NCBI RefSeq assembly: GCF_017948675.1
Contig: NZ_JAGFBU010000001.1
Span: 620,001-684,000 of the forward strand
DNA: 64,000 nt
DNA from: Flavobacterium flabelliforme
GTDB lineage: Bacteria > Bacteroidota > Bacteroidia > Flavobacteriales > Flavobacteriaceae
Reading direction: 5' to 3'
Every line of letters begins with the position of its first letter. The stretch's first letter is position 1. The notes beneath the pieces are model-generated. The model was not told where the DNA came from, ran no database searches, and saw only the letters and a program-made list of their open reading frames with translations. A program made the position numbers and the translations under genes. Of the stretch, positions 1 to 64,000 are shown in pieces.

Positions 1-8
1 AAAAATAG

Positions 9-16
9 TATTTTTG
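9..16 (+). promoter_or_regulatory. -7 element ahead of fabD
   Basis: TATTTTTG fits the Bacteroidota -7 consensus TAnnTTTG and lies about 50 bases before the fabD ATG. The matching -33 TTG would fall at or beyond the left edge of the window, so only half of the promoter can be judged. Confidence 0.45.
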
Positions 17-67
17 CATTTGATTCCTTTTTAATAGAAGAAATTTGTAAACAATAAAAAGATAAAT

Positions 68-940
68 ATGAAAGCATATGTATTTCCGGGTCAAGGCGCA
101 CAATTCACAGGAATGGGCAAAGACTTATATGAGAATTCTCCACTAGCAAAAGAATTGTTTGAAAAAGCAAACGAAATATTAGGTTTCCGCATCACAGACA
201 TTATGTTTGAGGGAACTGCAGAAGAATTAAAAGAGACTAAGGTTACGCAACCAGCAGTTTTCTTGCACTCAGTAATTTTAGCAAAAACGTTAGAAGATTT
301 TAAACCAGAAATGGTAGCAGGTCATTCATTAGGTGAATTTTCAGCATTAGTTGCTAACGGTGCTTTGTCATTTGAAGATGGTCTTAAATTAGTTTCAAAA
401 AGAGCACTTGCTATGCAAAAAGCTTGCGAAATTAAGCCTTCAACAATGGCAGCAGTTTTAGGATTAGCAGACAATATCGTAGAAGAAGTTTGCGCTTCGA
501 TTGACGGTGTTGTAGTAGCAGCAAACTATAACTGTCCTGGACAATTAGTAATTTCTGGTGAAACGTCAGCAGTTGAAAAAGCGTGTGAAGCCATGAAAAC
601 AGCTGGTGCAAAAAGAGCTTTATTATTACCTGTAGGCGGAGCATTTCACTCGCCTATGATGGAACCAGCAAGAGAAGAACTGGCGGCAGCTATTGAAGCA
701 ACTACGTTCTCTACTCCTATTTGCCCCGTTTATCAAAATGTAACTGCAACAGCAATTTCATCACCAGAGGAAATCAAGAAAAACTTAATAATCCAATTGA
801 CTGCTCCCGTAAAATGGACACAATCGGTACAGCAAATGATCGCTGATGGCGCCACTTTATTTACAGAAGTGGGCCCTGGAAAAGTATTAGCCGGTTTAAT
901 TGGAAAAATTGACAAAGAAGCGGTTACCGCGAATGCATAA
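68..940 (+). CDS. fabD: Malonyl CoA-acyl carrier protein transacylase FabD
   Basis: Transfers the malonyl group from malonyl-CoA to acyl carrier protein, supplying the extender unit for type II fatty acid synthesis in the cytoplasm. The 290-residue length is usual for the family. The N-terminal FPGQGAQ loop, the nucleophile elbow GHSLGE with Ser87, an arginine in SKRALAMQ near residue 112 and the catalytic histidine in GAFHSPMM near residue 197 are all present. The ATG at 68 follows a -7 element at 9-16. It stands alone, with a terminator directly downstream and opposing genes after that. The assignment is firm. Confidence 0.97.
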   Translation: MKAYVFPGQGAQFTGMGKDLYENSPLAKELFEKANEILGFRITDIMFEGTAEELKETKVTQPAVFLHSVILAKTLEDFKPEMVAGHSLGEFSALVANGALSFEDGLKLVSKRALAMQKACEIKPSTMAAVLGLADNIVEEVCASIDGVVVAANYNCPGQLVISGETSAVEKACEAMKTAGAKRALLLPVGGAFHSPMMEPAREELAAAIEATTFSTPICPVYQNVTATAISSPEEIKKNLIIQLTAPVKWTQSVQQMIADGATLFTEVGPGKVLAGLIGKIDKEAVTANA

Positions 941-985
941 TATTAGTTAACAGTGATCCGTTTTTATGGGTCAGTCTATTTTAAA

Positions 986-1026
986 ATAAAAAATCCTCAT
1001 AAATACATTTTTATGAGGATTTTTGT
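986..1026. terminator. Bidirectional terminator between convergent fabD and the small-gene pair
   Basis: AAAATCCTCAT and ATGAGGATTTT form an 11-bp stem with a loop of about 12 bases. An A-run precedes it and a T-run follows, so it can stop transcription from both directions. It lies between the ends of two convergent units. Confidence 0.85.
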
Positions 1027-1027
1027 T

Positions 1028-1345
1028 TTATAATCTATTCGCTTCTTCGCAATGATTATTTAATATTCCAGTAATCAAATAATTTTTGCCAGAATTTTCG
1101 AAAAAAACATACCAAGTGGTTCGTTTATTAGAGTTGTAAAAAATATAATTTGAACCAAGATATTTTAATTCTTGCGGAGTTTTCCGATTTGGAAAGTCTC
1201 TTATATTATCAGAAACAAATTGTATTAATTTTTCTAAATACTTGTCTGCATTTTCTTGATAAGAAAAGTATTTTTTATTGAATAATAAAAATACTAAATC
1301 ATCGAAATAATCTAAAATATCATTTTTATAAATTATTTTTTCCAA
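1028..1345 (-). CDS. Small hypothetical protein, possible ParE/RelE-like toxin
   Basis: 105-residue soluble protein, not recognised with certainty. The C-terminal half (RTTWYVFFE, then a GKNYLIT strand and an NNHCEEANRL tail) resembles the last strands and tail of small RelE/ParE-type toxins, many of which end in a similar ITNNH segment. No signal peptide or membrane segment is visible. Its start overlaps the end of the upstream 61-residue gene by 13 bases, so the two are translationally coupled, as in many type II toxin-antitoxin operons with the antitoxin first. The function is inferred from layout and weak similarity only; a plain hypothetical protein is equally possible. Confidence 0.6.
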   Translation of the reverse strand: MEKIIYKNDILDYFDDLVFLLFNKKYFSYQENADKYLEKLIQFVSDNIRDFPNRKTPQELKYLGSNYIFYNSNKRTTWYVFFENSGKNYLITGILNNHCEEANRL

Positions 1346-1518
1346 GGATACTTACTTATTCGTTTCTTCATTTCTGATAAAAGCTCTTCAGGTGTATATC
1401 CATTTTTGAATTCCTTATCAAAATCGAAATTTTCTCCAATACCCTTTTGTTTTAAAGTAGTTTTGTAAGCCGTAATTGGTTCTTCCGCTTTGTTTGAATT
1501 TTCTATTTTATCGTTCAT
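1333..1518 (-). CDS. Small hypothetical protein, possible antitoxin
   Basis: 61-residue, highly charged protein, first gene of a two-gene unit. The N-terminal 20 residues are acidic and probably disordered. The C-terminal part (NGYTPEELLSEMKKRI) reads as a helix ending in a basic KYPWKK tail. Small size, charge and a 13-base overlap with the following toxin-like gene fit an antitoxin. No DNA-binding motif is obvious. The ATG at 1518 follows an AT-rich leader. Confidence that it is a real gene is moderate; confidence in the antitoxin role is low. Confidence 0.55.
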   Translation of the reverse strand: MNDKIENSNKAEEPITAYKTTLKQKGIGENFDFDKEFKNGYTPEELLSEMKKRISKYPWKK

Positions 1519-1545
1519 AATGAATGTATTAGCGAAACAAATTTA

Positions 1546-1585
1546 CAAAAAAATCCCAAACCATCATTTTGATAATTTGGGATCT
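1546..1585 (-). terminator. Terminator after galE
   Basis: Read on the minus strand, ATCCCAAA-TTATCA pairs with TGATGG-TTTGGGAT across a three-base loop and is followed by seven Ts. It lies about 25 bases after the galE stop and marks the end of the aminotransferase-galE unit. Confidence 0.8.
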
Positions 1586-1608
1586 TTAATAAATATCAAT
1601 TTAAAAAT

Positions 1609-2622
1609 CTAACCTCTAATTTTCTGTTCCCATTTCCAAGCACTTGCCATCGCTTCTTCAAGCGTAGATTGTGCTTTCCAACCTAGAACATTATTTGCCT
1701 TGTCCGTATTGGCGTAAGCCGAAGTAATATCTCCTTCTCTGCGTCCTACAATTTTGTATGGCAATTTTTTACCGCTCACTTTTTCAAAACTATTTATCAC
1801 TTCTAAAACAGAACTTCCTGTTCCTGTTCCTAAATTAAAGGTTTCTACTTTTGCTGTGTTTTTTTTGTTTATTAAACGCTGTAAAGCTATTACATGGGCT
1901 TTCGCCAAATCTACAACGTGAATATAATCACGAATAGCCGTTCCGTCTGGTGTTGGATAATCGTCGCCGTACACAGCCAATTCTTTTCGCAATCCAAAAC
2001 CTGTTTGAGTAATAAATGGTACTAAGTTTTGAGGAACACCAATAGGCAATTCACCAATTTCAGCAGATGGATGGGAACCAATAGGATTAAAATAACGCAA
2101 CAAAATAGCATTAATATTGGTCACTTTTGCGGTATCAGTTATGATTTCTTCTCCTACCGCTTTTGTATTTCCATAAGGAGAAACGGCCTGTTGAAGTGCT
2201 GCATCCTCCGTAATTGGCATCTTTTCGGCTTGACCGTAAACCGTACAAGAAGAACTGAAAATAAAATTGGCTTCGGGTTTTTGTTGTAATTGTTGTAACA
2301 CATAAATCAGTGCACTGATGTTATTTTCATAATACAACAAAGGATCTTCAACACTTTCACCTACCGCTTTTGAAGCTGCAAAATGAATTACACCAGATAT
2401 ATCACTATTCCTTTTGAAAAAATCTTGTACTTTCTCTTTTTCGCGTAAATCTAAGTTTTCAAAAATGGGCTTTTTGCCTGTAATTTTTTCAATTCCATCT
2501 AAAACACTCAAAGAAGTATTAGAAAGGTTATCTACAACAACAACCTCAAAACCTTCGTTTTGCAATTCAACCACGGTATGAGAACCAATAAAACCTAAAC
2601 CTCCTGTTACTAATACCTTCAT
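1609..2622 (-). CDS. galE: UDP-glucose 4-epimerase
   Basis: Interconverts UDP-glucose and UDP-galactose (possibly the N-acetyl forms) for galactose metabolism and for building surface polysaccharide. The 337-residue extended short-chain dehydrogenase has the NAD-binding motif GGLGFIG at residues 7-13, a serine cluster near residue 124 and the catalytic pair Y150/K154 in SPYGNTK. It starts 27 bases after the stop of the sugar aminotransferase gene, so the two are probably one transcript, and a terminator follows. The pairing suggests a role in surface sugar synthesis. Family assignment is firm; the exact substrate is not shown by sequence. Confidence 0.95.
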   Translation of the reverse strand: MKVLVTGGLGFIGSHTVVELQNEGFEVVVVDNLSNTSLSVLDGIEKITGKKPIFENLDLREKEKVQDFFKRNSDISGVIHFAASKAVGESVEDPLLYYENNISALIYVLQQLQQKPEANFIFSSSCTVYGQAEKMPITEDAALQQAVSPYGNTKAVGEEIITDTAKVTNINAILLRYFNPIGSHPSAEIGELPIGVPQNLVPFITQTGFGLRKELAVYGDDYPTPDGTAIRDYIHVVDLAKAHVIALQRLINKKNTAKVETFNLGTGTGSSVLEVINSFEKVSGKKLPYKIVGRREGDITSAYANTDKANNVLGWKAQSTLEEAMASAWKWEQKIRG

Positions 2623-2649
2623 TTTTATTAATTATTTTGCTTCAAGAAT

Positions 2650-3780
2650 CTACTTTAAAAACTCTAAAACGCTGTCTGTAATGTATTTAATTTGTTCATC
2701 ATCTAATTCCGTATGCATTGGCAATGATAACACTTCTTGCACTAATTGATTCGTTACTGGAAAATCTTCTTCTTTGTAACGCGTATCTAAATAAGCTTTT
2801 TGAGAATGTAATGGAATTGGATAATAAATAGCACATGGAATTCCTTTGTCTAATAAATGCTGCATTAATCCATTTCTATCTGCCGCAATAATACGCAATG
2901 TATATTGATGAAAAACGTGACAATCACAAATATCACAAATCGTTGGTGAAATGATATTTTTATGTCCTTCAAAAGCAGCTGAATATTTTCTAGCGGCGTC
3001 TTGTCTTGCTTTGTTGTATTGGTCTAATAAAGGTAATTTAGCATTCAGAACAGCTGCTTGAATACTATCTAAACGAGAATTAACACCTACAACATCATGG
3101 TGGTAGCGTTCGTACATTCCGTGATTTACAATTCCACGTAATTTATGTGCTAAAGCGTCATCATTAGTAAAAATAGCACCTCCGTCTCCATAACAACCAA
3201 GATTTTTAGAAGGAAAGAACGAAGTTGCACCAACATGACCTATCGTTCCTGCTTTCTTTTTTGTTCCGTCAGAAAACTTGCAATTAGCGCCAATTGCTTG
3301 CGCATTATCTTCAATTACATATAGATTATGTTCTTTGGCAAGAGCCATAATAGCTTCCATATTAGCGGCACGACCAAATAAATGAACCGGTACAATTGCT
3401 TTAGTTTTTGGAGTAATGGCTTTTTTGATTCCTTCAATAGAGATATTCATGTTAACTAAATCAACATCTACTAAAACGGGTGTCAATTGTAGCAAGGCTA
3501 TAACCTCAACAGTAGCAGCAAAAGTAAAATCGGCAGTAATTACCTCATCTCCTGGTTTTAAATCTAGACCCATCATTGCAATTTGCAAAGCATCGGTTCC
3601 GTTTGCGCATGGAATTACGTGTTTTACGTCTAAATAAGTTTCTAGAGATTTTTGAAACTGATGAACTTGAGGTCCATTAATATAAGTATTGGTTTCTAAA
3701 ACTTCTTGAATTGAACTATTTACACTTTCTTTTATCTTATCGTATTGACTTTTTAAGTCAACCATTTGAATTTTTTTCAT
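2650..3780 (-). CDS. DegT/DnrJ/EryC1/StrS-family sugar aminotransferase
   Basis: PLP-dependent aminotransferase that makes amino sugars from nucleotide-linked keto sugars, usually for lipopolysaccharide or capsule. In 376 residues it shows CANGTDAL for phosphate binding (58-65), the acidic EDNAQAIGA segment that contacts the PLP ring nitrogen (157-165) and the PLP-binding Lys192 in SFFPSKNLG. It is first in a unit with galE. The neighbouring waaA, read divergently, also serves lipopolysaccharide. The precise keto sugar cannot be told from sequence; WecE, ArnB and WlbE types are alternatives. Confidence 0.92.
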   Translation of the reverse strand: MKKIQMVDLKSQYDKIKESVNSSIQEVLETNTYINGPQVHQFQKSLETYLDVKHVIPCANGTDALQIAMMGLDLKPGDEVITADFTFAATVEVIALLQLTPVLVDVDLVNMNISIEGIKKAITPKTKAIVPVHLFGRAANMEAIMALAKEHNLYVIEDNAQAIGANCKFSDGTKKKAGTIGHVGATSFFPSKNLGCYGDGGAIFTNDDALAHKLRGIVNHGMYERYHHDVVGVNSRLDSIQAAVLNAKLPLLDQYNKARQDAARKYSAAFEGHKNIISPTICDICDCHVFHQYTLRIIAADRNGLMQHLLDKGIPCAIYYPIPLHSQKAYLDTRYKEEDFPVTNQLVQEVLSLPMHTELDDEQIKYITDSVLEFLK

Positions 3781-4010
3781 TGATTTTGCTTGTTTAAAGT
3801 TCGAAAGGATACTGTTTTTAAAAACAACGAACTCTTTCTAAAAACGAAGAACAAAAATAGTTATTATTGAGTTCAAACCAATGAACACCACTTAAAATAA
3901 ATTCTATTTTGATGAAATAAAAAAGTGAAGCTGTAACAAAATAAATTTTAAGCATTTCATTCGAAGAAACTAAAATAAAGAAACCGTATTTTAGCCCCAA
4001 ATTCTAAAAG

Positions 4011-5252
4011 ATGCTTTTTCTCTATAACTTAGTGGTTCAATTTGCTGGTTTTTTATTAAAAATCACAGCCATTTTCAGTCCTAAAATGAAACTTTTTGTA
4101 GAAGGACGAAAAGATGTTTTTTTAACATTGCAACAAAAAATAAATCAATCCGATCAAACAATTTGGTTTCATGCCGCTTCTTTGGGCGAATACGAACAAG
4201 GTTTACCTGTTATAGAAGCTGTAAAAAAACAATTTCCGTCTCATAAAATCATTCTTACTTTTTTCTCGCCTTCTGGTTATGAGGTTCGTAAAAACAACTC
4301 TGTAGCAGATGTAACAGTTTATCTTCCATTAGACACCAAGAAAAATGCGGATACATTTTTAGAATTAGTGCAACCCGATTTAGTTTTTTTTATTAAATAC
4401 GAATATTGGCCCAATTATTTAGCGGGGCTTAAAAAACGAAATACAAAGACTTATTTAATTTCTGGAATATTAAGAGAAAAGCAACTTTTTTTTAAATGGT
4501 ATGGTGGTTTTTACAGAGAAGCATTAAACGCTTTCACTTACTTTTTTGTACAAAACGAAAAGTCTAAAAAACTCTTGCAAAGTCTAGGCAAAACAAATGT
4601 TTCAATTTCTGGAGATACTCGATTTGACAGAGTGGCTACCATTTTAGAAAAAGACAATTCATTAGATTTCATTTCTCAATTTAAAGACAACAAAACCACA
4701 ATTGTTATAGGAAGTTCTTGGCCAAAAGATGAAAACTTATTGATTGATTTTATCAATTCAAACGCAATGAAAATTAAATTTATAATTGCGCCTCATAACA
4801 TCAAGAAAGAACAAATTCAACAATTAAAGAGTAGCATCACTAAAAAAACGGTCTTATTCACTGAAAAAGAAGGACAGAATTTAGCTGATTTTGATGTTTT
4901 TATTATTGATACTGTTGGTATTCTAACAAAGATTTATAGCTATGCAGATATTGCTTATGTTGGTGGAGGTTTTGGAAATCCTGGTGTTCACAATTTATTA
5001 GAACCAGCTACCTTTGGTGTTCCAATTGTCATCGGACCTAACTATTCTCATTTTCCAGAAGCAACCGCATTAGTCAATATAGAAGGTTGTAGTGTTATAA
5101 CAAATGCTAAAGAATTAAAAGAAACCTTCATAAACCTAATTCGGAATGATGATATTAGGAATGAAAAAGGACATATTTGCGAAACTTTTGTACAAATGAA
5201 TAAAGGGGCTACTTCTATAATTTTAAAAAATATTTTAAATGATACATTTTAA
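4011..5252 (+). CDS. waaA: 3-deoxy-D-manno-octulosonic acid (Kdo) transferase
   Basis: Adds Kdo from CMP-Kdo to the lipid A precursor, starting the lipopolysaccharide core at the inner membrane. The 413-residue GT-B glycosyltransferase has an N-terminal hydrophobic anchor (about residues 2-22), the acceptor-side WFHAASLGE segment typical of WaaA, a GDTRFDR segment mid-protein and the donor-site FGNPGVHNLLEPATFGVPIVIGPN region. A TATTTTAG about 20 bases before the ATG is one mismatch from a -7 element. Its end overlaps the next gene by 14 bases, so the two are coupled. The number of Kdo residues added cannot be read from sequence. Confidence 0.95.
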   Translation: MLFLYNLVVQFAGFLLKITAIFSPKMKLFVEGRKDVFLTLQQKINQSDQTIWFHAASLGEYEQGLPVIEAVKKQFPSHKIILTFFSPSGYEVRKNNSVADVTVYLPLDTKKNADTFLELVQPDLVFFIKYEYWPNYLAGLKKRNTKTYLISGILREKQLFFKWYGGFYREALNAFTYFFVQNEKSKKLLQSLGKTNVSISGDTRFDRVATILEKDNSLDFISQFKDNKTTIVIGSSWPKDENLLIDFINSNAMKIKFIIAPHNIKKEQIQQLKSSITKKTVLFTEKEGQNLADFDVFIIDTVGILTKIYSYADIAYVGGGFGNPGVHNLLEPATFGVPIVIGPNYSHFPEATALVNIEGCSVITNAKELKETFINLIRNDDIRNEKGHICETFVQMNKGATSIILKNILNDTF

Positions 5253-5685
5253 ACCATTAGTCACTACAGATATAGAAACCATAGTGTTGTTGATGCAGGA
5301 TTTCTATGCGATAGACAATTATCCTATTGACCTAAAAGTTAGTAAATCTTTATTTAAGGAATTCATTGCCAATGAAAATCTGGGAAAAGGATGGCTTATT
5401 TTGAACGAAGATGAAATTGTGGGTTATGTGATTCTAACTTTTATTTTCAGTTTTGAATACCAAGGAAAAATTGCTTTTTTAGATGAATTGTACCTAACTA
5501 AACAAGCTAGAGGCAAAGGAATTGGAAGTCAAACTGTATCATTTGTTAAGGATAAAAGTAAAGAATTGGGATTAAAATTAATCTACTTAGAAATAGAAAA
5601 TCACAATCAAAATGCACAAAAATTGTATATTGCCAACGGTTTTGAATTGCATAATCGAAAATTAATGGCCCACAAAATCAAGTAA
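5239..5685 (+). CDS. GNAT-family N-acetyltransferase
   Basis: 148-residue acetyltransferase of the GCN5 fold. The acetyl-CoA pyrophosphate loop QARGKGIGS is clear near residue 95, preceded by the FLDELYL strand and followed by the LYIANGFE element that closes the fold. Substrate unknown; small amines, amino acids or protein N-termini are typical. It overlaps waaA by 14 bases and ends just before the S46 peptidase start, so it lies in a three-gene run, but nothing in the sequence ties it to lipopolysaccharide. Confidence 0.88.
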   Translation: MIHFKPLVTTDIETIVLLMQDFYAIDNYPIDLKVSKSLFKEFIANENLGKGWLILNEDEIVGYVILTFIFSFEYQGKIAFLDELYLTKQARGKGIGSQTVSFVKDKSKELGLKLIYLEIENHNQNAQKLYIANGFELHNRKLMAHKIK

Positions 5686-5708
5686 AATTGCAAACTAAAT
5701 ACATAAAC

Positions 5709-7883
5709 ATGAAATTTTTAAAACTATTCCTATTATTATTTGTTATTCAGACACAAGCCCAACAAGGCGGTATGTGGATTCCTTCCTTACTAAAAGGCAT
5801 GAACGAAACAGAAATGAAAAATCTAGGCATGAAAATGTCTGTGAAAGAGATTTACGATGTAAACCAATCTAGCATGAAAGATGCCGTTCCTCATTTTAAC
5901 GGTGGTTGTACTTCTGAAGTAATTTCTCCAAAAGGATTAATACTAACCAATCACCATTGTGGATATTCTCAAATTCAATCGCACTCTACAGTAGATCACG
6001 ATTACCTTGCAGATGGTTTTTGGGCTTATAAAATGGAGGACGAATTACCAAACGAAGATTTGACCGTAACATTTATTGTAAAAATTGAAGATGTAACGAC
6101 AGCTGTATTGAACGGAACAGCTACACTTACAAATGAAGCAGAAAAACAGAAAAAAATCCAAGAGAACATTTCAGCATTAAGCAACTCTCTACCAAAGGAA
6201 AGTTGGCAAGAAAACAAAATTCGTACATTTTATGAAGGCAATCAATACATGCATTTTGTAACAGAAACTTTTACCGATGTTCGTTTGGTGGGCGCTCCAC
6301 CGACCTCAATAGGAAAATTTGGATCAGACACTGACAACTGGGTTTGGCCACGTCATACAGGAGATTTTTCTTTATTCAGAATTTATGCGGACAAAAATAA
6401 TCATCCAGCAAAATACTCAAAAGACAACGTGCCTTATACACCTAAACACTTTTTACCCATTTCACTTGATGGTGTAGCCGAAGATGATTTTACTTTAGTA
6501 TTTGGTTATCCAGGAAAAACAAATGAGTATTTACCCGCAGTTGCAATTGAGCAAATTGTAAATGAGTTAAATCCAGCAAAAATAGAAATTAGAGACAAAG
6601 CCTTGAAAGTTGCCGATGGTTTTATGCGAAAAGACAATGCTATCAAAATTCAGTATGCTTCAAAATATGCTAGTATTGCTAATTATTGGAAAAAGTGGAT
6701 TGGAGAAACTCAAGGATTAAAAAAATCAAATGCTGTAGCTGTAAAAAGAGAAGCTGAGAAAGTTTTTCAACAAAAAATAGTTAAAGCAGGGAAAGAAAAA
6801 GAATACGGAACACTATTAGCTGATTTCGAAAAGAACTATGCTGCAATCGCTCCTTATGCCGTTGCAAGAGAATATTTTATGGAGACAGTGCAACGCAATA
6901 CAGAAATGCTTAGCACCGGATTTAAATTATACCAATTAGAACAAGTTTATAATGCTAAAGGCGAACAAGCTTTTAACGACAGAAAAACTAATTTAATTAG
7001 TAGTTTGGCAGATTTTTATAAAAACTTTAATGCGACAGTTGACGAAAAAGTTTTTGAACAATTGATTGATTTGTATGCTAATCAATCATCTAAGCAATTT
7101 TTACCAAAAGGATTAACGAACATTAATGCTAAAAATTTAGCTTCAGAAATCTATAGTAAATCCAAACTTAAAGATTACGACAGCTTGAAAAAATTACTTT
7201 CTGGCGATGCAAAAACTGTAATAGCAAACTTAAATGCAGATCCCGCTTTTATCTTAGTAAAAGAATTATCAGATAAGTACACTAAAGAGATTGCACCAAA
7301 ATATGATGAAATCAACTTAGAGATCACCGCATTGCAACGTACTTACATGAAAGCACAATTAGAATTAAACACGGACAGCCGTATTTTTCCAGATGCCAAT
7401 AGTACTTTAAGAGTTACTTACGGAAAAGTAAAAGGATACGAACCTAAAGATGCTACTCTTTATACACCAATAACGTATTTAGACGGTGTAATGGAAAAGT
7501 ATATTCCTGGAGATTATGAATTTGATGTTCCTGCAAAACTAATTGATTTATACAAAACTAAAGATTACGGTCCGTACAGCGAAAATGGAAAAATGCCAGT
7601 GAATTTTATAGGCACCAATCATACTACAGGAGGAAATTCAGGAAGCCCTGCAATTGACGCTTATGGGAATTTAATTGGACTTAATTTTGATCGAGTTTGG
7701 GAAGGAACAATGAGCGATATCTATTATGACCCTAATATTTGTAGAAATATAATGGTTGACATAAGATATGTTTTATTTATTATGGACAAATATGCTGGTG
7801 CTAAAAACTTAATTAGCGAATTAAAACTAGTTCACCCAAAACAAGGTAAAACACTAAAAAAGAAGACCTTAAGTAAAAAATAA
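5709..7883 (+). CDS. S46-family dipeptidyl-peptidase, DPP11-like
   Basis: Secreted or periplasmic serine exopeptidase that removes dipeptides from peptide N-termini. The ATG at 5709 is chosen over an upstream TTG because it begins a clean signal peptide (MKFLKLFLLLF, cleavage after QTQA). S46 catalytic elements are present: TNHHC near residue 82, DNWVWPRHTGD, and TGGNSGSP with the nucleophilic serine. Eighteen residues after that serine comes Arg662 in NFDRVWEG. In Porphyromonas gingivalis enzymes the same position is Arg673 in DPP11 and Gly673 in DPP7, so Asp/Glu preference at P1 is inferred. The length of 724 residues is normal. A strong terminator follows. Confidence 0.94.
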   Translation: MKFLKLFLLLFVIQTQAQQGGMWIPSLLKGMNETEMKNLGMKMSVKEIYDVNQSSMKDAVPHFNGGCTSEVISPKGLILTNHHCGYSQIQSHSTVDHDYLADGFWAYKMEDELPNEDLTVTFIVKIEDVTTAVLNGTATLTNEAEKQKKIQENISALSNSLPKESWQENKIRTFYEGNQYMHFVTETFTDVRLVGAPPTSIGKFGSDTDNWVWPRHTGDFSLFRIYADKNNHPAKYSKDNVPYTPKHFLPISLDGVAEDDFTLVFGYPGKTNEYLPAVAIEQIVNELNPAKIEIRDKALKVADGFMRKDNAIKIQYASKYASIANYWKKWIGETQGLKKSNAVAVKREAEKVFQQKIVKAGKEKEYGTLLADFEKNYAAIAPYAVAREYFMETVQRNTEMLSTGFKLYQLEQVYNAKGEQAFNDRKTNLISSLADFYKNFNATVDEKVFEQLIDLYANQSSKQFLPKGLTNINAKNLASEIYSKSKLKDYDSLKKLLSGDAKTVIANLNADPAFILVKELSDKYTKEIAPKYDEINLEITALQRTYMKAQLELNTDSRIFPDANSTLRVTYGKVKGYEPKDATLYTPITYLDGVMEKYIPGDYEFDVPAKLIDLYKTKDYGPYSENGKMPVNFIGTNHTTGGNSGSPAIDAYGNLIGLNFDRVWEGTMSDIYYDPNICRNIMVDIRYVLFIMDKYAGAKNLISELKLVHPKQGKTLKKKTLSKK

Positions 7884-7890
7884 ATTAAAA

Positions 7891-7933
7891 AAAGGGTTAA
7901 ATTAGCGATATTAAAAACTAATTTAACCTTTTA
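7891..7933 (+). terminator. Terminator after the S46 peptidase
   Basis: GGTTAAATTAG at 7895-7905 pairs perfectly with CTAATTTAACC at 7918-7928, followed by a T-run, 12 bases after the stop codon. Confidence 0.85.
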
Positions 7934-8010
7934 ATCAACTGGCATAATAATTGCTATTTAAATGAACGTTGGTGAAAAATATTATTTTTTAAAAAAAAAA
8001 TAAAAATATA

Positions 8011-8039
8011 TTTTACATATTAAAAAATTTATATCTTTG
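8011..8039 (+). promoter_or_regulatory. Promoter of the alanine-rich lipoprotein gene
   Basis: TATCTTTG at 8032-8039 matches TAnnTTTG. A TTTT 17 bases upstream stands in for the -33 TTG. The region between is almost pure A/T, which often marks strong flavobacterial promoters. The start codon is 37 bases downstream. Confidence 0.6.
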
Positions 8040-8076
8040 CCACGAATTAATAATTAACCTTTTATAATAAATTAAG

Positions 8077-8310
8077 ATGAAAAAAGTATTTTTAAGTTTA
8101 GCTGCTGTTGCTGTATTAACTGTTGTATCATGTAAAAAAGCTGACGCTTCTGCTGAAGAGTCTGCTAACGCTGTTGATTCTGCTGCTATGGTAGTTGATT
8201 CTGCTGCTATGGTTGTTGATTCTGCTGCTACTGTAGTTGATTCTGCTGCTGCTGTTGCAACTGATGCTGCTGCTACTGCTACTGAAGCTGCTGCTGAAGT
8301 AAAAAAATAA
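8077..8310 (+). CDS. Small alanine-rich lipoprotein built from heptad repeats
   Basis: 77-residue protein with a lipoprotein signal (MKKVFLSLAAVAVLTVVS, lipid-modified Cys19), so anchored in a membrane. The mature part is almost only A, V, D, S, T and E. Four 7-residue units VDSAA(M/T/A)V run from residue 33 to 60, encoded by 21-bp DNA repeats, followed by ATDAAATATEAAAEV. The spacing suggests one long helix, perhaps self-associating like Braun-type lipoproteins, although no peptidoglycan-linking C-terminal lysine motif is proven. A good promoter and a strong terminator make it a single-gene transcript, probably abundant. Function unknown. Confidence 0.85.
   Translation: MKKVFLSLAAVAVLTVVSCKKADASAEESANAVDSAAMVVDSAAMVVDSAATVVDSAAAVATDAAATATEAAAEVKK
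8173..8256 (+). repeat. Four tandem 21-bp coding repeats
   Basis: Four in-frame copies of GTTGATTCTGCTGCTATGGTA and variants at 8173-8193, 8194-8214, 8215-8235 and 8236-8256. The first two differ only in the last base; the later two change the ATG codon to ACT and GCT. Such near-identical units can change number by slippage. Confidence 0.9.
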
Positions 8311-8335
8311 TTAGAACTTAAATTCTAAAAATTTT

Positions 8336-8366
8336 AAAGCCATCCCGCTAAGCGAGATGGCTTTTT
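8336..8366 (+). terminator. Terminator after the alanine-rich lipoprotein
   Basis: AAAGCCATC pairs with GATGGCTTT, with an inner CGC/GCG stem and a tight loop, followed by six Ts. Confidence 0.9.
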
Positions 8367-8402
8367 TATTTCCTATCACTAGACTTCATAAAGAAACAAA
8401 GT

Positions 8403-8463
8403 GATTAATAAAAAAAAAGAGAATGTCTTTACTAATAAAGACATTCTCTTTTTTTTATTAATC
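8403..8463. terminator. Long near-perfect inverted repeat, bidirectional terminator
   Basis: A stem of about 28 bp: the left arm from 8403 (GATTAAT, A-run, GAGAATGTCTTTA) pairs with the right arm ending at 8463, with a four-base loop and one extra A. It sits between the lipoprotein gene and the convergent DUF1508 gene and carries U-runs in both directions. Confidence 0.85.
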
Positions 8464-8473
8464 AAGAACAAGG

Positions 8474-8821
8474 TTAGTCCTGAAAAATAAAATCATTGCC
8501 TGAAAAATCTAATATTTCAGAAACCGATCCATAACGTACAATTTCGTCGATCCCTTTTTGCAAACGCAATGAAGTTGTATATTTTCTACTAGTGGCAAAA
8601 TGAACGCCATCCAACATTAGTTTAAAATAGAATTTTCCAGTTGAGGATTTAAATTTTAAAAAATCTGCTGTTTCTATTTCACGCTTAAATCTTTCAATAT
8701 CTTCTTCACACTCAAACTTAAGCTCATAACTGAGACTAGTAAAAACCACTTTCCCTTTTCTAGAAGTAAAAACAAATTTATACTCATCATTAAATCTTCT
8801 ACTAATAACAAAAGCCCCCAT
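8474..8821 (-). CDS. DUF1508 (YegP-like) protein
   Basis: 115-residue protein with two repeats of the DUF1508 type, each beginning with a beta-rich GxFxIxRxxxxxYxFxxxSxxG(K/E) pattern: MGAFVISRRFNDEYKF, then SSTGKFYFKLMLDGVHFATS. This family includes E. coli YegP, whose role is unclear. No signal peptide. It is monocistronic, ending against the long inverted repeat. Family assignment is fairly safe; no function is claimed. Confidence 0.82.
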   Translation of the reverse strand: MGAFVISRRFNDEYKFVFTSRKGKVVFTSLSYELKFECEEDIERFKREIETADFLKFKSSTGKFYFKLMLDGVHFATSRKYTTSLRLQKGIDEIVRYGSVSEILDFSGNDFIFQD

Positions 8822-9055
8822 AATTTACTTTAAATAAATTTGACAATCAAACCGAATAAACACATCACTACTCGCTTCATTTTTTAAATTATGACATATC
8901 ACCCATAAACTTCTTTATCTACTATAAAACACAGTCATTTGATGCTAAAAACTAATTATAACATTAATTAATGTAATTTACTAAGCACGATAAAACATAG
9001 AGATTGTATTACTTTGAATCACACCAATAAATCTGAAGTAGTCATTTTATAAAAT

Positions 9056-9090
9056 AAAAAAAGCTCCAAACAGAGTTTGAAGCTTTTTTA
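9056..9090 (-). terminator. Terminator of the tRNA-Gly/tRNA-Leu unit
   Basis: On the minus strand AAGCTTCAAAC pairs with GTTTGGAGCTT (one G-U pair) and a T-run follows, immediately after the tRNA-Leu 3' end. Confidence 0.85.
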
Positions 9091-9091
9091 G

Positions 9092-9177
9092 TACTCAGAG
9101 CGGGACTTGAACCCGCACGAACATTGCTGTTCACTGGATTTTAAGTCCAGCGTGTCTACCAATTTCACCATCCGAGC
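9092..9177 (-). tRNA. tRNA-Leu (UAA)
   Basis: 86-nucleotide cloverleaf with a long variable arm, as expected for leucine. The 5' end reads GCTCGGATGGTGAAATTGG, the anticodon loop is CTTAAAA with anticodon UAA, and the T-arm holds GGTTCAAGTCC. The acceptor stem has G-U pairs at its ends. No CCA is encoded. It is co-transcribed behind tRNA-Gly. Confidence 0.95.
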
Positions 9178-9191
9178 ATTATGTGGTGTGG

Positions 9192-9264
9192 AGCGAAAAA
9201 CGGGGCTCGAACCCGCGACCTCGACCTTGGCAAGGTCGCGCTCTACCAACTGAGCTATTTTCGC
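9192..9264 (-). tRNA. tRNA-Gly (GCC)
   Basis: 73-nucleotide cloverleaf: acceptor GCGAAAA/TTTTCGC, D-arm AGCTCAGTTGGTAGAGC, anticodon stem GACC/GGTC around TTGCCAA (anticodon GCC), T-arm GGGTTCGAGCC. The next three bases (9189-9191) read CCA, so the tail may be encoded here, unlike in the neighbouring tRNA-Leu. Confidence 0.96.
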
Positions 9265-9313
9265 ATTTTCAATTCTTTAAAAGAACCACAATACTTGTTG
9301 TGTATTGCGGATG

Positions 9314-9343
9314 CAAATTTAGGACTTTTATTGAGTTACGCAA
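9314..9343 (-). promoter_or_regulatory. Promoter of the tRNA-Gly/tRNA-Leu unit
   Basis: On the minus strand a TTG (9341-9343), a 19-base spacer and TAAATTTG (9314-9321) match the Bacteroidota TTG-N19-TAnnTTTG promoter exactly. It is about 50 bases before tRNA-Gly. Confidence 0.85.
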
Positions 9344-9412
9344 GATTTTTTTATAAAAAAATACAATAAAAAAGCTAAACTTCTGATAACCTATTATTTA
9401 AAAACAATAAAA

Positions 9413-12019
9413 TTATTTCCTAACTAACATTCTCTTAATTTCATTGAGTTTCATCAAGGCCTCCATAGGAGTAATAGTATTTATATCTAGATTTAAAATC
9501 TCTTCTTTTATCTCTTCTAACAAAGGATCATCTAAATTAAAGAAACTCATTTGCATTTCGTCTTTAGCCTCTTTAATTCCATTTAAGGCATCACTAGAAT
9601 GATTTTTCTCTAATTTTTTCAAAAGCTTTTGCGCTTTTAAGATTACTATTTGTGGCATTCCGGCCATTTTCGCCACATGTATTCCAAAACTATGAGCACT
9701 CCCTCCTTTTACTAATTTTCGAATAAAAAGAACAGTGTCTTTGAGTTCCTTTACTGCCACGTTATAGTTTTGAATTCTAGGTAAAGATTCACTCATTTCA
9801 TTCAATTCGTGGTAATGGGTAGCAAACAAGGTTTTAGGTCTTGAAGGATGCTCATGCAAAAACTCTGCAATTGCCCAAGCAATTGAAATTCCGTCATAGG
9901 TACTAGTTCCTCTTCCGATCTCATCTAACAATACCAAACTTCTATCTGAAATATTATTCAAAATTGAAGCCGTTTCATTCATTTCCACCATAAAAGTAGA
10001 TTCACCCATCGAGATATTATCACTCGCTCCTACTCTGGTAAATATCTTATCAACAATACCCATTCTAACACTCTCTGCAGGAACAAAACTTCCCATTTGA
10101 GCCAACAGTACTATTAAAGCAGTTTGGCGCAAAATAGCCGACTTACCAGACATATTAGGACCGGTAATCATAATAAGCTGCTGTGTTTCTCTATCCAAGA
10201 AAACATCATTAGCAATATACGGAGTACCTACAGGCAATTGTTTTTCGATAACAGGATGTCTTCCGTTTTTAATTTCTAGTTCGAATGTCTCGTCTAATTC
10301 TGGGCAAACGTAATTATTTTCTATGGCGAGTTGCGTAAAAGAACATAAGCAATCCAACTGCGCTACCAAGTTCGCATTCATCTGTACTGGCTTAATATAA
10401 GTAGCAATCCAACCAACCAATTGCTCGAACAACTCTGCTTCAATTTTATGAATTTTCTCTTCAGCTCCTAGTATTTTCGTTTCGTATTCCTTAAGCTCTT
10501 CCGTAATATAACGCTCAGCATTAACTAAAGTTTGCTTGCGAATCCATTCCGCTGGAACTTTATCCTTATGCATGTTTCTCACTTCTATATAATAGCCAAA
10601 AACATTATTAAAGGAGATTTTTAATGAAGAAATTCCCGTTGCTAGAGATTCTCTTTTTTCAATTCCATCTAAGAATTCCTTACCAGAAGTTGATATAGCT
10701 CGCAAATCATCCAATTCTGCATGAACGCCTTTAGCAATAGCATTTCCTTTAGCAATAGCTACCGGAGCATCTTGATTCAATACCGTTTTTATTTTCTCAC
10801 GCAACAATTCGCAACTATGCAAACTATCACCAATAATTTTTACTGCTTCTTGCGGACTTTGCAAGGCTAAATCTTTAATCGGAATAATAGCATCCAATGA
10901 TTCTTTTAGATAAACCACCTCACGAGGAGATACTTTTCCGGCTGCTATTTTAGAAATTAAACGTTCTAAATCAGATATTTGTTTGATTTGATTTTGAATA
11001 TTCTTTAAAACATCTTGATTGGCTTTTAAATAAGAAACTACCTCATGACGACTTTTTATTTTAGCATTATCTTTCAATGGCAGAGCCAACCACCTTTTTA
11101 GCAAGCGGCCTCCCATTGGCGAAAGCGTTTTATCAATAACATCCAACAAAGTAACAGCATTTGGATTGTAACTGTGATATAATTCGAGATTACGAATTGT
11201 AAAACGATCCATCCAGACATAAGCGTCTTCGGCAATGCGTTGAATACTCGTGATGTGTTGCACTCTATTGTGTTGCGTTTCAGAAAGATAATATAAAATT
11301 GCTCCCGAGGCAACAACGCCCTCTTTAAGCTCTTCTACTCCAAACCCTTTCAAAGAAACAGTTTGAAAATGCTTTGTTAATGTTTCAAAAGCATAATCTT
11401 CCTTATAGATCCAATCTTCTAAATAAAAAGTATGGTAATCCTCTCCAAAAGTTTCTCGGAAATCATTCTTATTATTTTTCGGAATTAAAACCTCACTAGG
11501 ATTAAAATTCTGTAACAGCTTATCTATATATTCTGCGTTTCCTTGAGCCGTTAAGAATTCACCTGTAGATACATCCAAAAAAGAGATTCCTATTGATTTA
11601 TTGGCAAAGAAAATAGCAGCCAAAAAGTTATTTGTTTTAGACTGTAAAACCTCATCATTCATAGAAACACCAGGCGTAACAAGCTCAGTAACTCCTCTCT
11701 TGACAATTGTTTTAGTCATTTTGGGATCTTCTAGCTGATCGCAAATTGCTACACGAAGTCCTGCTTTGACTAGTTTTGGCAAATAGGTGTTTATAGAGTG
11801 GTGCGGAAAACCAGCCAAGGCAGTCTCTGTTTCAGAACCTGCTCCGCGTTTGGTTAGAGTAATACCTAAAATCTTTGAAGCCCGTACTGCATCATCACCA
11901 AAAGTCTCATAAAAATCCCCAACACGAAACAACAAACAAGCATCAGGATACTTTCGTTTAATCTCGTTATACTGCTTCATTAAAGGCGTTTCCTTAACCA
12001 ATTTATCTTTAGATGCCAA
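9413..12019 (-). CDS. mutS: DNA mismatch repair protein MutS
   Basis: Recognises mispaired bases and starts mismatch repair with MutL. The 868-residue length is usual for MutS1. The mismatch-binding phenylalanine-glutamate motif is seen in [11 protein letters not shown] near residue 34, followed by connector and lever regions. The ABC-type ATPase has Walker A GPNMSGKS (about residue 617), signature region [12 protein letters not shown], Walker [17 protein letters not shown] and the switch histidine in FATHYHEL. The C-terminal helical part is present. It is divergent from the DUF1573 gene. The assignment is certain. Confidence 0.98.
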
Positions 12020-12151
12020 CTTGCTTTATTTTAAAAATGAATGAAAAAAATTCTGTGAGCGAATTTATAGATTTATAGTCAATTATTAAAGATCCAAAAA
12101 AATATTAATGATTTTTAAGATGAAATTAAGCTATTGGCATGATTTTTTCTT

Positions 12152-12159
12152 TAAATTTG
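12152..12159 (+). promoter_or_regulatory. -7 element of the DUF1573 gene
   Basis: TAAATTTG matches TAnnTTTG and lies 27 bases before the chosen ATG. A TTGG at 12134 is only 15 bases upstream, shorter than the usual spacing, so the -33 element is uncertain. Its position inside a longer reading frame supports the downstream start for the gene. Confidence 0.55.
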
Positions 12160-12186
12160 TCAAACCAATTAAAAAAAACAAATAAA

Positions 12187-12639
12187 ATGAAAAAGATAAT
12201 TACACTAGCATTATTACTAGTTGTAGGAGTTACGGCTTCTAACGCTCAAGAAACTTCAAAAGCACCTAAGAAAATCAAAGCTAAAACTACAGCAGTTGCA
12301 AAAATTGAAGGTGCAGGAATGGTTTTTCAAACAGAAACTATTGATTACGGAACTGTTGCTTATAATTCTGATGGTAAACGTGAATTTGTATTTACTAACA
12401 ACGGAAACAAACCATTAATCATTACTAATGCACAAGGTTCATGTGGTTGTACAGTTCCTACTTATCCAAGAGAACCAATTGCTCCAGGAGCAAAAGGAGT
12501 TATTGGAGTAAAGTATGATACTTCTAGAGCAGGACAATCATTTAATAAAACAGTAACTTTGACAACTAACGCTGTTGAACCAACTAAAGTACTTACAATT
12601 AAAGGAAATGTTTTAGCAGCTGATGCCGCAAAAAGCTAA
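12187..12639 (+). CDS. DUF1573 domain secreted protein
   Basis: 150 residues from the ATG at 12187. An upstream in-frame ATG at 12139 is rejected because it precedes the -7 element and would spoil the signal peptide MKKIITLALLLVVGVTASNAQ. The mature domain is the DUF1573 immunoglobulin-like fold: a FDYG-type strand (IDYGTVAYNSDGKREFVFTN), the GSCGCTVPTYPREPIAPG segment with a CGC cysteine pair, and a KTVTLTTNA strand. The family is common as exported proteins in Bacteroidota; its role is unknown. Confidence 0.9.
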   Translation: MKKIITLALLLVVGVTASNAQETSKAPKKIKAKTTAVAKIEGAGMVFQTETIDYGTVAYNSDGKREFVFTNNGNKPLIITNAQGSCGCTVPTYPREPIAPGAKGVIGVKYDTSRAGQSFNKTVTLTTNAVEPTKVLTIKGNVLAADAAKS

Positions 12640-12658
12640 TTAATATAAATAAATAAGA

Positions 12659-12692
12659 AGAAAGCTTCCCATGAATAGGAAGCTTTTTTTTT
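12659..12692 (+). terminator. Terminator after the DUF1573 gene
   Basis: AAAGCTTCC (12661-12669) pairs with GGAAGCTTT (12678-12686) over an eight-base loop, followed by a run of nine Ts. Confidence 0.88.
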
Positions 12693-12708
12693 GAATAATA
12701 GCCAAAAT

Positions 12709-13257
12709 ATGAGAAAGCTTGAAAATAGCGAATTGAATCGAAAATCTGTTGAAGGTTTCAAAGAATCCGAAAAAACGCCGATTATTTTAATATTAGATGA
12801 CATTCGTAGTTTACACAACATTGGTTCTGTTTTTAGAACAGCAGATGCTTTTTTGATCGAAAAAATATACCTCTGTGGCATTACTGCTACGCCTCCCAAC
12901 AAAGAAATACATAAAACGGCTCTTGGAGCTACAGAAACAGTTGCATGGGAACATCATCAAAACGTTCTTGAAGTTATAGAAAACTTAAAAAAGGAAAACG
13001 TAATGACGCTCGCAATCGAACAAGTAGAAAGCGCTGTTTTTCTTCAGGATTTCAAAGTTGAAAACAAAAAGAAGTATGCTTTAGTTTTTGGAAATGAGGT
13101 TTATGGAGTTTCTCAAGAAGCAGTTGCACTTTGTGATGGATCAATTGAAATTCCACAATTGGGAACCAAACATTCTTTAAACATTTCAGTTAGTGCCGGA
13201 ATTGTAGTTTGGGATTTATTTGTTAAAATCAAGCAGTTAGAAAATAAGGTAGATTAG
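12709..13257 (+). CDS. TrmH/SpoU-family RNA 2'-O-ribose methyltransferase
   Basis: SPOUT-fold enzyme that methylates a ribose 2'-OH in tRNA or rRNA using S-adenosylmethionine bound in a trefoil knot. All three SpoU motifs are seen: NIGSVFRTADAF (motif 1 with the key Asn and Arg), ALVFGNEVYGV (motif 2), and IPQLGTKHSLNISVSAG (motif 3). The ATG at 12709 is chosen because the in-frame TTG at 12691 overlaps the T-run of the preceding terminator. 182 residues. The RNA target cannot be told from sequence. Confidence 0.92.
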   Translation: MRKLENSELNRKSVEGFKESEKTPIILILDDIRSLHNIGSVFRTADAFLIEKIYLCGITATPPNKEIHKTALGATETVAWEHHQNVLEVIENLKKENVMTLAIEQVESAVFLQDFKVENKKKYALVFGNEVYGVSQEAVALCDGSIEIPQLGTKHSLNISVSAGIVVWDLFVKIKQLENKVD

Positions 13258-13279
13258 AAAATGTGAAAATTAATATTTT

Positions 13280-14416
13280 CTACTGATTTGTTTTCTTTTG
13301 AATTTCATCTAAAATAAAAAGGTAGTCTTCTTGATTTTTAACGAAATCCCTATCGGAAACATCAATTATCAAAACGTTTAGTTCCGTTTGAGATTTTATA
13401 TAATCCAAATACCCATTGTTAATCTTATCCAGATAATCTGCAGGTATTTCTTGTTCGTAACTTCGTCCTCTTTTTTTTATATTTTGAAGCAAACGCTCTG
13501 AATTTTGATATAAATAAACATACAAATCGGGCTTTGGCATTTCTTTATAGATGATATCAAATAGATTGCGATACAAGCGATACTCATCATCAGCCAAGGT
13601 AATTTTAGCAAAAATTAGCGATTTAAAAATATGATAATCTGCAACTATAAAGTCTTTGAACAAATCAAATTGAGCTAAATCATCTGATAATTGTTGGTAT
13701 CGATCTGCTAAGAATGACATTTCTAAAGGAAAAGCGTATCGGTTTTGATCTTTATAAAATTTAGGCAAAAAAGGGTTATCCGCAAAACGTTCTAAAACAG
13801 TTTTTGCATTAAAATCCTCTGCAATTTTAGTAGCTAAAGTCGTTTTTCCCGCTCCGATATTCCCTTCAAAAGCAACATAATTAAATTGCTCTAAAGGAAT
13901 ATTTCCCAAAGGGCTTTTTAAATTTTGAACTATTTTGCATTCATTTTCATCAAGAGAAGATTCTAATAATTCTACAATATTTTTTTTAAAAATAGGATGC
14001 TTCCAATCTAGATTTAAATCCCGAATTGGCAATAGAACAAATTTCCTATCTTGCATCAAAGGATGCGGAATCTGTAACTTTTCAGAATTAATTATTGCTT
14101 CATCAAATGCAATAATATCAACATCAATAATTCTAGATTGATATCCTGGAACTACGCCACGAACTCTTCCCAACTTTTTTTCTACTTTTAGAACTTGCGA
14201 CAAAATTTTAGAAGCAGAACTTGTTGTATGCATCATTAAAGCACAATTGTAAAAAGCATCACTATCAAAACCCCAAGAAGGACTTTCGTATAACTTAGAA
14301 ACCTTAATTACAGTTCCTATTTCTTGATGAATTAATGCTATACAGTTCTCAATAGTTTCCAATCGATTGCCTTGATTACTTCCTAGCGATAAAATGACCT
14401 GATGTTGTGATTTCAT
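13280..14416 (-). CDS. folK: HPPK (FolK)-deoxynucleoside kinase fusion protein
   Basis: Two enzymes in one 378-residue chain. Residues 1-140 are 6-hydroxymethyl-7,8-dihydropterin pyrophosphokinase of folate synthesis: SLGSNQGNR, SPSWGF and the signature SRIIDVDI with metal-binding Asp98 and Asp100. From about residue 178 comes a deoxynucleoside kinase of the dCK/dGK type: P-loop GNIGAGKT (Lys191), the ERFADNPFLPKFY segment, and a DRYQQL helix, ending near residue 375. Both halves look complete. It is divergent from sppA. The fusion occurs in other Bacteroidota; kinase substrate (dA, dC or dG) is not clear. Confidence 0.93.
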   Translation of the reverse strand: MKSQHQVILSLGSNQGNRLETIENCIALIHQEIGTVIKVSKLYESPSWGFDSDAFYNCALMMHTTSSASKILSQVLKVEKKLGRVRGVVPGYQSRIIDVDIIAFDEAIINSEKLQIPHPLMQDRKFVLLPIRDLNLDWKHPIFKKNIVELLESSLDENECKIVQNLKSPLGNIPLEQFNYVAFEGNIGAGKTTLATKIAEDFNAKTVLERFADNPFLPKFYKDQNRYAFPLEMSFLADRYQQLSDDLAQFDLFKDFIVADYHIFKSLIFAKITLADDEYRLYRNLFDIIYKEMPKPDLYVYLYQNSERLLQNIKKRGRSYEQEIPADYLDKINNGYLDYIKSQTELNVLIIDVSDRDFVKNQEDYLFILDEIQKKTNQ

Positions 14417-14511
14417 ATTAACCGCAAATTAACTAAAACAAATTTAGATAAGTCGCATCTTTATAAAGCTTGTTAATAACTAATTTTAGAATTATAACCT
14501 TTAAATTTGTA

Positions 14512-14519
14512 ACATATTA
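14512..14519 (+). promoter_or_regulatory. -7 element of sppA
   Basis: TAAATTTG matches TAnnTTTG and lies 33 bases before the sppA ATG in the divergent gap with folK. No TTG is found at the usual -33 distance. Confidence 0.5.
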
Positions 14520-14552
14520 AGCGCATCGAATACTTATTAAAAAAACACAAAT

Positions 14553-16313
14553 ATGAAATTTTTAGGAAATGTATTAGCGACCATCATAGGGATTTTTGTA
14601 ATCTTTATGTTGTTCTTCTTTGGAATACTACTTATTGGAGCCGCTTTTGGTGGTGAATCGGAAGTTGTTACTGTAAAAAGCAACTCCGTAATCGAATTGA
14701 ATTTAGACAGAATACAAAATGACTATGCAGGAAAATATAAAGATCCTTGGGTCACTATCTTTTCAGATAACAAAAAAATAGGATTAACTGATATCATTAA
14801 TTCAATTGAAAAAGCAAAAACAGATACTGATATCAAAGGAATATCTATCTTAAATGACAATTCATCCTTAGGAATGGCACAAAGCAAAGCACTTAGAGAT
14901 GCGCTAGAAAGCTTTAAAAAATCTGGAAAATTTGTAATGGCTTATGCTAATTCTTATTCACAAAAAGAATATTACTTAAACTCTGTTGCCAATACGATTT
15001 ACATAAATCCTGTAGGCGATATGGATTTTAAAGGTCTCTCGGCAGAAATTATGTTTTTCAAAGACTTTCAAGAAAAATCTGGCCTTAAAATGGAAGTTAT
15101 TCGTCATGGGAAATACAAAAGCGCAGTAGAACCCTTTTTAGAAAATAAAATGAGTGATGCCAATAGAGAACAAACTACAGCATTACTAAATTCTGTTTGG
15201 AGTTCTGTCGTTTCTGATATTTCTAAAAGCAGAAACATTTCAGTTACCAAATTGAATGAAATTGCAAATGGACTTTTGGCTCGAACACCAGAAATGGCAA
15301 AGGCAGAAAAACTAGTTGACATTATCGCTTATGAAGACGTGTACCACAGTGCCATCAAAAAAGCATTGAAAGTTGCTGAAAATGAAGACTACAACAAAGT
15401 AAACATAACCGATTATGCTCAAAAAATAGCCACAACGGCTCAGTCTTTTGACAGTAAGGATGAAATTGCAATTATTTACGCACAAGGAGAAATTATGAGT
15501 GGCGAAGGTGATGTAAACGTTATTGGCGAGGGTTCTATGCGTCGTTCTTTACAACAAGCCAGAAAAAATAAAAATGTTAAAGCAATTGTACTGCGTATTG
15601 ATAGTCCAGGAGGAAGTGCATTGACTTCTGATTTGATTTGGAGAGAAATAGAATTAACCAAGAAAGTAAAACCAATAGTGGTTTCGATGGGTAATTATGC
15701 TGCTTCTGGCGGATATTATATTGCATGTAATGCAAATACCATTTTTGCAGAGGCAAACACAATAACAGGTTCTATTGGTGTTTTTGGTGTACTTCCTAAC
15801 TTTACTGCATTAGCAACTAAAATAGGAATTAACACTGAACAAGTTAAAACGCATGAAAATGCGGCAAATTATAGTCCATTTGTCCCTATTGATGAAAATT
15901 TTAAAGCAGTGACATTAGAAGGCGTAGAACACATTTACAAAACTTTTGTAACGCATGTTGCAGAAGGTAGAAAAATGACATTCGACCAAGTAGATGCTAT
16001 TGCACAAGGTAGAGTTTGGACAGGTTCCGAAGCGTTAAAAATTGGTTTGGTAGATAAAATTGGCGGATTAAATGATGCTATTGCAAAAGCGGCCTCTTTA
16101 GCTAAAATCACCAAATACAGCACTCAAAATTATCCAGAGTATCAGAAAAATTTGGATGATTTATTGGCTAATTTGCCTTTTGCTACCTCCAAAGCAACTT
16201 TTATAAAAGAAGAAATTGGAGAAGAGAATTATCGCATTTTACAAGAAATTAAAAGATTGCAAACCCGATCAGGCGTTCAGGCTATAATGCCTTTTGAAAT
16301 TAACATCAATTAA
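14553..16313 (+). CDS. sppA: Signal peptide peptidase SppA, 67K (long) type
   Basis: Membrane-bound serine protease that degrades cleaved signal peptides in the membrane. The 586-residue protein has one N-terminal membrane segment (about residues 5-30) and two S49 domains. The dyad is split between them as in the E. coli long form: Lys189 in GKYKSAVEPF of the first domain, Ser385 in NYAASGGYYIA of the second. A hairpin terminator follows directly. The assignment is firm. Confidence 0.96.
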   Translation: MKFLGNVLATIIGIFVIFMLFFFGILLIGAAFGGESEVVTVKSNSVIELNLDRIQNDYAGKYKDPWVTIFSDNKKIGLTDIINSIEKAKTDTDIKGISILNDNSSLGMAQSKALRDALESFKKSGKFVMAYANSYSQKEYYLNSVANTIYINPVGDMDFKGLSAEIMFFKDFQEKSGLKMEVIRHGKYKSAVEPFLENKMSDANREQTTALLNSVWSSVVSDISKSRNISVTKLNEIANGLLARTPEMAKAEKLVDIIAYEDVYHSAIKKALKVAENEDYNKVNITDYAQKIATTAQSFDSKDEIAIIYAQGEIMSGEGDVNVIGEGSMRRSLQQARKNKNVKAIVLRIDSPGGSALTSDLIWREIELTKKVKPIVVSMGNYAASGGYYIACNANTIFAEANTITGSIGVFGVLPNFTALATKIGINTEQVKTHENAANYSPFVPIDENFKAVTLEGVEHIYKTFVTHVAEGRKMTFDQVDAIAQGRVWTGSEALKIGLVDKIGGLNDAIAKAASLAKITKYSTQNYPEYQKNLDDLLANLPFATSKATFIKEEIGEENYRILQEIKRLQTRSGVQAIMPFEININ

Positions 16314-16333
16314 TTTTTATACTACTTAACTAC

Positions 16334-16368
16334 AATCCGTTTGAAAGAAATTTTAAACGGATTTTTTT
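16334..16368 (+). terminator. Terminator after sppA
   Basis: AATCCGTTT pairs with AAACGGATT over a 12-base loop, followed by a run of Ts. Confidence 0.85.
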
Positions 16369-16500
16369 ATTTTAATTTTAGCCCTATCAAGCTAGAGTCG
16401 ATATAATACTAATGCAATAGACACTAGTAAATTATAATTACTATTTTTGCTACAATTACATACATTATTATTGCCTTATAAATCTAAACAAAACTAAATT

Positions 16501-19128
16501 ATGTTAAAAACAATATTAAAAGTTATTGGCGCCTTCATCATACTTTTTTTGATTGCTTTATTTACTATTCCTTATTTTTTTCAGGATCAGATAAAAGCAA
16601 AAATTGCGGAAGCTATCAACGAAAAAGTTGATGCAAAAGTTAGCTTTTCGGATGTAGATTTAAGCTTAATAAAAAATTTTCCTGGTGCTAATGTTACCAT
16701 CAGCAAATTGGCAATTATAAACAAAGCTCCTTTTGAAGGTGACACACTAGTATCATTAGGCGAGCTTAATTTAAAAATGTCTATTAAAGAATTATTTAAA
16801 GATAAAAAAGAAGCGATTAATATTGATGGAATTTCATCAAAAAACGGATTAATCAATATCATTTTCAATAAAGAGGGAATTGGTAATTTTGATATTGCTC
16901 TAAAAAACAAAGAGACAAAAGACGAAGGAAAAAGCGATCCTTTATTATTGAAAATTAAAGATTACAAAGTAGAAAATTTTCAATTTCGCTATTTTGATGA
17001 AACATCCAAAATAAAAATGGTTATTGATAGTTTAAATCATCAAGGAAATGGAGACTTTGCTTCGCAGAAATTAGATTTAGTCACTAAATCAACTGCAAAA
17101 GTTTCATTAGACATGGATAAAGTCAACTACATGAAAAATGTTGCCTTAACCCTAGATGCAGTTTTAGGCATTGATTTAGAAAAAAGTAAATATACTTTTA
17201 AAGAAAATAAAGCGCTTATTAATCAGTTGCCTTTGCAATTTGATGGTTTCATTCAAATGGTAGAAGCGGGTCAAGTTTATGATTTGAAATTTAAAACGCC
17301 AACTTCTTCATTCAAAAACTTCTTAGGAGTAATTCCTGCTGCTTATTCTGCCAGTTTAGACAATGTAAAAACAACAGGTGATTTTACAGTTGTAGGATTT
17401 GCAAAAGGATTGTATTCTGATACAAGTGTACCAAAATTCAATATTGATATTAATTCAAAAAACGCCTCATTTAAATATCCTGACTTACCAAAAACAGTAC
17501 AAAATATAATTATTGATACTAAAATCATAAATGAAACAGGAATTCTAAATGACACTTACGTAAACATTGGTCAGCTATCTTTTAGAATAGACCAAGATGT
17601 TTTTAATGCAAAAGCAAAGATTACAAATGTTACGCAGAACGCAATCGTTGATGCCGCATTAAAAGGAACCATAAACTTGGCTAATTTAACAAAAGCGTAT
17701 CCTGTTAAATTAGAAAAACCTTTATCTGGAATTTTAAAAGCTGATGTTACGACTAAATTTGATATGGAATCGGTTGAGAAAAGTCAATATCAAAACATTA
17801 ACAATGCGGGAACAATGAGCTTATCTGGTTTTAAATACGCAGATGAGAACGGAAAAACCATGAATATTAGTACTGCGTTGGTTCAATTTAACCCAAGTCA
17901 AGTTAACTTGAAACAATTTGATGCCACGACTGGTAAAAGCGACATTAGTGTAACAGGAATTCTAGAGAATTTCTATGGTTTTATATTCAGAAACCAAGAA
18001 TTAAAAGGAAATTTCTTTATGAACTCGAAACAATTAGCTGTTGATGATTTTATGACCAAAGGAGAAGAGTCTAAAACCGATGCTAAAAAAGCAGAAGCAA
18101 TGAAAATTCCTGCTTTCTTAAATTGTACGCTTACCGCAAAAGCTACTACGGTTTTATATGACAATTTAACCCTGAAAGATGTTTCTGGAAAACTGATCGT
18201 AAAAGATGAAAAAGTAACTTTAGAAAACGTAAAAACTTCCATATTTGGTGGTACAATCGGTTTGAGCGGAGACGTTTCGACTAAAGGAAAAATTCCGACT
18301 TTCGACATGAATTTGAATTTGAATCAAGTGGATATTGCTCAGACTTTTACTCAACTAGATATGTTGAAAAAAATAGCACCAATTGCAGGAATTGTTAATG
18401 GAAAATTAAATTCGACCATTAAATTAAATGGAAATCTTGATGCAACTGAGTTTACACCTGATTTAAAAAGTATAACTGGTGATTTATTAGGGCAACTACT
18501 TTCTACCACTGTAAACTCTAGCAATTCAACTTTATTGACAGCATTGAGTTCTAATATTAAATTTATTGATGTAAGTAAAATTAACTTGAATGACATCAAA
18601 GCTGCTATTACTTTCAAAGATGGAAAAGTAAATGTAAAACCTTTTGACATCAAATATCAAGATATAAAAGCAACAATAGGCGGAACACATGGCTTTGACC
18701 AAACTATGAATTATAATTTAAAGTTTGATGTTCCTGCAAAATATTTAGGATCTGAGGTAAATGCTTTAATCGCAAAATTAGCACCAGCAGATGCAGCAAA
18801 AATAGAAAGCTTTCCTGTAACCGCCATATTAGTAGGTAATTTTACAAATCCCAAGATTACAACCGACATTAACAGTGCAGTAACTAAACTTACAACACAA
18901 TTAGTGAATCAGCAAAAGGATCGTTTAGTAAAACAAGGAACCTCAGCACTGACAGATTTGTTAAATAAAAATAAAAAACCTGGAGACACCGTTAAAACAG
19001 TTATTCCGGCAACAAAAGAGGAAGTAAAAGCAAAAGTAAATGAAGAGGTAAAAAAGAAAGCAGCCGATATATTGAATGGTTTTTTCAATAAAAAGAAAAA
19101 AGTAGCCGATACAACAAAGGTGAATTAA
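16501..19128 (+). CDS. AsmA-like family protein
   Basis: 875-residue protein with one N-terminal membrane segment (residues 5-28) and a long periplasmic body of repeated beta-strands. The SFSDVDLSLIKNFPGANVTI stretch is the AsmA-type N-terminal groove, and the LNG(N/K)-rich C-terminal third (GDVSTKGKIPTFDMNLN, NGKLNSTIKL) the AsmA C-terminal domain. Known relatives (AsmA, TamB, YhdP) act in lipid transport or envelope assembly between membranes; the same is inferred here. The tail (residues about 840-875) is lysine-rich. A TATTTTTG -7 element lies at 16442-16449. Single-gene unit. Confidence 0.88.
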   Translation: MLKTILKVIGAFIILFLIALFTIPYFFQDQIKAKIAEAINEKVDAKVSFSDVDLSLIKNFPGANVTISKLAIINKAPFEGDTLVSLGELNLKMSIKELFKDKKEAINIDGISSKNGLINIIFNKEGIGNFDIALKNKETKDEGKSDPLLLKIKDYKVENFQFRYFDETSKIKMVIDSLNHQGNGDFASQKLDLVTKSTAKVSLDMDKVNYMKNVALTLDAVLGIDLEKSKYTFKENKALINQLPLQFDGFIQMVEAGQVYDLKFKTPTSSFKNFLGVIPAAYSASLDNVKTTGDFTVVGFAKGLYSDTSVPKFNIDINSKNASFKYPDLPKTVQNIIIDTKIINETGILNDTYVNIGQLSFRIDQDVFNAKAKITNVTQNAIVDAALKGTINLANLTKAYPVKLEKPLSGILKADVTTKFDMESVEKSQYQNINNAGTMSLSGFKYADENGKTMNISTALVQFNPSQVNLKQFDATTGKSDISVTGILENFYGFIFRNQELKGNFFMNSKQLAVDDFMTKGEESKTDAKKAEAMKIPAFLNCTLTAKATTVLYDNLTLKDVSGKLIVKDEKVTLENVKTSIFGGTIGLSGDVSTKGKIPTFDMNLNLNQVDIAQTFTQLDMLKKIAPIAGIVNGKLNSTIKLNGNLDATEFTPDLKSITGDLLGQLLSTTVNSSNSTLLTALSSNIKFIDVSKINLNDIKAAITFKDGKVNVKPFDIKYQDIKATIGGTHGFDQTMNYNLKFDVPAKYLGSEVNALIAKLAPADAAKIESFPVTAILVGNFTNPKITTDINSAVTKLTTQLVNQQKDRLVKQGTSALTDLLNKNKKPGDTVKTVIPATKEEVKAKVNEEVKKKAADILNGFFNKKKKVADTTKVN

Positions 19129-19142
19129 AAATTGAGTTATTT

Positions 19143-19185
19143 TAAAAAAGGCTAAAAAGTAAATTACTTTTTAGCCTTTTTTTTA
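19143..19185. terminator. Bidirectional terminator between convergent genes
   Basis: AAAGGCTAAAAAGTAA pairs with TTACTTTTTAGCCTTT around a near-zero loop, flanked by an A-run and a T-run. It separates the AsmA-like gene from the DUF2797 gene and overlaps the end of the latter. Confidence 0.88.
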
Positions 19186-19977
19186 TACGTTTATGTTTAC
19201 AATATATCCTTCTGAACTACGAACATTGAATACAGTTCCGTCATCAAAAATTAAATACTGCCCTTTTATACCTTTTAATTTTCCTTGAAATTGTGGTGTT
19301 TTATCTAAACTTAAACTAGCCACTTTCGTTGGATATTCTAAAACAGGATAGTGCATTTCATACAGATCATTTTTTTGACTAAAGAAATATTCTTGCACTT
19401 CTGTTGGAATTAATTTTTCTAACTTCAATCTTTCTGCAATCAAATCTACATGTTCTACTGAATTAGTTAGCATTTTTCTCCAATTCGTTTTATCGGCATA
19501 ATGATTCTTCAAGGCTACTTCTGTAATTCCAGCCAAATATCGATTGGGAACTTCAACAATAGAAATCGCTTCATTAGCGCCTTGATCAATCCATCGTGTG
19601 GGCATTTGAGTTTTTCTAGTTACACCTACTTTCACTTCACTTGACAAAGCTAGATACACAATGTGTGGCTGCAACTGTACTTTCTCTTCATAGGCTAAAT
19701 CTCTGTCGGCAATACCCAAATGAGCCGTGCTTAATTCCGGTTTCATAATCCAATCTCCAACCGAAGCACTTGAATAAAAGCAATCGTAGCAAAAACCTTG
19801 GCGAAATATTTTTTTCTTTTTACCACAATTCAAACATTGGTAACCCACAAAGTTAATCTCTATATTTTTATCCAATAATTGATTAACATTTAGAAAACTA
19901 TTTTCGAAAACCAAGTAATATTGTATTGGATTTCCAAATTCGGTTTGCATTTTGGTTAGAACACCTTCGTAAGTCAT
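19183..19977 (-). CDS. DUF2797 family protein with zinc-ribbon cysteines
   Basis: 264-residue soluble protein. The N-terminal third holds four cysteines arranged as C48xxC51 and C63xxC66, a likely zinc site. The middle contains VKVGVTRKTQMPTRWIDQGA, the DUF2797 hallmark, which resembles the start of small nuclease-like folds. No function is established for the family to my knowledge. The stop codon overlaps the shared terminator. It is divergent from the GH3 gene. Confidence 0.85.
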   Translation of the reverse strand: MTYEGVLTKMQTEFGNPIQYYLVFENSFLNVNQLLDKNIEINFVGYQCLNCGKKKKIFRQGFCYDCFYSSASVGDWIMKPELSTAHLGIADRDLAYEEKVQLQPHIVYLALSSEVKVGVTRKTQMPTRWIDQGANEAISIVEVPNRYLAGITEVALKNHYADKTNWRKMLTNSVEHVDLIAERLKLEKLIPTEVQEYFFSQKNDLYEMHYPVLEYPTKVASLSLDKTPQFQGKLKGIKGQYLIFDDGTVFNVRSSEGYIVNINV

Positions 19978-20091
19978 TGCGATTATTTATAGTTGTTGAA
20001 TGAAAGTAAACTTATGATTTAAACTCACTTTGTAGAACACAATATGTTCTTTTGTAATTGTGATGTTCAATCTTTAGTACAATATAGAAGT

Positions 20092-20118
20092 GTTTTTTAT
20101 AAAAAAACACTATTTTTG
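20092..20118 (+). promoter_or_regulatory. Hairpin and -7 element upstream of the GH3 gene
   Basis: GTGTTTTTT/AAAAAAACAC forms a hairpin at 20092-20110, directly followed by TATTTTTG at 20111-20118, a TAnnTTTG match. The ATG is about 80 bases further on. A small palindrome ACTTTGACAAAGT follows at 20121. Whether the hairpin is a terminator or an operator is open. Confidence 0.4.
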
Positions 20119-20198
20119 ATACTTTGACAAAGTTAGTATTTGTCAATCGATATTCAAATCTTAAATTAACAATCGTTACTCTAAAATCAGAAATCTAA

Positions 20199-21725
20199 AT
20201 GCCACTAACCATAATCAATTCGTTTGCTTCTTGGGTTCTCAAACAACGAATCCATCAAATCGAACTTTTCTTGAAATACCCAAATGAAGTTCAAGAAGAA
20301 TTACTTATGAATTTAGTGCAGTCCTCAAAAAACACGGTAATTGGTAAAAAATACGATTATACTTCTATCAATTCCTACGCTACTTTTGCAGCTCGAATTC
20401 CAATTTCTTGTTATGAAGAATTACAACCGTTGATAGAAAGAACGCGTCAAGGAGAACAAAATGTTTTTTGGGAAGAGCCGATAAAATGGTTTGCTAAGTC
20501 TAGCGGAACTACCAATGCCAAAAGCAAATTTATTCCGGTAAGCAACAAAGCATTAGAAGAGTGCCATTATAAAGGAAGTAAAGATTTATTGTGTTTGTAT
20601 TTAAATAACAACGAAGATTCTTCACTTTTTACTGGTAAAAGTTTACGCTTAGGCGGAAGCTCACAGATTTACGAAGACAATGATACTTTTTTTGGTGATT
20701 TATCTGCTATTTTAATTGAAAACATGCCAATTTGGGCAGAATTCAGTAGCACACCAAGTAATAAAATTTCGTTGATGAGCGAATGGGAATCTAAAATAGC
20801 TGCCATTATAAATGAAACCAAAAATGAAAATGTAACTAGTTTTGCCGGTGTTCCTTCTTGGATGTTAGTTTTAATGAATAAAATGCTAGAGGAAACGGGC
20901 AAAGGAAATTTACTTGAAATTTGGCCTAATCTAGAAGTATATTTTCATGGAGGAGTAAATTTCGAACCTTATCGAGAACAATATCAAAAAATATTACCCA
21001 AAAAAGATTTCACATACTACGAAATATACAATGCCTCCGAAGGTTTTTTTGCCATTCAGGATGTAAACAATTCTAGTGATTTATTGTTAATGTTAGATTA
21101 TGGAATATTTTATGAATTTATTCCGATGGACACATTTGGAACACCCAACCAAAAAGTAATTCGATTAGCAGACGTAGAATTATTCAAAAATTACGCTTTA
21201 GTAATTACTACTAATTCTGGATTATGGCGTTATTTAATAGGCGATACCGTTCGTTTCACTTCATTAAACCCATATCGCATTCGGGTTACGGGTAGAACCA
21301 AACATCACATTAATGTTTTTGGCGAAGAATTAATGGTCGAAAACACCGATCAGGCTATTGCCAAAGCGTGCCGATTGACTAATACACAAGTTGTTGATTA
21401 TACTGTAGCACCCGTATTTATGGAAGGTAAAGAAAAAGGCGCTCACGAATGGATGATTGAATTTAAAGAAAACCCACAAGACCTAACTAATTTTCAAAAA
21501 ATATTAGACGAAGCGATACAATCTCTAAACTCTGATTACGAAGCCAAAAGACACAATAATATGACGCTAAATCCGCTAATAATAAATGTAGCACGCAAAC
21601 ATTTATTTTACGACTGGCTGAAAGATCACAATAAACTGGGCGGACAACACAAAATCCCTAGATTGTCTAATCATAGAGATTATTTGGAACAGTTAAAAAA
21701 TATGCAATTTAGTATCGTAGTTTAA
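20199..21725 (+). CDS. GH3-family acyl-adenylating enzyme
   Basis: 508-residue member of the GH3 (auxin-responsive promoter) family, an ANL-superfamily adenylate-forming enzyme that in plants joins amino acids to hormones. The ATP-binding P-loop-like SSGTTNAKSKFIP is at residues 104-116, with FHGGVNFEPY and YNASEGFFA mid-protein, then YRIRVTGRTKHHINVFGEEL, which contains the hinge. Bacterial members are widespread in Bacteroidota; their substrates are mostly unknown. Divergent from DUF2797 and convergent with serB. Family firm, role unknown. Confidence 0.92.
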   Translation: MPLTIINSFASWVLKQRIHQIELFLKYPNEVQEELLMNLVQSSKNTVIGKKYDYTSINSYATFAARIPISCYEELQPLIERTRQGEQNVFWEEPIKWFAKSSGTTNAKSKFIPVSNKALEECHYKGSKDLLCLYLNNNEDSSLFTGKSLRLGGSSQIYEDNDTFFGDLSAILIENMPIWAEFSSTPSNKISLMSEWESKIAAIINETKNENVTSFAGVPSWMLVLMNKMLEETGKGNLLEIWPNLEVYFHGGVNFEPYREQYQKILPKKDFTYYEIYNASEGFFAIQDVNNSSDLLLMLDYGIFYEFIPMDTFGTPNQKVIRLADVELFKNYALVITTNSGLWRYLIGDTVRFTSLNPYRIRVTGRTKHHINVFGEELMVENTDQAIAKACRLTNTQVVDYTVAPVFMEGKEKGAHEWMIEFKENPQDLTNFQKILDEAIQSLNSDYEAKRHNNMTLNPLIINVARKHLFYDWLKDHNKLGGQHKIPRLSNHRDYLEQLKNMQFSIVV

Positions 21726-21781
21726 ATTTATAGATTTATAAAGGAAAATTCACTGATTGGTTTGATTACTTTTTTTATACA

Positions 21782-23014
21782 TTACTCCATCATATCAATA
21801 TGTCGGTCATGGTATCCTAAAAGATATAGAACACCATCCAATCCTAAGCTTGAAATAGAACTTCCTGCTTTTTCTTTAACGGATGGTTTTGCATGAAAAG
21901 CAATTCCTAACCCAGCTAAACTTAACATTGGTAAATCATTAGCGCCATCTCCTACTGCTATCGTTTGATTAATATGTATCCCTTCTTTATCTGCAATAGC
22001 TTGCAAATATTCGGCTTTCTTTTTGCCATCTACAATTTCGCCGAGATAATTCCCTGTCAATTTACCATCAATAATTTCGAGTTCGTTTGCGTGAACATAA
22101 TCGATTCCTAATTCCTTCTGTAAGTATTTCCCAAAAAAGGTAAATCCACCAGATAAAATAGCCGTTTTATAACCGTAATATTTCAAGGCTTTCATCAAGC
22201 GATGCGCTCCTTTTGTGATTGGTAAATTTTCTGCAACATTTTGTAATACATCTTCGCTTAGCCCCTTTAATAACGCCATACGCTGTTTAAAACTTTCACT
22301 AAAATCTATTTCGCCGTTCATAGCTGCTTCGGTGATCGCGCGCACTTGTTCTCCTACACCTGCTAATTCTGCTAATTCATCTATAACTTCAGTTTGTATC
22401 AAAGTAGAATCCATGTCGAAACAAACTAAACGACGGTTTCTACGATACATATTATCTTCCTGAAAAGAAATATCAACGTTTAAGGTTCGTGAAATTTCCA
22501 TAAAACTAGCCGTCATAAAAGTTTTATCTACTATTGTACCGGTTACGGAAAGTTGAATACAAGAACGAGGAAATTCTTCTTTTTCAACAATAGAAACCCG
22601 ACCTGTTAATCTTTTAATGGCATCAATATTTAACTTTTGATTGGACAAAATTCTTGTCACAGCCGCCAATTGAACAGCAGTAAGTGTTTCTCCCAAAACA
22701 TTGATGCTGTAACGTTGTTGTCGTTGCCCTTTTACCCAAATTTCATAATCAGCAATAGAGATCGGAATAAACTTAACTTTGACTTCTAATTCATAAGCTT
22801 TAAATAACAAATCTTTCAATACAGGCGCAGAAGTGGATCCCGCTTTTATTTCAAATAAAATCCCTAAAGAAAGTGTGTCATGAATATCAGCTTGACCAAT
22901 ATCTAAAATTATTGCATCATAGTTAGCCAACACAGAGGTTAATCCTGCCGTTACACCTAATTTATCTTGACCAGAAACTTTTAATAAAATGACCTCTTTA
23001 TCCTCTACTTTCAT
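21782..23014 (-). CDS. serB: Phosphoserine phosphatase SerB with N-terminal ACT domains
   Basis: Last step of serine synthesis: removes phosphate from 3-phosphoserine. In 410 residues there are two ACT-like regulatory domains (about 6-85 and 100-180), then a haloacid dehalogenase phosphatase: CFDMDSTL with nucleophile Asp200, acid/base Asp202, SGGFTFFG motif II and VGDGANDLPML motif III. The ACT part suggests feedback by serine. It is transcribed alone, ending opposite the GH3 gene. Confidence 0.95.
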   Translation of the reverse strand: MKVEDKEVILLKVSGQDKLGVTAGLTSVLANYDAIILDIGQADIHDTLSLGILFEIKAGSTSAPVLKDLLFKAYELEVKVKFIPISIADYEIWVKGQRQQRYSINVLGETLTAVQLAAVTRILSNQKLNIDAIKRLTGRVSIVEKEEFPRSCIQLSVTGTIVDKTFMTASFMEISRTLNVDISFQEDNMYRRNRRLVCFDMDSTLIQTEVIDELAELAGVGEQVRAITEAAMNGEIDFSESFKQRMALLKGLSEDVLQNVAENLPITKGAHRLMKALKYYGYKTAILSGGFTFFGKYLQKELGIDYVHANELEIIDGKLTGNYLGEIVDGKKKAEYLQAIADKEGIHINQTIAVGDGANDLPMLSLAGLGIAFHAKPSVKEKAGSSISSLGLDGVLYLLGYHDRHIDMME

Positions 23015-23120
23015 CCTGCATTATTTTGATTATGAAGTAACAAAAATCGGCATTCTAATCATGATAAAAAAAAATAATGCTTCTTTTTAGACACAATAAC
23101 AAATAGTGCAAAATTGACAC

Positions 23121-23153
23121 AAAAAAACCCGCTCAATGAAATGAACGGGCTAG
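23121..23153 (-). terminator. Terminator after clpX
   Basis: On the minus strand CCCGTTCA pairs with TGAGCGGG (one G-U pair) over a short loop, followed by seven Ts, 25 bases after the clpX stop. Confidence 0.88.
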
Positions 23154-23176
23154 TCTTTTTATCAAATATGCAATTT

Positions 23177-24409
23177 TTAAGAGGCAATCTCTAATCGCTT
23201 CAATAAATTTTTATTTAATGTTTCTTGTGCATACTTCACATCAATTTCTAATGTTTTATCATCAGAACTTGGCAATTCATACATCGCATCGGTTAAGATT
23301 GCTTCGCATAAAGAACGCAATCCACGAGCTCCTAATTTGTATTCTAATGCTTTATCTACAATAAAATCTAACGCTTCATCAGTGATCGTGAAAACAACTT
23401 CATCCATCAAGAATAACTTTTCGTATTGTTTGATTAATGCATTTTTAGGTTGCGTCAAAATTGCTCTCAACGTTTCTCTGTCCAAAGGATCCATGTGCGT
23501 CAATACAGGCAAACGACCAATTATCTCCGGAATTAAACCAAAATCTTTGATGTCTTTTGGAATAATGTATTGCAACAAATTGTCTTTGTCTATATTATCT
23601 ACATTTTTTGATGTAGAATATCCAACAGCCTGACGATTCAATCGTTTAGAAATAATTCTTTCTATACCATCAAAAGCACCACCGGCAATAAACAAGATAT
23701 TTTGCGTATTTACTTCAACAAATTTTTGGTCTGGATGTTTACGACCTCCTTTTGGTGGTACGTTTACAACAGTTCCTTCTAATAATTTCAGTAAAGCTTG
23801 TTGCACCCCTTCTCCAGAAACATCACGTGTTATTGATGGATTATCACTCTTACGGGCAATTTTATCAATTTCATCAATAAATACGATTCCTCTTTCGGCT
23901 TTGGCTACATCATAATCGGCTGCTTGCAAAAGACGAGTCAAAATACTTTCGACATCTTCTCCTACATAACCCGCTTCTGTTAATACGGTTGCATCAACAA
24001 TTGCTAAAGGAACGTCAAGCATTTTAGCAATAGTCTTCGCTACTAATGTTTTTCCTGTTCCTGTTTGTCCCACCATTATGATGTTACTTTTTTCAATCTC
24101 TACTTCGTCATCTAATTGCTGTTGCATTAAACGTTTGTAGTGATTGTAAACCGCAACCGACATTACTTTTTTAGTTTGATCTTGACCAATTACGTATTGA
24201 TCTAAGAACGCTCTAATTTCTTTAGGTTTTTTCAAAATCAAATCACCAACAGCTTTTGAACTTCCGCCAGATTTTAATTCTTCTAAAACAATTCCGTGTG
24301 CCTGTTCGATACATTTATCACAAATATGCGCATTGATTCCAGCAATCAGCAAGCTGGTTTCTGGTTTCTTTCTCGCACAAAACGAACATTCTAATACTGC
24401 TTTTGCCAT
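23177..24409 (-). CDS. clpX: ATP-dependent Clp protease ATP-binding subunit ClpX
   Basis: AAA+ unfoldase that feeds substrates to ClpP. The 410-residue protein starts with the C4 zinc domain (CSFC at residues 8-11 and CDKC near 31-34), then Walker A GQTGTGKT near residue 114, Walker [11 protein letters not shown], the GYVG pore loop and the IGF-type ClpP-docking loop region. It is encoded just after clpP with an 87-base gap that contains repeats. The assignment is certain. Confidence 0.98.
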
Positions 24410-24496
24410 TCTTTTAAGTCTAAAGCCAAAAAGTCATAAAGTCAAAAGTCATTCGCATTGCTCCTGACTTTCGACTTTCGACTTTCGACTATATTT
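24410..24496. repeat. AAAGTC/GACTTT repeat hairpin between clpP and clpX
   Basis: One side carries three tandem GACTTTC heptamers (about 24467-24490), the other three looser AAAGTC-type units (24415-24452). The two sides are complementary in direction, so they can fold over a loop around ATTCGCATTGCTCCT. This pattern looks like a mobile or slippage-grown intergenic repeat, not a coding or classical terminator sequence. clpX lies downstream of it in the transcript. Confidence 0.7.
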
Positions 24497-25174
24497 TTAC
24501 TTTCTTATTAAAACCTCATCAATCATTCCGTATGCTTTTGCTTCTTCAGCAATCATCCAATAATCACGTTCACTATCTAAATGAACTTTATCAAAAGTTT
24601 GTCCTGAATGTTGAGAAATGATATGGTACAATTCATCTTTCAATTTCAACATTTCACGCAAGTTGATTTCCATATCAGTAGCAACTCCTTGTGCTCCTCC
24701 TGATGGTTGGTGAATCATAACTCTTGAATGTGGCAATGCCGAACGTTTTCCTGCTGCTCCTGCACATAGCAAAACCGCACCCATAGAAGCTGCCATTCCT
24801 GTACAAATGGTTGCTACATCTGGTTTGATGTATTGCATCGTGTCATAAATTCCTAAACCAGCGTAAACACTTCCTCCTGGAGAGTTCAAATAAATTTGAA
24901 TATCCTTTGAAGCATCAGCGCTTTCAAGAAACAATAATTGTGCTTGAACGATGTTTGCAATTTGGTCGTCAATTCCTGTTCCTAGGAAAATAATACGGTC
25001 CATCATTAATCTTGAGAAAACGTCTAATTGTGAAATATTCAACTGACGTTCTTCTATAATATAAGGAGTCATATTAGTTGGTGGAGTCATTGCACCTACG
25101 ATTTTATCGTAATACATTGAGTTCACTCCTTGGTGCTTTGTAGCAAATTTTTTAAATTCTTTACCGTAGTTCAT
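24497..25174 (-). CDS. clpP: ATP-dependent Clp protease proteolytic subunit ClpP
   Basis: Serine peptidase of the ClpXP complex. Triad Ser130 (GMAASMGA), His155 (MIHQPSGG) and Asp204 (DSERDYW). 225 residues; the first 35 or so include a short N-terminal extension that is likely removed by self-processing, as known for the family. It lies between tig and clpX, the classic tig-clpP-clpX order. The ATG at 25174 is used; a shorter start near residue 20 is possible. Confidence 0.97.
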   Translation of the reverse strand: MNYGKEFKKFATKHQGVNSMYYDKIVGAMTPPTNMTPYIIEERQLNISQLDVFSRLMMDRIIFLGTGIDDQIANIVQAQLLFLESADASKDIQIYLNSPGGSVYAGLGIYDTMQYIKPDVATICTGMAASMGAVLLCAGAAGKRSALPHSRVMIHQPSGGAQGVATDMEINLREMLKLKDELYHIISQHSGQTFDKVHLDSERDYWMIAEEAKAYGMIDEVLIRK

Positions 25175-25266
25175 TTATATAAGTTTAAAAGTTTGAATGT
25201 CTTAAAGTCAAAAAACATAACGCAAAGGTCGTACCTTTTTATAGTTAATGTCAATATGTCTCGTTT

Positions 25267-25412
25267 TTAGCCCAGGTAGCAGTGAAAAGCTTTTTGAAAT
25301 CGTGTTGCTTTTTTTCTTGCATGAAAAGAGCGACTGGAAGAAGCTCCTTTTCTTGCTTAGAAAAAAGCAAACCCGATGAAAAAACTTGCAACGGATAACT
25401 GGATTAGCTCCT
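25267..25412. repeat. Flavobacterial-type intergenic repeat element between tig and clpP
   Basis: About 146 bases with mirrored ends: TAGCCCAGGTAGCAGTG at the plus-strand left end and GCTAATCCAGTTATCCG at the minus-strand left end, each followed by a short spacer and a T-run. Inside are complementary A- and T-rich pieces. From memory it resembles non-coding repeats scattered through Flavobacterium genomes, but copy number could not be checked. A 77-codon frame through it is judged non-coding. Confidence 0.5.
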
Positions 25413-25423
25413 GACAGTATTAT

Positions 25424-25462
25424 AAATAAAAAGAGCGCCAAAAAATATTTATTTTGACGCTC
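25424..25462 (-). terminator. Terminator after tig
   Basis: On the minus strand GAGCGTCAAAA pairs with TTTTGGCGCTC (one G-U pair) over a seven-base loop, followed by TTTTTATTT. It begins about 20 bases after the tig stop. Confidence 0.85.
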
Positions 25463-25484
25463 AAATATACTTATTATTTAGAAA

Positions 25485-26810
25485 TTATTCTCCGTATGAA
25501 GCGGCAATAAATTCTTCATAAGTCACTTCTTTAGTTGTTGGATTTGCTTTTTCTTTAAATAAGTCAAGCATTTTCTCTCCTACCACTTGGTCAGAAAGTC
25601 TTTTTACTTCGTCTTGGTTAGACAACACTCTAGCCACAATTCCTTGCACTTCTTCGTCCGTTGGATTTGTTTGACCAAATTGAGCCATTTGTTGACGGAT
25701 ATTTTTTGTAGTGAATGATTTCAAATCTTCAAAAGTAACTTTGATTTCGTTTGTAGCCATTGCTCTACCTTCGATCAACTGAAAACGCAATCCTCTTTCC
25801 GATCTTGCATATTCTACTTCAGCTTCTTCAGGAGTCAATTTTTTCTCCCCTACTGTTTGCAACCATTTTTTTAAGAATTCAGCTGGCAAATCAAATTTCG
25901 TGCTTTCGATCAAGAAATCTTGAACATCAGCTAATAACTTTTGGTCTGCTTGTTGCGCGAATTGAGTTTCAGCATCTTCTTTGATTTTAGCTTTCAACTC
26001 CTCTAATGTAGCTACATTTCCAGCTCCAAACAATTTATCGAACAACTCTTGGTTTAATTCTGCCAATTCTGAACCGTTGATTGCTTCGATTGTAAAATCT
26101 ACATCAACAGCGATTGTGTGAACATCATCATGACCAATTTTCATTACGTCCATCAATTGATGTGCGTCTTCAAACAAACCATTTGTATTTACAGTCACAA
26201 CGTCACCAACTTTTTTACCGATGAATTTATCAGCAGTCGCTTTGTCTTTGAACATATCCAAAGAAATAGTCGTTGCATTGTTGATTCCAGCTTCTTCGTT
26301 TGCGAAAGTTCCCGTAATATCTGAATCTGCCACCACAACTTCTTGAGGAATTGCAGTACCAAATTGTTTTTGGATACGTGCTACTTGACCGTCAATCAAT
26401 TTATCGTCAGCTTTAACTACATATTTTACAATGTCGTTTTTACCTTCAAGATCCAAAGTAAAGTTAGGAACCAATCCAATTTCGAATTCAAAAACCAATT
26501 CTTCAGCATCCCAAGAAAAGTTCTCGTTTACTTTAGGAAGTGGAGTTCCAAGAAGGTTTAATCTTTCTGATTGCACAAAACGCTCCAAAGCTAAGTCAAC
26601 CACTTTTTGAACTTCTTCTTGTTTGATTGCTTTTCCGTATTGTTTTTCAACAAGATCTTTAGGCACAGCCCCTTTTCTAAATCCTTTAACGGTTGCCAAA
26701 GGCATTTTTTCGTTTATTCTTTTTGCTACTTGACCTTTGTAATCCATGTGAACTACAGTCATTACAATTGTCTCGTTTACAGCGTCTATTGCTACTCTTT
26801 TGATATCCAT
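25485..26810 (-). CDS. tig: Trigger factor
   Basis: Ribosome-associated folding chaperone. In 441 residues the N-terminal ribosome-binding region is seen (GFRKGAVPKDLVEKQYG near 42-58, the family's GFRxGxxP signature), followed by a diverged peptidyl-prolyl isomerase-like middle and a helical C-terminal chaperone domain. Identity to model trigger factors looks low, as usual in Bacteroidota, but the signature and the place upstream of clpP-clpX settle it. A textbook promoter lies upstream. Confidence 0.95.
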   Translation of the reverse strand: MDIKRVAIDAVNETIVMTVVHMDYKGQVAKRINEKMPLATVKGFRKGAVPKDLVEKQYGKAIKQEEVQKVVDLALERFVQSERLNLLGTPLPKVNENFSWDAEELVFEFEIGLVPNFTLDLEGKNDIVKYVVKADDKLIDGQVARIQKQFGTAIPQEVVVADSDITGTFANEEAGINNATTISLDMFKDKATADKFIGKKVGDVVTVNTNGLFEDAHQLMDVMKIGHDDVHTIAVDVDFTIEAINGSELAELNQELFDKLFGAGNVATLEELKAKIKEDAETQFAQQADQKLLADVQDFLIESTKFDLPAEFLKKWLQTVGEKKLTPEEAEVEYARSERGLRFQLIEGRAMATNEIKVTFEDLKSFTTKNIRQQMAQFGQTNPTDEEVQGIVARVLSNQDEVKRLSDQVVGEKMLDLFKEKANPTTKEVTYEEFIAASYGE

Positions 26811-26845
26811 CTTCTTCTTTAATTTATTATTATAAATTCGGACTG

Positions 26846-26876
26846 CAAAATTATAAAATTTTTACAAGTTCCACAA
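26846..26876 (-). promoter_or_regulatory. Promoter of tig
   Basis: On the minus strand a TTG (26874-26876), 20-base spacer and TAATTTTG (26846-26853) match the Bacteroidota promoter consensus. The leader to the tig ATG is about 35 bases. Confidence 0.85.
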
Positions 26877-26940
26877 GCTTTTTACTACTGAACCTTATGA
26901 GTGAATTCTGAGGTTAAAAATCTAGAATATGCGGTCTGTT

Positions 26941-27100
26941 TTGGGCGTGTCCCACCTCTGTTCCGCTGCGGAGGGTCAGGCTTTTCGTTACAATTTTTTT
27001 AATCATTCTGCTAGCGCTACATGATAAAAAAGGATTTTAACTGCAAACGAAGTTCACTGAATACCAAAAAATAAAATATAATGAAGTAATCCTTCACGCG
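26941..27100. repeat. GGGCGTG-type intergenic repeat element
   Basis: Begins with GGGCGTGTCCC, passes through the palindrome CTCTGTTCCGCTGCGGAG, GGGTCAGGCTTTTCGTTACAA and an AAGGATTTTAACTGCA segment, and ends in ATCCTTCACGC, whose CACGC pairs with the opening GCGTG. Higher GC than its surroundings. It recalls a repeat family I know from Flavobacterium intergenic regions. It fills much of the 520-base gap between tig and the CPBP gene, which otherwise holds only promoters. Confidence 0.5.
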
Positions 27101-27196
27101 GGTTGTGTGTGGAATTGGTGTTTATTTTAAAAATTTCAATATCGTAATTGCTTCACTTTGTATATAAAAAAAATACTTTTTTGTAAGATTAATATT

Positions 27197-27204
27197 TATA
27201 TTTG
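27197..27204 (+). promoter_or_regulatory. -7 element upstream of the CPBP gene
   Basis: TATATTTG matches TAnnTTTG. A TTTTTTG lies 13 bases upstream, too close for the normal spacing. The leader to the ATG at 27332 would be about 120 bases. Confidence 0.4.
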
Positions 27205-27331
27205 CTAATAATATAAACTTGTATTATTGATTATACTTCTGCAAGTGAGATAACGAAAGAGTTAAATATGTGGTAGCTGAAATTGAGCAAAAAAAAACAC
27301 AGAATTTAACAATCTAACATAAATGTAGACA

Positions 27332-28000
27332 ATGTATAATAATTTAATGAAAAATGATTTTTTGTGCTTTTTAAAAAATCCAAATCAAAAATTCCATGGA
27401 ATCTTTAGACAAGATTTTACGTTATTTATAGTACTAACCATCCTAAATTTTTTTGCGGGATATATTAAGTCGTTAATTACTCACGAATCGTTTATTGATC
27501 AAAGCGATTTAGATAAATTTAATTTATCTAAAATTTTCCCTTATCTATTTCTCATTCCATTAATTGAAGAATTAATATTTAGGGGGTTTTTACAATACAA
27601 GTCCCGATTGGTTTTAATACTAAGTTTTATCTCAATCATATTTTTTTTAACTTCCTATTTCAAACAAAAAACCACAATTTTATATATTTTTATAGTGGTG
27701 ATTATTTGTGGCCTATTAGTGCTTTTCAACAAAAAATTATATGAAAAAATGTTACTTTTCATAGAAATAAATTCAATAATAATCATTTTGATTTCTTCTA
27801 TAATTTTTGGATTTATACATTTATTTAATTACGATAATTTCTCTTGGGCAAACTTAATACCCATCTCTGAAAAAATTATTGCTGGAGTATTCCTATGTTA
27901 TATTGCTAAAAAATACAATATTTGGCGTTCTTATTTTTTTCATATAATTAATAATTCATTGCCTTTTTTGATAATTATATTATACAAATTAATCCAATAA
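27332..28000 (+). CDS. CPBP-family intramembrane glutamic protease
   Basis: 222-residue polytopic membrane protein with about six hydrophobic segments. The CPBP/Abi catalytic motifs are complete: E79E80xxxR84 in IEELIFRGF, F159xxxH163 in FGFIHLF, and H204xxxN208 in HIINNSL. Bacterial relatives are linked to bacteriocin self-immunity, peptide maturation or regulation, but no peptide precursor is visible next to it. It is a lone gene between repeat-rich gaps, with a very low GC content. Start could also be the ATG at 27347. Family firm, role open. Confidence 0.88.
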   Translation: MYNNLMKNDFLCFLKNPNQKFHGIFRQDFTLFIVLTILNFFAGYIKSLITHESFIDQSDLDKFNLSKIFPYLFLIPLIEELIFRGFLQYKSRLVLILSFISIIFFLTSYFKQKTTILYIFIVVIICGLLVLFNKKLYEKMLLFIEINSIIIILISSIIFGFIHLFNYDNFSWANLIPISEKIIAGVFLCYIAKKYNIWRSYFFHIINNSLPFLIIILYKLIQ

Positions 28001-28010
28001 AATTTTGCTC

Positions 28011-28187
28011 AAGCTGGCGCGAATGCAATGTAATTAAGTTAAAAATAATAATTAAAAAAGCTGTTTTTTGGTCATTTCAACAAACTATAGCAACATACAA
28101 AGATTCTTCCTTCGTCAGAATGACAAAGTTGGAGGGTTAAAACCTCAACTAAATAACTTTGGTTTCAGCGGGATGCTCGCACTAACT
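28011..28187. repeat. Composite intergenic repeats with an embedded GTCATTTC element
   Basis: GTCATTTC at 28071 and AGAATGAC ending at 28124 form the ends of a small inverted-repeat element with TTCTTCCTTCGTCAG inside. It is flanked by GGCGCGAATGC (about 28016) and GATGCTCGCACTA (about 28173), which are roughly complementary. The layout suggests one repeat inserted within another. No gene is seen in it. Confidence 0.45.
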
Positions 28188-28302
28188 AAAACTTATAAAA
28201 TATAATAATCTTCGATTTTGAAAAAGAAATAAAAAAATAAATTAAATTCGATTTTAAAAAAAAGTTGACTGAATTTCCCGCTACTTTTAAAAATCTAAAA
28301 AA

Positions 28303-28441
28303 ATGGAACAGAAATACAGTATAAAAAACGGCGAAATAATATTTGATGAAATTTAATATTAAGCTTCGAGATAAAATGCTCAACTTTAAAACAAACACCA
28401 AACAAGATTTATTTAAACTATTAAAAAGGTATATTTGGTAA
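28303..28441 (+). pseudogene. Possible decayed small-protein remnant
   Basis: ATG at 28303 opens a 17-codon frame (MEQKYSIKNGEIIFDEI, stop at 28356). Shortly after, a second frame, shifted by one, reads KLRDKMLNFKTNTKQDLF and on to a stop at 28441. Both read like plausible protein pieces in otherwise poor A/T sequence, as if the middle of a gene had been lost. The remainder of the 28001-28547 gap holds repeats. Low confidence. Confidence 0.25.
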
Positions 28442-28547
28442 AACCGTAATGAATGCGGAAAACCAAAGGTTTCTATTTGTATAATTTAAAGTCTCAAGCT
28501 TGTTTTGCTGGGATTTAGAATTTCAAAGATTCCATAAAAACAAATCC

Positions 28548-29714
28548 ATGAAGATCACTGCTCTATTTAAAGAATTTTACGAAAGCGAAAAAGCAGGAGG
28601 TGTTATTTTACTTTTTGTAACCATTATTTCTCTTGCCTTAGCCAACTCCCCTATTCAATCTAGTTATATTGACTTTTGGCAATTTGACATAGGCGGTCAC
28701 AGTATTACGCATTGGATAAATGATGCGTTAATGGCAGTTTTCTTTTTGTTAATTGGTTTAGAATTAGAACGCGAAATCTACAAAGGAGAACTCTCTGATA
28801 TAAAAAACGCTTCTTTTCCTCTTATTGGAGCCATGGGAGGTTTTATCATTCCGGCATGTATTTTTCTTTTATTTAACTTTGGTACTGCAACACAAGCTGG
28901 AGCAGGAATCCCAATGGCTACCGATATTGCATTCGCTATTGGAATTCTTTCTTTATTAGGCAACAGAGTTCCGCTATCATTAAAAATATTCTTGACTGCA
29001 TTGGCCGTAATAGATGACTTAATTGCTATTATCGTTATCGCAATATTTTACACAAAAACCATTATCTGCACAAACTTATTATTGTCTCTAGCAGTGTTTG
29101 CAGTTTTACTACTACTCAACCGTCTGAAAGTTAAAAACCTAATTCCTTATCTCGTTGGAGGAGTTGTAATGTGGTATTTTATGTACAACTCTGGAGTTCA
29201 CGCCACCATAACTGGAGTTTTATTAGCGTTTGCAATTCCGTTTGGTAATGGTGATAAAAAATCAACTTCTTATGTTTTGCAACATTTTTTACACAAACCG
29301 GTTGCCTTTATAATTCTACCGCTTTTTGCAATTGCTAATACCAGCATCGCTATTGGCGCTAATTGGCAAAACGGCTTAGGCGAATCAAACAGTATTGGTA
29401 TTATGGCAGGCTTAATTTTAGGAAAGCCTATCGGAATTGTAGCTTTTGCTTTCACTGGAGCGTTAATTGGATTATGCAAACTACCAAAAGGATTGCAATG
29501 GAAGAATATAGTTGGTGTTGGTTTATTAGGAGGAATTGGATTTACAATGTCCATTTTCATAACTATTCTTGCCTATGATGATGTCGCCTTAATAAATAGT
29601 TCAAAAATTGCTATCATACTTGCTTCGGTTACCGCAGGATTGCTAGGTTTTCTATTTTTAAAATTCACACTAAAACCGAAAAGCAAATTTAAAAAGCCAT
29701 CAGAACTTGAATAG
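28548..29714 (+). CDS. nhaA: Na+/H+ antiporter NhaA
   Basis: Inner-membrane antiporter that exports Na+ in exchange for H+ for pH and salt balance. 388 residues from the ATG at 28548; an upstream in-frame start at 28500 would add a non-conserved 16 residues and is rejected. Family features: FYESEKAGGVILL at the N-terminus, HWINDALMAVFFLLIGLELERE, ATDIAFAIGIL with the first essential Asp, and ALAVIDDLIAI with the paired transport aspartates, then GIGFTMSIFI. About 11-12 membrane segments. Terminator directly after. Confidence 0.97.
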   Translation: MKITALFKEFYESEKAGGVILLFVTIISLALANSPIQSSYIDFWQFDIGGHSITHWINDALMAVFFLLIGLELEREIYKGELSDIKNASFPLIGAMGGFIIPACIFLLFNFGTATQAGAGIPMATDIAFAIGILSLLGNRVPLSLKIFLTALAVIDDLIAIIVIAIFYTKTIICTNLLLSLAVFAVLLLLNRLKVKNLIPYLVGGVVMWYFMYNSGVHATITGVLLAFAIPFGNGDKKSTSYVLQHFLHKPVAFIILPLFAIANTSIAIGANWQNGLGESNSIGIMAGLILGKPIGIVAFAFTGALIGLCKLPKGLQWKNIVGVGLLGGIGFTMSIFITILAYDDVALINSSKIAIILASVTAGLLGFLFLKFTLKPKSKFKKPSELE

Positions 29715-29742
29715 CGTGCTCACATTTAGTGAAACCGAAAAG

Positions 29743-29790
29743 CATAAAAAAAGCCTCAAAATAAAATTATTTTGAGGCTTTTTTTTTAAG
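29743..29790. terminator. Bidirectional terminator between nhaA and tRNA-Glu
   Basis: AAAAAAGCCTCAAAATAA pairs with TTATTTTGAGGCTTTTTT, with A- and T-runs on both sides. It can serve nhaA on the plus strand and tRNA-Glu on the minus strand. Confidence 0.88.
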
Positions 29791-29809
29791 AAAATAAAAA
29801 TTAATTTAG

Positions 29810-29881
29810 TAGCCCGTAGCGGAATCGAACCGCTCTTACATGGATGAAAACCATGCGTCCTAACCGATAGACGAACGGGCC
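29810..29881 (-). tRNA. tRNA-Glu (UUC)
   Basis: 72-nucleotide cloverleaf: acceptor GGCCCGT/ACGGGCT, D-arm GTCTATCGGTTAGGAC, anticodon loop TTTTCAT with anticodon UUC between ATGG and CCAT, T-arm AGCGGTTCGATTCCGCT. No CCA encoded. Confidence 0.96.
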
Positions 29882-29900
29882 TTACTTTTCAATTCGAGTG

Positions 29901-29930
29901 CAAAAGTATAACTATTTTTCAGATTTGCAA
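29901..29930 (-). promoter_or_regulatory. Promoter of tRNA-Glu
   Basis: TTG (29928-29930), 19-base spacer and TACTTTTG (29901-29908) on the minus strand, about 20 bases before the tRNA. Same spacing as the tRNA-Gly promoter. Confidence 0.85.
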
Positions 29931-30098
29931 CGCTTAAACTAAAAACTAAAGAGCTTTAAATACATTTTATCTACCTCAAATCCATAACCAATTCATAATT
30001 AGCAATTAGCATAGAAAAGAATTGTATTTATATTTTTAGATAAATACAATTCTTTTCAATCGGAGAATATTAATTTAAAAATGGAATATTCTAACAAA

Positions 30099-30230
30099 TT
30101 ATTTTCTTTTTCTATACAAGTGAGCTGCCGCTAATATTACGCCAGCAAAAATCAATATTGAAACCCACCAAAATAAGGGCAATCCAAAAAATGAATTTCC
30201 ATCTGTAGTTACTTTTACTGTATCAATCAT
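30099..30230 (-). CDS. 43-residue single-pass membrane protein
   Basis: Small gene: ATG at 30230, stop at 30099. The protein starts polar (MIDTVKVTTDGNSFFGLP), has one hydrophobic helix (about residues 18-37, with LFWWVSILIFAGVILAAA) and ends in the basic tail YRKRK, giving an N-out, C-in orientation by the positive-inside rule. It sits alone in the 940-base gap between tRNA-Glu and the metal ATPase. Clean start, stop and topology argue for a real gene, but no homolog was confirmed. Function unknown. Confidence 0.6.
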   Translation of the reverse strand: MIDTVKVTTDGNSFFGLPLFWWVSILIFAGVILAAAHLYRKRK

Positions 30231-30342
30231 AATGCTATTTTTTATACAATTTACGCAATATTATTTAATTCAAATTATATCAAACGAATTGTTATTTTAG
30301 TTCAAAAAGAAAAGTTTTAACACCAATATGAAATACAAATAA

Positions 30343-30515
30343 CACAACCTAATTAGACTTCATTGAAGATACTACATATTTAGATGTGTATTTCAATTAT
30401 AATAATACCTACAAGGTCCTAAAAAGACCTTGCAGGAAATTGAAAACTAAATTGATTGTCATGTACTTCATTAAATTATCATACTGACTAAAACCACTAT
30501 AGCACTCCTAAATGG
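30343..30515. repeat. 173-bp direct repeat, copy A
   Basis: First of two adjacent copies. The first 138 bases differ from copy B at only six or seven sites; the last 35 are much less alike. It contains the palindrome ACAAGGTCC/GGACCTTG-like stem (30411-30436) and the inverted ACATATTTAGATGTGT. No reading frame. Confidence 0.88.
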
Positions 30516-30687
30516 CACAACCTAATTAGATTTCATTGAAGATACTACATATTTAGATGTGTATTTGAATTGTAATAATACTTACAAGGTCCTAATAAGA
30601 CCTTGCAGGAAATTGAAAACTAAATTAATTGTCATGTACTTCATTAAATTATTACAATAACGAAAAGAGTAAGGCACTCCTGCAAGG
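30516..30687. repeat. 173-bp direct repeat, copy B
   Basis: Second copy, directly abutting copy A and starting with the same CACAACCTAATTAGA. It has its own ACAAGGTC/GACCTTG stem (about 30584-30610) and the GGCACTCC end shared with copy A. Confidence 0.88.
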
Positions 30688-30706
30688 TTTTGAAAACCTT
30701 GTAGGT
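30680..30706. repeat. REP-like palindrome CTGCAAGGTTTTGAAAACCTTGTAGG
   Basis: Imperfect palindrome: CTGCAAGGTTTT and AAAACCTTGTAG around one G. It shares the CAAGG/CCTTG core with the stems inside both direct repeats, so three related palindromes lie within 300 bases. Such stems are common between Bacteroidota genes and may be moved by IS200-like REP transposases; none is in this window. Confidence 0.6.
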
Positions 30707-30820
30707 ATTATTATTTATTAAAGTTAACAGCTAAAAATCACAAAAAGAATTAGGAGAAATCTGAAAACTAATTTAGTTAATAATTTAATCCTCTAATTAT
30801 AAAAAAGCTTTTAAATAATA

Positions 30821-33310
30821 CTACAACTTCACATTACGCAATCGCAACGCATTTACTATTACCGAAACCGAACTAAAACTCATTGCCAACGCAGCAATCA
30901 TTGGCGAAAGCAAAATTCCAAAAAATGGATATAAAACACCCGCAGCAATTGGAATACCAAGCACATTATAAAAGAAGGCAAAAAATAAGTTCTGATTGAT
31001 ATTTTTCATCACCGCATGACTGAGATTTTTAGCTTTTACAATGCCTTGCAAATCACCTTTTACCAATGTTATTTTGGCGCTTTCTATCGCTACATCAGTT
31101 CCAGTTCCCATGGCGATTCCAATATCGGCTTGCGCCAAAGCTGGAGCGTCATTGATTCCGTCTCCCGCCATAGCCACAATTTTGCCTTCAGCTTGCAAAC
31201 GTTTTATTTCATTTAATTTATCTTCTGGTAAACAACCCGCTTTAATAGAGGTTAAATTCAACTCTTTTGCTACTGCTTTTGCTGTGTTTTTATTGTCACC
31301 AGTAAGCATAATCACTTCTACTCCTTGGCGTATTAATTCCTTTATTGCCGCTACACTTGTTGGTTTAATAGCATCTCGAATAGCAATAAAACCACAAGTC
31401 ACACCGTCAAGGCTAATATATGAAACCGTTTTTCCAAGTTTCTGTTCTGCTATAACTTTATTCTCTAAGTCGACCGCTATTTCATTGCCAATCGTTTCCA
31501 TCAAACTTCTATTTCCAAAAGCTACTTTTTTATTCGCTACAGTACCAACCACTCCTTTTCCTGAAATAGCTTGAAAATCTTGAACTTCTATTAATCCAAT
31601 TTCTTTTAGTTCGGCAAACTTAACAACTGCTTGCGCTAAGGGATGCTCACTATATTTATTTAAAGAGGCGCAATTTTGCAATAGCTCCGCTTCATTATGT
31701 TGCGTTGAAAACACCTTCTCTACCGATGGTTTTCCTTCCGTGATCGTTCCTGTTTTATCGGTTATTAATACATTTACTTTGTTCATATTTTCTAAAGCTT
31801 CGGCATTTTTTATCAAAATACCAGAGTGTGCTCCTTTTCCAACACCTACCATTACAGACATTGGCGTAGCTAATCCCAATGCACAAGGACAAGCAATAAT
31901 CAAAACAGCAATCGCATTTATAAATCCATAGACCAAAGCGGGTTCAGGACCAAAATTTGCCCAAACAATAAAAGTTATAATTGATGCTAGCACAACTGTA
32001 GGTACAAAATATTTTGCAATCTTGTCAGCTACTTTTTGAATAGGCGCTCTAGAACGACTGGCAGCATTTACCATTTGTACAATTTGCGAAAGCAGTGTTT
32101 CCGAACCCACTTTTTCAGCAATCATTACAAATGATTTATTTCCGTTGATGGTTCCCGCTACAACATCATCATTCACTTTTTTATCAACCGGAATGGGTTC
32201 ACCCGAAATCATTGATTCGTCAATAGTACTTTCTCCGCTAGTAATTTTTCCGTCAACTGGAATTTTATCTCCAGGTTTTACACGCAGTAAATCTCCTTTT
32301 TTTATATCATGAATGGCTATTACTTTATCTACACCATTACTTACTATTGTGGCTTGCGTTGGTGCTAATTTCAAAAGTTCTTTTATCGCTCCACTCGTTC
32401 TACTGTGGGCTCTTGCTTCTAACAACTGACCTAATAAAACTAAGGTTAAAATAACTGTTGTAGCTTCAAAGTAAAGATGAACCGTCCCGTGATGCGTTTT
32501 AAATTCAGCTGGGAAAATTGCTGGAAAAAACAAACCGACTAAACTAAAAAGAAATGCTACCCCTGATCCAATTCCTATTAGCGTAAACATATTTAGATTC
32601 CAAGTAACAATAGATTTCCATGCACGTACAAAAAACATCGAACAAGCATAAAAAACCACCGGAAGTGATAATATCAATTCTACCGAATTCCATGTTTGCG
32701 TATCCACAATTTTGTTCAATGGATTATTCGGAATCATATCTGACATTGAAATTATAAAAATAGGAATTGTAAACAGAAGCGAAATCTTCATTTTACGCCA
32801 AAGCTCATTATAGGCTTTATTTTCTTCACCATCTTTTGGTTCCATTGTCACTAAGTCCATTCCGCATATAGAACAATTTCCGGGATGATCTTGTATTATT
32901 TCGGGATGCATCGAGCAAGTAAACATGATTTTGGTTGCTTCTAAATCCGGAGCTTTTACCAAATCCATTCCACAAACTGGACAGTCGCCAGCATCATCAT
33001 ATACTTTTTCGCCCTCGCAAAACATGGGACAATAATATTTTCCTGCGGCATTTTTAGGAAGTTCAACAACCACTTCTTCTATTGGTAATTTTAAATCATT
33101 GGGATTAAAAACCTTTATGGAGTATTTTCCAGCAGCAGTAAGTACTTCTTGAAATTCAGAAGTTTGAATTGGTTTTTGCATGGTGATAGTAGCAATTGGC
33201 GGATCTAAAGTAACCGTTGCTTGTATTTCTTCCATTGCATTCAATGCTTTTTCTACTTTGGTTCTGCAACCATCGCAAAACATTCCAGTAATTGTATATT
33301 TATAGGTCAT
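30821..33310 (-). CDS. Heavy-metal (copper-type) P1B ATPase
   Basis: 829-residue metal export pump of the inner membrane. N-terminal HMA domain with C12xxC15 (FCDGC), then two short heavy-metal-binding modules: [13 protein letters not shown]...CPVCGMDL and CSMHPEI...CSICGMDL. Eight membrane segments, the ion-site motif [10 protein letters not shown] (about residue 473), phosphorylation site [13 protein letters not shown] motif in SEHPLAQA and hinge [10 protein letters not shown]. The CPC motif fits Cu+ (or Ag+) export. Last gene of a locus with an HMA-AraC regulator and a DUF3347 protein. Resembles CopA; metal inferred. Confidence 0.95.
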
Positions 33311-33396
33311 TATTTTATAGGATTTGATGTGGGAAGCAAAATTACCATAAATAAAGACGAAAGAACTTGTACAATTCTGGATCTCTTATGTAATAT

Positions 33397-33957
33397 TTAT
33401 AGGTTTTCTATGAGGTGTCTTTTTGGCTCTTTTGAACTTTTAAAGGATGTTGGCGTTAGACCAGTTATTTTTTTAAATTGTTTACTTAAGTGGGAAGAAC
33501 TGCTATAGTTAAGTTGTAAAGCAATTTCATTTAAAGTTAACTCATCATAAACAAGAAACTCTTTGACTCTTTCAATTTTTTGAAGGATGTAATAGTGCTC
33601 AATAGTTGTGTTTTCTTGTTGCGAAAAAACACTGCTAATATAACTGTAATCTTGACCAATAACGGCAACTATATAATTTGATAAATTCATCTGGAATTGA
33701 TTGTCTTTAAAATAAACTAAATCAATGATCAAATTTTTTACTTTCTCGACCACTCGGCTTTTTTTATCATCAAGGATTTCAAAACCTAAGGTTATTAATT
33801 TCGCATTGAGTTGCTGCTCCTCTTCTTTGTCTAAAGTTTCGGAAATAACTGCGATTCCCAATTCGACTGAAATGGGATGGAGTCCAAACTTTACAAGTTC
33901 AGACTCCACGACCATGATGCACCGGCTGCAGACCATGTTTTTAATATACAGCTTCAT
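33397..33957 (-). CDS. AraC-family regulator with HMA-like N-terminus
   Basis: 186 residues in two parts. Residues 1-65 look like a heavy-metal-associated ferredoxin-like fold (MKLYIKNMVCSRC with C10xxC13, then beta-alpha-beta pattern ending GFEILDDKK). Residues 95-180 are an AraC helix-turn-helix pair: LTLNEIALQLNYSSSSHLSKQFKKITGLTPTSFK, complete recognition core. It sits between the metal ATPase and a DUF3347 gene, all on one strand, so metal-responsive control of the neighbours is inferred. Its gap to DUF3347 is only two bases. Confidence 0.88.
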   Translation of the reverse strand: MKLYIKNMVCSRCIMVVESELVKFGLHPISVELGIAVISETLDKEEEQQLNAKLITLGFEILDDKKSRVVEKVKNLIIDLVYFKDNQFQMNLSNYIVAVIGQDYSYISSVFSQQENTTIEHYYILQKIERVKEFLVYDELTLNEIALQLNYSSSSHLSKQFKKITGLTPTSFKSSKEPKRHLIENL

Positions 33958-33959
33958 TA

Positions 33960-34544
33960 TTATTTAATAGTCTCTACAACTTCTCCACATTTTAGCATTT
34001 TAGTTCCATAATACGGATTTTTTACTGCATTTTCCTTACTTAACCAGTTAGCTCCTTTTCCGTCATTTGCCATAGGGCAAAACTGGTAATAAACAGGAGT
34101 TTGAAACTTAGCTACTTTAACCAAATCATACATTTTTTTAGACAAAGACACGAAAAGCAGTCTTTGTGCTTTTACATCTTGAGTTGCGGCAATACCTTTG
34201 GCATCAGCCATAACATTTTTCATTACTTTCATCCAAACTTTATGAACGTCTTTTGAAAGTTCACCCATCTTTACTTCGCTCAAAGAAGTGACTAACAATT
34301 TTGCTTTAGCAGCAGCTGTTACGCCATCAGTCTTCACCAATTCATCTTTAAGTAGAAAATAATTCTCAAAAACACCATTTAATTTAGCATCCAGCATATC
34401 AGTTTTGAATGAAGAGACAGAGCTGCTTCTTGTTTGCTTAGGCATTTTGACTTTATCAGTTGAAGATTTTAAGTTTGTTGCATTTACATTTGAAATGAAA
34501 AATAAAACCATAATTGCAATCACAGATTTTTTTATAGTACTCAT
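33960..34544 (-). CDS. DUF3347 domain exported protein
   Basis: 194 residues with a signal peptide (MSTIKKSVIAIMVLFFISNVNA). The body is a helical DUF3347 domain (LNGVFENYFLLKDELVKTD, then helices). The C-terminal end, YYQFCPMANDGKGANWL and MLKCGEVVE, offers Cys and Met side chains and resembles the copper-binding tails found on CusB-type adaptors in Bacteroidota. First gene of the metal locus. A periplasmic copper-binding role is inferred from domain and neighbours. Confidence 0.88.
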   Translation of the reverse strand: MSTIKKSVIAIMVLFFISNVNATNLKSSTDKVKMPKQTRSSSVSSFKTDMLDAKLNGVFENYFLLKDELVKTDGVTAAAKAKLLVTSLSEVKMGELSKDVHKVWMKVMKNVMADAKGIAATQDVKAQRLLFVSLSKKMYDLVKVAKFQTPVYYQFCPMANDGKGANWLSKENAVKNPYYGTKMLKCGEVVETIK

Positions 34545-34703
34545 TGTGTTCTTTATTTAAAATTATATTTGAGTATAAATTTAATGATTTTAAAGTATCA
34601 AAGTGGCAGAATTTTATTCTTTTTAGTTTTGATAAAAGTCAGACTCCATTTTTTAGTATCAAAAAAAAACAAACTAAAAAGAGAAACTGGAATACCCTAT
34701 TTT

Positions 34704-34740
34704 TAAAAAAAAAGCTCAGTATCGTAAGACACCAAGCTTT
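34704..34740 (-). terminator. Terminator after the holin-like gene
   Basis: On the minus strand AGCTTGGTGTC pairs with GATACTGAGCT through three G-U pairs over a TTAC loop, followed by ten Ts. Because of the G-U pairs it would be weak on the other strand. Confidence 0.7.
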
Positions 34741-34764
34741 CCTATAAAGAAAATGAGCAAATTA

Positions 34765-35109
34765 TTACTTTCCTTCTCCTAGAATCCCATTCATAACAGA
34801 CTGCAAAACGGACAATACAATACTAAATAACAAGGCTGTAAAAAAGGTGTCTACTTTAAAACCACCTACAATATTGGTACATAATATAATAATAAGTGCA
34901 TTGATGATTAGCAAAAACAATCCTAAAGTAAGAATCGTAACTGGCAAAGTAAAAAGCACTAAAATTGGCTTGATAAAAATATTAAGCAATCCCAATACTA
35001 TTGCCACAATTAATGCGGTAGAAAAACCAGCGACATGAACCCCGGGCATAAAATTTGAAATAAGCAAGACTAAAGCTGCTGTAACTATTATTTTAATCAG
35101 TAAATTCAT
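34765..35109 (-). CDS. Phage holin-family (PF04020-type) membrane protein
   Basis: 114-residue inner-membrane protein with four hydrophobic segments: residues 5-20, 27-46 (with the family's GLLNIFIKPIL motif at 40-50), 55-80 and 88-110. The family is named after holins but is found chromosomally in most bacteria with no phage link. No lysis partner is nearby. Single gene with its own terminator; function unknown. Confidence 0.85.
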   Translation of the reverse strand: MNLLIKIIVTAALVLLISNFMPGVHVAGFSTALIVAIVLGLLNIFIKPILVLFTLPVTILTLGLFLLIINALIIILCTNIVGGFKVDTFFTALLFSIVLSVLQSVMNGILGEGK

Positions 35110-35162
35110 TTTTTGTGTTTTTTAAGTTTTAATAAATGTAGTAATAATTAAAGTAGGTTTTA

Positions 35163-35921
35163 CTATTGTAAAAAAGCAGTTACTTTTTGATAAAATTCTG
35201 CTGGATTTTCTGCATGCAACCAATGTCCAACATTTGGAATAGTTTCTATAATTGAATCAGGAAAATGCTTTTTGATGTTTTCAAAATCGCGATCTAATAT
35301 ATATTTCGAATTTCCACCACGAATAAATAATGTGGGTTTGCTAAAAACGAGATCTTCTGGAAGCGCAACCCCAATTTCATCCATTTTATGATTAAAAACA
35401 GCTAAATTGAATCGGAAAGCCAATTGACCTGGCTCTACCCAATATAAATTTTTCATTAAGAATTGGCGTGTTCCAAAATCAGGAATGAAGTTTTTCATAA
35501 TCTCTTCCACATCCGAGCGACTTGGTTTTATAGAGAAATCAACGGCATTTAATCCTGCCAAAATATCCTGATGATGCTGTGGATAAAACTTGGGTCCAAT
35601 ATCAGCAACAATTAATTTGCTTACTAATTCAGGATGTCTTGTTGCTAAAAGCATCGCTACTTTTCCGCCCATGGAATGCCCAATGATATTAATGTTTTCG
35701 AGATTATGAAGTTGACAATAGTCGAAAACATCTTCAACCATGATTTCATAACTAAACTCTTCCGACTGTAAACTGCGACCGTGGTTGCGTAAATCTAATG
35801 CATGGACTTCGAAATTTACAGCGAACTGTGTGGCTAAGGTTTTCCAATTGTCAGACATTCCTAGAAATCCATGAAGGATTAATAGTGGCTGACCAGAACC
35901 TTCTATTTTTGAATATAACAT
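35163..35921 (-). CDS. Alpha/beta hydrolase, YbfF-like esterase
   Basis: 252-residue cytoplasmic hydrolase. Oxyanion segment LHGFLGMSDNW (17-27), nucleophile elbow GHSMGG with Ser83, DIGP after strand 6 (108-111) and catalytic His233 in GHWLHAENP. Order of motifs and the DLRNHGRS segment fit the YbfF/PldB-like esterases. Natural substrate unknown; small acyl esters are likely. It follows pdxJ with a 78-base gap. Confidence 0.9.
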   Translation of the reverse strand: MLYSKIEGSGQPLLILHGFLGMSDNWKTLATQFAVNFEVHALDLRNHGRSLQSEEFSYEIMVEDVFDYCQLHNLENINIIGHSMGGKVAMLLATRHPELVSKLIVADIGPKFYPQHHQDILAGLNAVDFSIKPSRSDVEEIMKNFIPDFGTRQFLMKNLYWVEPGQLAFRFNLAVFNHKMDEIGVALPEDLVFSKPTLFIRGGNSKYILDRDFENIKKHFPDSIIETIPNVGHWLHAENPAEFYQKVTAFLQ

Positions 35922-35999
35922 TATATTTTAGATTGTAGAGTAATGATCAAAGATTATAGATCTAAATAAGCGTCTAAAATCATTACCCTTTTTAATGAA

Positions 36000-36713
36000 T
36001 TATTTCATTTTTTGTAAATACATATTTACCACATTTTCTAAACCCAGATATAAAGCTTCTGAAATTAATGCGTGGCCAATAGATACTTCTAGCAAACCAG
36101 GAATATTTTGTTTAAAAAATTGAATGTTATCCAAACTTAAATCATGACCAGCATTGATTCCTAAATTTAATTCATTTGCAAAAATAGCCGCTTTGATATA
36201 CGGATCAATTCCTCTTTCGTTGCCTAAACTATATTGGTGTGCAAAGGCTTCTGTGTATAATTCGATTCTATCGGTTCCCGTTTTTTTAGCACCTTCGATC
36301 ATTTCATGAATAGGATCTACAAAAATAGAAGTTCGAATACCGTGACGTTGAAACTCTTGAATCATCTCTGTCAAATAGGCTTGATTTTTTACTGTATCCC
36401 AACCTGCCGAAGATGTAATGGCTCCAATAGCATCAGGAACTAAAGTTACTTGCTCTGGTTTGCATTCTAAAACTAAATCTATGAAATTATGTTGTGGATT
36501 TCCCTCAATATTAAATTCCGTGTAGACGATCGGTTTCAAGTCACGTGCATCTTGATAACGAATATGACGTTCATCTGGTCTAGGATGAATGGTGATTCCT
36601 TGCGCTCCAAATTTTTGAATATCGGTCGCTACTTTTAACAAATCGGGCACATTTCCACCGCGAGCATTACGCAAAGTGGCTATTTTATTGATATTTACAC
36701 TTAACTTTGTCAT
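36000..36713 (-). CDS. pdxJ: Pyridoxine 5'-phosphate synthase PdxJ
   Basis: Condenses 1-deoxyxylulose 5-phosphate with 3-amino-2-oxopropyl phosphate to pyridoxine phosphate (DXP-dependent vitamin B6 route). 237 residues, TIM barrel with [13 protein letters not shown] at the first strand, the phosphate-binding HPRPDERHI (42-50), EFNIEGNP, and the C-terminal NAGHDLSL and [11 protein letters not shown] motifs. All family active-site segments present. Divergent from the CBS gene. Confidence 0.97.
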
Positions 36714-36827
36714 GAAAACTAATTTTTATTTTGATACTACTATTTAGTAGAAGCAAAAATACAAAGTAAAATCTAGGACTTTTTGCTTATTTTTGATTAT
36801 TTTGCATCGAATATTGAGGAATGATTT

Positions 36828-37487
36828 ATGACAGAAATTACAGAATACATCACTAATGATTTTAAAGCGATTGACAGTCAAGATACCATATCTACTGTTC
36901 AAACGTTTTTTGACGATTTACATTTTTCGCATTTTCCAATTATCGAAGAGGGTATTTACATTGGGAGCATCGCAGCAGAAGATATTGAGACCTTTGATTT
37001 TGATAAAAAAGTAACCGATTATCGTTTTACATTAGAAGGTTTTTTTGCAAGAACTACAACAATTTGGCTTGATGTTTTAGAAGTTTTTGCCAAAAATCAC
37101 ACTAATTTAGTTCCCGTTTTGGATGAGAACAATACTTATGTGGGATATTATGAAATAGAAGACATCATGAAATTTTTTCATGAAACTCCTTTTTTGAAAG
37201 AACCAGGTGCCATCATCATTGTCAAAAAACCCATATTGGATTATTCTATGAGCCAAATTACTCAAATAGTCGAAAGCAATAATGGTAAGATTCTAGGAGT
37301 ATTTATTTCCGAAGCAGATGCTTCAAGTGTAGAGGTGACTTTAAAAATAAGTTTAGGAGCAATGAATGAAATCATCCAAACTTTTAGAAGATACGATTAT
37401 GAAATCATGTCCGACCATCAGGAAGATAATTACATCAACAATTTAAAGGAACGTTCTGAATATTTAGACAAGTACCTTAATATATAA
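36828..37487 (+). CDS. CBS-domain protein
   Basis: 219-residue cytoplasmic protein with a pair of CBS domains (about 15-65 and 75-125), of the kind that bind adenosyl nucleotides; the end of the second (LVPVLDENNTYVGYYEIEDIMKF) is typical. The C-terminal 85 residues read like an ACT-type domain (ILGVFISEADASSVEVTLKIS). It opens the plus-strand run that continues with nadK and porG. Its partner is unknown. TATTTTTG at 36788-36795 may be its -7 element. Confidence 0.85.
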   Translation: MTEITEYITNDFKAIDSQDTISTVQTFFDDLHFSHFPIIEEGIYIGSIAAEDIETFDFDKKVTDYRFTLEGFFARTTTIWLDVLEVFAKNHTNLVPVLDENNTYVGYYEIEDIMKFFHETPFLKEPGAIIIVKKPILDYSMSQITQIVESNNGKILGVFISEADASSVEVTLKISLGAMNEIIQTFRRYDYEIMSDHQEDNYINNLKERSEYLDKYLNI

Positions 37488-37589
37488 CAACAAATTTAGG
37501 AAATGGTTTTCATTAAAAAAGAAATGACTATTTATTGGTCCTCTTTTTTCAATTAACAACTATTTATCTCACTATCAAATTTAAAAAAA

Positions 37590-38474
37590 ATGAAAGTAGC
37601 GATCTACGGTCAATATTATCAAAATAGCACACAACCCATTATAAATGACATTTTTGTTTTTCTCACCAAAAACAATGTAGAGATGATCATAGAAGCAAAT
37701 TTTCTGTCGATGCTTTACGAACGTAAATTAGTAGAGAATAAATATAAAACTTTTACTTCTCACTTAGAATTAGATTCTAGTTTTGATATGTTAATTAGTA
37801 TTGGCGGAGACGGAACAATTTTAAGAGCTGCTACATTAGTTCGTGATTCTGGAATACCAATCTTAGGAATTAACGCAGGCAGGTTAGGTTTTTTAGCAAG
37901 CGTTCAAAAAGAGAATATATCTGAATTCCTTCAATTTGTGTTAGATAAAAAATACACTATTTCTCAAAGAGCACTAATTAGCATAGACTGTTCTACGCCA
38001 AATGAGTCTATTGAAGAAATGAATTTTGCGATGAACGAAATCACAGTGAGCAGAAAAGATACTACAGCGATGATAACCATTGACACGTATTTAAATGGAG
38101 AATATTTAAATTCCTATTGGGCAGATGGCTTAATTATTTCAACACCTACAGGAACAACTGGCTATAATTTAAGTTGTGGCGGACCTATCTTGACTCCAGA
38201 TGTAAAAAGTTTAGTAATAACTCCTATAGCACCACACAACTTAACCACTAGACCTCTTGTTGTACCAGATAGTACCGAAATTCGATTAAAAGTTTCAGGT
38301 AGAGAGGCCAATTATTTAGTCTCACTAGACTCCAGAGTTACGTCGGTAAAGAATGAGTCGATACTGACTTTAAAGAAAACACCTTTTAATATCAATATGG
38401 TAGAAATACCAAGAGAAACTTTTGTACAAACATTACGCAACAAATTACTTTGGGGAGAAGACAAAAGAAATTAA
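37590..38474 (+). CDS. nadK: NAD kinase
   Basis: Phosphorylates NAD+ to NADP+. 294 residues with the diacylglycerol-kinase-like fold: SIGGDGTILRAA near residue 71 containing the catalytic aspartate, GINAGRLGFLA, the NE motif in AMNEITVSR, and the glycine-rich SCGGPILTP. Placed between the CBS gene and porG. The assignment is firm. Confidence 0.97.
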   Translation: MKVAIYGQYYQNSTQPIINDIFVFLTKNNVEMIIEANFLSMLYERKLVENKYKTFTSHLELDSSFDMLISIGGDGTILRAATLVRDSGIPILGINAGRLGFLASVQKENISEFLQFVLDKKYTISQRALISIDCSTPNESIEEMNFAMNEITVSRKDTTAMITIDTYLNGEYLNSYWADGLIISTPTGTTGYNLSCGGPILTPDVKSLVITPIAPHNLTTRPLVVPDSTEIRLKVSGREANYLVSLDSRVTSVKNESILTLKKTPFNINMVEIPRETFVQTLRNKLLWGEDKRN

Positions 38475-38587
38475 TTCATTTTGAAAGAATGCGATACGAT
38501 TTTATCCTTTTTTAACGTTTAAATAAACAAATACTTATTTTGTATTAAATAACTATGATAAAAAAATAGAGAATTAAACGAATGGGT

Positions 38588-38617
38588 ATTGAAACGAATT
38601 GATAATTATTATATTTG
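38588..38617 (+). promoter_or_regulatory. Promoter of the porG-uppS-bamA cluster
   Basis: TTG (38589-38591), 18-base spacer and TATATTTG (38610-38617), a good consensus match, with a leader of only about 13 bases before the porG ATG. Confidence 0.8.
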
Positions 38618-38635
38618 CACGCAATTTTTGATTAA

Positions 38636-39310
38636 ATGAACAAGATTTTTTATTTTTTTATTTGTCTTATCCCATTCATGGGTGCTCAAGCTCAGATTCA
38701 TGAGGTTGGAGTATTCTTAGGAGGTAGTAATTATATTGGAGAAGTAGGACCTACAACGTACATCGCTCCAAATAAATTAGCATTTGGTTTACTCTATAAA
38801 TGGAATAAAAGTCCTAGACATTCCTTTCGAGCTTCCTATATTCAGTCAGAGATTACTTCAAATGACTTAAATTCTAAAGAAAACAGTAGAACTCAAAGAG
38901 GATACCGTTTCGATAATGATTTAAAAGAATTTAATTTAGGTTTAGAATTCAACTTTTTTGATTTTAATCTTCACAATTTAGACAGAAAAATAACACCGTA
39001 TGTTGCCTCTGGAGTCAGTTACTTTTTTAGCAAATACGAAATATCAGATCCTCAAACAGGCGCTAGATCTGGTGGAAGAACAGAGAGAAGAAAATCTATA
39101 GCAATTCCTATGATAGTCGGAGTAAAATCAAATTTATCTCCGCATTTAATTCTTGCTCTTGAAACCGGAGCACGATATACATTGACAGATAATATAGATG
39201 GCAGTTTTAATAACAATTTCGGAAATATAAATAATAATGATTGGTATGTATTTTCAGGAGTTACACTAACGTATACTTTTGGAGAAAAACCCTGTTATTG
39301 TGCACAATAA
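38636..39310 (+). CDS. porG: Type IX secretion protein PorG (DUF6089 outer-membrane barrel)
   Basis: 224 residues with signal peptide (MNKIFYFFICLIPFMGAQAQ). The mature protein alternates polar and hydrophobic residues as an eight-strand barrel, from VGVFLGGSNYIGEVG to the closing VFSGVTLTYTFGEKPCYC. This matches the DUF6089/PorG family, reported as an outer-membrane part of the type IX secretion system in Porphyromonas. Its place just before uppS and bamA is the conserved position in the phylum. Some PorG proteins are lipid-modified or bind the PorKN ring; that cannot be shown here. Confidence 0.85.
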   Translation: MNKIFYFFICLIPFMGAQAQIHEVGVFLGGSNYIGEVGPTTYIAPNKLAFGLLYKWNKSPRHSFRASYIQSEITSNDLNSKENSRTQRGYRFDNDLKEFNLGLEFNFFDFNLHNLDRKITPYVASGVSYFFSKYEISDPQTGARSGGRTERRKSIAIPMIVGVKSNLSPHLILALETGARYTLTDNIDGSFNNNFGNINNNDWYVFSGVTLTYTFGEKPCYCAQ

Positions 39311-39314
39311 ATAA

Positions 39315-40055
39315 ATGAATTTACTACAGGACATTGACCCGTTAAGACTACCAAAACATCTAGCCATAATTATGGACGGAAATGGTCGTTGGGCAAAACA
39401 GCAAGGACTTTTGCGAGCTTTAGGTCATGAAAGCGGAACAAAATCTGTAAAAGTAATTATAGAAGCTAGTGCTAAACTTGGCATTGAGTTTCTTACTTTA
39501 TACGCTTTTTCTACTGAAAATTGGAACAGACCAAAATTAGAAGTCGAAACCTTGATGAGAGTATTGATTAATTCTTTGAAAAAGGAATTAACTACTTTGC
39601 AAAAAAACAACATAAAGCTTACTGCAATTGGTAATTTAGAGCAATTACCAAAATCGGCACAAAAGGAACTTCTTGATGTAATTGACAAAACAAAAGACAA
39701 TACGCAAATGACTCTAACCTTGGCCTTAAGCTACGGATCTAGAGAAGAACTTGTCAATGCGGTAAGAAATATATGTAGTAAAGTTAAAAATAATATAATT
39801 TCAATAGACAGTATTGACGATTCAATTATTAATGAGCATCTTTACACGCAAAATTTACCAGACGTAGATTTATTAATACGAACAAGTGGAGAACATAGAA
39901 TAAGTAACTTTTTGTTGTGGCAGATTGCTTACGCAGAATTATATTTTACTGACATATTATGGCCAGACTTTAAAGAACAAGATTTATATGAGGCTATCGT
40001 TAGTTATCAAAAAAGAGAACGTAGATTTGGAAAAACAAGTGAACAAATTAAATAA
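39315..40055 (+). CDS. uppS: Undecaprenyl diphosphate synthase (isoprenyl transferase)
   Basis: Builds undecaprenyl diphosphate, carrier lipid for peptidoglycan and O-antigen. 246 residues, cis-prenyltransferase with MDGNGRWAKQ (catalytic Asp21), FSTENWNRP, LALSYGSREELV, and RTSGEHRISNFLLWQIAYAELYF with the RxSxExRxxNFLxWQ signature. It starts four bases after porG and overlaps or abuts bamA, so one transcript. Confidence 0.97.
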   Translation: MNLLQDIDPLRLPKHLAIIMDGNGRWAKQQGLLRALGHESGTKSVKVIIEASAKLGIEFLTLYAFSTENWNRPKLEVETLMRVLINSLKKELTTLQKNNIKLTAIGNLEQLPKSAQKELLDVIDKTKDNTQMTLTLALSYGSREELVNAVRNICSKVKNNIISIDSIDDSIINEHLYTQNLPDVDLLIRTSGEHRISNFLLWQIAYAELYFTDILWPDFKEQDLYEAIVSYQKRERRFGKTSEQIK

Positions 40056-42717
40056 TTTTTTAGTGTTAAATAAAAGCATAAAAATAGCCCTTACCGTTTT
40101 GATTTTTGGAAGTTTTTCATCAGTGAAAGCCCAAGAAAGAGTTCCTTTTGATCAAGGTAAAAAATACATTTTAGCCGATGTTGCTATAATCGGAGATATC
40201 AGTTTCAATTCACAAACTGTCGTTACTTTTTCTGGTTTACAAAAAGGACAAGAACTTACTATTCCAGGTGAAGAAATCAGTACTGCTATCAAAAAACTAG
40301 GAAAACTTGGTCTTTTTGATGAAATTACTTTTTATGTAAATAAAATACAAAATGACAGTATCTATCTTGACTTAAACCTTATCGAATTACCAAAATTAAA
40401 TGAGGTAAAGTTTGTTGGGGTTAAGAAAAACAAAACAGAATCTTTAATCAAAGATAATAGTCTTACTAAAGGTAAAGTGGTCAATGAAAACTTGATAACA
40501 ACTACTAAAAATTATATTGAAAACAAATATAAAAAGGACGGTTATTACAATACTAAAGTTAATATCAACACAGTAAAAGATACCACTGTTGCCAACCAAG
40601 TCAATATGCTTGTTACTATTGACAAAGGAACAAAAGTAAAAATACATGAAATTGACTTTGTAGGAAATACAAAATTATCGGATAAAGTATTGCGTAAAGC
40701 GATGAAAGATACTAAACAAAAAAATCCTATCCGTATCCTAAAAGCATCCAAATTTATAAAAGAAAAATACAAATCTGATTTAGAAAAAGTGGTTGCTGCT
40801 TACAAGGAAAAAGGATATAGAGATGCTCGTATTATTTCAGATTCTGTAACTTATAATAAAGCTAAAAAAGCACTAGATATAAAAATTAATGTAGAAGAAG
40901 GTAATAAATATTATTTTGGAGATATTAAGTTTTTAGGAAATACTATTTATAGTGATCAAGGTTTGAGTCAAATTTTAGGCGTTAAAAAAGGAGACGTTTA
41001 TAATGGAGTTTTACTTGAAAAAAGAATAGCCGATAAGACTAAGCCTGACGGAGAAGACATTACCAATTTATACCAAAATAACGGTTATTTATTCTCTAAT
41101 ATCAATGCCGTAGAAGTTAGAACAGCAAACGACACTATTGACTTCGAAATTAGAGTTACAGAAGGACCAATTGCTTATTTTAATAAAATCACCGTAGTAG
41201 GGAATGACAAAACTAATGACCGTGTAATTTATCGTGAGTTAAAAACTAAACCGGGCGAAAAATACAGTAAAGATTTATTAGTAAGAACAGTAAGAGAAAT
41301 AGGTCAGCTTGGATTTTTTGATCCAGAAGCAATAGATCCTAAATTTAAAAATGTAGATTCATCAGCAGGAACTGTTGATATAGAATACAATCTTGTTGAA
41401 AAAGGGTCCAGCCAAATCGAACTTCAAGGAGGTTATGGTGGTGGTGGTTTCATCGGAACACTAGGATTGTCATTTAATAATTTTTCTGCTAGAAACTTAT
41501 TAAACAAAGATGCTTACAAACCATTACCAATGGGTGATGGTCAAAAAGTATCATTGCGTTTACAAGCGAGTACGTACTTTCAAACTTATAGTGTTTCCTT
41601 TTCGGAGCCATGGTTTGGTGGTAAAAAACCAGTTTCTTTTAGCACATCATTATCTTACAGTAAACAGTTTTTAAATAACTACATTACACAGAGAGCAGAT
41701 AAATCAAAAAGTTTTGACATCCTGACTTTATCTGTAGGAATTGCAAAAAGATTAACTGTGCCTGATGATTATTTCGTATTGTCTCAAGCTGTAAGTTACC
41801 AACACTACTCTTTAAATAATTACAACACTGGATTATTTACTTTTGGAGATGGTACTTCTAGAAACTTAGCTTATACAATAGGATTAACAAGAAGTAGTAA
41901 AGGTTTAAATCCTATTTTCCCGACTTATGGTTCTGAGTTTAGTATAACAGCAAAAATGACACCTCCTTATTCTTTATTTAATGGGATCAATTATGCTACT
42001 TTAGGAGATCAACAAGAATACAAATTAAAGAACACTGTAGACAGACAAAATATACCTGACACAAACGGTAATATTGTAAATATTGGAGATTATATCGACA
42101 GTAATGGAAACAAGGTTGCTGACTATACTCTTGCTGCAGCAGATCCTAGTAAAGTGGATCAAAAGAGATTTAATTGGTTAGAATATTATAAGATAAAATT
42201 TAAGGCTGATTGGTATAGTAAAATATACGGGAAACTAGTTCTTAAAACGATGGGTGAATTTGGTTTCCTTGGTGCATACAATCAAGAAAGAGGAGCAGTT
42301 CCTTTTGAGCGTTTCTATCTTGGTGGTGATGGGTTAGCAAATTATTCAATGGATGGTAGAGAAACTATTCAATTAAGAGGATATCCTAACAATTCATTGA
42401 CACCTACAAATAATGCAGGAGAGCAAATTGGAGCAACTGTATTTAATAAGTTTTCAATGGAAATGCGTTATCCTATAACCCTAAAATCATCGGCATCAAT
42501 TTATGCATTAGCCTTTGCAGAAGCAGGTTCATCATATGCTAGTTTCAAAAGCTACAATCCGTTTGCTTTAAACCGTTCTGCTGGTGTTGGTTTACGTGTC
42601 TTTATGCCGGCATTTGGATTATTAGGAATTGATTTTGGATATGGTTTTGATAGCCTTCCTGGAGAAACAAAAGCACATGGATGGGAACCTCACTTTATTA
42701 TTGGTCAACAATTTTAA
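40027..42717 (+). CDS. bamA: Outer-membrane protein assembly factor BamA
   Basis: Omp85-type insertase that folds beta-barrel proteins into the outer membrane. After a signal sequence (cleaved near VKAQ) come five POTRA repeats, e.g. NEVKFVGVKKN, KIHEIDFVGNTKL, YYFGDIKFLGNTIY, AYFNKITVVGNDKT, then the 16-strand barrel with the IQLRGYPNN motif (equivalent to VRGF) and a closing aromatic C-terminal F. The start is unresolved: TTG at 40027 overlaps uppS by 29 bases; GTG at 40063 also works. An ATG at 39925 is too deep in uppS. About 896 residues. Confidence 0.94.
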   Translation: MEKQVNKLNNFLVLNKSIKIALTVLIFGSFSSVKAQERVPFDQGKKYILADVAIIGDISFNSQTVVTFSGLQKGQELTIPGEEISTAIKKLGKLGLFDEITFYVNKIQNDSIYLDLNLIELPKLNEVKFVGVKKNKTESLIKDNSLTKGKVVNENLITTTKNYIENKYKKDGYYNTKVNINTVKDTTVANQVNMLVTIDKGTKVKIHEIDFVGNTKLSDKVLRKAMKDTKQKNPIRILKASKFIKEKYKSDLEKVVAAYKEKGYRDARIISDSVTYNKAKKALDIKINVEEGNKYYFGDIKFLGNTIYSDQGLSQILGVKKGDVYNGVLLEKRIADKTKPDGEDITNLYQNNGYLFSNINAVEVRTANDTIDFEIRVTEGPIAYFNKITVVGNDKTNDRVIYRELKTKPGEKYSKDLLVRTVREIGQLGFFDPEAIDPKFKNVDSSAGTVDIEYNLVEKGSSQIELQGGYGGGGFIGTLGLSFNNFSARNLLNKDAYKPLPMGDGQKVSLRLQASTYFQTYSVSFSEPWFGGKKPVSFSTSLSYSKQFLNNYITQRADKSKSFDILTLSVGIAKRLTVPDDYFVLSQAVSYQHYSLNNYNTGLFTFGDGTSRNLAYTIGLTRSSKGLNPIFPTYGSEFSITAKMTPPYSLFNGINYATLGDQQEYKLKNTVDRQNIPDTNGNIVNIGDYIDSNGNKVADYTLAAADPSKVDQKRFNWLEYYKIKFKADWYSKIYGKLVLKTMGEFGFLGAYNQERGAVPFERFYLGGDGLANYSMDGRETIQLRGYPNNSLTPTNNAGEQIGATVFNKFSMEMRYPITLKSSASIYALAFAEAGSSYASFKSYNPFALNRSAGVGLRVFMPAFGLLGIDFGYGFDSLPGETKAHGWEPHFIIGQQF

Positions 42718-42754
42718 TAAAAAGTGCTCATGATTTCTAAATAAAATAGCTTTT

Positions 42755-43765
42755 ATGAAAAAACAATTTTTATCTGTATTTTTAGCATTGATCACATATT
42801 CTGGGGTTAATGCTCAAGCCAAAGGAACGAAATTAGGCTTTATTGACATGGAATACATTTTAGAAAATGTATCCGATTATACGGAAGCTAAAAATCAGTT
42901 AGATCAAAAAGCCAATAAGTGGAAATTAGAAATTGAAACAAAAAAAATTGAAATCAATAAATTAAAAGAAGCCCTAAAAGCAGAAAAAGTTTTATTGACT
43001 AAAGAACTAATAGAAGAGAGAGAAACCGAAATTGCGTTTCTTGAAAATCAAAACTTAGAATATCAATTAAAAAGATTTGGGCCTAATGGAGATTTAATGA
43101 TTCAAAAATCTACTTTAGTCAAACCAATACAAGATCAAGTTTTTACTGCAGTTCAGGATATAGCTGAAAGATTAAAATATGATTTCATTTTTGATAAATC
43201 TTCAGATCTAACAATGCTTTTTGCAGCCAAAAGATTTGATATTAGTGAGCAAGTTTTACGAGTATTAAACCGAACAGAAAAAAGAGAGCAACTCACTAAA
43301 AAACAGCAAAAAGAAGCTGAAATAAAAGAAAGCAAAGAAGATGCCTTGGATGATAATCCAGATTTAGCAGAAAGAAAAAAACTTATAGAGGAGAAAAAGA
43401 CGGCACGTGAACAAATTCTAGAAGAGAGAAAATTGCTTCAAGAACAAAAGAAACAAGAATTTGAAGATAAAAGAAAACAAATTCAAGCTGAAAGAGAAGC
43501 TAAAAAAGCTGGCACGGTTTCTGCAAATATCAAAGAAGACAATGCGGTAACCACTCCTAAAAATGTTGAAACTAAAAAAGAATCCTTGGAGGAATCTAAG
43601 CAAAAAGAAAATGATGCGAGACTAAAAATTTTAGAAGACCGTAAAAAGGTTATTGAAGATCGCAAAAAAGAATTAGACGAAAAAAGAAAAAAAACAATAG
43701 AAGAAAGAGAAGCTCTTAAAAAGGCTAAAGAAGAAAAAACAAAAGAAAATACAAACAATAATTAA
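42755..43765 (+). CDS. OmpH/Skp-family periplasmic chaperone with long charged tail
   Basis: 336 residues with signal peptide (cleaved near VNAQA). Residues 25-170 form the Skp-like domain: KLGFIDMEYILENV, coiled-coil helices and the PIQDQVFTAVQDIAERLKYDFIFDKSSDLTMLFA end. Unusual is the extra C-terminal 160 residues, nearly all K, E, R, Q and D, with repeated I(L/I)E(D/E)RK and predicted coiled coil. First of two ompH genes after bamA, so it likely shields nascent barrel proteins for BamA. Confidence 0.9.
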   Translation: MKKQFLSVFLALITYSGVNAQAKGTKLGFIDMEYILENVSDYTEAKNQLDQKANKWKLEIETKKIEINKLKEALKAEKVLLTKELIEERETEIAFLENQNLEYQLKRFGPNGDLMIQKSTLVKPIQDQVFTAVQDIAERLKYDFIFDKSSDLTMLFAAKRFDISEQVLRVLNRTEKREQLTKKQQKEAEIKESKEDALDDNPDLAERKKLIEEKKTAREQILEERKLLQEQKKQEFEDKRKQIQAEREAKKAGTVSANIKEDNAVTTPKNVETKKESLEESKQKENDARLKILEDRKKVIEDRKKELDEKRKKTIEEREALKKAKEEKTKENTNNN

Positions 43766-43783
43766 TTACTTAATATTTTTAAA

Positions 43784-44287
43784 ATGATGAAACAAATCAA
43801 AACTCTACTAATTGCTGCGATATTAATGTTAGGAGCAAATCAAACTATTAATGCACAAGCAAAAACAGCTCATGTTGATGTAAGTGAAATTATGACAAAA
43901 ATGCCAGCAATGTTAGATGCTCAAAAACAACTAGATAAATTGAGTGGTACATATGATGTTGAATACAAAAAAATGGTTGATGAATACCAAGGAAAATTAA
44001 AAAAATACGAAGCAGAAGCTGCAACAGTAACAGAAGCGATCAATGGAGACCGTTCTAAAGAAGTTCAGGACATGCAAAAAAGAATTGTTGATTATAGAGA
44101 TAATGCTCAAAAAGAATTACAACAAAAAGAATCTGATATCGTTAAACCATTAATGGAAAAAGTAAGAGCTTCTATCCAAAAAGTAGGTAAAGCAAAAGGA
44201 TTCCAATATGTATTAGACGGTTCTTCTCTTTTACTTGCTGATGGTCCAAACTTGACTGCTGATGTAAAAAAAGATTTAGGTTTCTAA
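43784..44287 (+). CDS. OmpH/Skp-family periplasmic chaperone
   Basis: 167 residues, the usual Skp length, with signal peptide (cleaved near INAQA). Layout: AHVDVSEIMTKMPAM strand-helix, long coiled-coil arms (50-120), and the closing KVGKAKGFQYVLDGSSLLLADG strand. Lies 18 bases after the longer paralogue and ends at a strong terminator. Together they are likely Skp trimers assisting BamA. Confidence 0.93.
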   Translation: MMKQIKTLLIAAILMLGANQTINAQAKTAHVDVSEIMTKMPAMLDAQKQLDKLSGTYDVEYKKMVDEYQGKLKKYEAEAATVTEAINGDRSKEVQDMQKRIVDYRDNAQKELQQKESDIVKPLMEKVRASIQKVGKAKGFQYVLDGSSLLLADGPNLTADVKKDLGF

Positions 44288-44308
44288 AAAATAGAACATT
44301 TATTTGAT

Positions 44309-44350
44309 AAACCGCTCCAACTATTATTAGCTGGAGCGGTTTTTTTTTGG
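44309..44350 (+). terminator. Terminator after the porG-ompH cluster
   Basis: AACCGCTCCA pairs with TGGAGCGGTT over a 12-base loop, followed by nine Ts. Marks the end of the porG-uppS-bamA-ompH-ompH transcript, so murI has its own start. Confidence 0.9.
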
Positions 44351-44386
44351 ACTAATAATTTTTTAGGAATTTTAAATCAGAGCACT

Positions 44387-44394
44387 TAACTTTG
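44387..44394 (+). promoter_or_regulatory. -7 element of murI
   Basis: TAACTTTG matches TAnnTTTG and ends only five bases before the murI ATG, implying a leaderless or nearly leaderless mRNA. A -33 TTG is not clear. Confidence 0.5.
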
Positions 44395-44399
44395 TTTTA

Positions 44400-45176
44400 A
44401 TGGAAAACAATGAAGCAATAGGAATATTCGACTCTGGTATTGGCGGCACCTCTATTTGGTCGGCTATTCACGAACTACTACCTAACGAAAAAACGATATA
44501 TCTAGCAGATAGTAAAAATGCACCTTACGGACAAAAAACGAAGGAAGAAATCATCGTTTTAAGCATGAAAAACACAGAGTTCTTACTCAATATGAATTGC
44601 AAGTTAATTGTTGTGGCATGCAACACGGCTACCACCAATGCAATTCAAGAATTAAGGGCAAAATATGATGTACCATTCATTGGTATTGAACCTGCTATAA
44701 AACCAGCTGTATTGCATTCTAAAACACAAATAATTGGGGTCTTAGCGACACAAGGCACCTTAAGCAGTACCCTTTTTAATAAAACCACAGAGAAGTATCA
44801 GGACACCAAAATAATTGAACAAGTAGGCAATGGATTAGTACAACTGATAGAATCTGGACAAATCAATTCTCCTGAAATGACTCAATTGCTCAACTCCTAT
44901 CTTAAACCAATGATAGAAGCCAACATAGATTATTTAGTATTAGGCTGCAGTCATTATCCTTATCTAATCCCACAGATTAAAGCTATTCTACCTAATCATA
45001 TTCAAATAATAGATTCTGGTGAAGCAGTTGCCAAACAAACTCAAAAACTATTGAGTGAGACCATAGGATTTAATTCATCTACTACAAGTGAAACAGTATT
45101 TTATACAAATACTGACTCCTCTGTTCTTAAACAAATTTTAGGAAATAAATATAAAGTACAAGAAAAGGAGTTTTAA
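44400..45176 (+). CDS. murI: Glutamate racemase
   Basis: Makes D-glutamate for peptidoglycan. 258 residues with all family motifs: IFDSGIGGTS (Asp11, Ser12), YLADSKNAPYG, VVACNTATTN with the first catalytic cysteine, and LVLGCSHYPYL with the second. Preceded by a terminator and its own -7 element. The assignment is firm. Confidence 0.97.
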   Translation: MENNEAIGIFDSGIGGTSIWSAIHELLPNEKTIYLADSKNAPYGQKTKEEIIVLSMKNTEFLLNMNCKLIVVACNTATTNAIQELRAKYDVPFIGIEPAIKPAVLHSKTQIIGVLATQGTLSSTLFNKTTEKYQDTKIIEQVGNGLVQLIESGQINSPEMTQLLNSYLKPMIEANIDYLVLGCSHYPYLIPQIKAILPNHIQIIDSGEAVAKQTQKLLSETIGFNSSTTSETVFYTNTDSSVLKQILGNKYKVQEKEF

Positions 45177-45177
45177 C

Positions 45178-45696
45178 CTATTTGTCTTCTTTTAACCAGC
45201 CAGAATACATAACATAGTTATTAGAAATACGTTCAATTTCTCCAGCAAAATCAGATTGATCGATATCTTTGACTTTTTTTGCAGGAACTCCTGCCCAAAT
45301 TGTACCAGCACCAACAACTGTATTTTGAGTAATTACAGCACCTGCTGCCACAATAGAATTACTTTCTACAACACAATTGTCCATGACAATGGCTCCCATT
45401 CCAATTAATACGTTATCATGAATGGTACAACCATGCACAATTGCATTATGGCCAATTGAAACATTATTACCAACTACGGTAGCGTGTTTTTGATAAGTAC
45501 AATGTATTACAGCTCCATCTTGAATATTGACTTTATTGCCAAATTTGATAAAATTTACATCTCCTCTAATAACAGCATTGAACCAAACACTACAATTTTC
45601 TCCAAAACTAACATCGCCAATAATTGTTGCATTTTCGGCTACATAACAGTCTTCAGGAATAGATGGCGTTTTGCCATTGACAGTTTTAATAAGCAT
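45178..45696 (-). CDS. Gamma-carbonic anhydrase-like hexapeptide-repeat protein
   Basis: 172-residue left-handed beta-helix trimer. The hexapeptide ladder runs from about residue 15 to 140 (GDVSFGENCSVWFNAVIRGDVNFIKFGN), and the metal-ligand histidines of the gamma class are visible at GAVIHCT, VSIGHNAIVHG. Relatives include PaaY and YrdA; activity may be carbonic anhydrase or thioesterase. Twelve bases after the PorP/SprF gene and convergent with murI. Confidence 0.92.
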   Translation of the reverse strand: MLIKTVNGKTPSIPEDCYVAENATIIGDVSFGENCSVWFNAVIRGDVNFIKFGNKVNIQDGAVIHCTYQKHATVVGNNVSIGHNAIVHGCTIHDNVLIGMGAIVMDNCVVESNSIVAAGAVITQNTVVGAGTIWAGVPAKKVKDIDQSDFAGEIERISNNYVMYSGWLKEDK

Positions 45697-45708
45697 AATA
45701 AATATAAA

Positions 45709-46707
45709 TTAATTAATTGCGGGACAGTTACAATCGTATTTTACAGGTTTGCAAAACAAATCCATTCCCAAAGTGATTTGGTGATATCCACCGTTATCAA
45801 ACTTAACGTTTCCTGATAATTGAGAATAAGTATAAGCGAACATAAATTTATTGAAATTTACACCGACAATTGGAGTAATATATTGTAATTTTTGTAAAGC
45901 AATACTGTTTCCATTTTTATATTCGGCACCATCAAAACTTCTTCGATAAGACAAGCCACCCCAAAGTCTTCCAAAATCTAAATTTTTATAAACTTTTAGA
46001 TTTACGTCAATAGACTTCTCTTTAATTTTGTCGACCATTTGAAATAAAAGGGAAGGTTCCAATAATAGTTTTTCTTTATTACCAAAAATATAGCCTACGC
46101 TCAATAAATATTTTCTTAAATTATCACTTTCATACACGCTATAGATATCACGTCTAGTCTCAACAGCATTCTTGACTGTTGCATGCGCATAAAAATCTAG
46201 AAAATTATAAGAAGCACCAATATCTACATTAAAATAAGTGTCTTTTTGAACAATAGAACCATTGATATTAGGATCATAATCACCGGATTTTAAAAATTCA
46301 GTTTCGTCTAACTGACTTTGAATTAATCCTGCACTCATACCAAAAGAGAGTTGATTTAAATCAACTTCATCTCTAGAGAACATTAAGTGATAAGCGTAGG
46401 TAAGTTTAACTCCTTTTTGAGAATGATAACCATTTTTATCATTAAAAAGAATAATTCCTGCACCCGCTTTTTCTCCTACTCTACCGTTAAAACTAATTGT
46501 TTGTAACTCCGGAGCATCATCTTGATTGAACCATTGTTTCCTAGCTGTTAATCTAACTTTTGCACAATTAGATGCACCAGCCATAGAGGGATGAATCAAA
46601 TAATAGTTGTCAGATAAATAATCCGAGTAAACCGGAATCCCTTCTTGTGCGAAACAATAAAAAGATAAAAAAAACAGTGAAATAGAAATTCTAAGTTTAA
46701 AAATCAT
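45709..46707 (-). CDS. PorP/SprF-family type IX secretion membrane protein
   Basis: 332 residues with signal peptide (cleaved near CFAQ). The family hallmark N-terminus is seen: PVYSDYLSDNYYLIHPSMAGA, then KVRLTARKQW and a barrel body ending in QITLGMDLFCK. Members form outer-membrane sites that anchor or export particular type IX cargo proteins such as SprB. Usually they are encoded beside a large adhesin; here none is next to it. Two-gene unit with the carbonic anhydrase-like gene. Confidence 0.92.
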   Translation of the reverse strand: MIFKLRISISLFFLSFYCFAQEGIPVYSDYLSDNYYLIHPSMAGASNCAKVRLTARKQWFNQDDAPELQTISFNGRVGEKAGAGIILFNDKNGYHSQKGVKLTYAYHLMFSRDEVDLNQLSFGMSAGLIQSQLDETEFLKSGDYDPNINGSIVQKDTYFNVDIGASYNFLDFYAHATVKNAVETRRDIYSVYESDNLRKYLLSVGYIFGNKEKLLLEPSLLFQMVDKIKEKSIDVNLKVYKNLDFGRLWGGLSYRRSFDGAEYKNGNSIALQKLQYITPIVGVNFNKFMFAYTYSQLSGNVKFDNGGYHQITLGMDLFCKPVKYDCNCPAIN

Positions 46708-46847
46708 TTAAGTATTATTAAGCAAATAAAGAATTTAAAATCAATATAATAATTCAATTAAAAAAAAAGTAATTGCATTAAATTTAAACTAAAGTTAATT
46801 TATTCATTAAAAAACCAAATATAGGTATTCGTAGAAAATAACTTTAG

Positions 46848-46855
46848 TAAATTTG
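46848..46855 (+). promoter_or_regulatory. -7 element of the NifU-like gene
   Basis: TAAATTTG matches TAnnTTTG, 17 bases before the ATG. No clear -33 TTG. Confidence 0.5.
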
Positions 46856-46872
46856 TAAAAATTTGAAAAACA

Positions 46873-47772
46873 ATGAAAACGATAACAATAAAAGAAACAC
46901 AAAACCCAACTATATTAAAGTTTGAATTTCAAGACTTTATCACTCAGAATGAAAGTTTTGAATTTAAAAACATTGATGAAGCTAAACCATCGGCTTTAGC
47001 ACAACAATTATTTTATTTACCATTTGTAAAAACAATTTACATTTCTGGAAATTTTATTGCTATAGAAAAATACAGCATTGTGGAATGGGATGATGTCAAA
47101 GATGCTGTTGCAGAACAAATAGAGAAATTTGTAAACGATGGCGGTACGATTATAACCGTAGATGAAAACAAATCTAAAAAACAACCTGTAACTGTTTATG
47201 GTGAAACAACACCAAATCCATCAGCATTAAAATTTGTAGTTAGTAAAATGCTAACTAAAAATGCTATTGAATTTAAAAACATAGATCAGACTTCGGCTTC
47301 TCCTTTAGCAAAAGAACTTTTTAAGTTTCCTTATGTAAAAGAAATTTTTATCGATGAAAATTATATTTCTGTAACGAAATATGAAATCAATGATTGGCAA
47401 GAAATAACGTTAGAATTAAGAAGCTTTATCAAACAATATATTGAAAATGGCGGAACTGTTTTAGACGAAAATTACGTTGCAACAGTAATTGCTGAAGAAA
47501 GCACTAAAGCTCAAGAATTTGATAATTTAGATGTAACCTCACAACAAATAATCAACATATTAGAAGAATATGTAAAACCTGCTGTACAAGCTGATGGAGG
47601 TAACATAGCGTTTGAATCATATAACGAAAGTGACAAAACTGTCAAAGTGATTTTACAAGGTGCTTGTAGCGGATGTCCATCTTCTACTTTTACTTTAAAA
47701 AGTGGTATAGAAAACATGCTTAAAAGTATGTTGAATGATGAAAGCATTAAAGTAGAAGCCGTAAACGGATAA
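46873..47772 (+). CDS. NifU/Nfu-family iron-sulfur carrier with two N-terminal Nfu_N repeats
   Basis: 299-residue cytoplasmic protein. Residues 5-95 and 112-200 are two copies of the Nfu N-terminal domain, both with a (N)PxxLKF start, FKNID and a LPFVK/FPYVK core. Residues 220-298 are the NifU C-terminal domain with the cluster-binding CSGC (CxxC) in QGACSGCPSSTFTLK. It delivers Fe-S clusters to apo-proteins. The tandem N-domain is typical for Bacteroidota. Followed by dodecin. Confidence 0.94.
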   Translation: MKTITIKETQNPTILKFEFQDFITQNESFEFKNIDEAKPSALAQQLFYLPFVKTIYISGNFIAIEKYSIVEWDDVKDAVAEQIEKFVNDGGTIITVDENKSKKQPVTVYGETTPNPSALKFVVSKMLTKNAIEFKNIDQTSASPLAKELFKFPYVKEIFIDENYISVTKYEINDWQEITLELRSFIKQYIENGGTVLDENYVATVIAEESTKAQEFDNLDVTSQQIINILEEYVKPAVQADGGNIAFESYNESDKTVKVILQGACSGCPSSTFTLKSGIENMLKSMLNDESIKVEAVNG

Positions 47773-47833
47773 AACCTTACTGAATTTCAACGTGTTATGT
47801 TAAATAAAATTAAATTTATTCAGTACATATAAA

Positions 47834-47841
47834 TAAATTTG
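47834..47841 (+). promoter_or_regulatory. -7 element of the dodecin gene
   Basis: TAAATTTG matches TAnnTTTG, 30 bases before the ATG. Confidence 0.5.
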
Positions 47842-47871
47842 TATTTTTATAATTAACCAAAAACATAAATC

Positions 47872-48072
47872 ATGTCTATATTAAAAGTAATAGAAGTACT
47901 TTCAAGCTCAGAGAAAAGTTGGGAAGATGCAGCTCAAAAAGGAGTTGCAAAGGCATCACAAACAATAAAAAACATTCGTTCTGTTTATGTTAAAGAACAA
48001 AGCGCTAAAGTTAGTGATGGTGGTATAACAGAATTTCGACTGAATATGAAAATAACATTCGAACTCGAATAA
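47872..48072 (+). CDS. Dodecin
   Basis: 66-residue flavin-storing protein that forms a hollow 12-mer. The family pattern is complete: KVIEVLSSSEKSWEDAAQKGVAKASQT helix, then strands IRSVYVKEQSAKV and FRLNMKITFELE. A tryptophan (Trp17 region, SSEKSWEDA) is the usual flavin stacker. Own promoter and terminator. Confidence 0.95.
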   Translation: MSILKVIEVLSSSEKSWEDAAQKGVAKASQTIKNIRSVYVKEQSAKVSDGGITEFRLNMKITFELE

Positions 48073-48095
48073 ATTAATTATCGACTAGAAATAGA

Positions 48096-48130
48096 ATAAA
48101 AAAAGCATCTCTTTAGAGGTGCTTTTTTTA
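48096..48130 (+). terminator. Terminator after the dodecin gene
   Basis: AAAAAAGCATCTCT pairs with GAGGTGCTTTTTT (one G-U pair) around TTA, flanked by A- and T-runs. Confidence 0.88.
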
Positions 48131-48334
48131 TTCACTATATCTTCATAAACATTTACAAAAGTAAAAGATAACTAAACAACAAAACAGCAGTATTGATTGA
48201 GTAGACATTATTATTCTTTTCATGAAATCAACAAAATCAAGATAGTATCTGATTATCAGCAAATTATTAGTGTTTTAATAAAGTAATGTTCACAAAAAAA
48301 GACTATTATTGCGTAACTAATCAAACAAAACAAT

Positions 48335-48973
48335 ATGGGACTATCATCATTTTTTAAGAATTTATTTGGCTCTGCCAAAGAAACTGCTATTGAATTAACA
48401 GATAAAGCAGAAAGTACTTTAGAGCAAGCAAAAGAATCTGCGGCTCCATATTTAGAAAAAGTAGAAAATTTTTCAGAAGAGACCTTAGAAAAAGCAAAAG
48501 AAACAGCAAAACCTTATTTGGAAAAAGTACAAACTATGGCTGAAGATACATTTGAAAAAGCCAAACAAACTACAACTCCCATTCTAGATAAGGCAGAGAA
48601 TTATGCAAATCAAGCCAAGGAAACATTAAATGAATACTCTGAAAAAGCAGAAAAATCGATCGGCGATGTAGTAGATTCACTTAAAGAGAAGGCAGGAATG
48701 TCTAACGAAAAAGCAAATGAAATAGCAGTAGATACTACAACCAAAATTAATACTACTGCTGAAGCAATTAAAGAAAATGTACAAGAATTCACTAGTGATT
48801 CAGAAACCATTCTAAAAGACTCTGTGGATTCTTTAAAAGAAAAGACTAACACTGTTTCAGAAAAAGTAGAAGATTTTGCAGAAGAAGCTAAAAATACTAT
48901 TGCAGACAATGTAGAAGAATTAAAAGAAGCAACTCAAAACACAATAAATAAAAAAGAAGAGAACTTAGATTAA
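48335..48973 (+). CDS. Amphipathic helical repeat protein (YtxH/LEA-like)
   Basis: 212-residue protein made almost fully of K, E, A, T, S and D with long helix propensity and no cysteine. A start MGLSSFFKNLFGSAKE is followed by roughly 11-residue periods (e.g. EKAKETAKPYLEKVQ, EKAKQTTTPILDKAE, NTIADNVEELKEAT), like late-embryogenesis-abundant or YtxH-type stress proteins and apolipoproteins. No clear signal peptide. No other family seen. Function inferred only as possible membrane- or stress-linked. Confidence 0.75.
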   Translation: MGLSSFFKNLFGSAKETAIELTDKAESTLEQAKESAAPYLEKVENFSEETLEKAKETAKPYLEKVQTMAEDTFEKAKQTTTPILDKAENYANQAKETLNEYSEKAEKSIGDVVDSLKEKAGMSNEKANEIAVDTTTKINTTAEAIKENVQEFTSDSETILKDSVDSLKEKTNTVSEKVEDFAEEAKNTIADNVEELKEATQNTINKKEENLD

Positions 48974-48995
48974 TTTAATAAAATGAATTAATTTG

Positions 48996-49003
48996 TATCT
49001 TTG
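48996..49003 (+). promoter_or_regulatory. -7 element upstream of mscS
   Basis: TATCTTTG matches TAnnTTTG. A hairpin with T-run begins 12 bases downstream, before the mscS ATG at 49052. It overlaps an in-frame TTG at 49001, showing that codon is not the gene start. Confidence 0.55.
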
Positions 49004-49013
49004 TACATCAACC

Positions 49014-49041
49014 AAACCTTCTCCTATGAGAAGGTTTTTTA
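49014..49041 (+). terminator. Terminator-like hairpin in the mscS leader
   Basis: AACCTTCTC (49015-49023) pairs perfectly with GAGAAGGTT (49028-49036) over CTAT, then TTTT. It may end the upstream helical-protein transcript, or attenuate the promoter at 48996. Confidence 0.75.
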
Positions 49042-49051
49042 TTTAGAAAAA

Positions 49052-49909
49052 ATGAATTTAAATCCAGAACAAATAACAGATTACGCAAGCCATTTTTTAA
49101 AAGTACTAATTGATTATTCACCAAAATTAATTTCTGCCTTTCTTATCCTATTCGTAGGGCTTTACGTTATACGTTTAATTAATAGGTTTATACGAAAGTT
49201 AATGATTAGTAGAAAATTAGAACCTACATTAACAAAGTTCTTAGCAGATATATTACTTTGGGTGCTAAGAGTACTATTATTTGTATCATTTATTGGCAAA
49301 TTAGGAATAGAAACCTCCTCATTTGTCGCTATTTTAGGAGCTATGGGACTTGCAGTAGGATTATCACTTCAAGGTTCCTTATCTAATTTTGCAGGTGGAA
49401 TGCTAATTATTTTATTCAAGCCATTTAAAGTTGGGAATACAATTGAAGCTCAAGGTGTTGTCGGAACGGTTTCAGAAATACAAATATTTGTAACTAAATT
49501 AATTACAAGCAACAATCAAACTATTTTTATACCAAATGGATCTTTATCGAATGGAACAATTATCAATTACTCGTTACAAGAAACAAGAAGAGCAGATTTG
49601 AACATAGCGATATCCTACGACACCGATATCAAAAAAGCTAAAGAAATTATCATGACTGTTTTAAATAGCAATCCAAAAATATTAAAAACACCTGCAGCAG
49701 AAGTCTCTGTAAAAAGCCTAACCGATACCGGAATTCAATTAGCGGTTAGACCTTGGGCAAAAAACGAACATTTCTGGGGCGTTTATTCAGATACTTTAGA
49801 GGAATGTAAAAGAGCTTTTGATGCTGCAGGAATAACTATTCAACCATTTGTAATGGAACTTTCAAAAAGCACAGAAAACAATTCAAAAAAAGAGCAAAGC
49901 AATCAATAG
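49052..49909 (+). CDS. mscS: Small-conductance mechanosensitive channel MscS
   Basis: 285-residue inner-membrane channel that opens on osmotic downshock. The ATG at 49052 is used; a TTG at 49001 falls inside the -7 element. Three membrane helices (about 20-45, 65-90, 95-125); the pore helix AMGLAVGLSLQGSLSNFAGGMLII is glycine/alanine-rich as in MscS. The SNNQTIFIPNGSL beta domain and the C-terminal vestibule (VRPWAKNEHFWGVY) follow. Convergent with tsaB. Confidence 0.95.
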   Translation: MNLNPEQITDYASHFLKVLIDYSPKLISAFLILFVGLYVIRLINRFIRKLMISRKLEPTLTKFLADILLWVLRVLLFVSFIGKLGIETSSFVAILGAMGLAVGLSLQGSLSNFAGGMLIILFKPFKVGNTIEAQGVVGTVSEIQIFVTKLITSNNQTIFIPNGSLSNGTIINYSLQETRRADLNIAISYDTDIKKAKEIIMTVLNSNPKILKTPAAEVSVKSLTDTGIQLAVRPWAKNEHFWGVYSDTLEECKRAFDAAGITIQPFVMELSKSTENNSKKEQSNQ

Positions 49910-49929
49910 ATGTTCAAAGAAGTTTTAAA

Positions 49930-50598
49930 TTACTTTTTTGAAGGAGTAATCATAAAATCTTTTAAGTAATAAGGTTCAAAATAAGCTACATCAACTGTGT
50001 CGTTTATTTTGAACTTTTCATAACTTATTGCACTCATTTCTTTAGCAGATGGGTATTTGATATTTTCTAAAAAATAAAAGTTTTCTTTAGTTAATACAGA
50101 CTTGCATTTTTCGGCGCAGTCACCAACGAAGTAAAGTTTTTCTTCTAACTCTGAAAAAGAATCTTCTGAAATAATTTCGGCTAAGATTTCTCTTTTTTTA
50201 TCAAATTTTGGATTAAAAACAGCACTGTAAACTTCCATTCTTCTGGCATCAATCATCGGAATTATTAATCCATCAGAAACTGAAACTTGCCTTGCTAAAA
50301 CTTGTAATGTATCTACAGCAATCAAAGGAATTCCTAAAGCAAAACAAAGCCCTTTTGCAGCCGAAACTCCAATTCTCAATCCTGTATAAGATCCTGGACC
50401 TTGACTTACTGCAATTGCCTTTAAATCTTTTAAACTAATATCCGCTTCTTTAACAATTTCCTCTATAAATACGTGTAAACGTTCGGCATGAGAATACCCT
50501 TCCTCTGCAATTTCTTTACATAATATTGTTTTACCCTCTTTTGCTAGAGCTACAGAACAATTTTTGGTAGCAGTCTCAATATTTAATATATATTCCAA
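49930..50598 (-). CDS. tsaB: tRNA threonylcarbamoyladenosine biosynthesis protein TsaB
   Basis: Partner of TsaD and TsaE in making the t6A tRNA modification. 222 residues, ASKHA fold: ILNIETATKNCSVAL at the N-terminus, SQGPGSYTGLRIGVSAAKGL (65-84), and a DARRMEVYSAVF segment. No catalytic zinc motif of TsaD, which separates it from that paralogue. 79 bases after the efflux adaptor gene, with a hairpin between. Confidence 0.95.
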   Translation of the reverse strand: MEYILNIETATKNCSVALAKEGKTILCKEIAEEGYSHAERLHVFIEEIVKEADISLKDLKAIAVSQGPGSYTGLRIGVSAAKGLCFALGIPLIAVDTLQVLARQVSVSDGLIIPMIDARRMEVYSAVFNPKFDKKREILAEIISEDSFSELEEKLYFVGDCAEKCKSVLTKENFYFLENIKYPSAKEMSAISYEKFKINDTVDVAYFEPYYLKDFMITPSKK

Positions 50599-50614
50599 TT
50601 TCAGATTTTATTTA

Positions 50615-50660
50615 AAAATGAAAATCACAATTATAAAAATTTTATAATTGTGATTTAAAA
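50615..50660 (-). terminator. Terminator after the efflux adaptor gene
   Basis: AAATCACAATTATAAA (50622-50637) and TTTATAATTGTGATTT (50641-50656) are a perfect 16-bp inverted repeat, followed on the minus strand by a T-rich stretch. All A/T apart from two G-C pairs, so its strength is uncertain. Confidence 0.65.
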
Positions 50661-50677
50661 AATGATGCATTAATCAA

Positions 50678-51979
50678 TTACTTTTTATTTTTTGTTTTTT
50701 CATTATCAGTTTTTAAAGAAACTAAATCTCCTGAATTCAAATCTTTAGTTACTGTTGCATAAGGTCCTGTAATAACAACATCGCCTTTTTGAAGCCCTGT
50801 TAAAACTTCAATATTTGTATCATCTTGAATTCCTGTTTTAATAATTCTAATTTTGGCCTTATCTCCTACTTTAACAAAAACACACTCGAATTTTTTATCT
50901 ACTTTTGGAGCGTCCTTTTGTTCATCTTTAGGATCTACAACAGCAATATTTTTTACAGCAGTAGTATCCGACTTAACCACTACAGAACTAATAGGAACTG
51001 ACAAAACATTCGCTTTTGTTTGAGTAATAATATCAACTGTTGCAGTCATTCCAGGTCTAAAAGGAGAATATGTATCCGGTTTTCCTTCTAATAAGTCTTT
51101 ATAGGAATCTTTCAATATTCTTACCTTAACCTTAAAATTAGTTACTTGATCTGCTGTCAAAGCTGAACTAGCCGAATTGGAAATACTAGTTACAGTTCCT
51201 TTAAATTGTTTTTTCAAATAGGCATCAACTTCTACGTTTGCCTCATCTCCAACTTTAATCTTTACGATATCATTTTCATTAACATTAACTTCAACTTCCA
51301 TATTATTCAAGTTGGCAACTCTTAAAATCTCAGTTCCTGTCATTTGTTGCGTCCCTAAAACACGTTCTCCTAGTTCAACATTCAATACTGAAATAGTTCC
51401 ATCTGCAGGTGCATAAATTGTAGTACGCCCCAAATTGTCTTTCGCTTCGTTTACAGTTGCAGAGGCACTTTGTACATTAAAGTAAGCACTTTGTTTTGCT
51501 GCTTTTGCAACTTCATAGGAAGAAACTGCTTTATCCCAATCTGATTTTGAAATAATTCCTTTTTCAAATAAAGTTTTATTTCTATCATAACTTGATTTAG
51601 ATTCATTGAAAGAAGCATCCGCTTGACTTAAATTGGCTTTGGTTCCTGATAAATTAGAAATGGAACGATTGTAACCAGAAGTATATAAATCAGGATTAAT
51701 TTTTACTAATAAATCTCCTTTCTTTACTACCTGTCCTTCTTTTACATTCAAAGAAATAATCTCGCCTGAAACTTCCGACGAAATTTTAACTTCAATTTCT
51801 GGTTGAATTTTTCCAGTAGCCGAAACAGTTTCTACAATAGTCATTGGTACCACTTGAGCCGTTTCTATTTCGGTACCTTTCTCCTTATTACCGATTACTC
51901 CTGACTTTGAAAGAATTACTAGACTTGCAATTAGTACTACAGCACCTCCTATTAGGATATAAATTGTTTTTTTAGACAT
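50678..51979 (-). CDS. Efflux periplasmic adaptor (MacA/HlyD-type membrane fusion protein)
   Basis: 433 residues from ATG 51979; an upstream TTG at 52012 lies in the TolC gene and is rejected. One N-terminal membrane helix (TIYILIGGAVVLIASLVIL), a biotinyl-lipoyl half-motif SGEIISLNVKEGQVVKKGDLLVKI, a long coiled-coil hairpin (110-185), second lipoyl half IYAPADGTISVLN and beta-barrel domains. The closest type is MacA, which works with an ABC pump MacB, but no pump gene lies next to it. Co-transcribed with the TolC gene, 7-base gap. Confidence 0.92.
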   Translation of the reverse strand: MSKKTIYILIGGAVVLIASLVILSKSGVIGNKEKGTEIETAQVVPMTIVETVSATGKIQPEIEVKISSEVSGEIISLNVKEGQVVKKGDLLVKINPDLYTSGYNRSISNLSGTKANLSQADASFNESKSSYDRNKTLFEKGIISKSDWDKAVSSYEVAKAAKQSAYFNVQSASATVNEAKDNLGRTTIYAPADGTISVLNVELGERVLGTQQMTGTEILRVANLNNMEVEVNVNENDIVKIKVGDEANVEVDAYLKKQFKGTVTSISNSASSALTADQVTNFKVKVRILKDSYKDLLEGKPDTYSPFRPGMTATVDIITQTKANVLSVPISSVVVKSDTTAVKNIAVVDPKDEQKDAPKVDKKFECVFVKVGDKAKIRIIKTGIQDDTNIEVLTGLQKGDVVITGPYATVTKDLNSGDLVSLKTDNEKTKNKK

Positions 51980-51986
51980 AATTAAT

Positions 51987-53423
51987 TTAGTTTTTGATGA
52001 GAGAAATTCCAAAATAGAATTCTAAGATTTTAATTTTAAAAATGTAATCGTACTTAGTTCTAATAACTTCTGATTGCGCATTAGTTAATAAGGTTTGTGA
52101 TTGGTTAAAATCGAAAGAGTTCATTAAACCAACATCATATTTTTCTTTTGCATAATCGTAGGCTCCTTGTCTGGCCTCTAAGGCTGCTAAAGAGGATTCA
52201 TAAGTATTAAGAGCTCCTTTAGCATCTGCAAAAGCAGTGAAAACATTTCTCTGTAAATCTAAATCTTGTTGTTCTACTGCAATCTTAGATTTATCAAGAC
52301 TTACTTTAGAACGCTCTATGTTATTGCTTACCGAAAATCCATTAAGGATTGGAATTGAAATTTGAACACCAAAAGATTGCCCTTTATTATTACTAAATTG
52401 ATCAAAAAATGGTTCTGGTCCACCTAATACTCTACTGAAATTTGGAGCTAAAACATTTTGATTGGTACCTTCTACAAACCCCACTACTGATGTGGGACTT
52501 GCCGCATTTGGCACAACTCCAGTGATCCTGTCGCTATAAGCAACTCTAGAATTAAAACTATAAAAGCCTTGAATGGTAGGCATGTGAGCTCCTCTTGAAA
52601 TTTCAAGATTTTTTTGTGCTATTTCTAGATTAGTTCTAGCAATTTTACTTTCTATTTTAGTTTCTAAAGCTTTACTATAAATTGCCGAAGGAGATTGAGA
52701 TAAAATATTATTTTCATCATTAATATTGGTATCATCAACTACCTCAAAATTTTCAAAATCTTTAAGCTGTAATAGTTGACTTAAACTCAACTTAGAAATT
52801 AGCAAAGCATTTTCTGCAACAATAACATTTTGATTATTTAAGGCAACTGTAGCTTTAATATCTAATAAGTCACCTCTAGGAATAGAACCCGCATTCACCA
52901 ATTCCTGTGATCTTGAAAATTGCTTTTCATTGATTCCTAATTGTTCTTTTTGAACCTTTAGATTTTCTTTATTAAAAAGAACTTGCAAAAAAGCATTAGC
53001 AACATTCAATGCAACATCTTCCTGCATTTTTACCAATTGATATTGAGAAGCTAAAATTGACAAATTCGCTTTGCGCAAATTATTTTGATTTTGTAAACCT
53101 CTATAAATATCAATTCCAACATTTACACCTGCAGATGTAAATTGTGTAGTTTGATTTTGAAGAAGTCCTGTTGTAATATCCTGATTCAAACCAATATTCC
53201 AAGAATGAGATGCACTAGCATTAACAGATGGAAGAAATTTACCTATAGCGCCTCTCTTATCAATTAACGCAACCTTAGAATCAAGTTCAGTTTGCTTAAT
53301 CGAAATATTATTCTTTATAGCATATTGTACACATTCCTCTAAAGTCCATTTTTTGGCTTGTGCTTGTATGGTCACACAACCTGCTACAATAGTTATTAAA
53401 CTGAGAAAAAATCTTTTTTTCAT
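51987..53423 (-). CDS. TolC-family outer-membrane efflux protein
   Basis: 478 residues from ATG 53423 (signal peptide MKKRFFLSLITIVAGCVTIQAQ); an upstream frame start at 53462 is rejected because it leaves the signal buried. Two outer-membrane-efflux repeats are seen: W(T/S)LEECVQYAIKNN at the start and SISIPI-like barrel strand FGVQISIPILNG mid-way, with long helices ending in YDVGLMNSFDFNQSQTLL. First gene of the adaptor unit. TAAATTTG lies about 50 bases upstream as a possible -7 element. Confidence 0.94.
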   Translation of the reverse strand: MKKRFFLSLITIVAGCVTIQAQAKKWTLEECVQYAIKNNISIKQTELDSKVALIDKRGAIGKFLPSVNASASHSWNIGLNQDITTGLLQNQTTQFTSAGVNVGIDIYRGLQNQNNLRKANLSILASQYQLVKMQEDVALNVANAFLQVLFNKENLKVQKEQLGINEKQFSRSQELVNAGSIPRGDLLDIKATVALNNQNVIVAENALLISKLSLSQLLQLKDFENFEVVDDTNINDENNILSQSPSAIYSKALETKIESKIARTNLEIAQKNLEISRGAHMPTIQGFYSFNSRVAYSDRITGVVPNAASPTSVVGFVEGTNQNVLAPNFSRVLGGPEPFFDQFSNNKGQSFGVQISIPILNGFSVSNNIERSKVSLDKSKIAVEQQDLDLQRNVFTAFADAKGALNTYESSLAALEARQGAYDYAKEKYDVGLMNSFDFNQSQTLLTNAQSEVIRTKYDYIFKIKILEFYFGISLIKN

Positions 53424-53619
53424 ATTTTTTTTGAATAAAAGTGCAGAAACGATGCAAAACAAATTTAAGTTTTTATAACAAAGATCACTGTATTAATATA
53501 AAATATTTTACTCGTAATTACATTATAAAGCTATTAGACTTTAAGAAATAGCTTTTGTTACAAAAAACGATAAAAAAAGAATTCTTTTGTTAATTTTACT
53601 GCATTAAACTAAATTAAAA

Positions 53620-55029
53620 ATGTCAAAATCAAGTTTTATATATAGCCTAGTTGGCTTCTGCATCTTCATGAGTAGTTGTGCACCAACAAATAAAATCGAC
53701 GCTTTAAAACCAGAGCCTGATGATGCAACGCCATTAGTTTATGAGAACACGCCGTCCTTTATAAACATGCCTATTAGTGTAAAGATAAAAGACATTGAGT
53801 ATCAAACAAACTCCGTCTTGAACGGACTTATATATGAAGATAATATTATTGAGGATGATGATATTGAAATGAAGATATGGAAGCTTGCTCCCATCACAAT
53901 AAAAAATGACAACGCAGTAAAAGGCGAAAAAATCAAAACTACACTTCCCTTAAAAGCAGTAATTAAATACAGAATCGGAACCAAAAAATTAGGTATTGAA
54001 ATGTATGACATCCGTGAATTTCATCTCGACGGAGTTGTTACACTAATTAGTGATGTAGCTTTGGTCAATTGGAAATTAACTACAAAAACAGAATTAAAAT
54101 CTTTAGAATGGAATGAAAATCCAACGATGACTCTTTTTGGGAAAAATCTTCCAGTGACCTATCTAATAAATCCCGCAATCAAACTTTTTAAAACAAAAAT
54201 TGAAACAAAAATTGATGCTATTATAGAAAAATCAATGGACTTTAAGCCAAATGTATTAGAAGCACTTGAAAAGATTTGCACACCATTTCAAATGAGCGAA
54301 AGTTATGAAAGTTGGCTTAGAATTGTTCCCATCGAAATATACTCTACGAATGCTAAGTTAAAAAATGATACTTTTATTTTAGACATGGGAATGAAATGCA
54401 ATATGGAAACTCTTATAGGAAGACAACCAGAATCAAAATTTAACGCATCAAAAATTACCTTAAAACCTGTCACTACGATTCCAAATGCAATTTCTGCAAA
54501 TATTGTTGCTGTTTCTACCTACAGAGATGCTTCGAAAATAATAACCAAAAACTTTTATGGACAAGAATTAGGTTCAGGATCAAAAAAAGTAAAAGTACAA
54601 GAAGTTTCTATTTGGCATAAAAACGGCAAAATGATAATCGCATTAGACCTTTTGGGAGCCGTGAACGGAACTATTTATTTATCTGGAACTCCTCAATATA
54701 ATGAACAAACAAAAGAGATTTACTTCAATCAATTGAATTACGTATTAGACACTAAAAGTAAATTGATGAGAACTGCAAATTGGCTTGCAGAGGGTATAAT
54801 TTTAAAGAAAATTGAACAAAGCTGTCGCTACTCTATAAAACCAAATTTAGAGGAAGCACAAAAAAGTATGATGACTTATTTAAAAAATTACTCGCCAATG
54901 CCAGGAGTATTTGTAAACGGCAAAATGGAAGAAATTCAGTTTGAAAAAATTCAATTAAACAACCAAGCAATCCTTGCCTTCATTAAAGTAAACGGCGTAG
55001 TGAATGTATCTGTCAACGGTATAAAATAA
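53620..55029 (+). CDS. DUF4403-family lipoprotein
   Basis: 469 residues with a lipobox (IYSLVGFCIFMSSC, Cys20), so membrane-anchored. The body is beta-rich with two similar halves, each with an amphipathic helix (LINPAIKLFKTKIETKIDAII), fitting DUF4403, a family related by shape to lipid-binding tubular proteins. No enzyme motif. Monocistronic, convergent with the cytochrome-oxidase assembly group. Confidence 0.85.
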   Translation: MSKSSFIYSLVGFCIFMSSCAPTNKIDALKPEPDDATPLVYENTPSFINMPISVKIKDIEYQTNSVLNGLIYEDNIIEDDDIEMKIWKLAPITIKNDNAVKGEKIKTTLPLKAVIKYRIGTKKLGIEMYDIREFHLDGVVTLISDVALVNWKLTTKTELKSLEWNENPTMTLFGKNLPVTYLINPAIKLFKTKIETKIDAIIEKSMDFKPNVLEALEKICTPFQMSESYESWLRIVPIEIYSTNAKLKNDTFILDMGMKCNMETLIGRQPESKFNASKITLKPVTTIPNAISANIVAVSTYRDASKIITKNFYGQELGSGSKKVKVQEVSIWHKNGKMIIALDLLGAVNGTIYLSGTPQYNEQTKEIYFNQLNYVLDTKSKLMRTANWLAEGIILKKIEQSCRYSIKPNLEEAQKSMMTYLKNYSPMPGVFVNGKMEEIQFEKIQLNNQAILAFIKVNGVVNVSVNGIK

Positions 55030-55056
55030 TGATAGACAAGTTTCGAAATAAATTTA

Positions 55057-55305
55057 TTAGCCCACTTTATTCTTTCTCATTCTATAAACAGCATACCCAA
55101 TGCCTCCAACTAAAAGATAAGGAATTGCCATTAAATAAACTATCCCATCGTTAATAGCCTCAGCTTTTGCAGTATTACCTTCGCTAGTTAAGGCAGCACG
55201 ACACATTGCGCACTGTGCATTTGAAGAAACAGAGAAAAGACCGAAAAAAAGAAGACAAAAATAAATTGACCACTTTCTTTTTATATTTTTTGTTTTAATA
55301 TACAT
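55057..55305 (-). CDS. Small membrane protein with a CxxC motif
   Basis: 82 residues: a signal-like N-terminal helix (WSIYFCLLFFGLFSVSSNAQ), then CAMC (CxxC) directly after the likely cleavage site, a short charged stretch and one membrane helix (IVYLMAIPYLLVGGIGYAVY) with a basic tail. Overlaps the DUF420 gene by 11 bases and is last in the SCO1 group. Being exported, next to SCO and DUF420, a role in copper handling or thiol chemistry for oxidase assembly is inferred. No named family recognised. Confidence 0.7.
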   Translation of the reverse strand: MYIKTKNIKRKWSIYFCLLFFGLFSVSSNAQCAMCRAALTSEGNTAKAEAINDGIVYLMAIPYLLVGGIGYAVYRMRKNKVG

Positions 55306-55837
55306 AATAAGGTGAAATCATTAAATAAACTACTACTCCAGTAACAGCAACATATAACCAAATAGGAAATGTAATTCGTGCAATCTTTTTATGCATTTCG
55401 AAATTTTGCGATAATGCCCTCACGTAAGTTATTAATACCATTGGTATAATAGCTATCGACAAAATAATATGAGAGGCTAAGATGAAAAAGTAGATATAAC
55501 GAACAAATCCTAAACCGCCAAATTTTGTAGAATCGGCCGTCATATGATATGCAACATACATCACAAGAAAAGCAACTGACAAAGCAATTGCACCTGTCAT
55601 TAAGCCTTCGTGGAGCTTTTTTTTACCATTCTTAATAGCAACAACTGCAGCGATTAAAAGTAAAGCGGTCAAACCATTAGTAGAGGCATAAATAGGAGGT
55701 AGAAAAGAAAGCGGCGCTACATCAAATCCAAAGTCTTTAAGTTTTACACCAAAAAGGATCGCAACAACAACTGGAATCACAATAGAAACAGCAATAATGA
55801 GGCTATTGTATTTTTGTTCTAATGAATTATTTTTCAT
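55295..55837 (-). CDS. DUF420 (CtaM-like) membrane protein
   Basis: 180 residues with five membrane helices and no soluble domain. The family DUF420 includes CtaM/YozB, needed for cytochrome oxidase assembly in Firmicutes. Histidines line the helices (AYHMTADSTKFGG, LASHIILSIAI, ALSQNFEMHKKIARITFPIWLYVAVTGVVVYLM). Two bases after SCO1 and overlapping the CxxC gene, which supports an oxidase-maturation role. Confidence 0.88.
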   Translation of the reverse strand: MKNNSLEQKYNSLIIAVSIVIPVVVAILFGVKLKDFGFDVAPLSFLPPIYASTNGLTALLLIAAVVAIKNGKKKLHEGLMTGAIALSVAFLVMYVAYHMTADSTKFGGLGFVRYIYFFILASHIILSIAIIPMVLITYVRALSQNFEMHKKIARITFPIWLYVAVTGVVVYLMISPYYVY

Positions 55838-55839
55838 TT

Positions 55840-56526
55840 TTATTCTGCTAATAATATATTAATATCTTGTTGAATATTTCTAACCCCTTTTTTATCTAAA
55901 CCATCGTAATATAAAATTGGATTTCCATACTCATCATTTCTACAACGGATATTCCCATTTTTATCAATCAAAGCAAACAAACCAGAATGCTCAAATCCAC
56001 CTGCAACTTTATTGTTTTGACCAGCATAAAGATTAAAACCTTTATTTGCTAATTTAAAAATATAGTCTTTATCACCTGTTAAAAAATTCCAGTTGGAGGA
56101 TTTAACCCCTAAATCTTTAGCATGCTGCTTTAATACTTCAGGCGAATCGTGTTCTGGATTAATAGTAATAGACACAATTCCAAAATTGGGATTCCCAAAA
56201 AACTTATTTTCAAGAATAAGCATGCTTTCATTCATCTTTGGACAAATTGTTGGACATGTTGAAAAGAAAAACTCCAATACATACACTTTCCCTTTATATG
56301 TTTCATTGGTAATTTTCTTATTTTCTTGATTAACTAATTCAAAATTTGGAACAGCTCCAATTTTAATTAATTTACCTTCATCTGCAGTTTTAGGTTTAAT
56401 ACGATCTAATCGTTCTCCCTGAACCGTTTTATCATTTTTAATTCGTTCGACAATTTTTGGGATTGCATAAATTCCAAAAATTAAGATAATAAATGAAATA
56501 CCTATATATGATTTATTTTTAAGCAT
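55840..56526 (-). CDS. SCO1/SenC-family copper chaperone
   Basis: 228 residues with an N-terminal membrane anchor and a thioredoxin fold facing the periplasm. The copper-site residues are all present: Cys91 and Cys95 in FSTCPTICPKMN and His180 in GGFEHSGLF. It inserts copper into cytochrome oxidase subunit II. Lies 11 bases after a cysteine-free relative and two bases before DUF420. Confidence 0.95.
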   Translation of the reverse strand: MLKNKSYIGISFIILIFGIYAIPKIVERIKNDKTVQGERLDRIKPKTADEGKLIKIGAVPNFELVNQENKKITNETYKGKVYVLEFFFSTCPTICPKMNESMLILENKFFGNPNFGIVSITINPEHDSPEVLKQHAKDLGVKSSNWNFLTGDKDYIFKLANKGFNLYAGQNNKVAGGFEHSGLFALIDKNGNIRCRNDEYGNPILYYDGLDKKGVRNIQQDINILLAE

Positions 56527-56537
56527 CTTATAATAAA

Positions 56538-57179
56538 TTAAATTTGTCTAGTAGCGTTTTTATTTTTTTTGTAGGCAGCACGATATTCATAAAGAATAAC
56601 TTTAAAATCATCTAACATTTCGTTACTCAACTCAGCTGGATGAAAGGTATTATATCCTTCTTTAGTTCCTTTAACTAATTTTCTACCGCGAAGGTTTCTA
56701 TTTTTATCAATAATATAAACTTTAGAAGTTCCAAGTTTATCGTCTAATTTCTCTACTAATTTTAATTGCGCATAATAGGCTTTAATCTCTTCTGGAGAGG
56801 CAAAAACAAAACGCCATTGAGAAACATCAGTAAACATAGCAAAAGCATCAACTACTTTCTTGGCATCACTTTCTGTTCCTATAGGACAGAGAATAACAAA
56901 TTGAACATCTTTAAATTTATGATAAGTCTGATATATCTTTTGGTTTAAATTAAAAAAATTACCTCTATTTTTTAAAAGTTCAGTTCCTGAAAAACCAAGA
57001 ATAGTCACTTTTCCATTTAAAGTAATTTCCTTACCATCTAAAGTATTCCAATGCCCAAAATCAGCAGTATTAGTAGTTAGGGTTGGCAACTTTGTATATC
57101 CGTTTACACCAGAAGCAAAGAATAAATAAGCTACAATAGGCAAAACAAATAGAACGAAAAGAACAATATTTTTTTTCAT
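56538..57179 (-). CDS. SCO-like thioredoxin-fold protein lacking the cysteine pair
   Basis: 213 residues with an N-terminal membrane helix. Fold order matches the neighbouring SCO1: a strand VTILGFSG aligns with VYVLEFFFS, then a helix, FVILCPIGT, and a SQWRFVFASPEEIKAYY stretch aligning with SNWNFLTGDKDYIF. But where SCO1 has CPTIC, this has TELLK (residues 66-70), so no metal-binding thiols. Starts the maturation group after a terminator. Probably a paralogue with a changed role; function unknown. Confidence 0.8.
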   Translation of the reverse strand: MKKNIVLFVLFVLPIVAYLFFASGVNGYTKLPTLTTNTADFGHWNTLDGKEITLNGKVTILGFSGTELLKNRGNFFNLNQKIYQTYHKFKDVQFVILCPIGTESDAKKVVDAFAMFTDVSQWRFVFASPEEIKAYYAQLKLVEKLDDKLGTSKVYIIDKNRNLRGRKLVKGTKEGYNTFHPAELSNEMLDDFKVILYEYRAAYKKNKNATRQI

Positions 57180-57202
57180 TATAACACCTTAATTTTACTA
57201 TA

Positions 57203-57234
57203 TAAAAAAAGGTACCCGCTAGAACGGATACCCT
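57203..57234 (-). terminator. Terminator between subunit IV and the maturation group
   Basis: On the minus strand GGTATCCG pairs with CGGGTACC (one G-U pair) over a six-base loop, followed by seven Ts. It separates coxIV from the downstream genes, so read-through or another promoter must supply those. Confidence 0.85.
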
Positions 57235-57254
57235 CTTTATGAATTAATATTTTT

Positions 57255-57605
57255 TTAAAAATTCCATTTAATGGTAGAGTTTTTAAACACCTCATAAATA
57301 TAATCCCCTTCGGTCAAAAGAATAAAGAGTAAATATAAAATCAGAAAAATTACTGGAAAAACAACTGCACTCCTTAAAGTACTTTTTTCACCTTCCATGT
57401 GCATAAATGCCCAAACGATGTAATATGCTTTATAAAGAGTTAGCGCATAAAACACCCAATTAAGAATGTTCATACTCAGAAAATCGTTCATAAAAAGAAA
57501 ATCTGGTTTTACTATTCCTAGATAAACCTCTACTATTGTAACGGCAGACAATATTCCGAAAACCTTCCAGATTCTACCTATGTTAGATACGTGTACGTGT
57601 GACAT
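57255..57605 (-). CDS. Cytochrome c oxidase subunit IV
   Basis: 116 residues from ATG 57605 (MSHVHVSNIGRIW); an upstream in-frame start at 57662 overlaps subunit III and lacks the typical His-rich N-terminus. Three membrane helices (about 15-35, 47-66, 79-110) with AYYIVWAFMHMEGE mid-way, the family pattern of prokaryotic subunit IV (CyoD/CoxD). Accessory subunit of the heme-copper oxidase. Confidence 0.9.
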   Translation of the reverse strand: MSHVHVSNIGRIWKVFGILSAVTIVEVYLGIVKPDFLFMNDFLSMNILNWVFYALTLYKAYYIVWAFMHMEGEKSTLRSAVVFPVIFLILYLLFILLTEGDYIYEVFKNSTIKWNF

Positions 57606-57625
57606 AACAAATATTTTTTTTGAAA

Positions 57626-58603
57626 TTAAACTAGATAGAAAACAGTAAATACAAATACCCAAACTAAATCGACAAAGTGCCAGTAAAGACCCACTTTCTC
57701 AACCATTTCATAGCTTTTTCTTTTTTCGTAAGTTCCGATAAGAACATTGAAAAATATAATGATATTAATAATAATACCAGAAAAAACGTGGAAACCGTGG
57801 AAACCTGTGATAAAGAAAAAGAAATCAGCAAATAATTTATTTCCATATTCATTTCTGATCAAGTTTGCACCTTCAACAACGTAATGAGCATCGCCCAATC
57901 TTGCTTCAGATTCTTTTCTTGAAAGAATTGTTTTTTGCTTTTCTTTATTCACAACCTCTGTTCTAATCAAAAGTTCTGGATGCGCTTTAAAACCTGCCTG
58001 AACTTCCTCTACAGAGAATGAAGGTAAAGAAGGCTCACTCATAAACCATTTTGCTTTATCTCTAGTAAGTTGCTCTCTTCCTTCTGGCAAAGCAACTGCA
58101 AACTCAGCTAATGCTACACGTTTACCGTCCTTGTCAACAAATTGAAGTAAACTACCCCCTTTTGTCTCAATAGCACCATATTCACCTTTAATAAAGTTTT
58201 TCCATTCCCAGGCTTGAGATCCAACAAAGATTATACCTCCGATAATGGTTAAAAACATGTAAAGCGCTACTTTACCTTTTTTCATTTGATGACCTGCATC
58301 AACAGCTAATACCATTGTTACAGATGAAAAAATCAAAATAAAAGTCATTAATGCAACATAATACATCGGAGCAGATACTCCGTGCATAAACGGGAAGTGA
58401 GTAAACACTTCATCGGCTATAGGCCATGATTCAATAAATTTAAACCTAGAAAAACCATACGCCGCAAGAAACCCTGAGAAAGTTAAAGCATCCGATACGA
58501 TAAAAAACCACATCATCAATTTGCCATAACTAGCCCCCATTGGCTCATTGTTGCCTCCCCAAGTTTTCTCTTCACTATTAGCAGTAGTAACTGTCGATTC
58601 CAT
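57626..58603 (-). CDS. Cytochrome c oxidase subunit III with a long inserted loop
   Basis: 325 residues with seven membrane helices expected for the heme-copper oxidase subunit III. N-terminal MWFFIVSDALTFSGFLAAYGF and the closing FFFFITGFHGFHVFSG, YWHFVDLVWVFVFTVFYLV are clear family marks. Between residues about 138 and 250 lies a polar insert (GAIETKGGSLLQF to VVEGANLIRN) absent from standard subunit III (about 200 residues). 42 bases after the other subunit III gene. Confidence 0.92.
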   Translation of the reverse strand: MESTVTTANSEEKTWGGNNEPMGASYGKLMMWFFIVSDALTFSGFLAAYGFSRFKFIESWPIADEVFTHFPFMHGVSAPMYYVALMTFILIFSSVTMVLAVDAGHQMKKGKVALYMFLTIIGGIIFVGSQAWEWKNFIKGEYGAIETKGGSLLQFVDKDGKRVALAEFAVALPEGREQLTRDKAKWFMSEPSLPSFSVEEVQAGFKAHPELLIRTEVVNKEKQKTILSRKESEARLGDAHYVVEGANLIRNEYGNKLFADFFFFITGFHGFHVFSGIIINIIIFFNVLIGTYEKRKSYEMVEKVGLYWHFVDLVWVFVFTVFYLV

Positions 58604-58645
58604 ATAAGTTATTCGTTAAAAAGTTCACAAATTTACGTTTTTTTC

Positions 58646-59233
58646 TTATTTAAAGAAATATAAAAATAAAAACAAATAAACCCACAATAAGTCTAGAAAG
58701 TGCCAATACATTGCACCTAGTTCAATTCCAAGGGTTTGAGATGAATTGTATTTTTGTTTAAAATGATTATAAATTATAATTAGAAGTGAAATCATACCAC
58801 CAGCAAGGTGAATCAGGTGCACAACCGTTACAACGTACAAAAAAGTTGTCGTTATTGAACTTCCACTTCCAGTGAAATAATAACCACTATTTACTATTTG
58901 TCCGAAACCTACAAATTGTAAAATTACAAACAAAATTCCAAGAAATAAGGTACTCAAAAGAAAAACTGAAGTTTTACCCTGATCGTCTCTCATTATTGCT
59001 TTTTTAGCCAAATAAAAGGTAACACTACAACCAATAATTGCTGCAGTACTATAATAAAATGCCGAAGGCAACTGAAAGTCTTTCAACCAATCTACTCTTG
59101 ATTTACTTACTACAAAAGCACTTGTAAGCCCTGCAAACATCATCGTCATACTGACCATAGAAAATAGCAAAATCAATTTATATGATCGTGCAGTTCTAGA
59201 TTTCTGTTCATCTGTTGTCATTATCATTTCCAT
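58646..59233 (-). CDS. Cytochrome c oxidase subunit III, short form
   Basis: 195 residues with five or so membrane helices, also of subunit III type: FSMVSMTMMFAGLTSAFVV near the start and IHLAGGMISLL, MYWHFLDLLWVYLFLFLYF at the end. No insert. Start could be ATG 59233 or 59224. Two bases after ctaB. Paired subunit III genes are common in this phylum. Confidence 0.9.
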   Translation of the reverse strand: MEMIMTTDEQKSRTARSYKLILLFSMVSMTMMFAGLTSAFVVSKSRVDWLKDFQLPSAFYYSTAAIIGCSVTFYLAKKAIMRDDQGKTSVFLLSTLFLGILFVILQFVGFGQIVNSGYYFTGSGSSITTTFLYVVTVVHLIHLAGGMISLLIIIYNHFKQKYNSSQTLGIELGAMYWHFLDLLWVYLFLFLYFFK

Positions 59234-59235
59234 AA

Positions 59236-60138
59236 CTATCTTAAAAATTTATCTATTATATAAACCAGTTGCAACAATGTAATATACAAAACACTGACCA
59301 ACATCAATGTACGTGCTGCTTTAGCCGTTCTTAACTTGTACAATCTAAAAGCATAAAATAACATCCATAACCCCAAAATAAGTACTACAACTGCAGCAAC
59401 TGGAGTTATATATAATCGTCCAGTAAATCCTAAAACCGGTAATAAAGACGCTAAAATAAGCCAAATTGTATATAAAATAACCTGCAATGCGGTTCCTTTA
59501 TCTTTTTTTCCTGTTGGTAACATAAAGAAACCTGCCTTCTCATAATCTTCATACAAAAACCAACCTATTGCCCAGAAATGAGGAAATTGCCAAAAAAATT
59601 GAATTAAAAATAATGTACCTGCCTCAATACCAAACTCTCCAGTTGCTGCTACCCAACCTAACATAAAAGGAATAGCTCCAGGAAAAGCACCAACAAAAAC
59701 CGACAAAGAAGTCATGGTTTTTAGCGGAGTATAAACACTAGTGTATAAAAATATTGATATCGCCCCAAACATAGCTGTTTTAGGGTTAATTGTATAAAGA
59801 AGTACTAATCCTATTACTGTTAAAAAACTCGCTACTAACAAAGCGCTCCCTTTAGACATTCTTCCAGAAGGAACAGGACGATTTTTAGTTCTATCCATTA
59901 AGGCATCTAGGTCTTTTTCGATAACCTGATTAAATGCATTTGATGCACCCACCATGCAATAACCTCCAATAGCTAACTTAAACAAAATCATCCAGTTTAA
60001 AGAATGAAGATCGTTTATCCCTAGCATAAATCCAGCTAAAGACGAAAAAACAACACTCACAGCTAGACGCGCTTTAGTGATCTCGCGAAAATCTATATAA
60101 ATGGATTTGAAGGAAAGGGTACTTTTAGTTGCGTTCAA
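59236..60138 (-). CDS. ctaB: Protoheme IX farnesyltransferase (heme O synthase)
   Basis: Adds farnesyl to heme B to make heme O for the oxidase. 300 residues, UbiA-type prenyltransferase with about eight membrane helices. Prenyl-diphosphate site NAFNQVIEKDLDALMDRTKNRP (the NxxxDxxxD and DRTxxRP marks) and the second site region YEDYEKAGF. Opens the cytochrome oxidase unit under a consensus promoter. Gene also called cyoE. Confidence 0.96.
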   Translation of the reverse strand: MNATKSTLSFKSIYIDFREITKARLAVSVVFSSLAGFMLGINDLHSLNWMILFKLAIGGYCMVGASNAFNQVIEKDLDALMDRTKNRPVPSGRMSKGSALLVASFLTVIGLVLLYTINPKTAMFGAISIFLYTSVYTPLKTMTSLSVFVGAFPGAIPFMLGWVAATGEFGIEAGTLFLIQFFWQFPHFWAIGWFLYEDYEKAGFFMLPTGKKDKGTALQVILYTIWLILASLLPVLGFTGRLYITPVAAVVVLILGLWMLFYAFRLYKLRTAKAARTLMLVSVLYITLLQLVYIIDKFLR

Positions 60139-60171
60139 TGCTAGTAATTATTTTAGTTGTAAAAACTTTTG

Positions 60172-60202
60172 CAAAAGTAGGTTATCAAAAGGGATTTGAC
60201 AA
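60172..60202 (-). promoter_or_regulatory. Promoter of the ctaB-cox unit
   Basis: TTG (60200-60202), 20-base spacer and TACTTTTG (60172-60179) on the minus strand, matching consensus. Leader about 30 bases. Confidence 0.85.
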
Positions 60203-60244
60203 AAAACAATTCACAAAAAGAGTATTTAAGATTCAAAATAACGA

Positions 60245-62398
60245 TTAATAATCAAAATACCAATTAAAAATATCTGCACGCAATCCTATACTGAACCAAT
60301 TTGTACTTTCAGTAAAGTTAACTGCCGTATTCGTATTGGGGTCAAAACTCCTGTAAATATAACTTCCAAACAGTTTTAAATTAGTAGCTGGATTAACCAA
60401 ATACCCTCCTTGAATATCGGCAATAAAAATTGCAGTTTTATTTCCTTGACCTACTTTAACACCACTATCTAAAGGACGCTGTTCGTCATAATCTTTATAA
60501 ATATTTCCTCCATAATTAAAACCATCTTCTGCAGAATCAAAATCTAAACCTCGAGTACCAATTGTAAATTTAGCATCCGCAAAATATCTGCCTTTATGAT
60601 ATCTTGCAATGGCTAGAAGTTCATTAAAATTTCCTCCCCATTGATGCCCTAAACTCTGATTGTTATGACCATAATTGGTAATTGGCATGCTGTGCGAATA
60701 CACATAAGGACGAACATGATTGTATTCTAGTTGCAATAATAAATTATCAATTTTGAAAGCATTATAGTATTTCACTCCAAGCTGATATCCGTATTTATTT
60801 TTCCAACTATTATCTCTTTTTTTAACATCACCCAATGAAAATTCATCTAAGATAAATTGACCATAAAAATTAATTTGATCACTCCATTTGTATTTATATG
60901 TCAATCCCAAAACTGCGTTTCCACTTCTTGCAGAAGAAGCGAATTCTACAGATCGATAAAAAATAATTGGATTTACAAAGCTTACATCAAAACCTCTATT
61001 ATTTGTATTGGTCCAAATCACAGACTCAAAGAAACCTAGATTTAGTCTATTAGAAACATTCCAACTCAAATAATGATTTGCCATAAACTTTGTAGCATAA
61101 GTTCTTTCTACCGTAACTTCAGGTCTTACATCCTTCAGCCACATATAGGTATTGGTATATTTAATTTTCCAAAAATTTGTATTTAATTTAAAATAAGGAT
61201 ATGGACTTGCGCCATCGCTTTCTAATAAAGATCGGTATCCATCACCGATAAAATTTCTTCCGTAACCCAATTGCAAGTCGATGAATTTGCTTGGAGCTAA
61301 AGTCAAATTAGCTTCTGCTAAAGGGAAATCAAATCCATCTGTTTTAAAATCTTTAGCAATTCCCATTCCAGGAACTATAGCGGGATTTCCCCCGGCGGGT
61401 TTTATTGATTGCGCATAACTGTTATAGTAACCTGCAAAACGACCTTGACTTTCAAAAACTGTAGTTGTAAAATTAAGCATCTTACCCAATCCCCCACGAA
61501 AATTAATTCCTCGAGTATTCACATAAGTGTAAGAAGACTCACTATGAGATGCTTTTCCAGCCTGTAAATCAAATATCGGGTTCAATGTAAACCAATAGTC
61601 ATCTCCCTTAATTTCTACCATACTTTCATTCCATAACTTTCTTTCCCACCAACTAGATCCTTTCTTTTTTAAATCTTCATTTACTAATTTGAGATTATAA
61701 TATTTAGACACCTCAGAATATGTGTATGGTTTTGAAGCAGTATGATTATTAGTTCCTATTTGATTTAAGGAAGCATCAAATTGCGCATAATAACTATGAG
61801 AAAAAGGAACATTTAAGTGACTTTCAAATTCAGGATTATCAAATTTTTGATAGACAATATTATCTAGTTCCGTATTTTTTTTAGTATAATTAGGCATAAT
61901 TTTAGCCTTAGCCAAAGCTTCTGAAGCTATCACTTCTTTTGATTTCAATGGAATTAAAATCAGCAGTGTAAATTTAGCGTAAGTAGGATTACCATTGTAA
62001 GTAGCTGGTAGGATTTTAGGAAATTTATCAAAAACTCTTTTCGTTTCTTCAATCAATTTTTCCTCTGCAGCATCAATATATATAACTTTAAAAGATCCTT
62101 CTCGATCAACCTCGAAAAGCACTTTTACATTTCCTTTAAAATTAGTGTCTTTTAATTGTTGTGGAACTTTAAAATTTTCAAAAACAAAATCTTGAATTTG
62201 ATCATAAAAACAATTTTCTATTGCCTTTGATTCTAAATTCACACAAGTTGAAAAAACAGGAAAACGCTCAGCAGAATTTAAAGACTGCACAGAACTACTT
62301 GTAATCTCTTGTGCAGTCACTGAAAAAGAAAACAACATTAAAAAAAATAAAATTATTCCTTTGTTGCAGTTTATAGTATTCTTCAATTTAGTATTCAT
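60245..62398 (-). CDS. RemB-like gliding motility outer-membrane protein
   Basis: 717 residues from ATG 62398, with signal peptide (KGIILFFLMLFSFSVTAQ). Residues about 50-150 resemble a TonB C-terminal-like fold (QDFVFENFKVPQQL, FEVDREGSFKVIYI, LPATYNGNPTYAKF). The rest is rich in beta-strands and ends in WFSIGLRADIFNWYF, a barrel related to capsule-assembly Wzi-type porins. Flavobacterium RemB, needed for gliding on agar, has this layout as I recall it. Starts inside the deoC end (11-base overlap). Alternative: generic Wzi-like barrel. Confidence 0.68.
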   Translation of the reverse strand: MNTKLKNTINCNKGIILFFLMLFSFSVTAQEITSSSVQSLNSAERFPVFSTCVNLESKAIENCFYDQIQDFVFENFKVPQQLKDTNFKGNVKVLFEVDREGSFKVIYIDAAEEKLIEETKRVFDKFPKILPATYNGNPTYAKFTLLILIPLKSKEVIASEALAKAKIMPNYTKKNTELDNIVYQKFDNPEFESHLNVPFSHSYYAQFDASLNQIGTNNHTASKPYTYSEVSKYYNLKLVNEDLKKKGSSWWERKLWNESMVEIKGDDYWFTLNPIFDLQAGKASHSESSYTYVNTRGINFRGGLGKMLNFTTTVFESQGRFAGYYNSYAQSIKPAGGNPAIVPGMGIAKDFKTDGFDFPLAEANLTLAPSKFIDLQLGYGRNFIGDGYRSLLESDGASPYPYFKLNTNFWKIKYTNTYMWLKDVRPEVTVERTYATKFMANHYLSWNVSNRLNLGFFESVIWTNTNNRGFDVSFVNPIIFYRSVEFASSARSGNAVLGLTYKYKWSDQINFYGQFILDEFSLGDVKKRDNSWKNKYGYQLGVKYYNAFKIDNLLLQLEYNHVRPYVYSHSMPITNYGHNNQSLGHQWGGNFNELLAIARYHKGRYFADAKFTIGTRGLDFDSAEDGFNYGGNIYKDYDEQRPLDSGVKVGQGNKTAIFIADIQGGYLVNPATNLKLFGSYIYRSFDPNTNTAVNFTESTNWFSIGLRADIFNWYFDY

Positions 62399-63131
62399 TG
62401 TTTGAATTTTCGCCATTAGCAATCAATTTTGCACCAGAAGTACCAATTCTTTTAATCCCAAGTTCTATCATAGCAACAGCTTCATCATAAGTCCGTACTC
62501 CTCCAGCAGCTTTAACAGGAAGTGGCGATGCATTTTCAAGCATCATTTTGATAGAAGGAATTGTAGCTCCATTTGGCAAGTTATTTTCCGTTTTATAAAA
62601 ACCCGTAGATGATTTTACAAAAACTTTTGAAAATAATTCTTCATGAAAATTAGAAACAATTACATTTTTGATCAAACTTGACAATTGAATAATTTGTTTT
62701 TCATTGAGTGCTGCCACTTCAATTATCCATTTTACAACTTTATTATTCTTTAAACCTAATTGTGTTCCTTTTAGGATTTCTTCTTTTAACAATTCAACAT
62801 CTCCATTTTTAAAAGCTTCATAATTACAAACAAAATCAAGATCATCAGCACCATCCTCAATAGCTTTAGCAGCTTCTTTAAGTTTATCTTCAATCAACGA
62901 TTTTCCTTCTGGAAAATCAATTACAGTACCTATTTGCAAATTTGATTTTTCTTTAAGAATCATTTCTTTTGCTAAAGAAACCCTATCTGGCCTAATCATA
63001 ATAAGTTTAAAATGTTCTTCGATAGCTTCTTGGATAAAACCTTTAGCGACAAGAATATTTTCCTTTTCGCTAATACCTGCTTGTGTAGCTGTTTTTAAAT
63101 AGGTAGAATCTAAATATTGCTTTATATTCAT
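62388..63131 (-). CDS. deoC: Deoxyribose-phosphate aldolase
   Basis: Splits 2-deoxyribose 5-phosphate to acetaldehyde and glyceraldehyde 3-phosphate in deoxynucleoside breakdown. 247 residues from ATG 63131; the TIM barrel shows the Schiff-base lysine in VKSSTGFYK and a second lysine in KAAGGVRTYDEA, plus DFPEGKS and DFVCNYEAF. Consensus promoter just upstream. Confidence 0.96.
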   Translation of the reverse strand: MNIKQYLDSTYLKTATQAGISEKENILVAKGFIQEAIEEHFKLIMIRPDRVSLAKEMILKEKSNLQIGTVIDFPEGKSLIEDKLKEAAKAIEDGADDLDFVCNYEAFKNGDVELLKEEILKGTQLGLKNNKVVKWIIEVAALNEKQIIQLSSLIKNVIVSNFHEELFSKVFVKSSTGFYKTENNLPNGATIPSIKMMLENASPLPVKAAGGVRTYDEAVAMIELGIKRIGTSGAKLIANGENSNNEY

Positions 63132-63169
63132 AATGTTTTGATTTGATAATTGTAGCAAATTATGACTTA

Positions 63170-63203
63170 CAAAAATACATTATATCTTAACATATCTTTC
63201 AAA
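63170..63203 (-). promoter_or_regulatory. Promoter of deoC
   Basis: TTTG (63200-63203), 22-base spacer and TATTTTTG (63170-63177) on the minus strand, about 39 bases before the chosen ATG and 12 before the longer in-frame start, which favours the shorter form. Confidence 0.7.
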
Positions 63204-63301
63204 TAAAATTTTCTATTTGTATTATACAATCTAAAAATAGCCTTTGTTATATAAATTCAAATGTGAATTAAAAAATTATAAACGAAAGAGTTACATCCAT
63301 A

Positions 63302-63332
63302 TAATAAAAAAGTCCCACATAAGTGGGACTCA
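63302..63332 (-). terminator. Terminator after the VanZ-like gene
   Basis: AGTCCCAC (63311-63318) and GTGGGACT (63323-63330) form a perfect stem over four bases, followed on the minus strand by TTTTTTATT. End of the gcvH-vanZ unit. Confidence 0.9.
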
Positions 63333-63342
63333 AATTTTAATT

Positions 63343-63720
63343 TTACTTCGTTTTATTATTAAAACCAAATAAAGTAATAAGAAGTAATGATAAGCACGCA
63401 CCTGAAACATTTGCCATAACATCAAATATATCTGCTTGTCTGGTTGTAGTGAAAAAACCTTGAGCTAATTCGATTCCAATTCCAAAAAAAAGAGAAAAAA
63501 GAAATGAAAAAACTAATGGTTTATAACTAACTACTTCTTTATACTGATTCTTAAAAAATAAAAAGCAGAAGGTTGTTAACACAAAATGAAAAAACGCATG
63601 AACGAATTTATCTATATTTGAGACATTCCCTAAAGGAACACTACTAAACTGTGCTAAACAAAAATAAGAAATAATCAAAGACCAGATTAGTGCGGCCCAA
63701 AAATAGAGCTGTTTACGCAC
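63343..63720 (-). CDS. VanZ-like membrane protein
   Basis: 125 residues with four membrane helices (7-25, 35-55, 68-85, 98-118). The VanZ pattern NIDKFVHAFFHFVLTTF and FGIGIELAQGFFTTTRQADIFDVMANVSGA is clear. VanZ itself gives teicoplanin resistance; chromosomal relatives have no known role. Overlaps gcvH by 8 bases, so co-transcribed. A known neighbour pair in this family. Confidence 0.92.
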   Translation of the reverse strand: MRKQLYFWAALIWSLIISYFCLAQFSSVPLGNVSNIDKFVHAFFHFVLTTFCFLFFKNQYKEVVSYKPLVFSFLFSLFFGIGIELAQGFFTTTRQADIFDVMANVSGACLSLLLITLFGFNNKTK

Positions 63721-64000
63721 CTATTAATTCTTTGTAAGCTTCACTAGAAAGCAATCCTTCTACTTCACTCATGTTTGCTATTTTTATCTTGATCATCCAC
63801 CCTGCACCATAAGGATCAGAATTTACGCTTTCTGGATTACTTTCTAAATCGTCATTGAAAGCAATAATTTCTCCTGCTATAGGAAGAAACAAATCTGAAA
63901 CGGTTTTTACTGCTTCTACTGTCCCAAAAACTTCATCTTTCTCTAAAGTTTGATCTAAAGTTTCCACTTCAACATAAACAATATCTCCTAATTCTTTTTG
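63713..64000 (-). CDS. gcvH: Glycine cleavage system H protein, cut by window end
   Basis: C-terminal 95 residues; the first ~30 lie beyond the right edge. The lipoyl-lysine site VEAVKTVSD is present, with GDIVYVEVE before it and SVNSDPYGAGWMIKI after, as in full-length H proteins of about 126 residues. Carries the aminomethyl group between P, T and L proteins. The frame runs open through base 64000, so the true start is outside. Confidence 0.95.
   Translation of the reverse strand, partial: QKELGDIVYVEVETLDQTLEKDEVFGTVEAVKTVSDLFLPIAGEIIAFNDDLESNPESVNSDPYGAGWMIKIKIANMSEVEGLLSSEAYKELIGA

Follow-up and report, generated by a model that had tools for sequence, protein, structure and literature searches.

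A SCO1 paralogue without a copper site next to canonical SCO1 in the cytochrome oxidase cluster of Flavobacteriaceae: a candidate assembly partner

A SCO paralogue without a metal site is known from plants, where HCC2 (Arabidopsis SCO2), according to the available parts of the sources, lacks the cysteines and the histidine (PMC3971200, PMC5877523, PMC6696091, PMC6307045). As far as the accessible portions of two of these papers go, COX activity stays normal upon loss of HCC2, and HCC2 rescues an oxidative-stress phenotype of yeast (PMC3971200, PMC6307045). In the excerpt available, a 2019 review calls it 'very surprising' that HCC2 complements without the motif, and states that its function needs further research (PMC6696091). 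For bacteria, no description of a metal-less SCO was found in the open-access literature, parts of which were available as excerpts; a genome-based SCO survey (Banci 2007, cited by PMC3971200) could hold one. In its available portion, a paper on the copper genes of Bizionia argentinensis lists SCO proteins with the motif and no motif-less one (PMC11213822), and SCO is absent from the main text of a paper on ACIII and cytochrome aa3 of F. johnsoniae (PMC8552683).

Here, we analysed a window of 64,000 nucleotides from Flavobacterium flabelliforme, in which the gene of a SCO-like protein (hereafter A) directly precedes that of a canonical SCO1/SenC protein (hereafter S). A reading of the sequence alone had regarded a metal-dead copy beside SCO1 as a layout not known to be described. 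This does not hold for the metal-less paralogue as such, which the plants already have, and it stands for bacteria to the extent of the literature named above.

Gene surroundings of A

The cluster runs on the minus strand in the order heme O synthase, two COX3-like subunits, COX4, A, S, DUF420 protein and a small CAMC protein (Table 1), so that cytochrome oxidase genes adjoin the gene of A. Genes about 13 to 16 kb past the end of the window, on the same contig, are read as oxidase subunits I and II. Subunit II of this genome contains CNKICGASHYNM, which we take to be a CuA-type motif. The nearest named relatives are Flavobacterium species.

Table 1 Features of the cox cluster around A, and the operon SCO loci with a broken copper site found elsewhere in the class
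Feature	Position in window	Strand	Basis or remark
Heme O synthase (CyoE/CtaB)	59236..60138	-	Pfam and NCBIfam
Second COX3-like subunit	58646..59233	-	Pfam
COX3-like subunit III, long form	57626..58603	-	Pfam
COX4-like oxidase subunit IV, gene preceding A	57255..57605	-	Pfam
Terminator-like hairpin and T run between COX4 and A	57204..57232	-	Hairpin/T-run scan of the gap; unlisted by a stricter scan
A, SCO paralogue without copper site, 213 aa, N-terminal anchor helix and thioredoxin-like domain	56538..57179	-	ATG start
N-terminal helix of A, residues 2-28, putative membrane anchor	57096..57176	-	Resembles the anchor of other families' operon SCOs
Former copper motif of A, LLKNR, residues 68-72	56964..56978	-	Opposite CPTIC of S
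Gly150 of A	56730..56732	-	Aligned with the ligand His of SCO proteins
C-terminal tail of A, residues 186-205, NEMLDDFKVILYEYRAAYKK	56565..56624	-	Also in other families' operon SCOs
S, canonical SCO1/SenC with CPTIC and ligand His, 228 aa	55840..56526	-	Pfam PF02630, 88.8 bits
DUF420 membrane protein, cluster gene after S	55295..55837	-	Pfam
Small CAMC-motif protein, final gene of cluster	55057..55305	-	
Dead operon SCO loci: L207, L209, L217, L211, L218, L264, L227, L215, L243, L255, L265, L181, L268			

Several other features of the cluster and the genome were observed. The small CAMC protein occurs at the same position in many families of the class; no Pfam family matched it above the family's cut-off, and it is a possible thiol or copper partner. 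The long COX3-like protein has 325 aa, compared with about 230 to 290 aa in most of the relatives listed, and its Pfam COX3 match is split into two stretches. The genome encodes two more SCO proteins, at C10:1039345 (L001, motif CGSIC) and C21:281782 (L003, motif CKAAC), and no cox neighbours were found within these two loci. Flavobacterium-type A genes also turned up on two contigs from metagenome-assembled genomes, titled Lentimicrobium (L059, 75% identity) and Klebsiella pneumoniae (L074, 74% identity), both of which are probably misbinned or mislabelled.

A is a SCO homologue without copper ligands

By direct BLASTP, nothing meaningful links A and S (the best match has E 0.066 and spans 11 residues), and none of the SCO models of Pfam and NCBIfam matches A. 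PF02630 was matched by 0 of 45 A proteins at E <= 0.1 and was absent among the 14 families they did match; the best Pfam match of A, to LPG_synthase_C (E 4.3e-5, below its cut-off and found in 1 of the 45 members), was taken as chance. PDB sequence searches with A returned no SCO. The proposal that A is a SCO1 paralogue was nevertheless borne out by matches to canonical SCOs, by profile-profile alignment and by the predicted fold. With the A protein of the window alone as query (P0001), 16 canonical CPxxC-type SCOs were matched at E 1.8e-8 to 5.9e-5, and 15 of these belong to other families of the order. This search was confined to the frames of loci that had been fetched because P0001 matched there; searched against whole genomes, the same SCO places gave E 1.5e-7 to 9.3e-4. 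When 45 diverse A proteins were made into a profile, it aligned with a profile of 42 S-type proteins over 211 columns, from the anchor to the C-terminus, with a probability of 99.4 and E 2.3e-21.

The AlphaFold model of A (48 sequences, mean pLDDT 77, pTM 0.72) has a long N-terminal helix of residues 2-28, a putative membrane anchor. When this model was compared with known structures by VIA-align, the top five entries were SCO proteins (Z 14.0 to 10.9), among them 4hde (Z 14.0, rmsd 2.9, 151 aligned), 1xzo (Z 12.8, rmsd 2.6, 145 aligned) and yeast Sco1 (Z 11.6). Only 4hde and 1xzo stand clear of Z 10.8, where entries under names other than SCO or electron-transfer protein begin, while yeast and human SCO1 are not clear of other thioredoxin-like proteins at about that value. 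For the S model, 4hde and 1xzo again headed the list (Z 20.1 and 19.1). When the matches to the A model were ranked by Foldseek E-value, the SCO 1xzo came third, and SCO proteins were mixed with other thioredoxin-like proteins; given this ranking, the fold alone would not settle the matter. Together, the SCO matches, the profile alignment and VIA-align rule out that A resembles SCO proteins by chance, as one thioredoxin-like protein may resemble another. A is a genuine SCO homologue, its best structural matches agree with the SCO fold order ascribed to it from the sequence, and a fold different from SCO was not what the comparison returned. The A family is accordingly a SCO group that the Pfam SCO model misses.

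For the copper site, 134 distinct A proteins (80 from the related-locus search, mostly Flavobacterium, and 54 from the genome search) were jointly aligned with 147 distinct S proteins. Six rows had been removed from the A set: three truncated S, one S with CASIC and the two other SCOs of the window genome. The S rows were picked by the pattern C[PS].[IVL]C, so that their cysteines (147/147) are there by construction, whereas their histidines (147/147) are not. None of the 134 A rows has a cysteine at either Cys column, all 134 are without histidine at the ligand column, and CxxC or CxxxC occurs nowhere in them (0/134). At the Cys, Cys and His columns, the commonest residues of A are Leu/Ile/Val, Arg/Lys and Gly/Ser. 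The loss of the copper-binding cysteines, first read from the window alone, thus extends to every relative examined, close relatives included. The earlier wording that TELLK replaces CPTIC is right about the loss and wrong about the position, as CPTIC falls over LLKNR in the joint alignment, two residues further on. With no ligand in any of the 134 rows, both a remnant active site in A and a ligand loss confined to Flavobacterium are ruled out.

Distribution, selection and division of features

A single-sequence search found A in 189 of 199 genomes of the family, the window's own included, and in 160 of the 165 with a completeness of at least 90% and a contamination of no more than 5%. An order-wide search with A matched 71 of 296 genomes. 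Seventeen of the 22 matches outside the family were read: 15 proved to be canonical SCOs, and the two in G207 and G209 represent A beside S. S is the next gene after A in all 139 loci scored, some of which, the window among them, are copies of one place; in 125 of the 139 the two genes are at most 12 bases apart or overlap. A 140th A locus (L012) was recovered with an alternative start codon. In the 15 out-of-family loci without A, COX4 is followed by S with nothing between, and A is inserted at precisely this place.

Subunit II was checked in the ten family genomes without a P0001 match. In four (G023, G116, G140, G146), nothing matched the subunit II of the window genome. The complete genome G128 has a canonical SCO and oxidase genes, with a subunit II that is only remotely related (E 9e-4), and G181, likewise complete, carries a diverged copper-dead copy (E 3.8e-7 against the A profile) and also a diverged subunit II. 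In the last four (G081, G149, G151, G170), which are 66 to 87% complete, subunit II is clear. These checks indicate that complete genomes of the family without A either lack this oxidase or have a diverged one.

Median dN/dS came to 0.052 over 265 A pairs with at least 82% identity and to 0.061 over 125 S pairs. Both sets come from Flavobacterium-type loci only, and their dS is near 1, close to saturation. Judged by these ratios, A is under strong purifying selection. No internal stops occurred in the A matches listed from the family search. In a tree of 83 rows, A forms one clade (support 100/100) and the paired S another (83/90). The suggestion that A has been kept beside S therefore holds, in that the copy is old and under purifying selection; the scaffold or regulatory role attached to that suggestion is compatible with these data and goes beyond them.

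The gap between COX4 and A carries a hairpin of -6 kcal/mol or better with a T run in 125 of 134 A loci, and the stem letters vary among the loci printed. Among 1260 dinucleotide-shuffled versions of these gaps, 41 had such a hairpin and T run. In operons without A, 9 of 79 COX4-SCO gaps had one, and 61 of the 79 are shorter than 40 bases. This suggests that transcription of A may not simply run on from the structural subunit genes, and A and S may form a separately tuned assembly-factor unit.

A and S resemble the operon SCOs of families without A in different regions. Expressed as mean identity to 13 live operon SCOs of such families, with rows chosen by us and in one alignment, A scores 0.33 in the anchor against 0.16 for S, whereas S scores 0.68 in the site loop and 0.36 in the core against 0.04 and 0.16 for A. 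In the tail, A is no closer than S over the shared columns (0.37 vs 0.42), and it covers 21 columns compared with 12 for S, the C-terminus of which ends about nine alignment columns before the tail end of A. As far as such identities can tell, A and S look as they would if a protein with two functions had been duplicated and had divided its work.

Broken copper sites were also found in the operon SCO of 13 further genomes of the class, which span nine family codes (f1, f20, f29, f35, f41, f42, f43, f50, f80). The survey covered 74 of 99 matched genomes plus G181, with nine of the window's family and 16 others left out. Seventeen genomes were first classed as doubtful, and four of these (G516, G543, G546, G711) are live or only degenerate. 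Among the dead copies, those of G536 and G570 each retain one of the two cysteines, and that of G688 is short (174 aa). A live SCO adjoins the dead copy or lies one gene away in G181, G634 and G674. The 12 dead copies in the tree (L209, a near copy of L207, was left out) still show an anchor identity of 0.37. A is the most widespread case of a dead copy among those surveyed. In genus g289 of f35, live, degenerate and dead operon copies occur together, by which some of the losses look recent. Parsimony on the 83-row tree gives 10 live/dead changes, of which well-supported branches force 1 for A and 3 for the rest; several dead rows are long branches, two long-branch joins were flagged and the bootstrap is unsettled. 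The loss of the copper site thus happened on more than one occasion, and other related bacteria seem to have undergone it separately.

Another SCO with CxxxC and His, as read from the sequence, is present in 12 of the 13 dead-copy genomes; in the remaining one (G564, 88% complete) no second canonical SCO was found. Among 58 live-copy genomes, 37 have at least two SCO matches (E <= 1e-20, motifs uninspected), one of the 58 loci (L238 in G632) having no cox neighbour. The association of a dead operon copy with a second SCO (Fisher p 0.052, uncorrected for kinship) is weak and suggestive only. Subunit II carries the CuA motif in the window genome and in 17 of 17 genomes checked, all 13 dead-copy genomes included. 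Loss of CuA in the oxidase is thereby ruled out as the cause of SCO decay, and the oxidase presumably still needs copper.

Possible role of A and comparison with described SCO proteins

On balance, and with a slight leaning in its favour, we infer that A is a copper-free assembly partner of the oxidase that originated by duplication and division of features. The SCO gene of a cox operon would have been duplicated to give A and S, with the ancestral features divided such that S kept the copper/thiol site and the core, and A kept the anchor (and tail) and lost the site. A would then sit in the inner membrane by its anchor, the thioredoxin-like domain presumably facing the periplasm, and would bind an oxidase assembly intermediate, probably on the side of subunit II or III, and/or S. 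The anchor might dock, and the dead domain would offer a binding surface that holds the intermediate in place. Meanwhile S, or a canonical SCO encoded elsewhere, would give copper to the CuA site or reduce it. The core is the most diverged large part of A, and its surface may be doing something new. A broader version, in which the operon SCOs of the class have a second, copper-independent assembly function in or near the anchor, and in which the operon copy, given a second canonical SCO, repeatedly sheds its site and survives as a metal-free assembly factor, is a serious but tentative possibility that we rate somewhat short of even.

Rather than assisting assembly, A could be a lasting accessory subunit of the aa3 oxidase of flavobacteria, or of the supercomplex of this oxidase, but this appears unlikely. 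Its place in the cox operon, the retained anchor, the near-universal presence in the family and the absence where this oxidase type is missing or remote would all suit such a subunit, but A lies on the assembly-factor side of the cluster together with S, after the terminator-like hairpin. No PDB chain convincingly matches A either, yet this is uninformative, since COX4 matches none; the long COX3 and subunit II find PDB matches only to oxidases of distant bacteria.

A role in oxidative or copper stress, independent of oxidase assembly, would follow the precedent of HCC2, the only described SCO of this kind that we found, which by the available parts of the papers is dispensable for COX activity and rescues the yeast phenotype (PMC3971200, PMC6307045). 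We regard this as quite unlikely for A, which stays in the cox cluster in the 139 loci scored; moreover, the five complete genomes without a P0001 match have no, a remote or a diverged subunit II. In addition, the HCC2 data concern a plant protein that is likened to A by its description.

Binding of another cofactor or metal through new residues might explain the strong conservation, including the residues that are invariant in 45 diverse A proteins (Pro14, Gly65, Trp122, Asp158, Arg164-Gly165-Arg166 and Asp191). However, Trp122, Asp158, Arg164, Arg166 and Asp191 (A numbering) are near-invariant in S too and so look structural, 36 of the 134 A proteins are free of cysteine, and the 45 members share no new invariant Cys or His, which makes such a ligand improbable. 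That A is a decaying duplicate without function, as its lost active site and strongly diverged core could be taken to mean, is barely credible given a dN/dS of about 0.05, the intact reading frames of the listed matches and its retention across the family.

The copper-free assembly partner that we favour bears on the question of which role SCO proteins have beyond copper carriage or thiol reduction. In this cluster, two SCO activities appear to be split between two neighbouring bacterial genes, in a group of proteins whose copper site was lost repeatedly.

Compared with described proteins, A shares with the SCO1/SenC/BsSco chaperones (PF02630) the thioredoxin-like fold, the N-terminal helix, the cox context and the near-invariant Trp, Asp, Arg and Asp; unlike them, it is without both cysteines and the ligand His and is unrecognised by the Pfam model. 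With HCC2, going by the available descriptions, it has in common that it is a SCO paralogue without a metal site in a genome that also encodes a canonical SCO (HCC1 in the plant). HCC2 is mitochondrial, and HCC1 and HCC2, by their locus numbers, lie on different chromosomes (AT3G08950, AT4G39740; PMC5877523, in its available part), whereas A sits beside its live paralogue in the cox cluster. The other canonical operon SCOs of the class (e.g. L145, L193) are like A in the slot after COX4, the anchor and the C-terminal tail. They hold these together with CxxxC and His in one protein, whereas in the family of the window the same features are spread over A and S.
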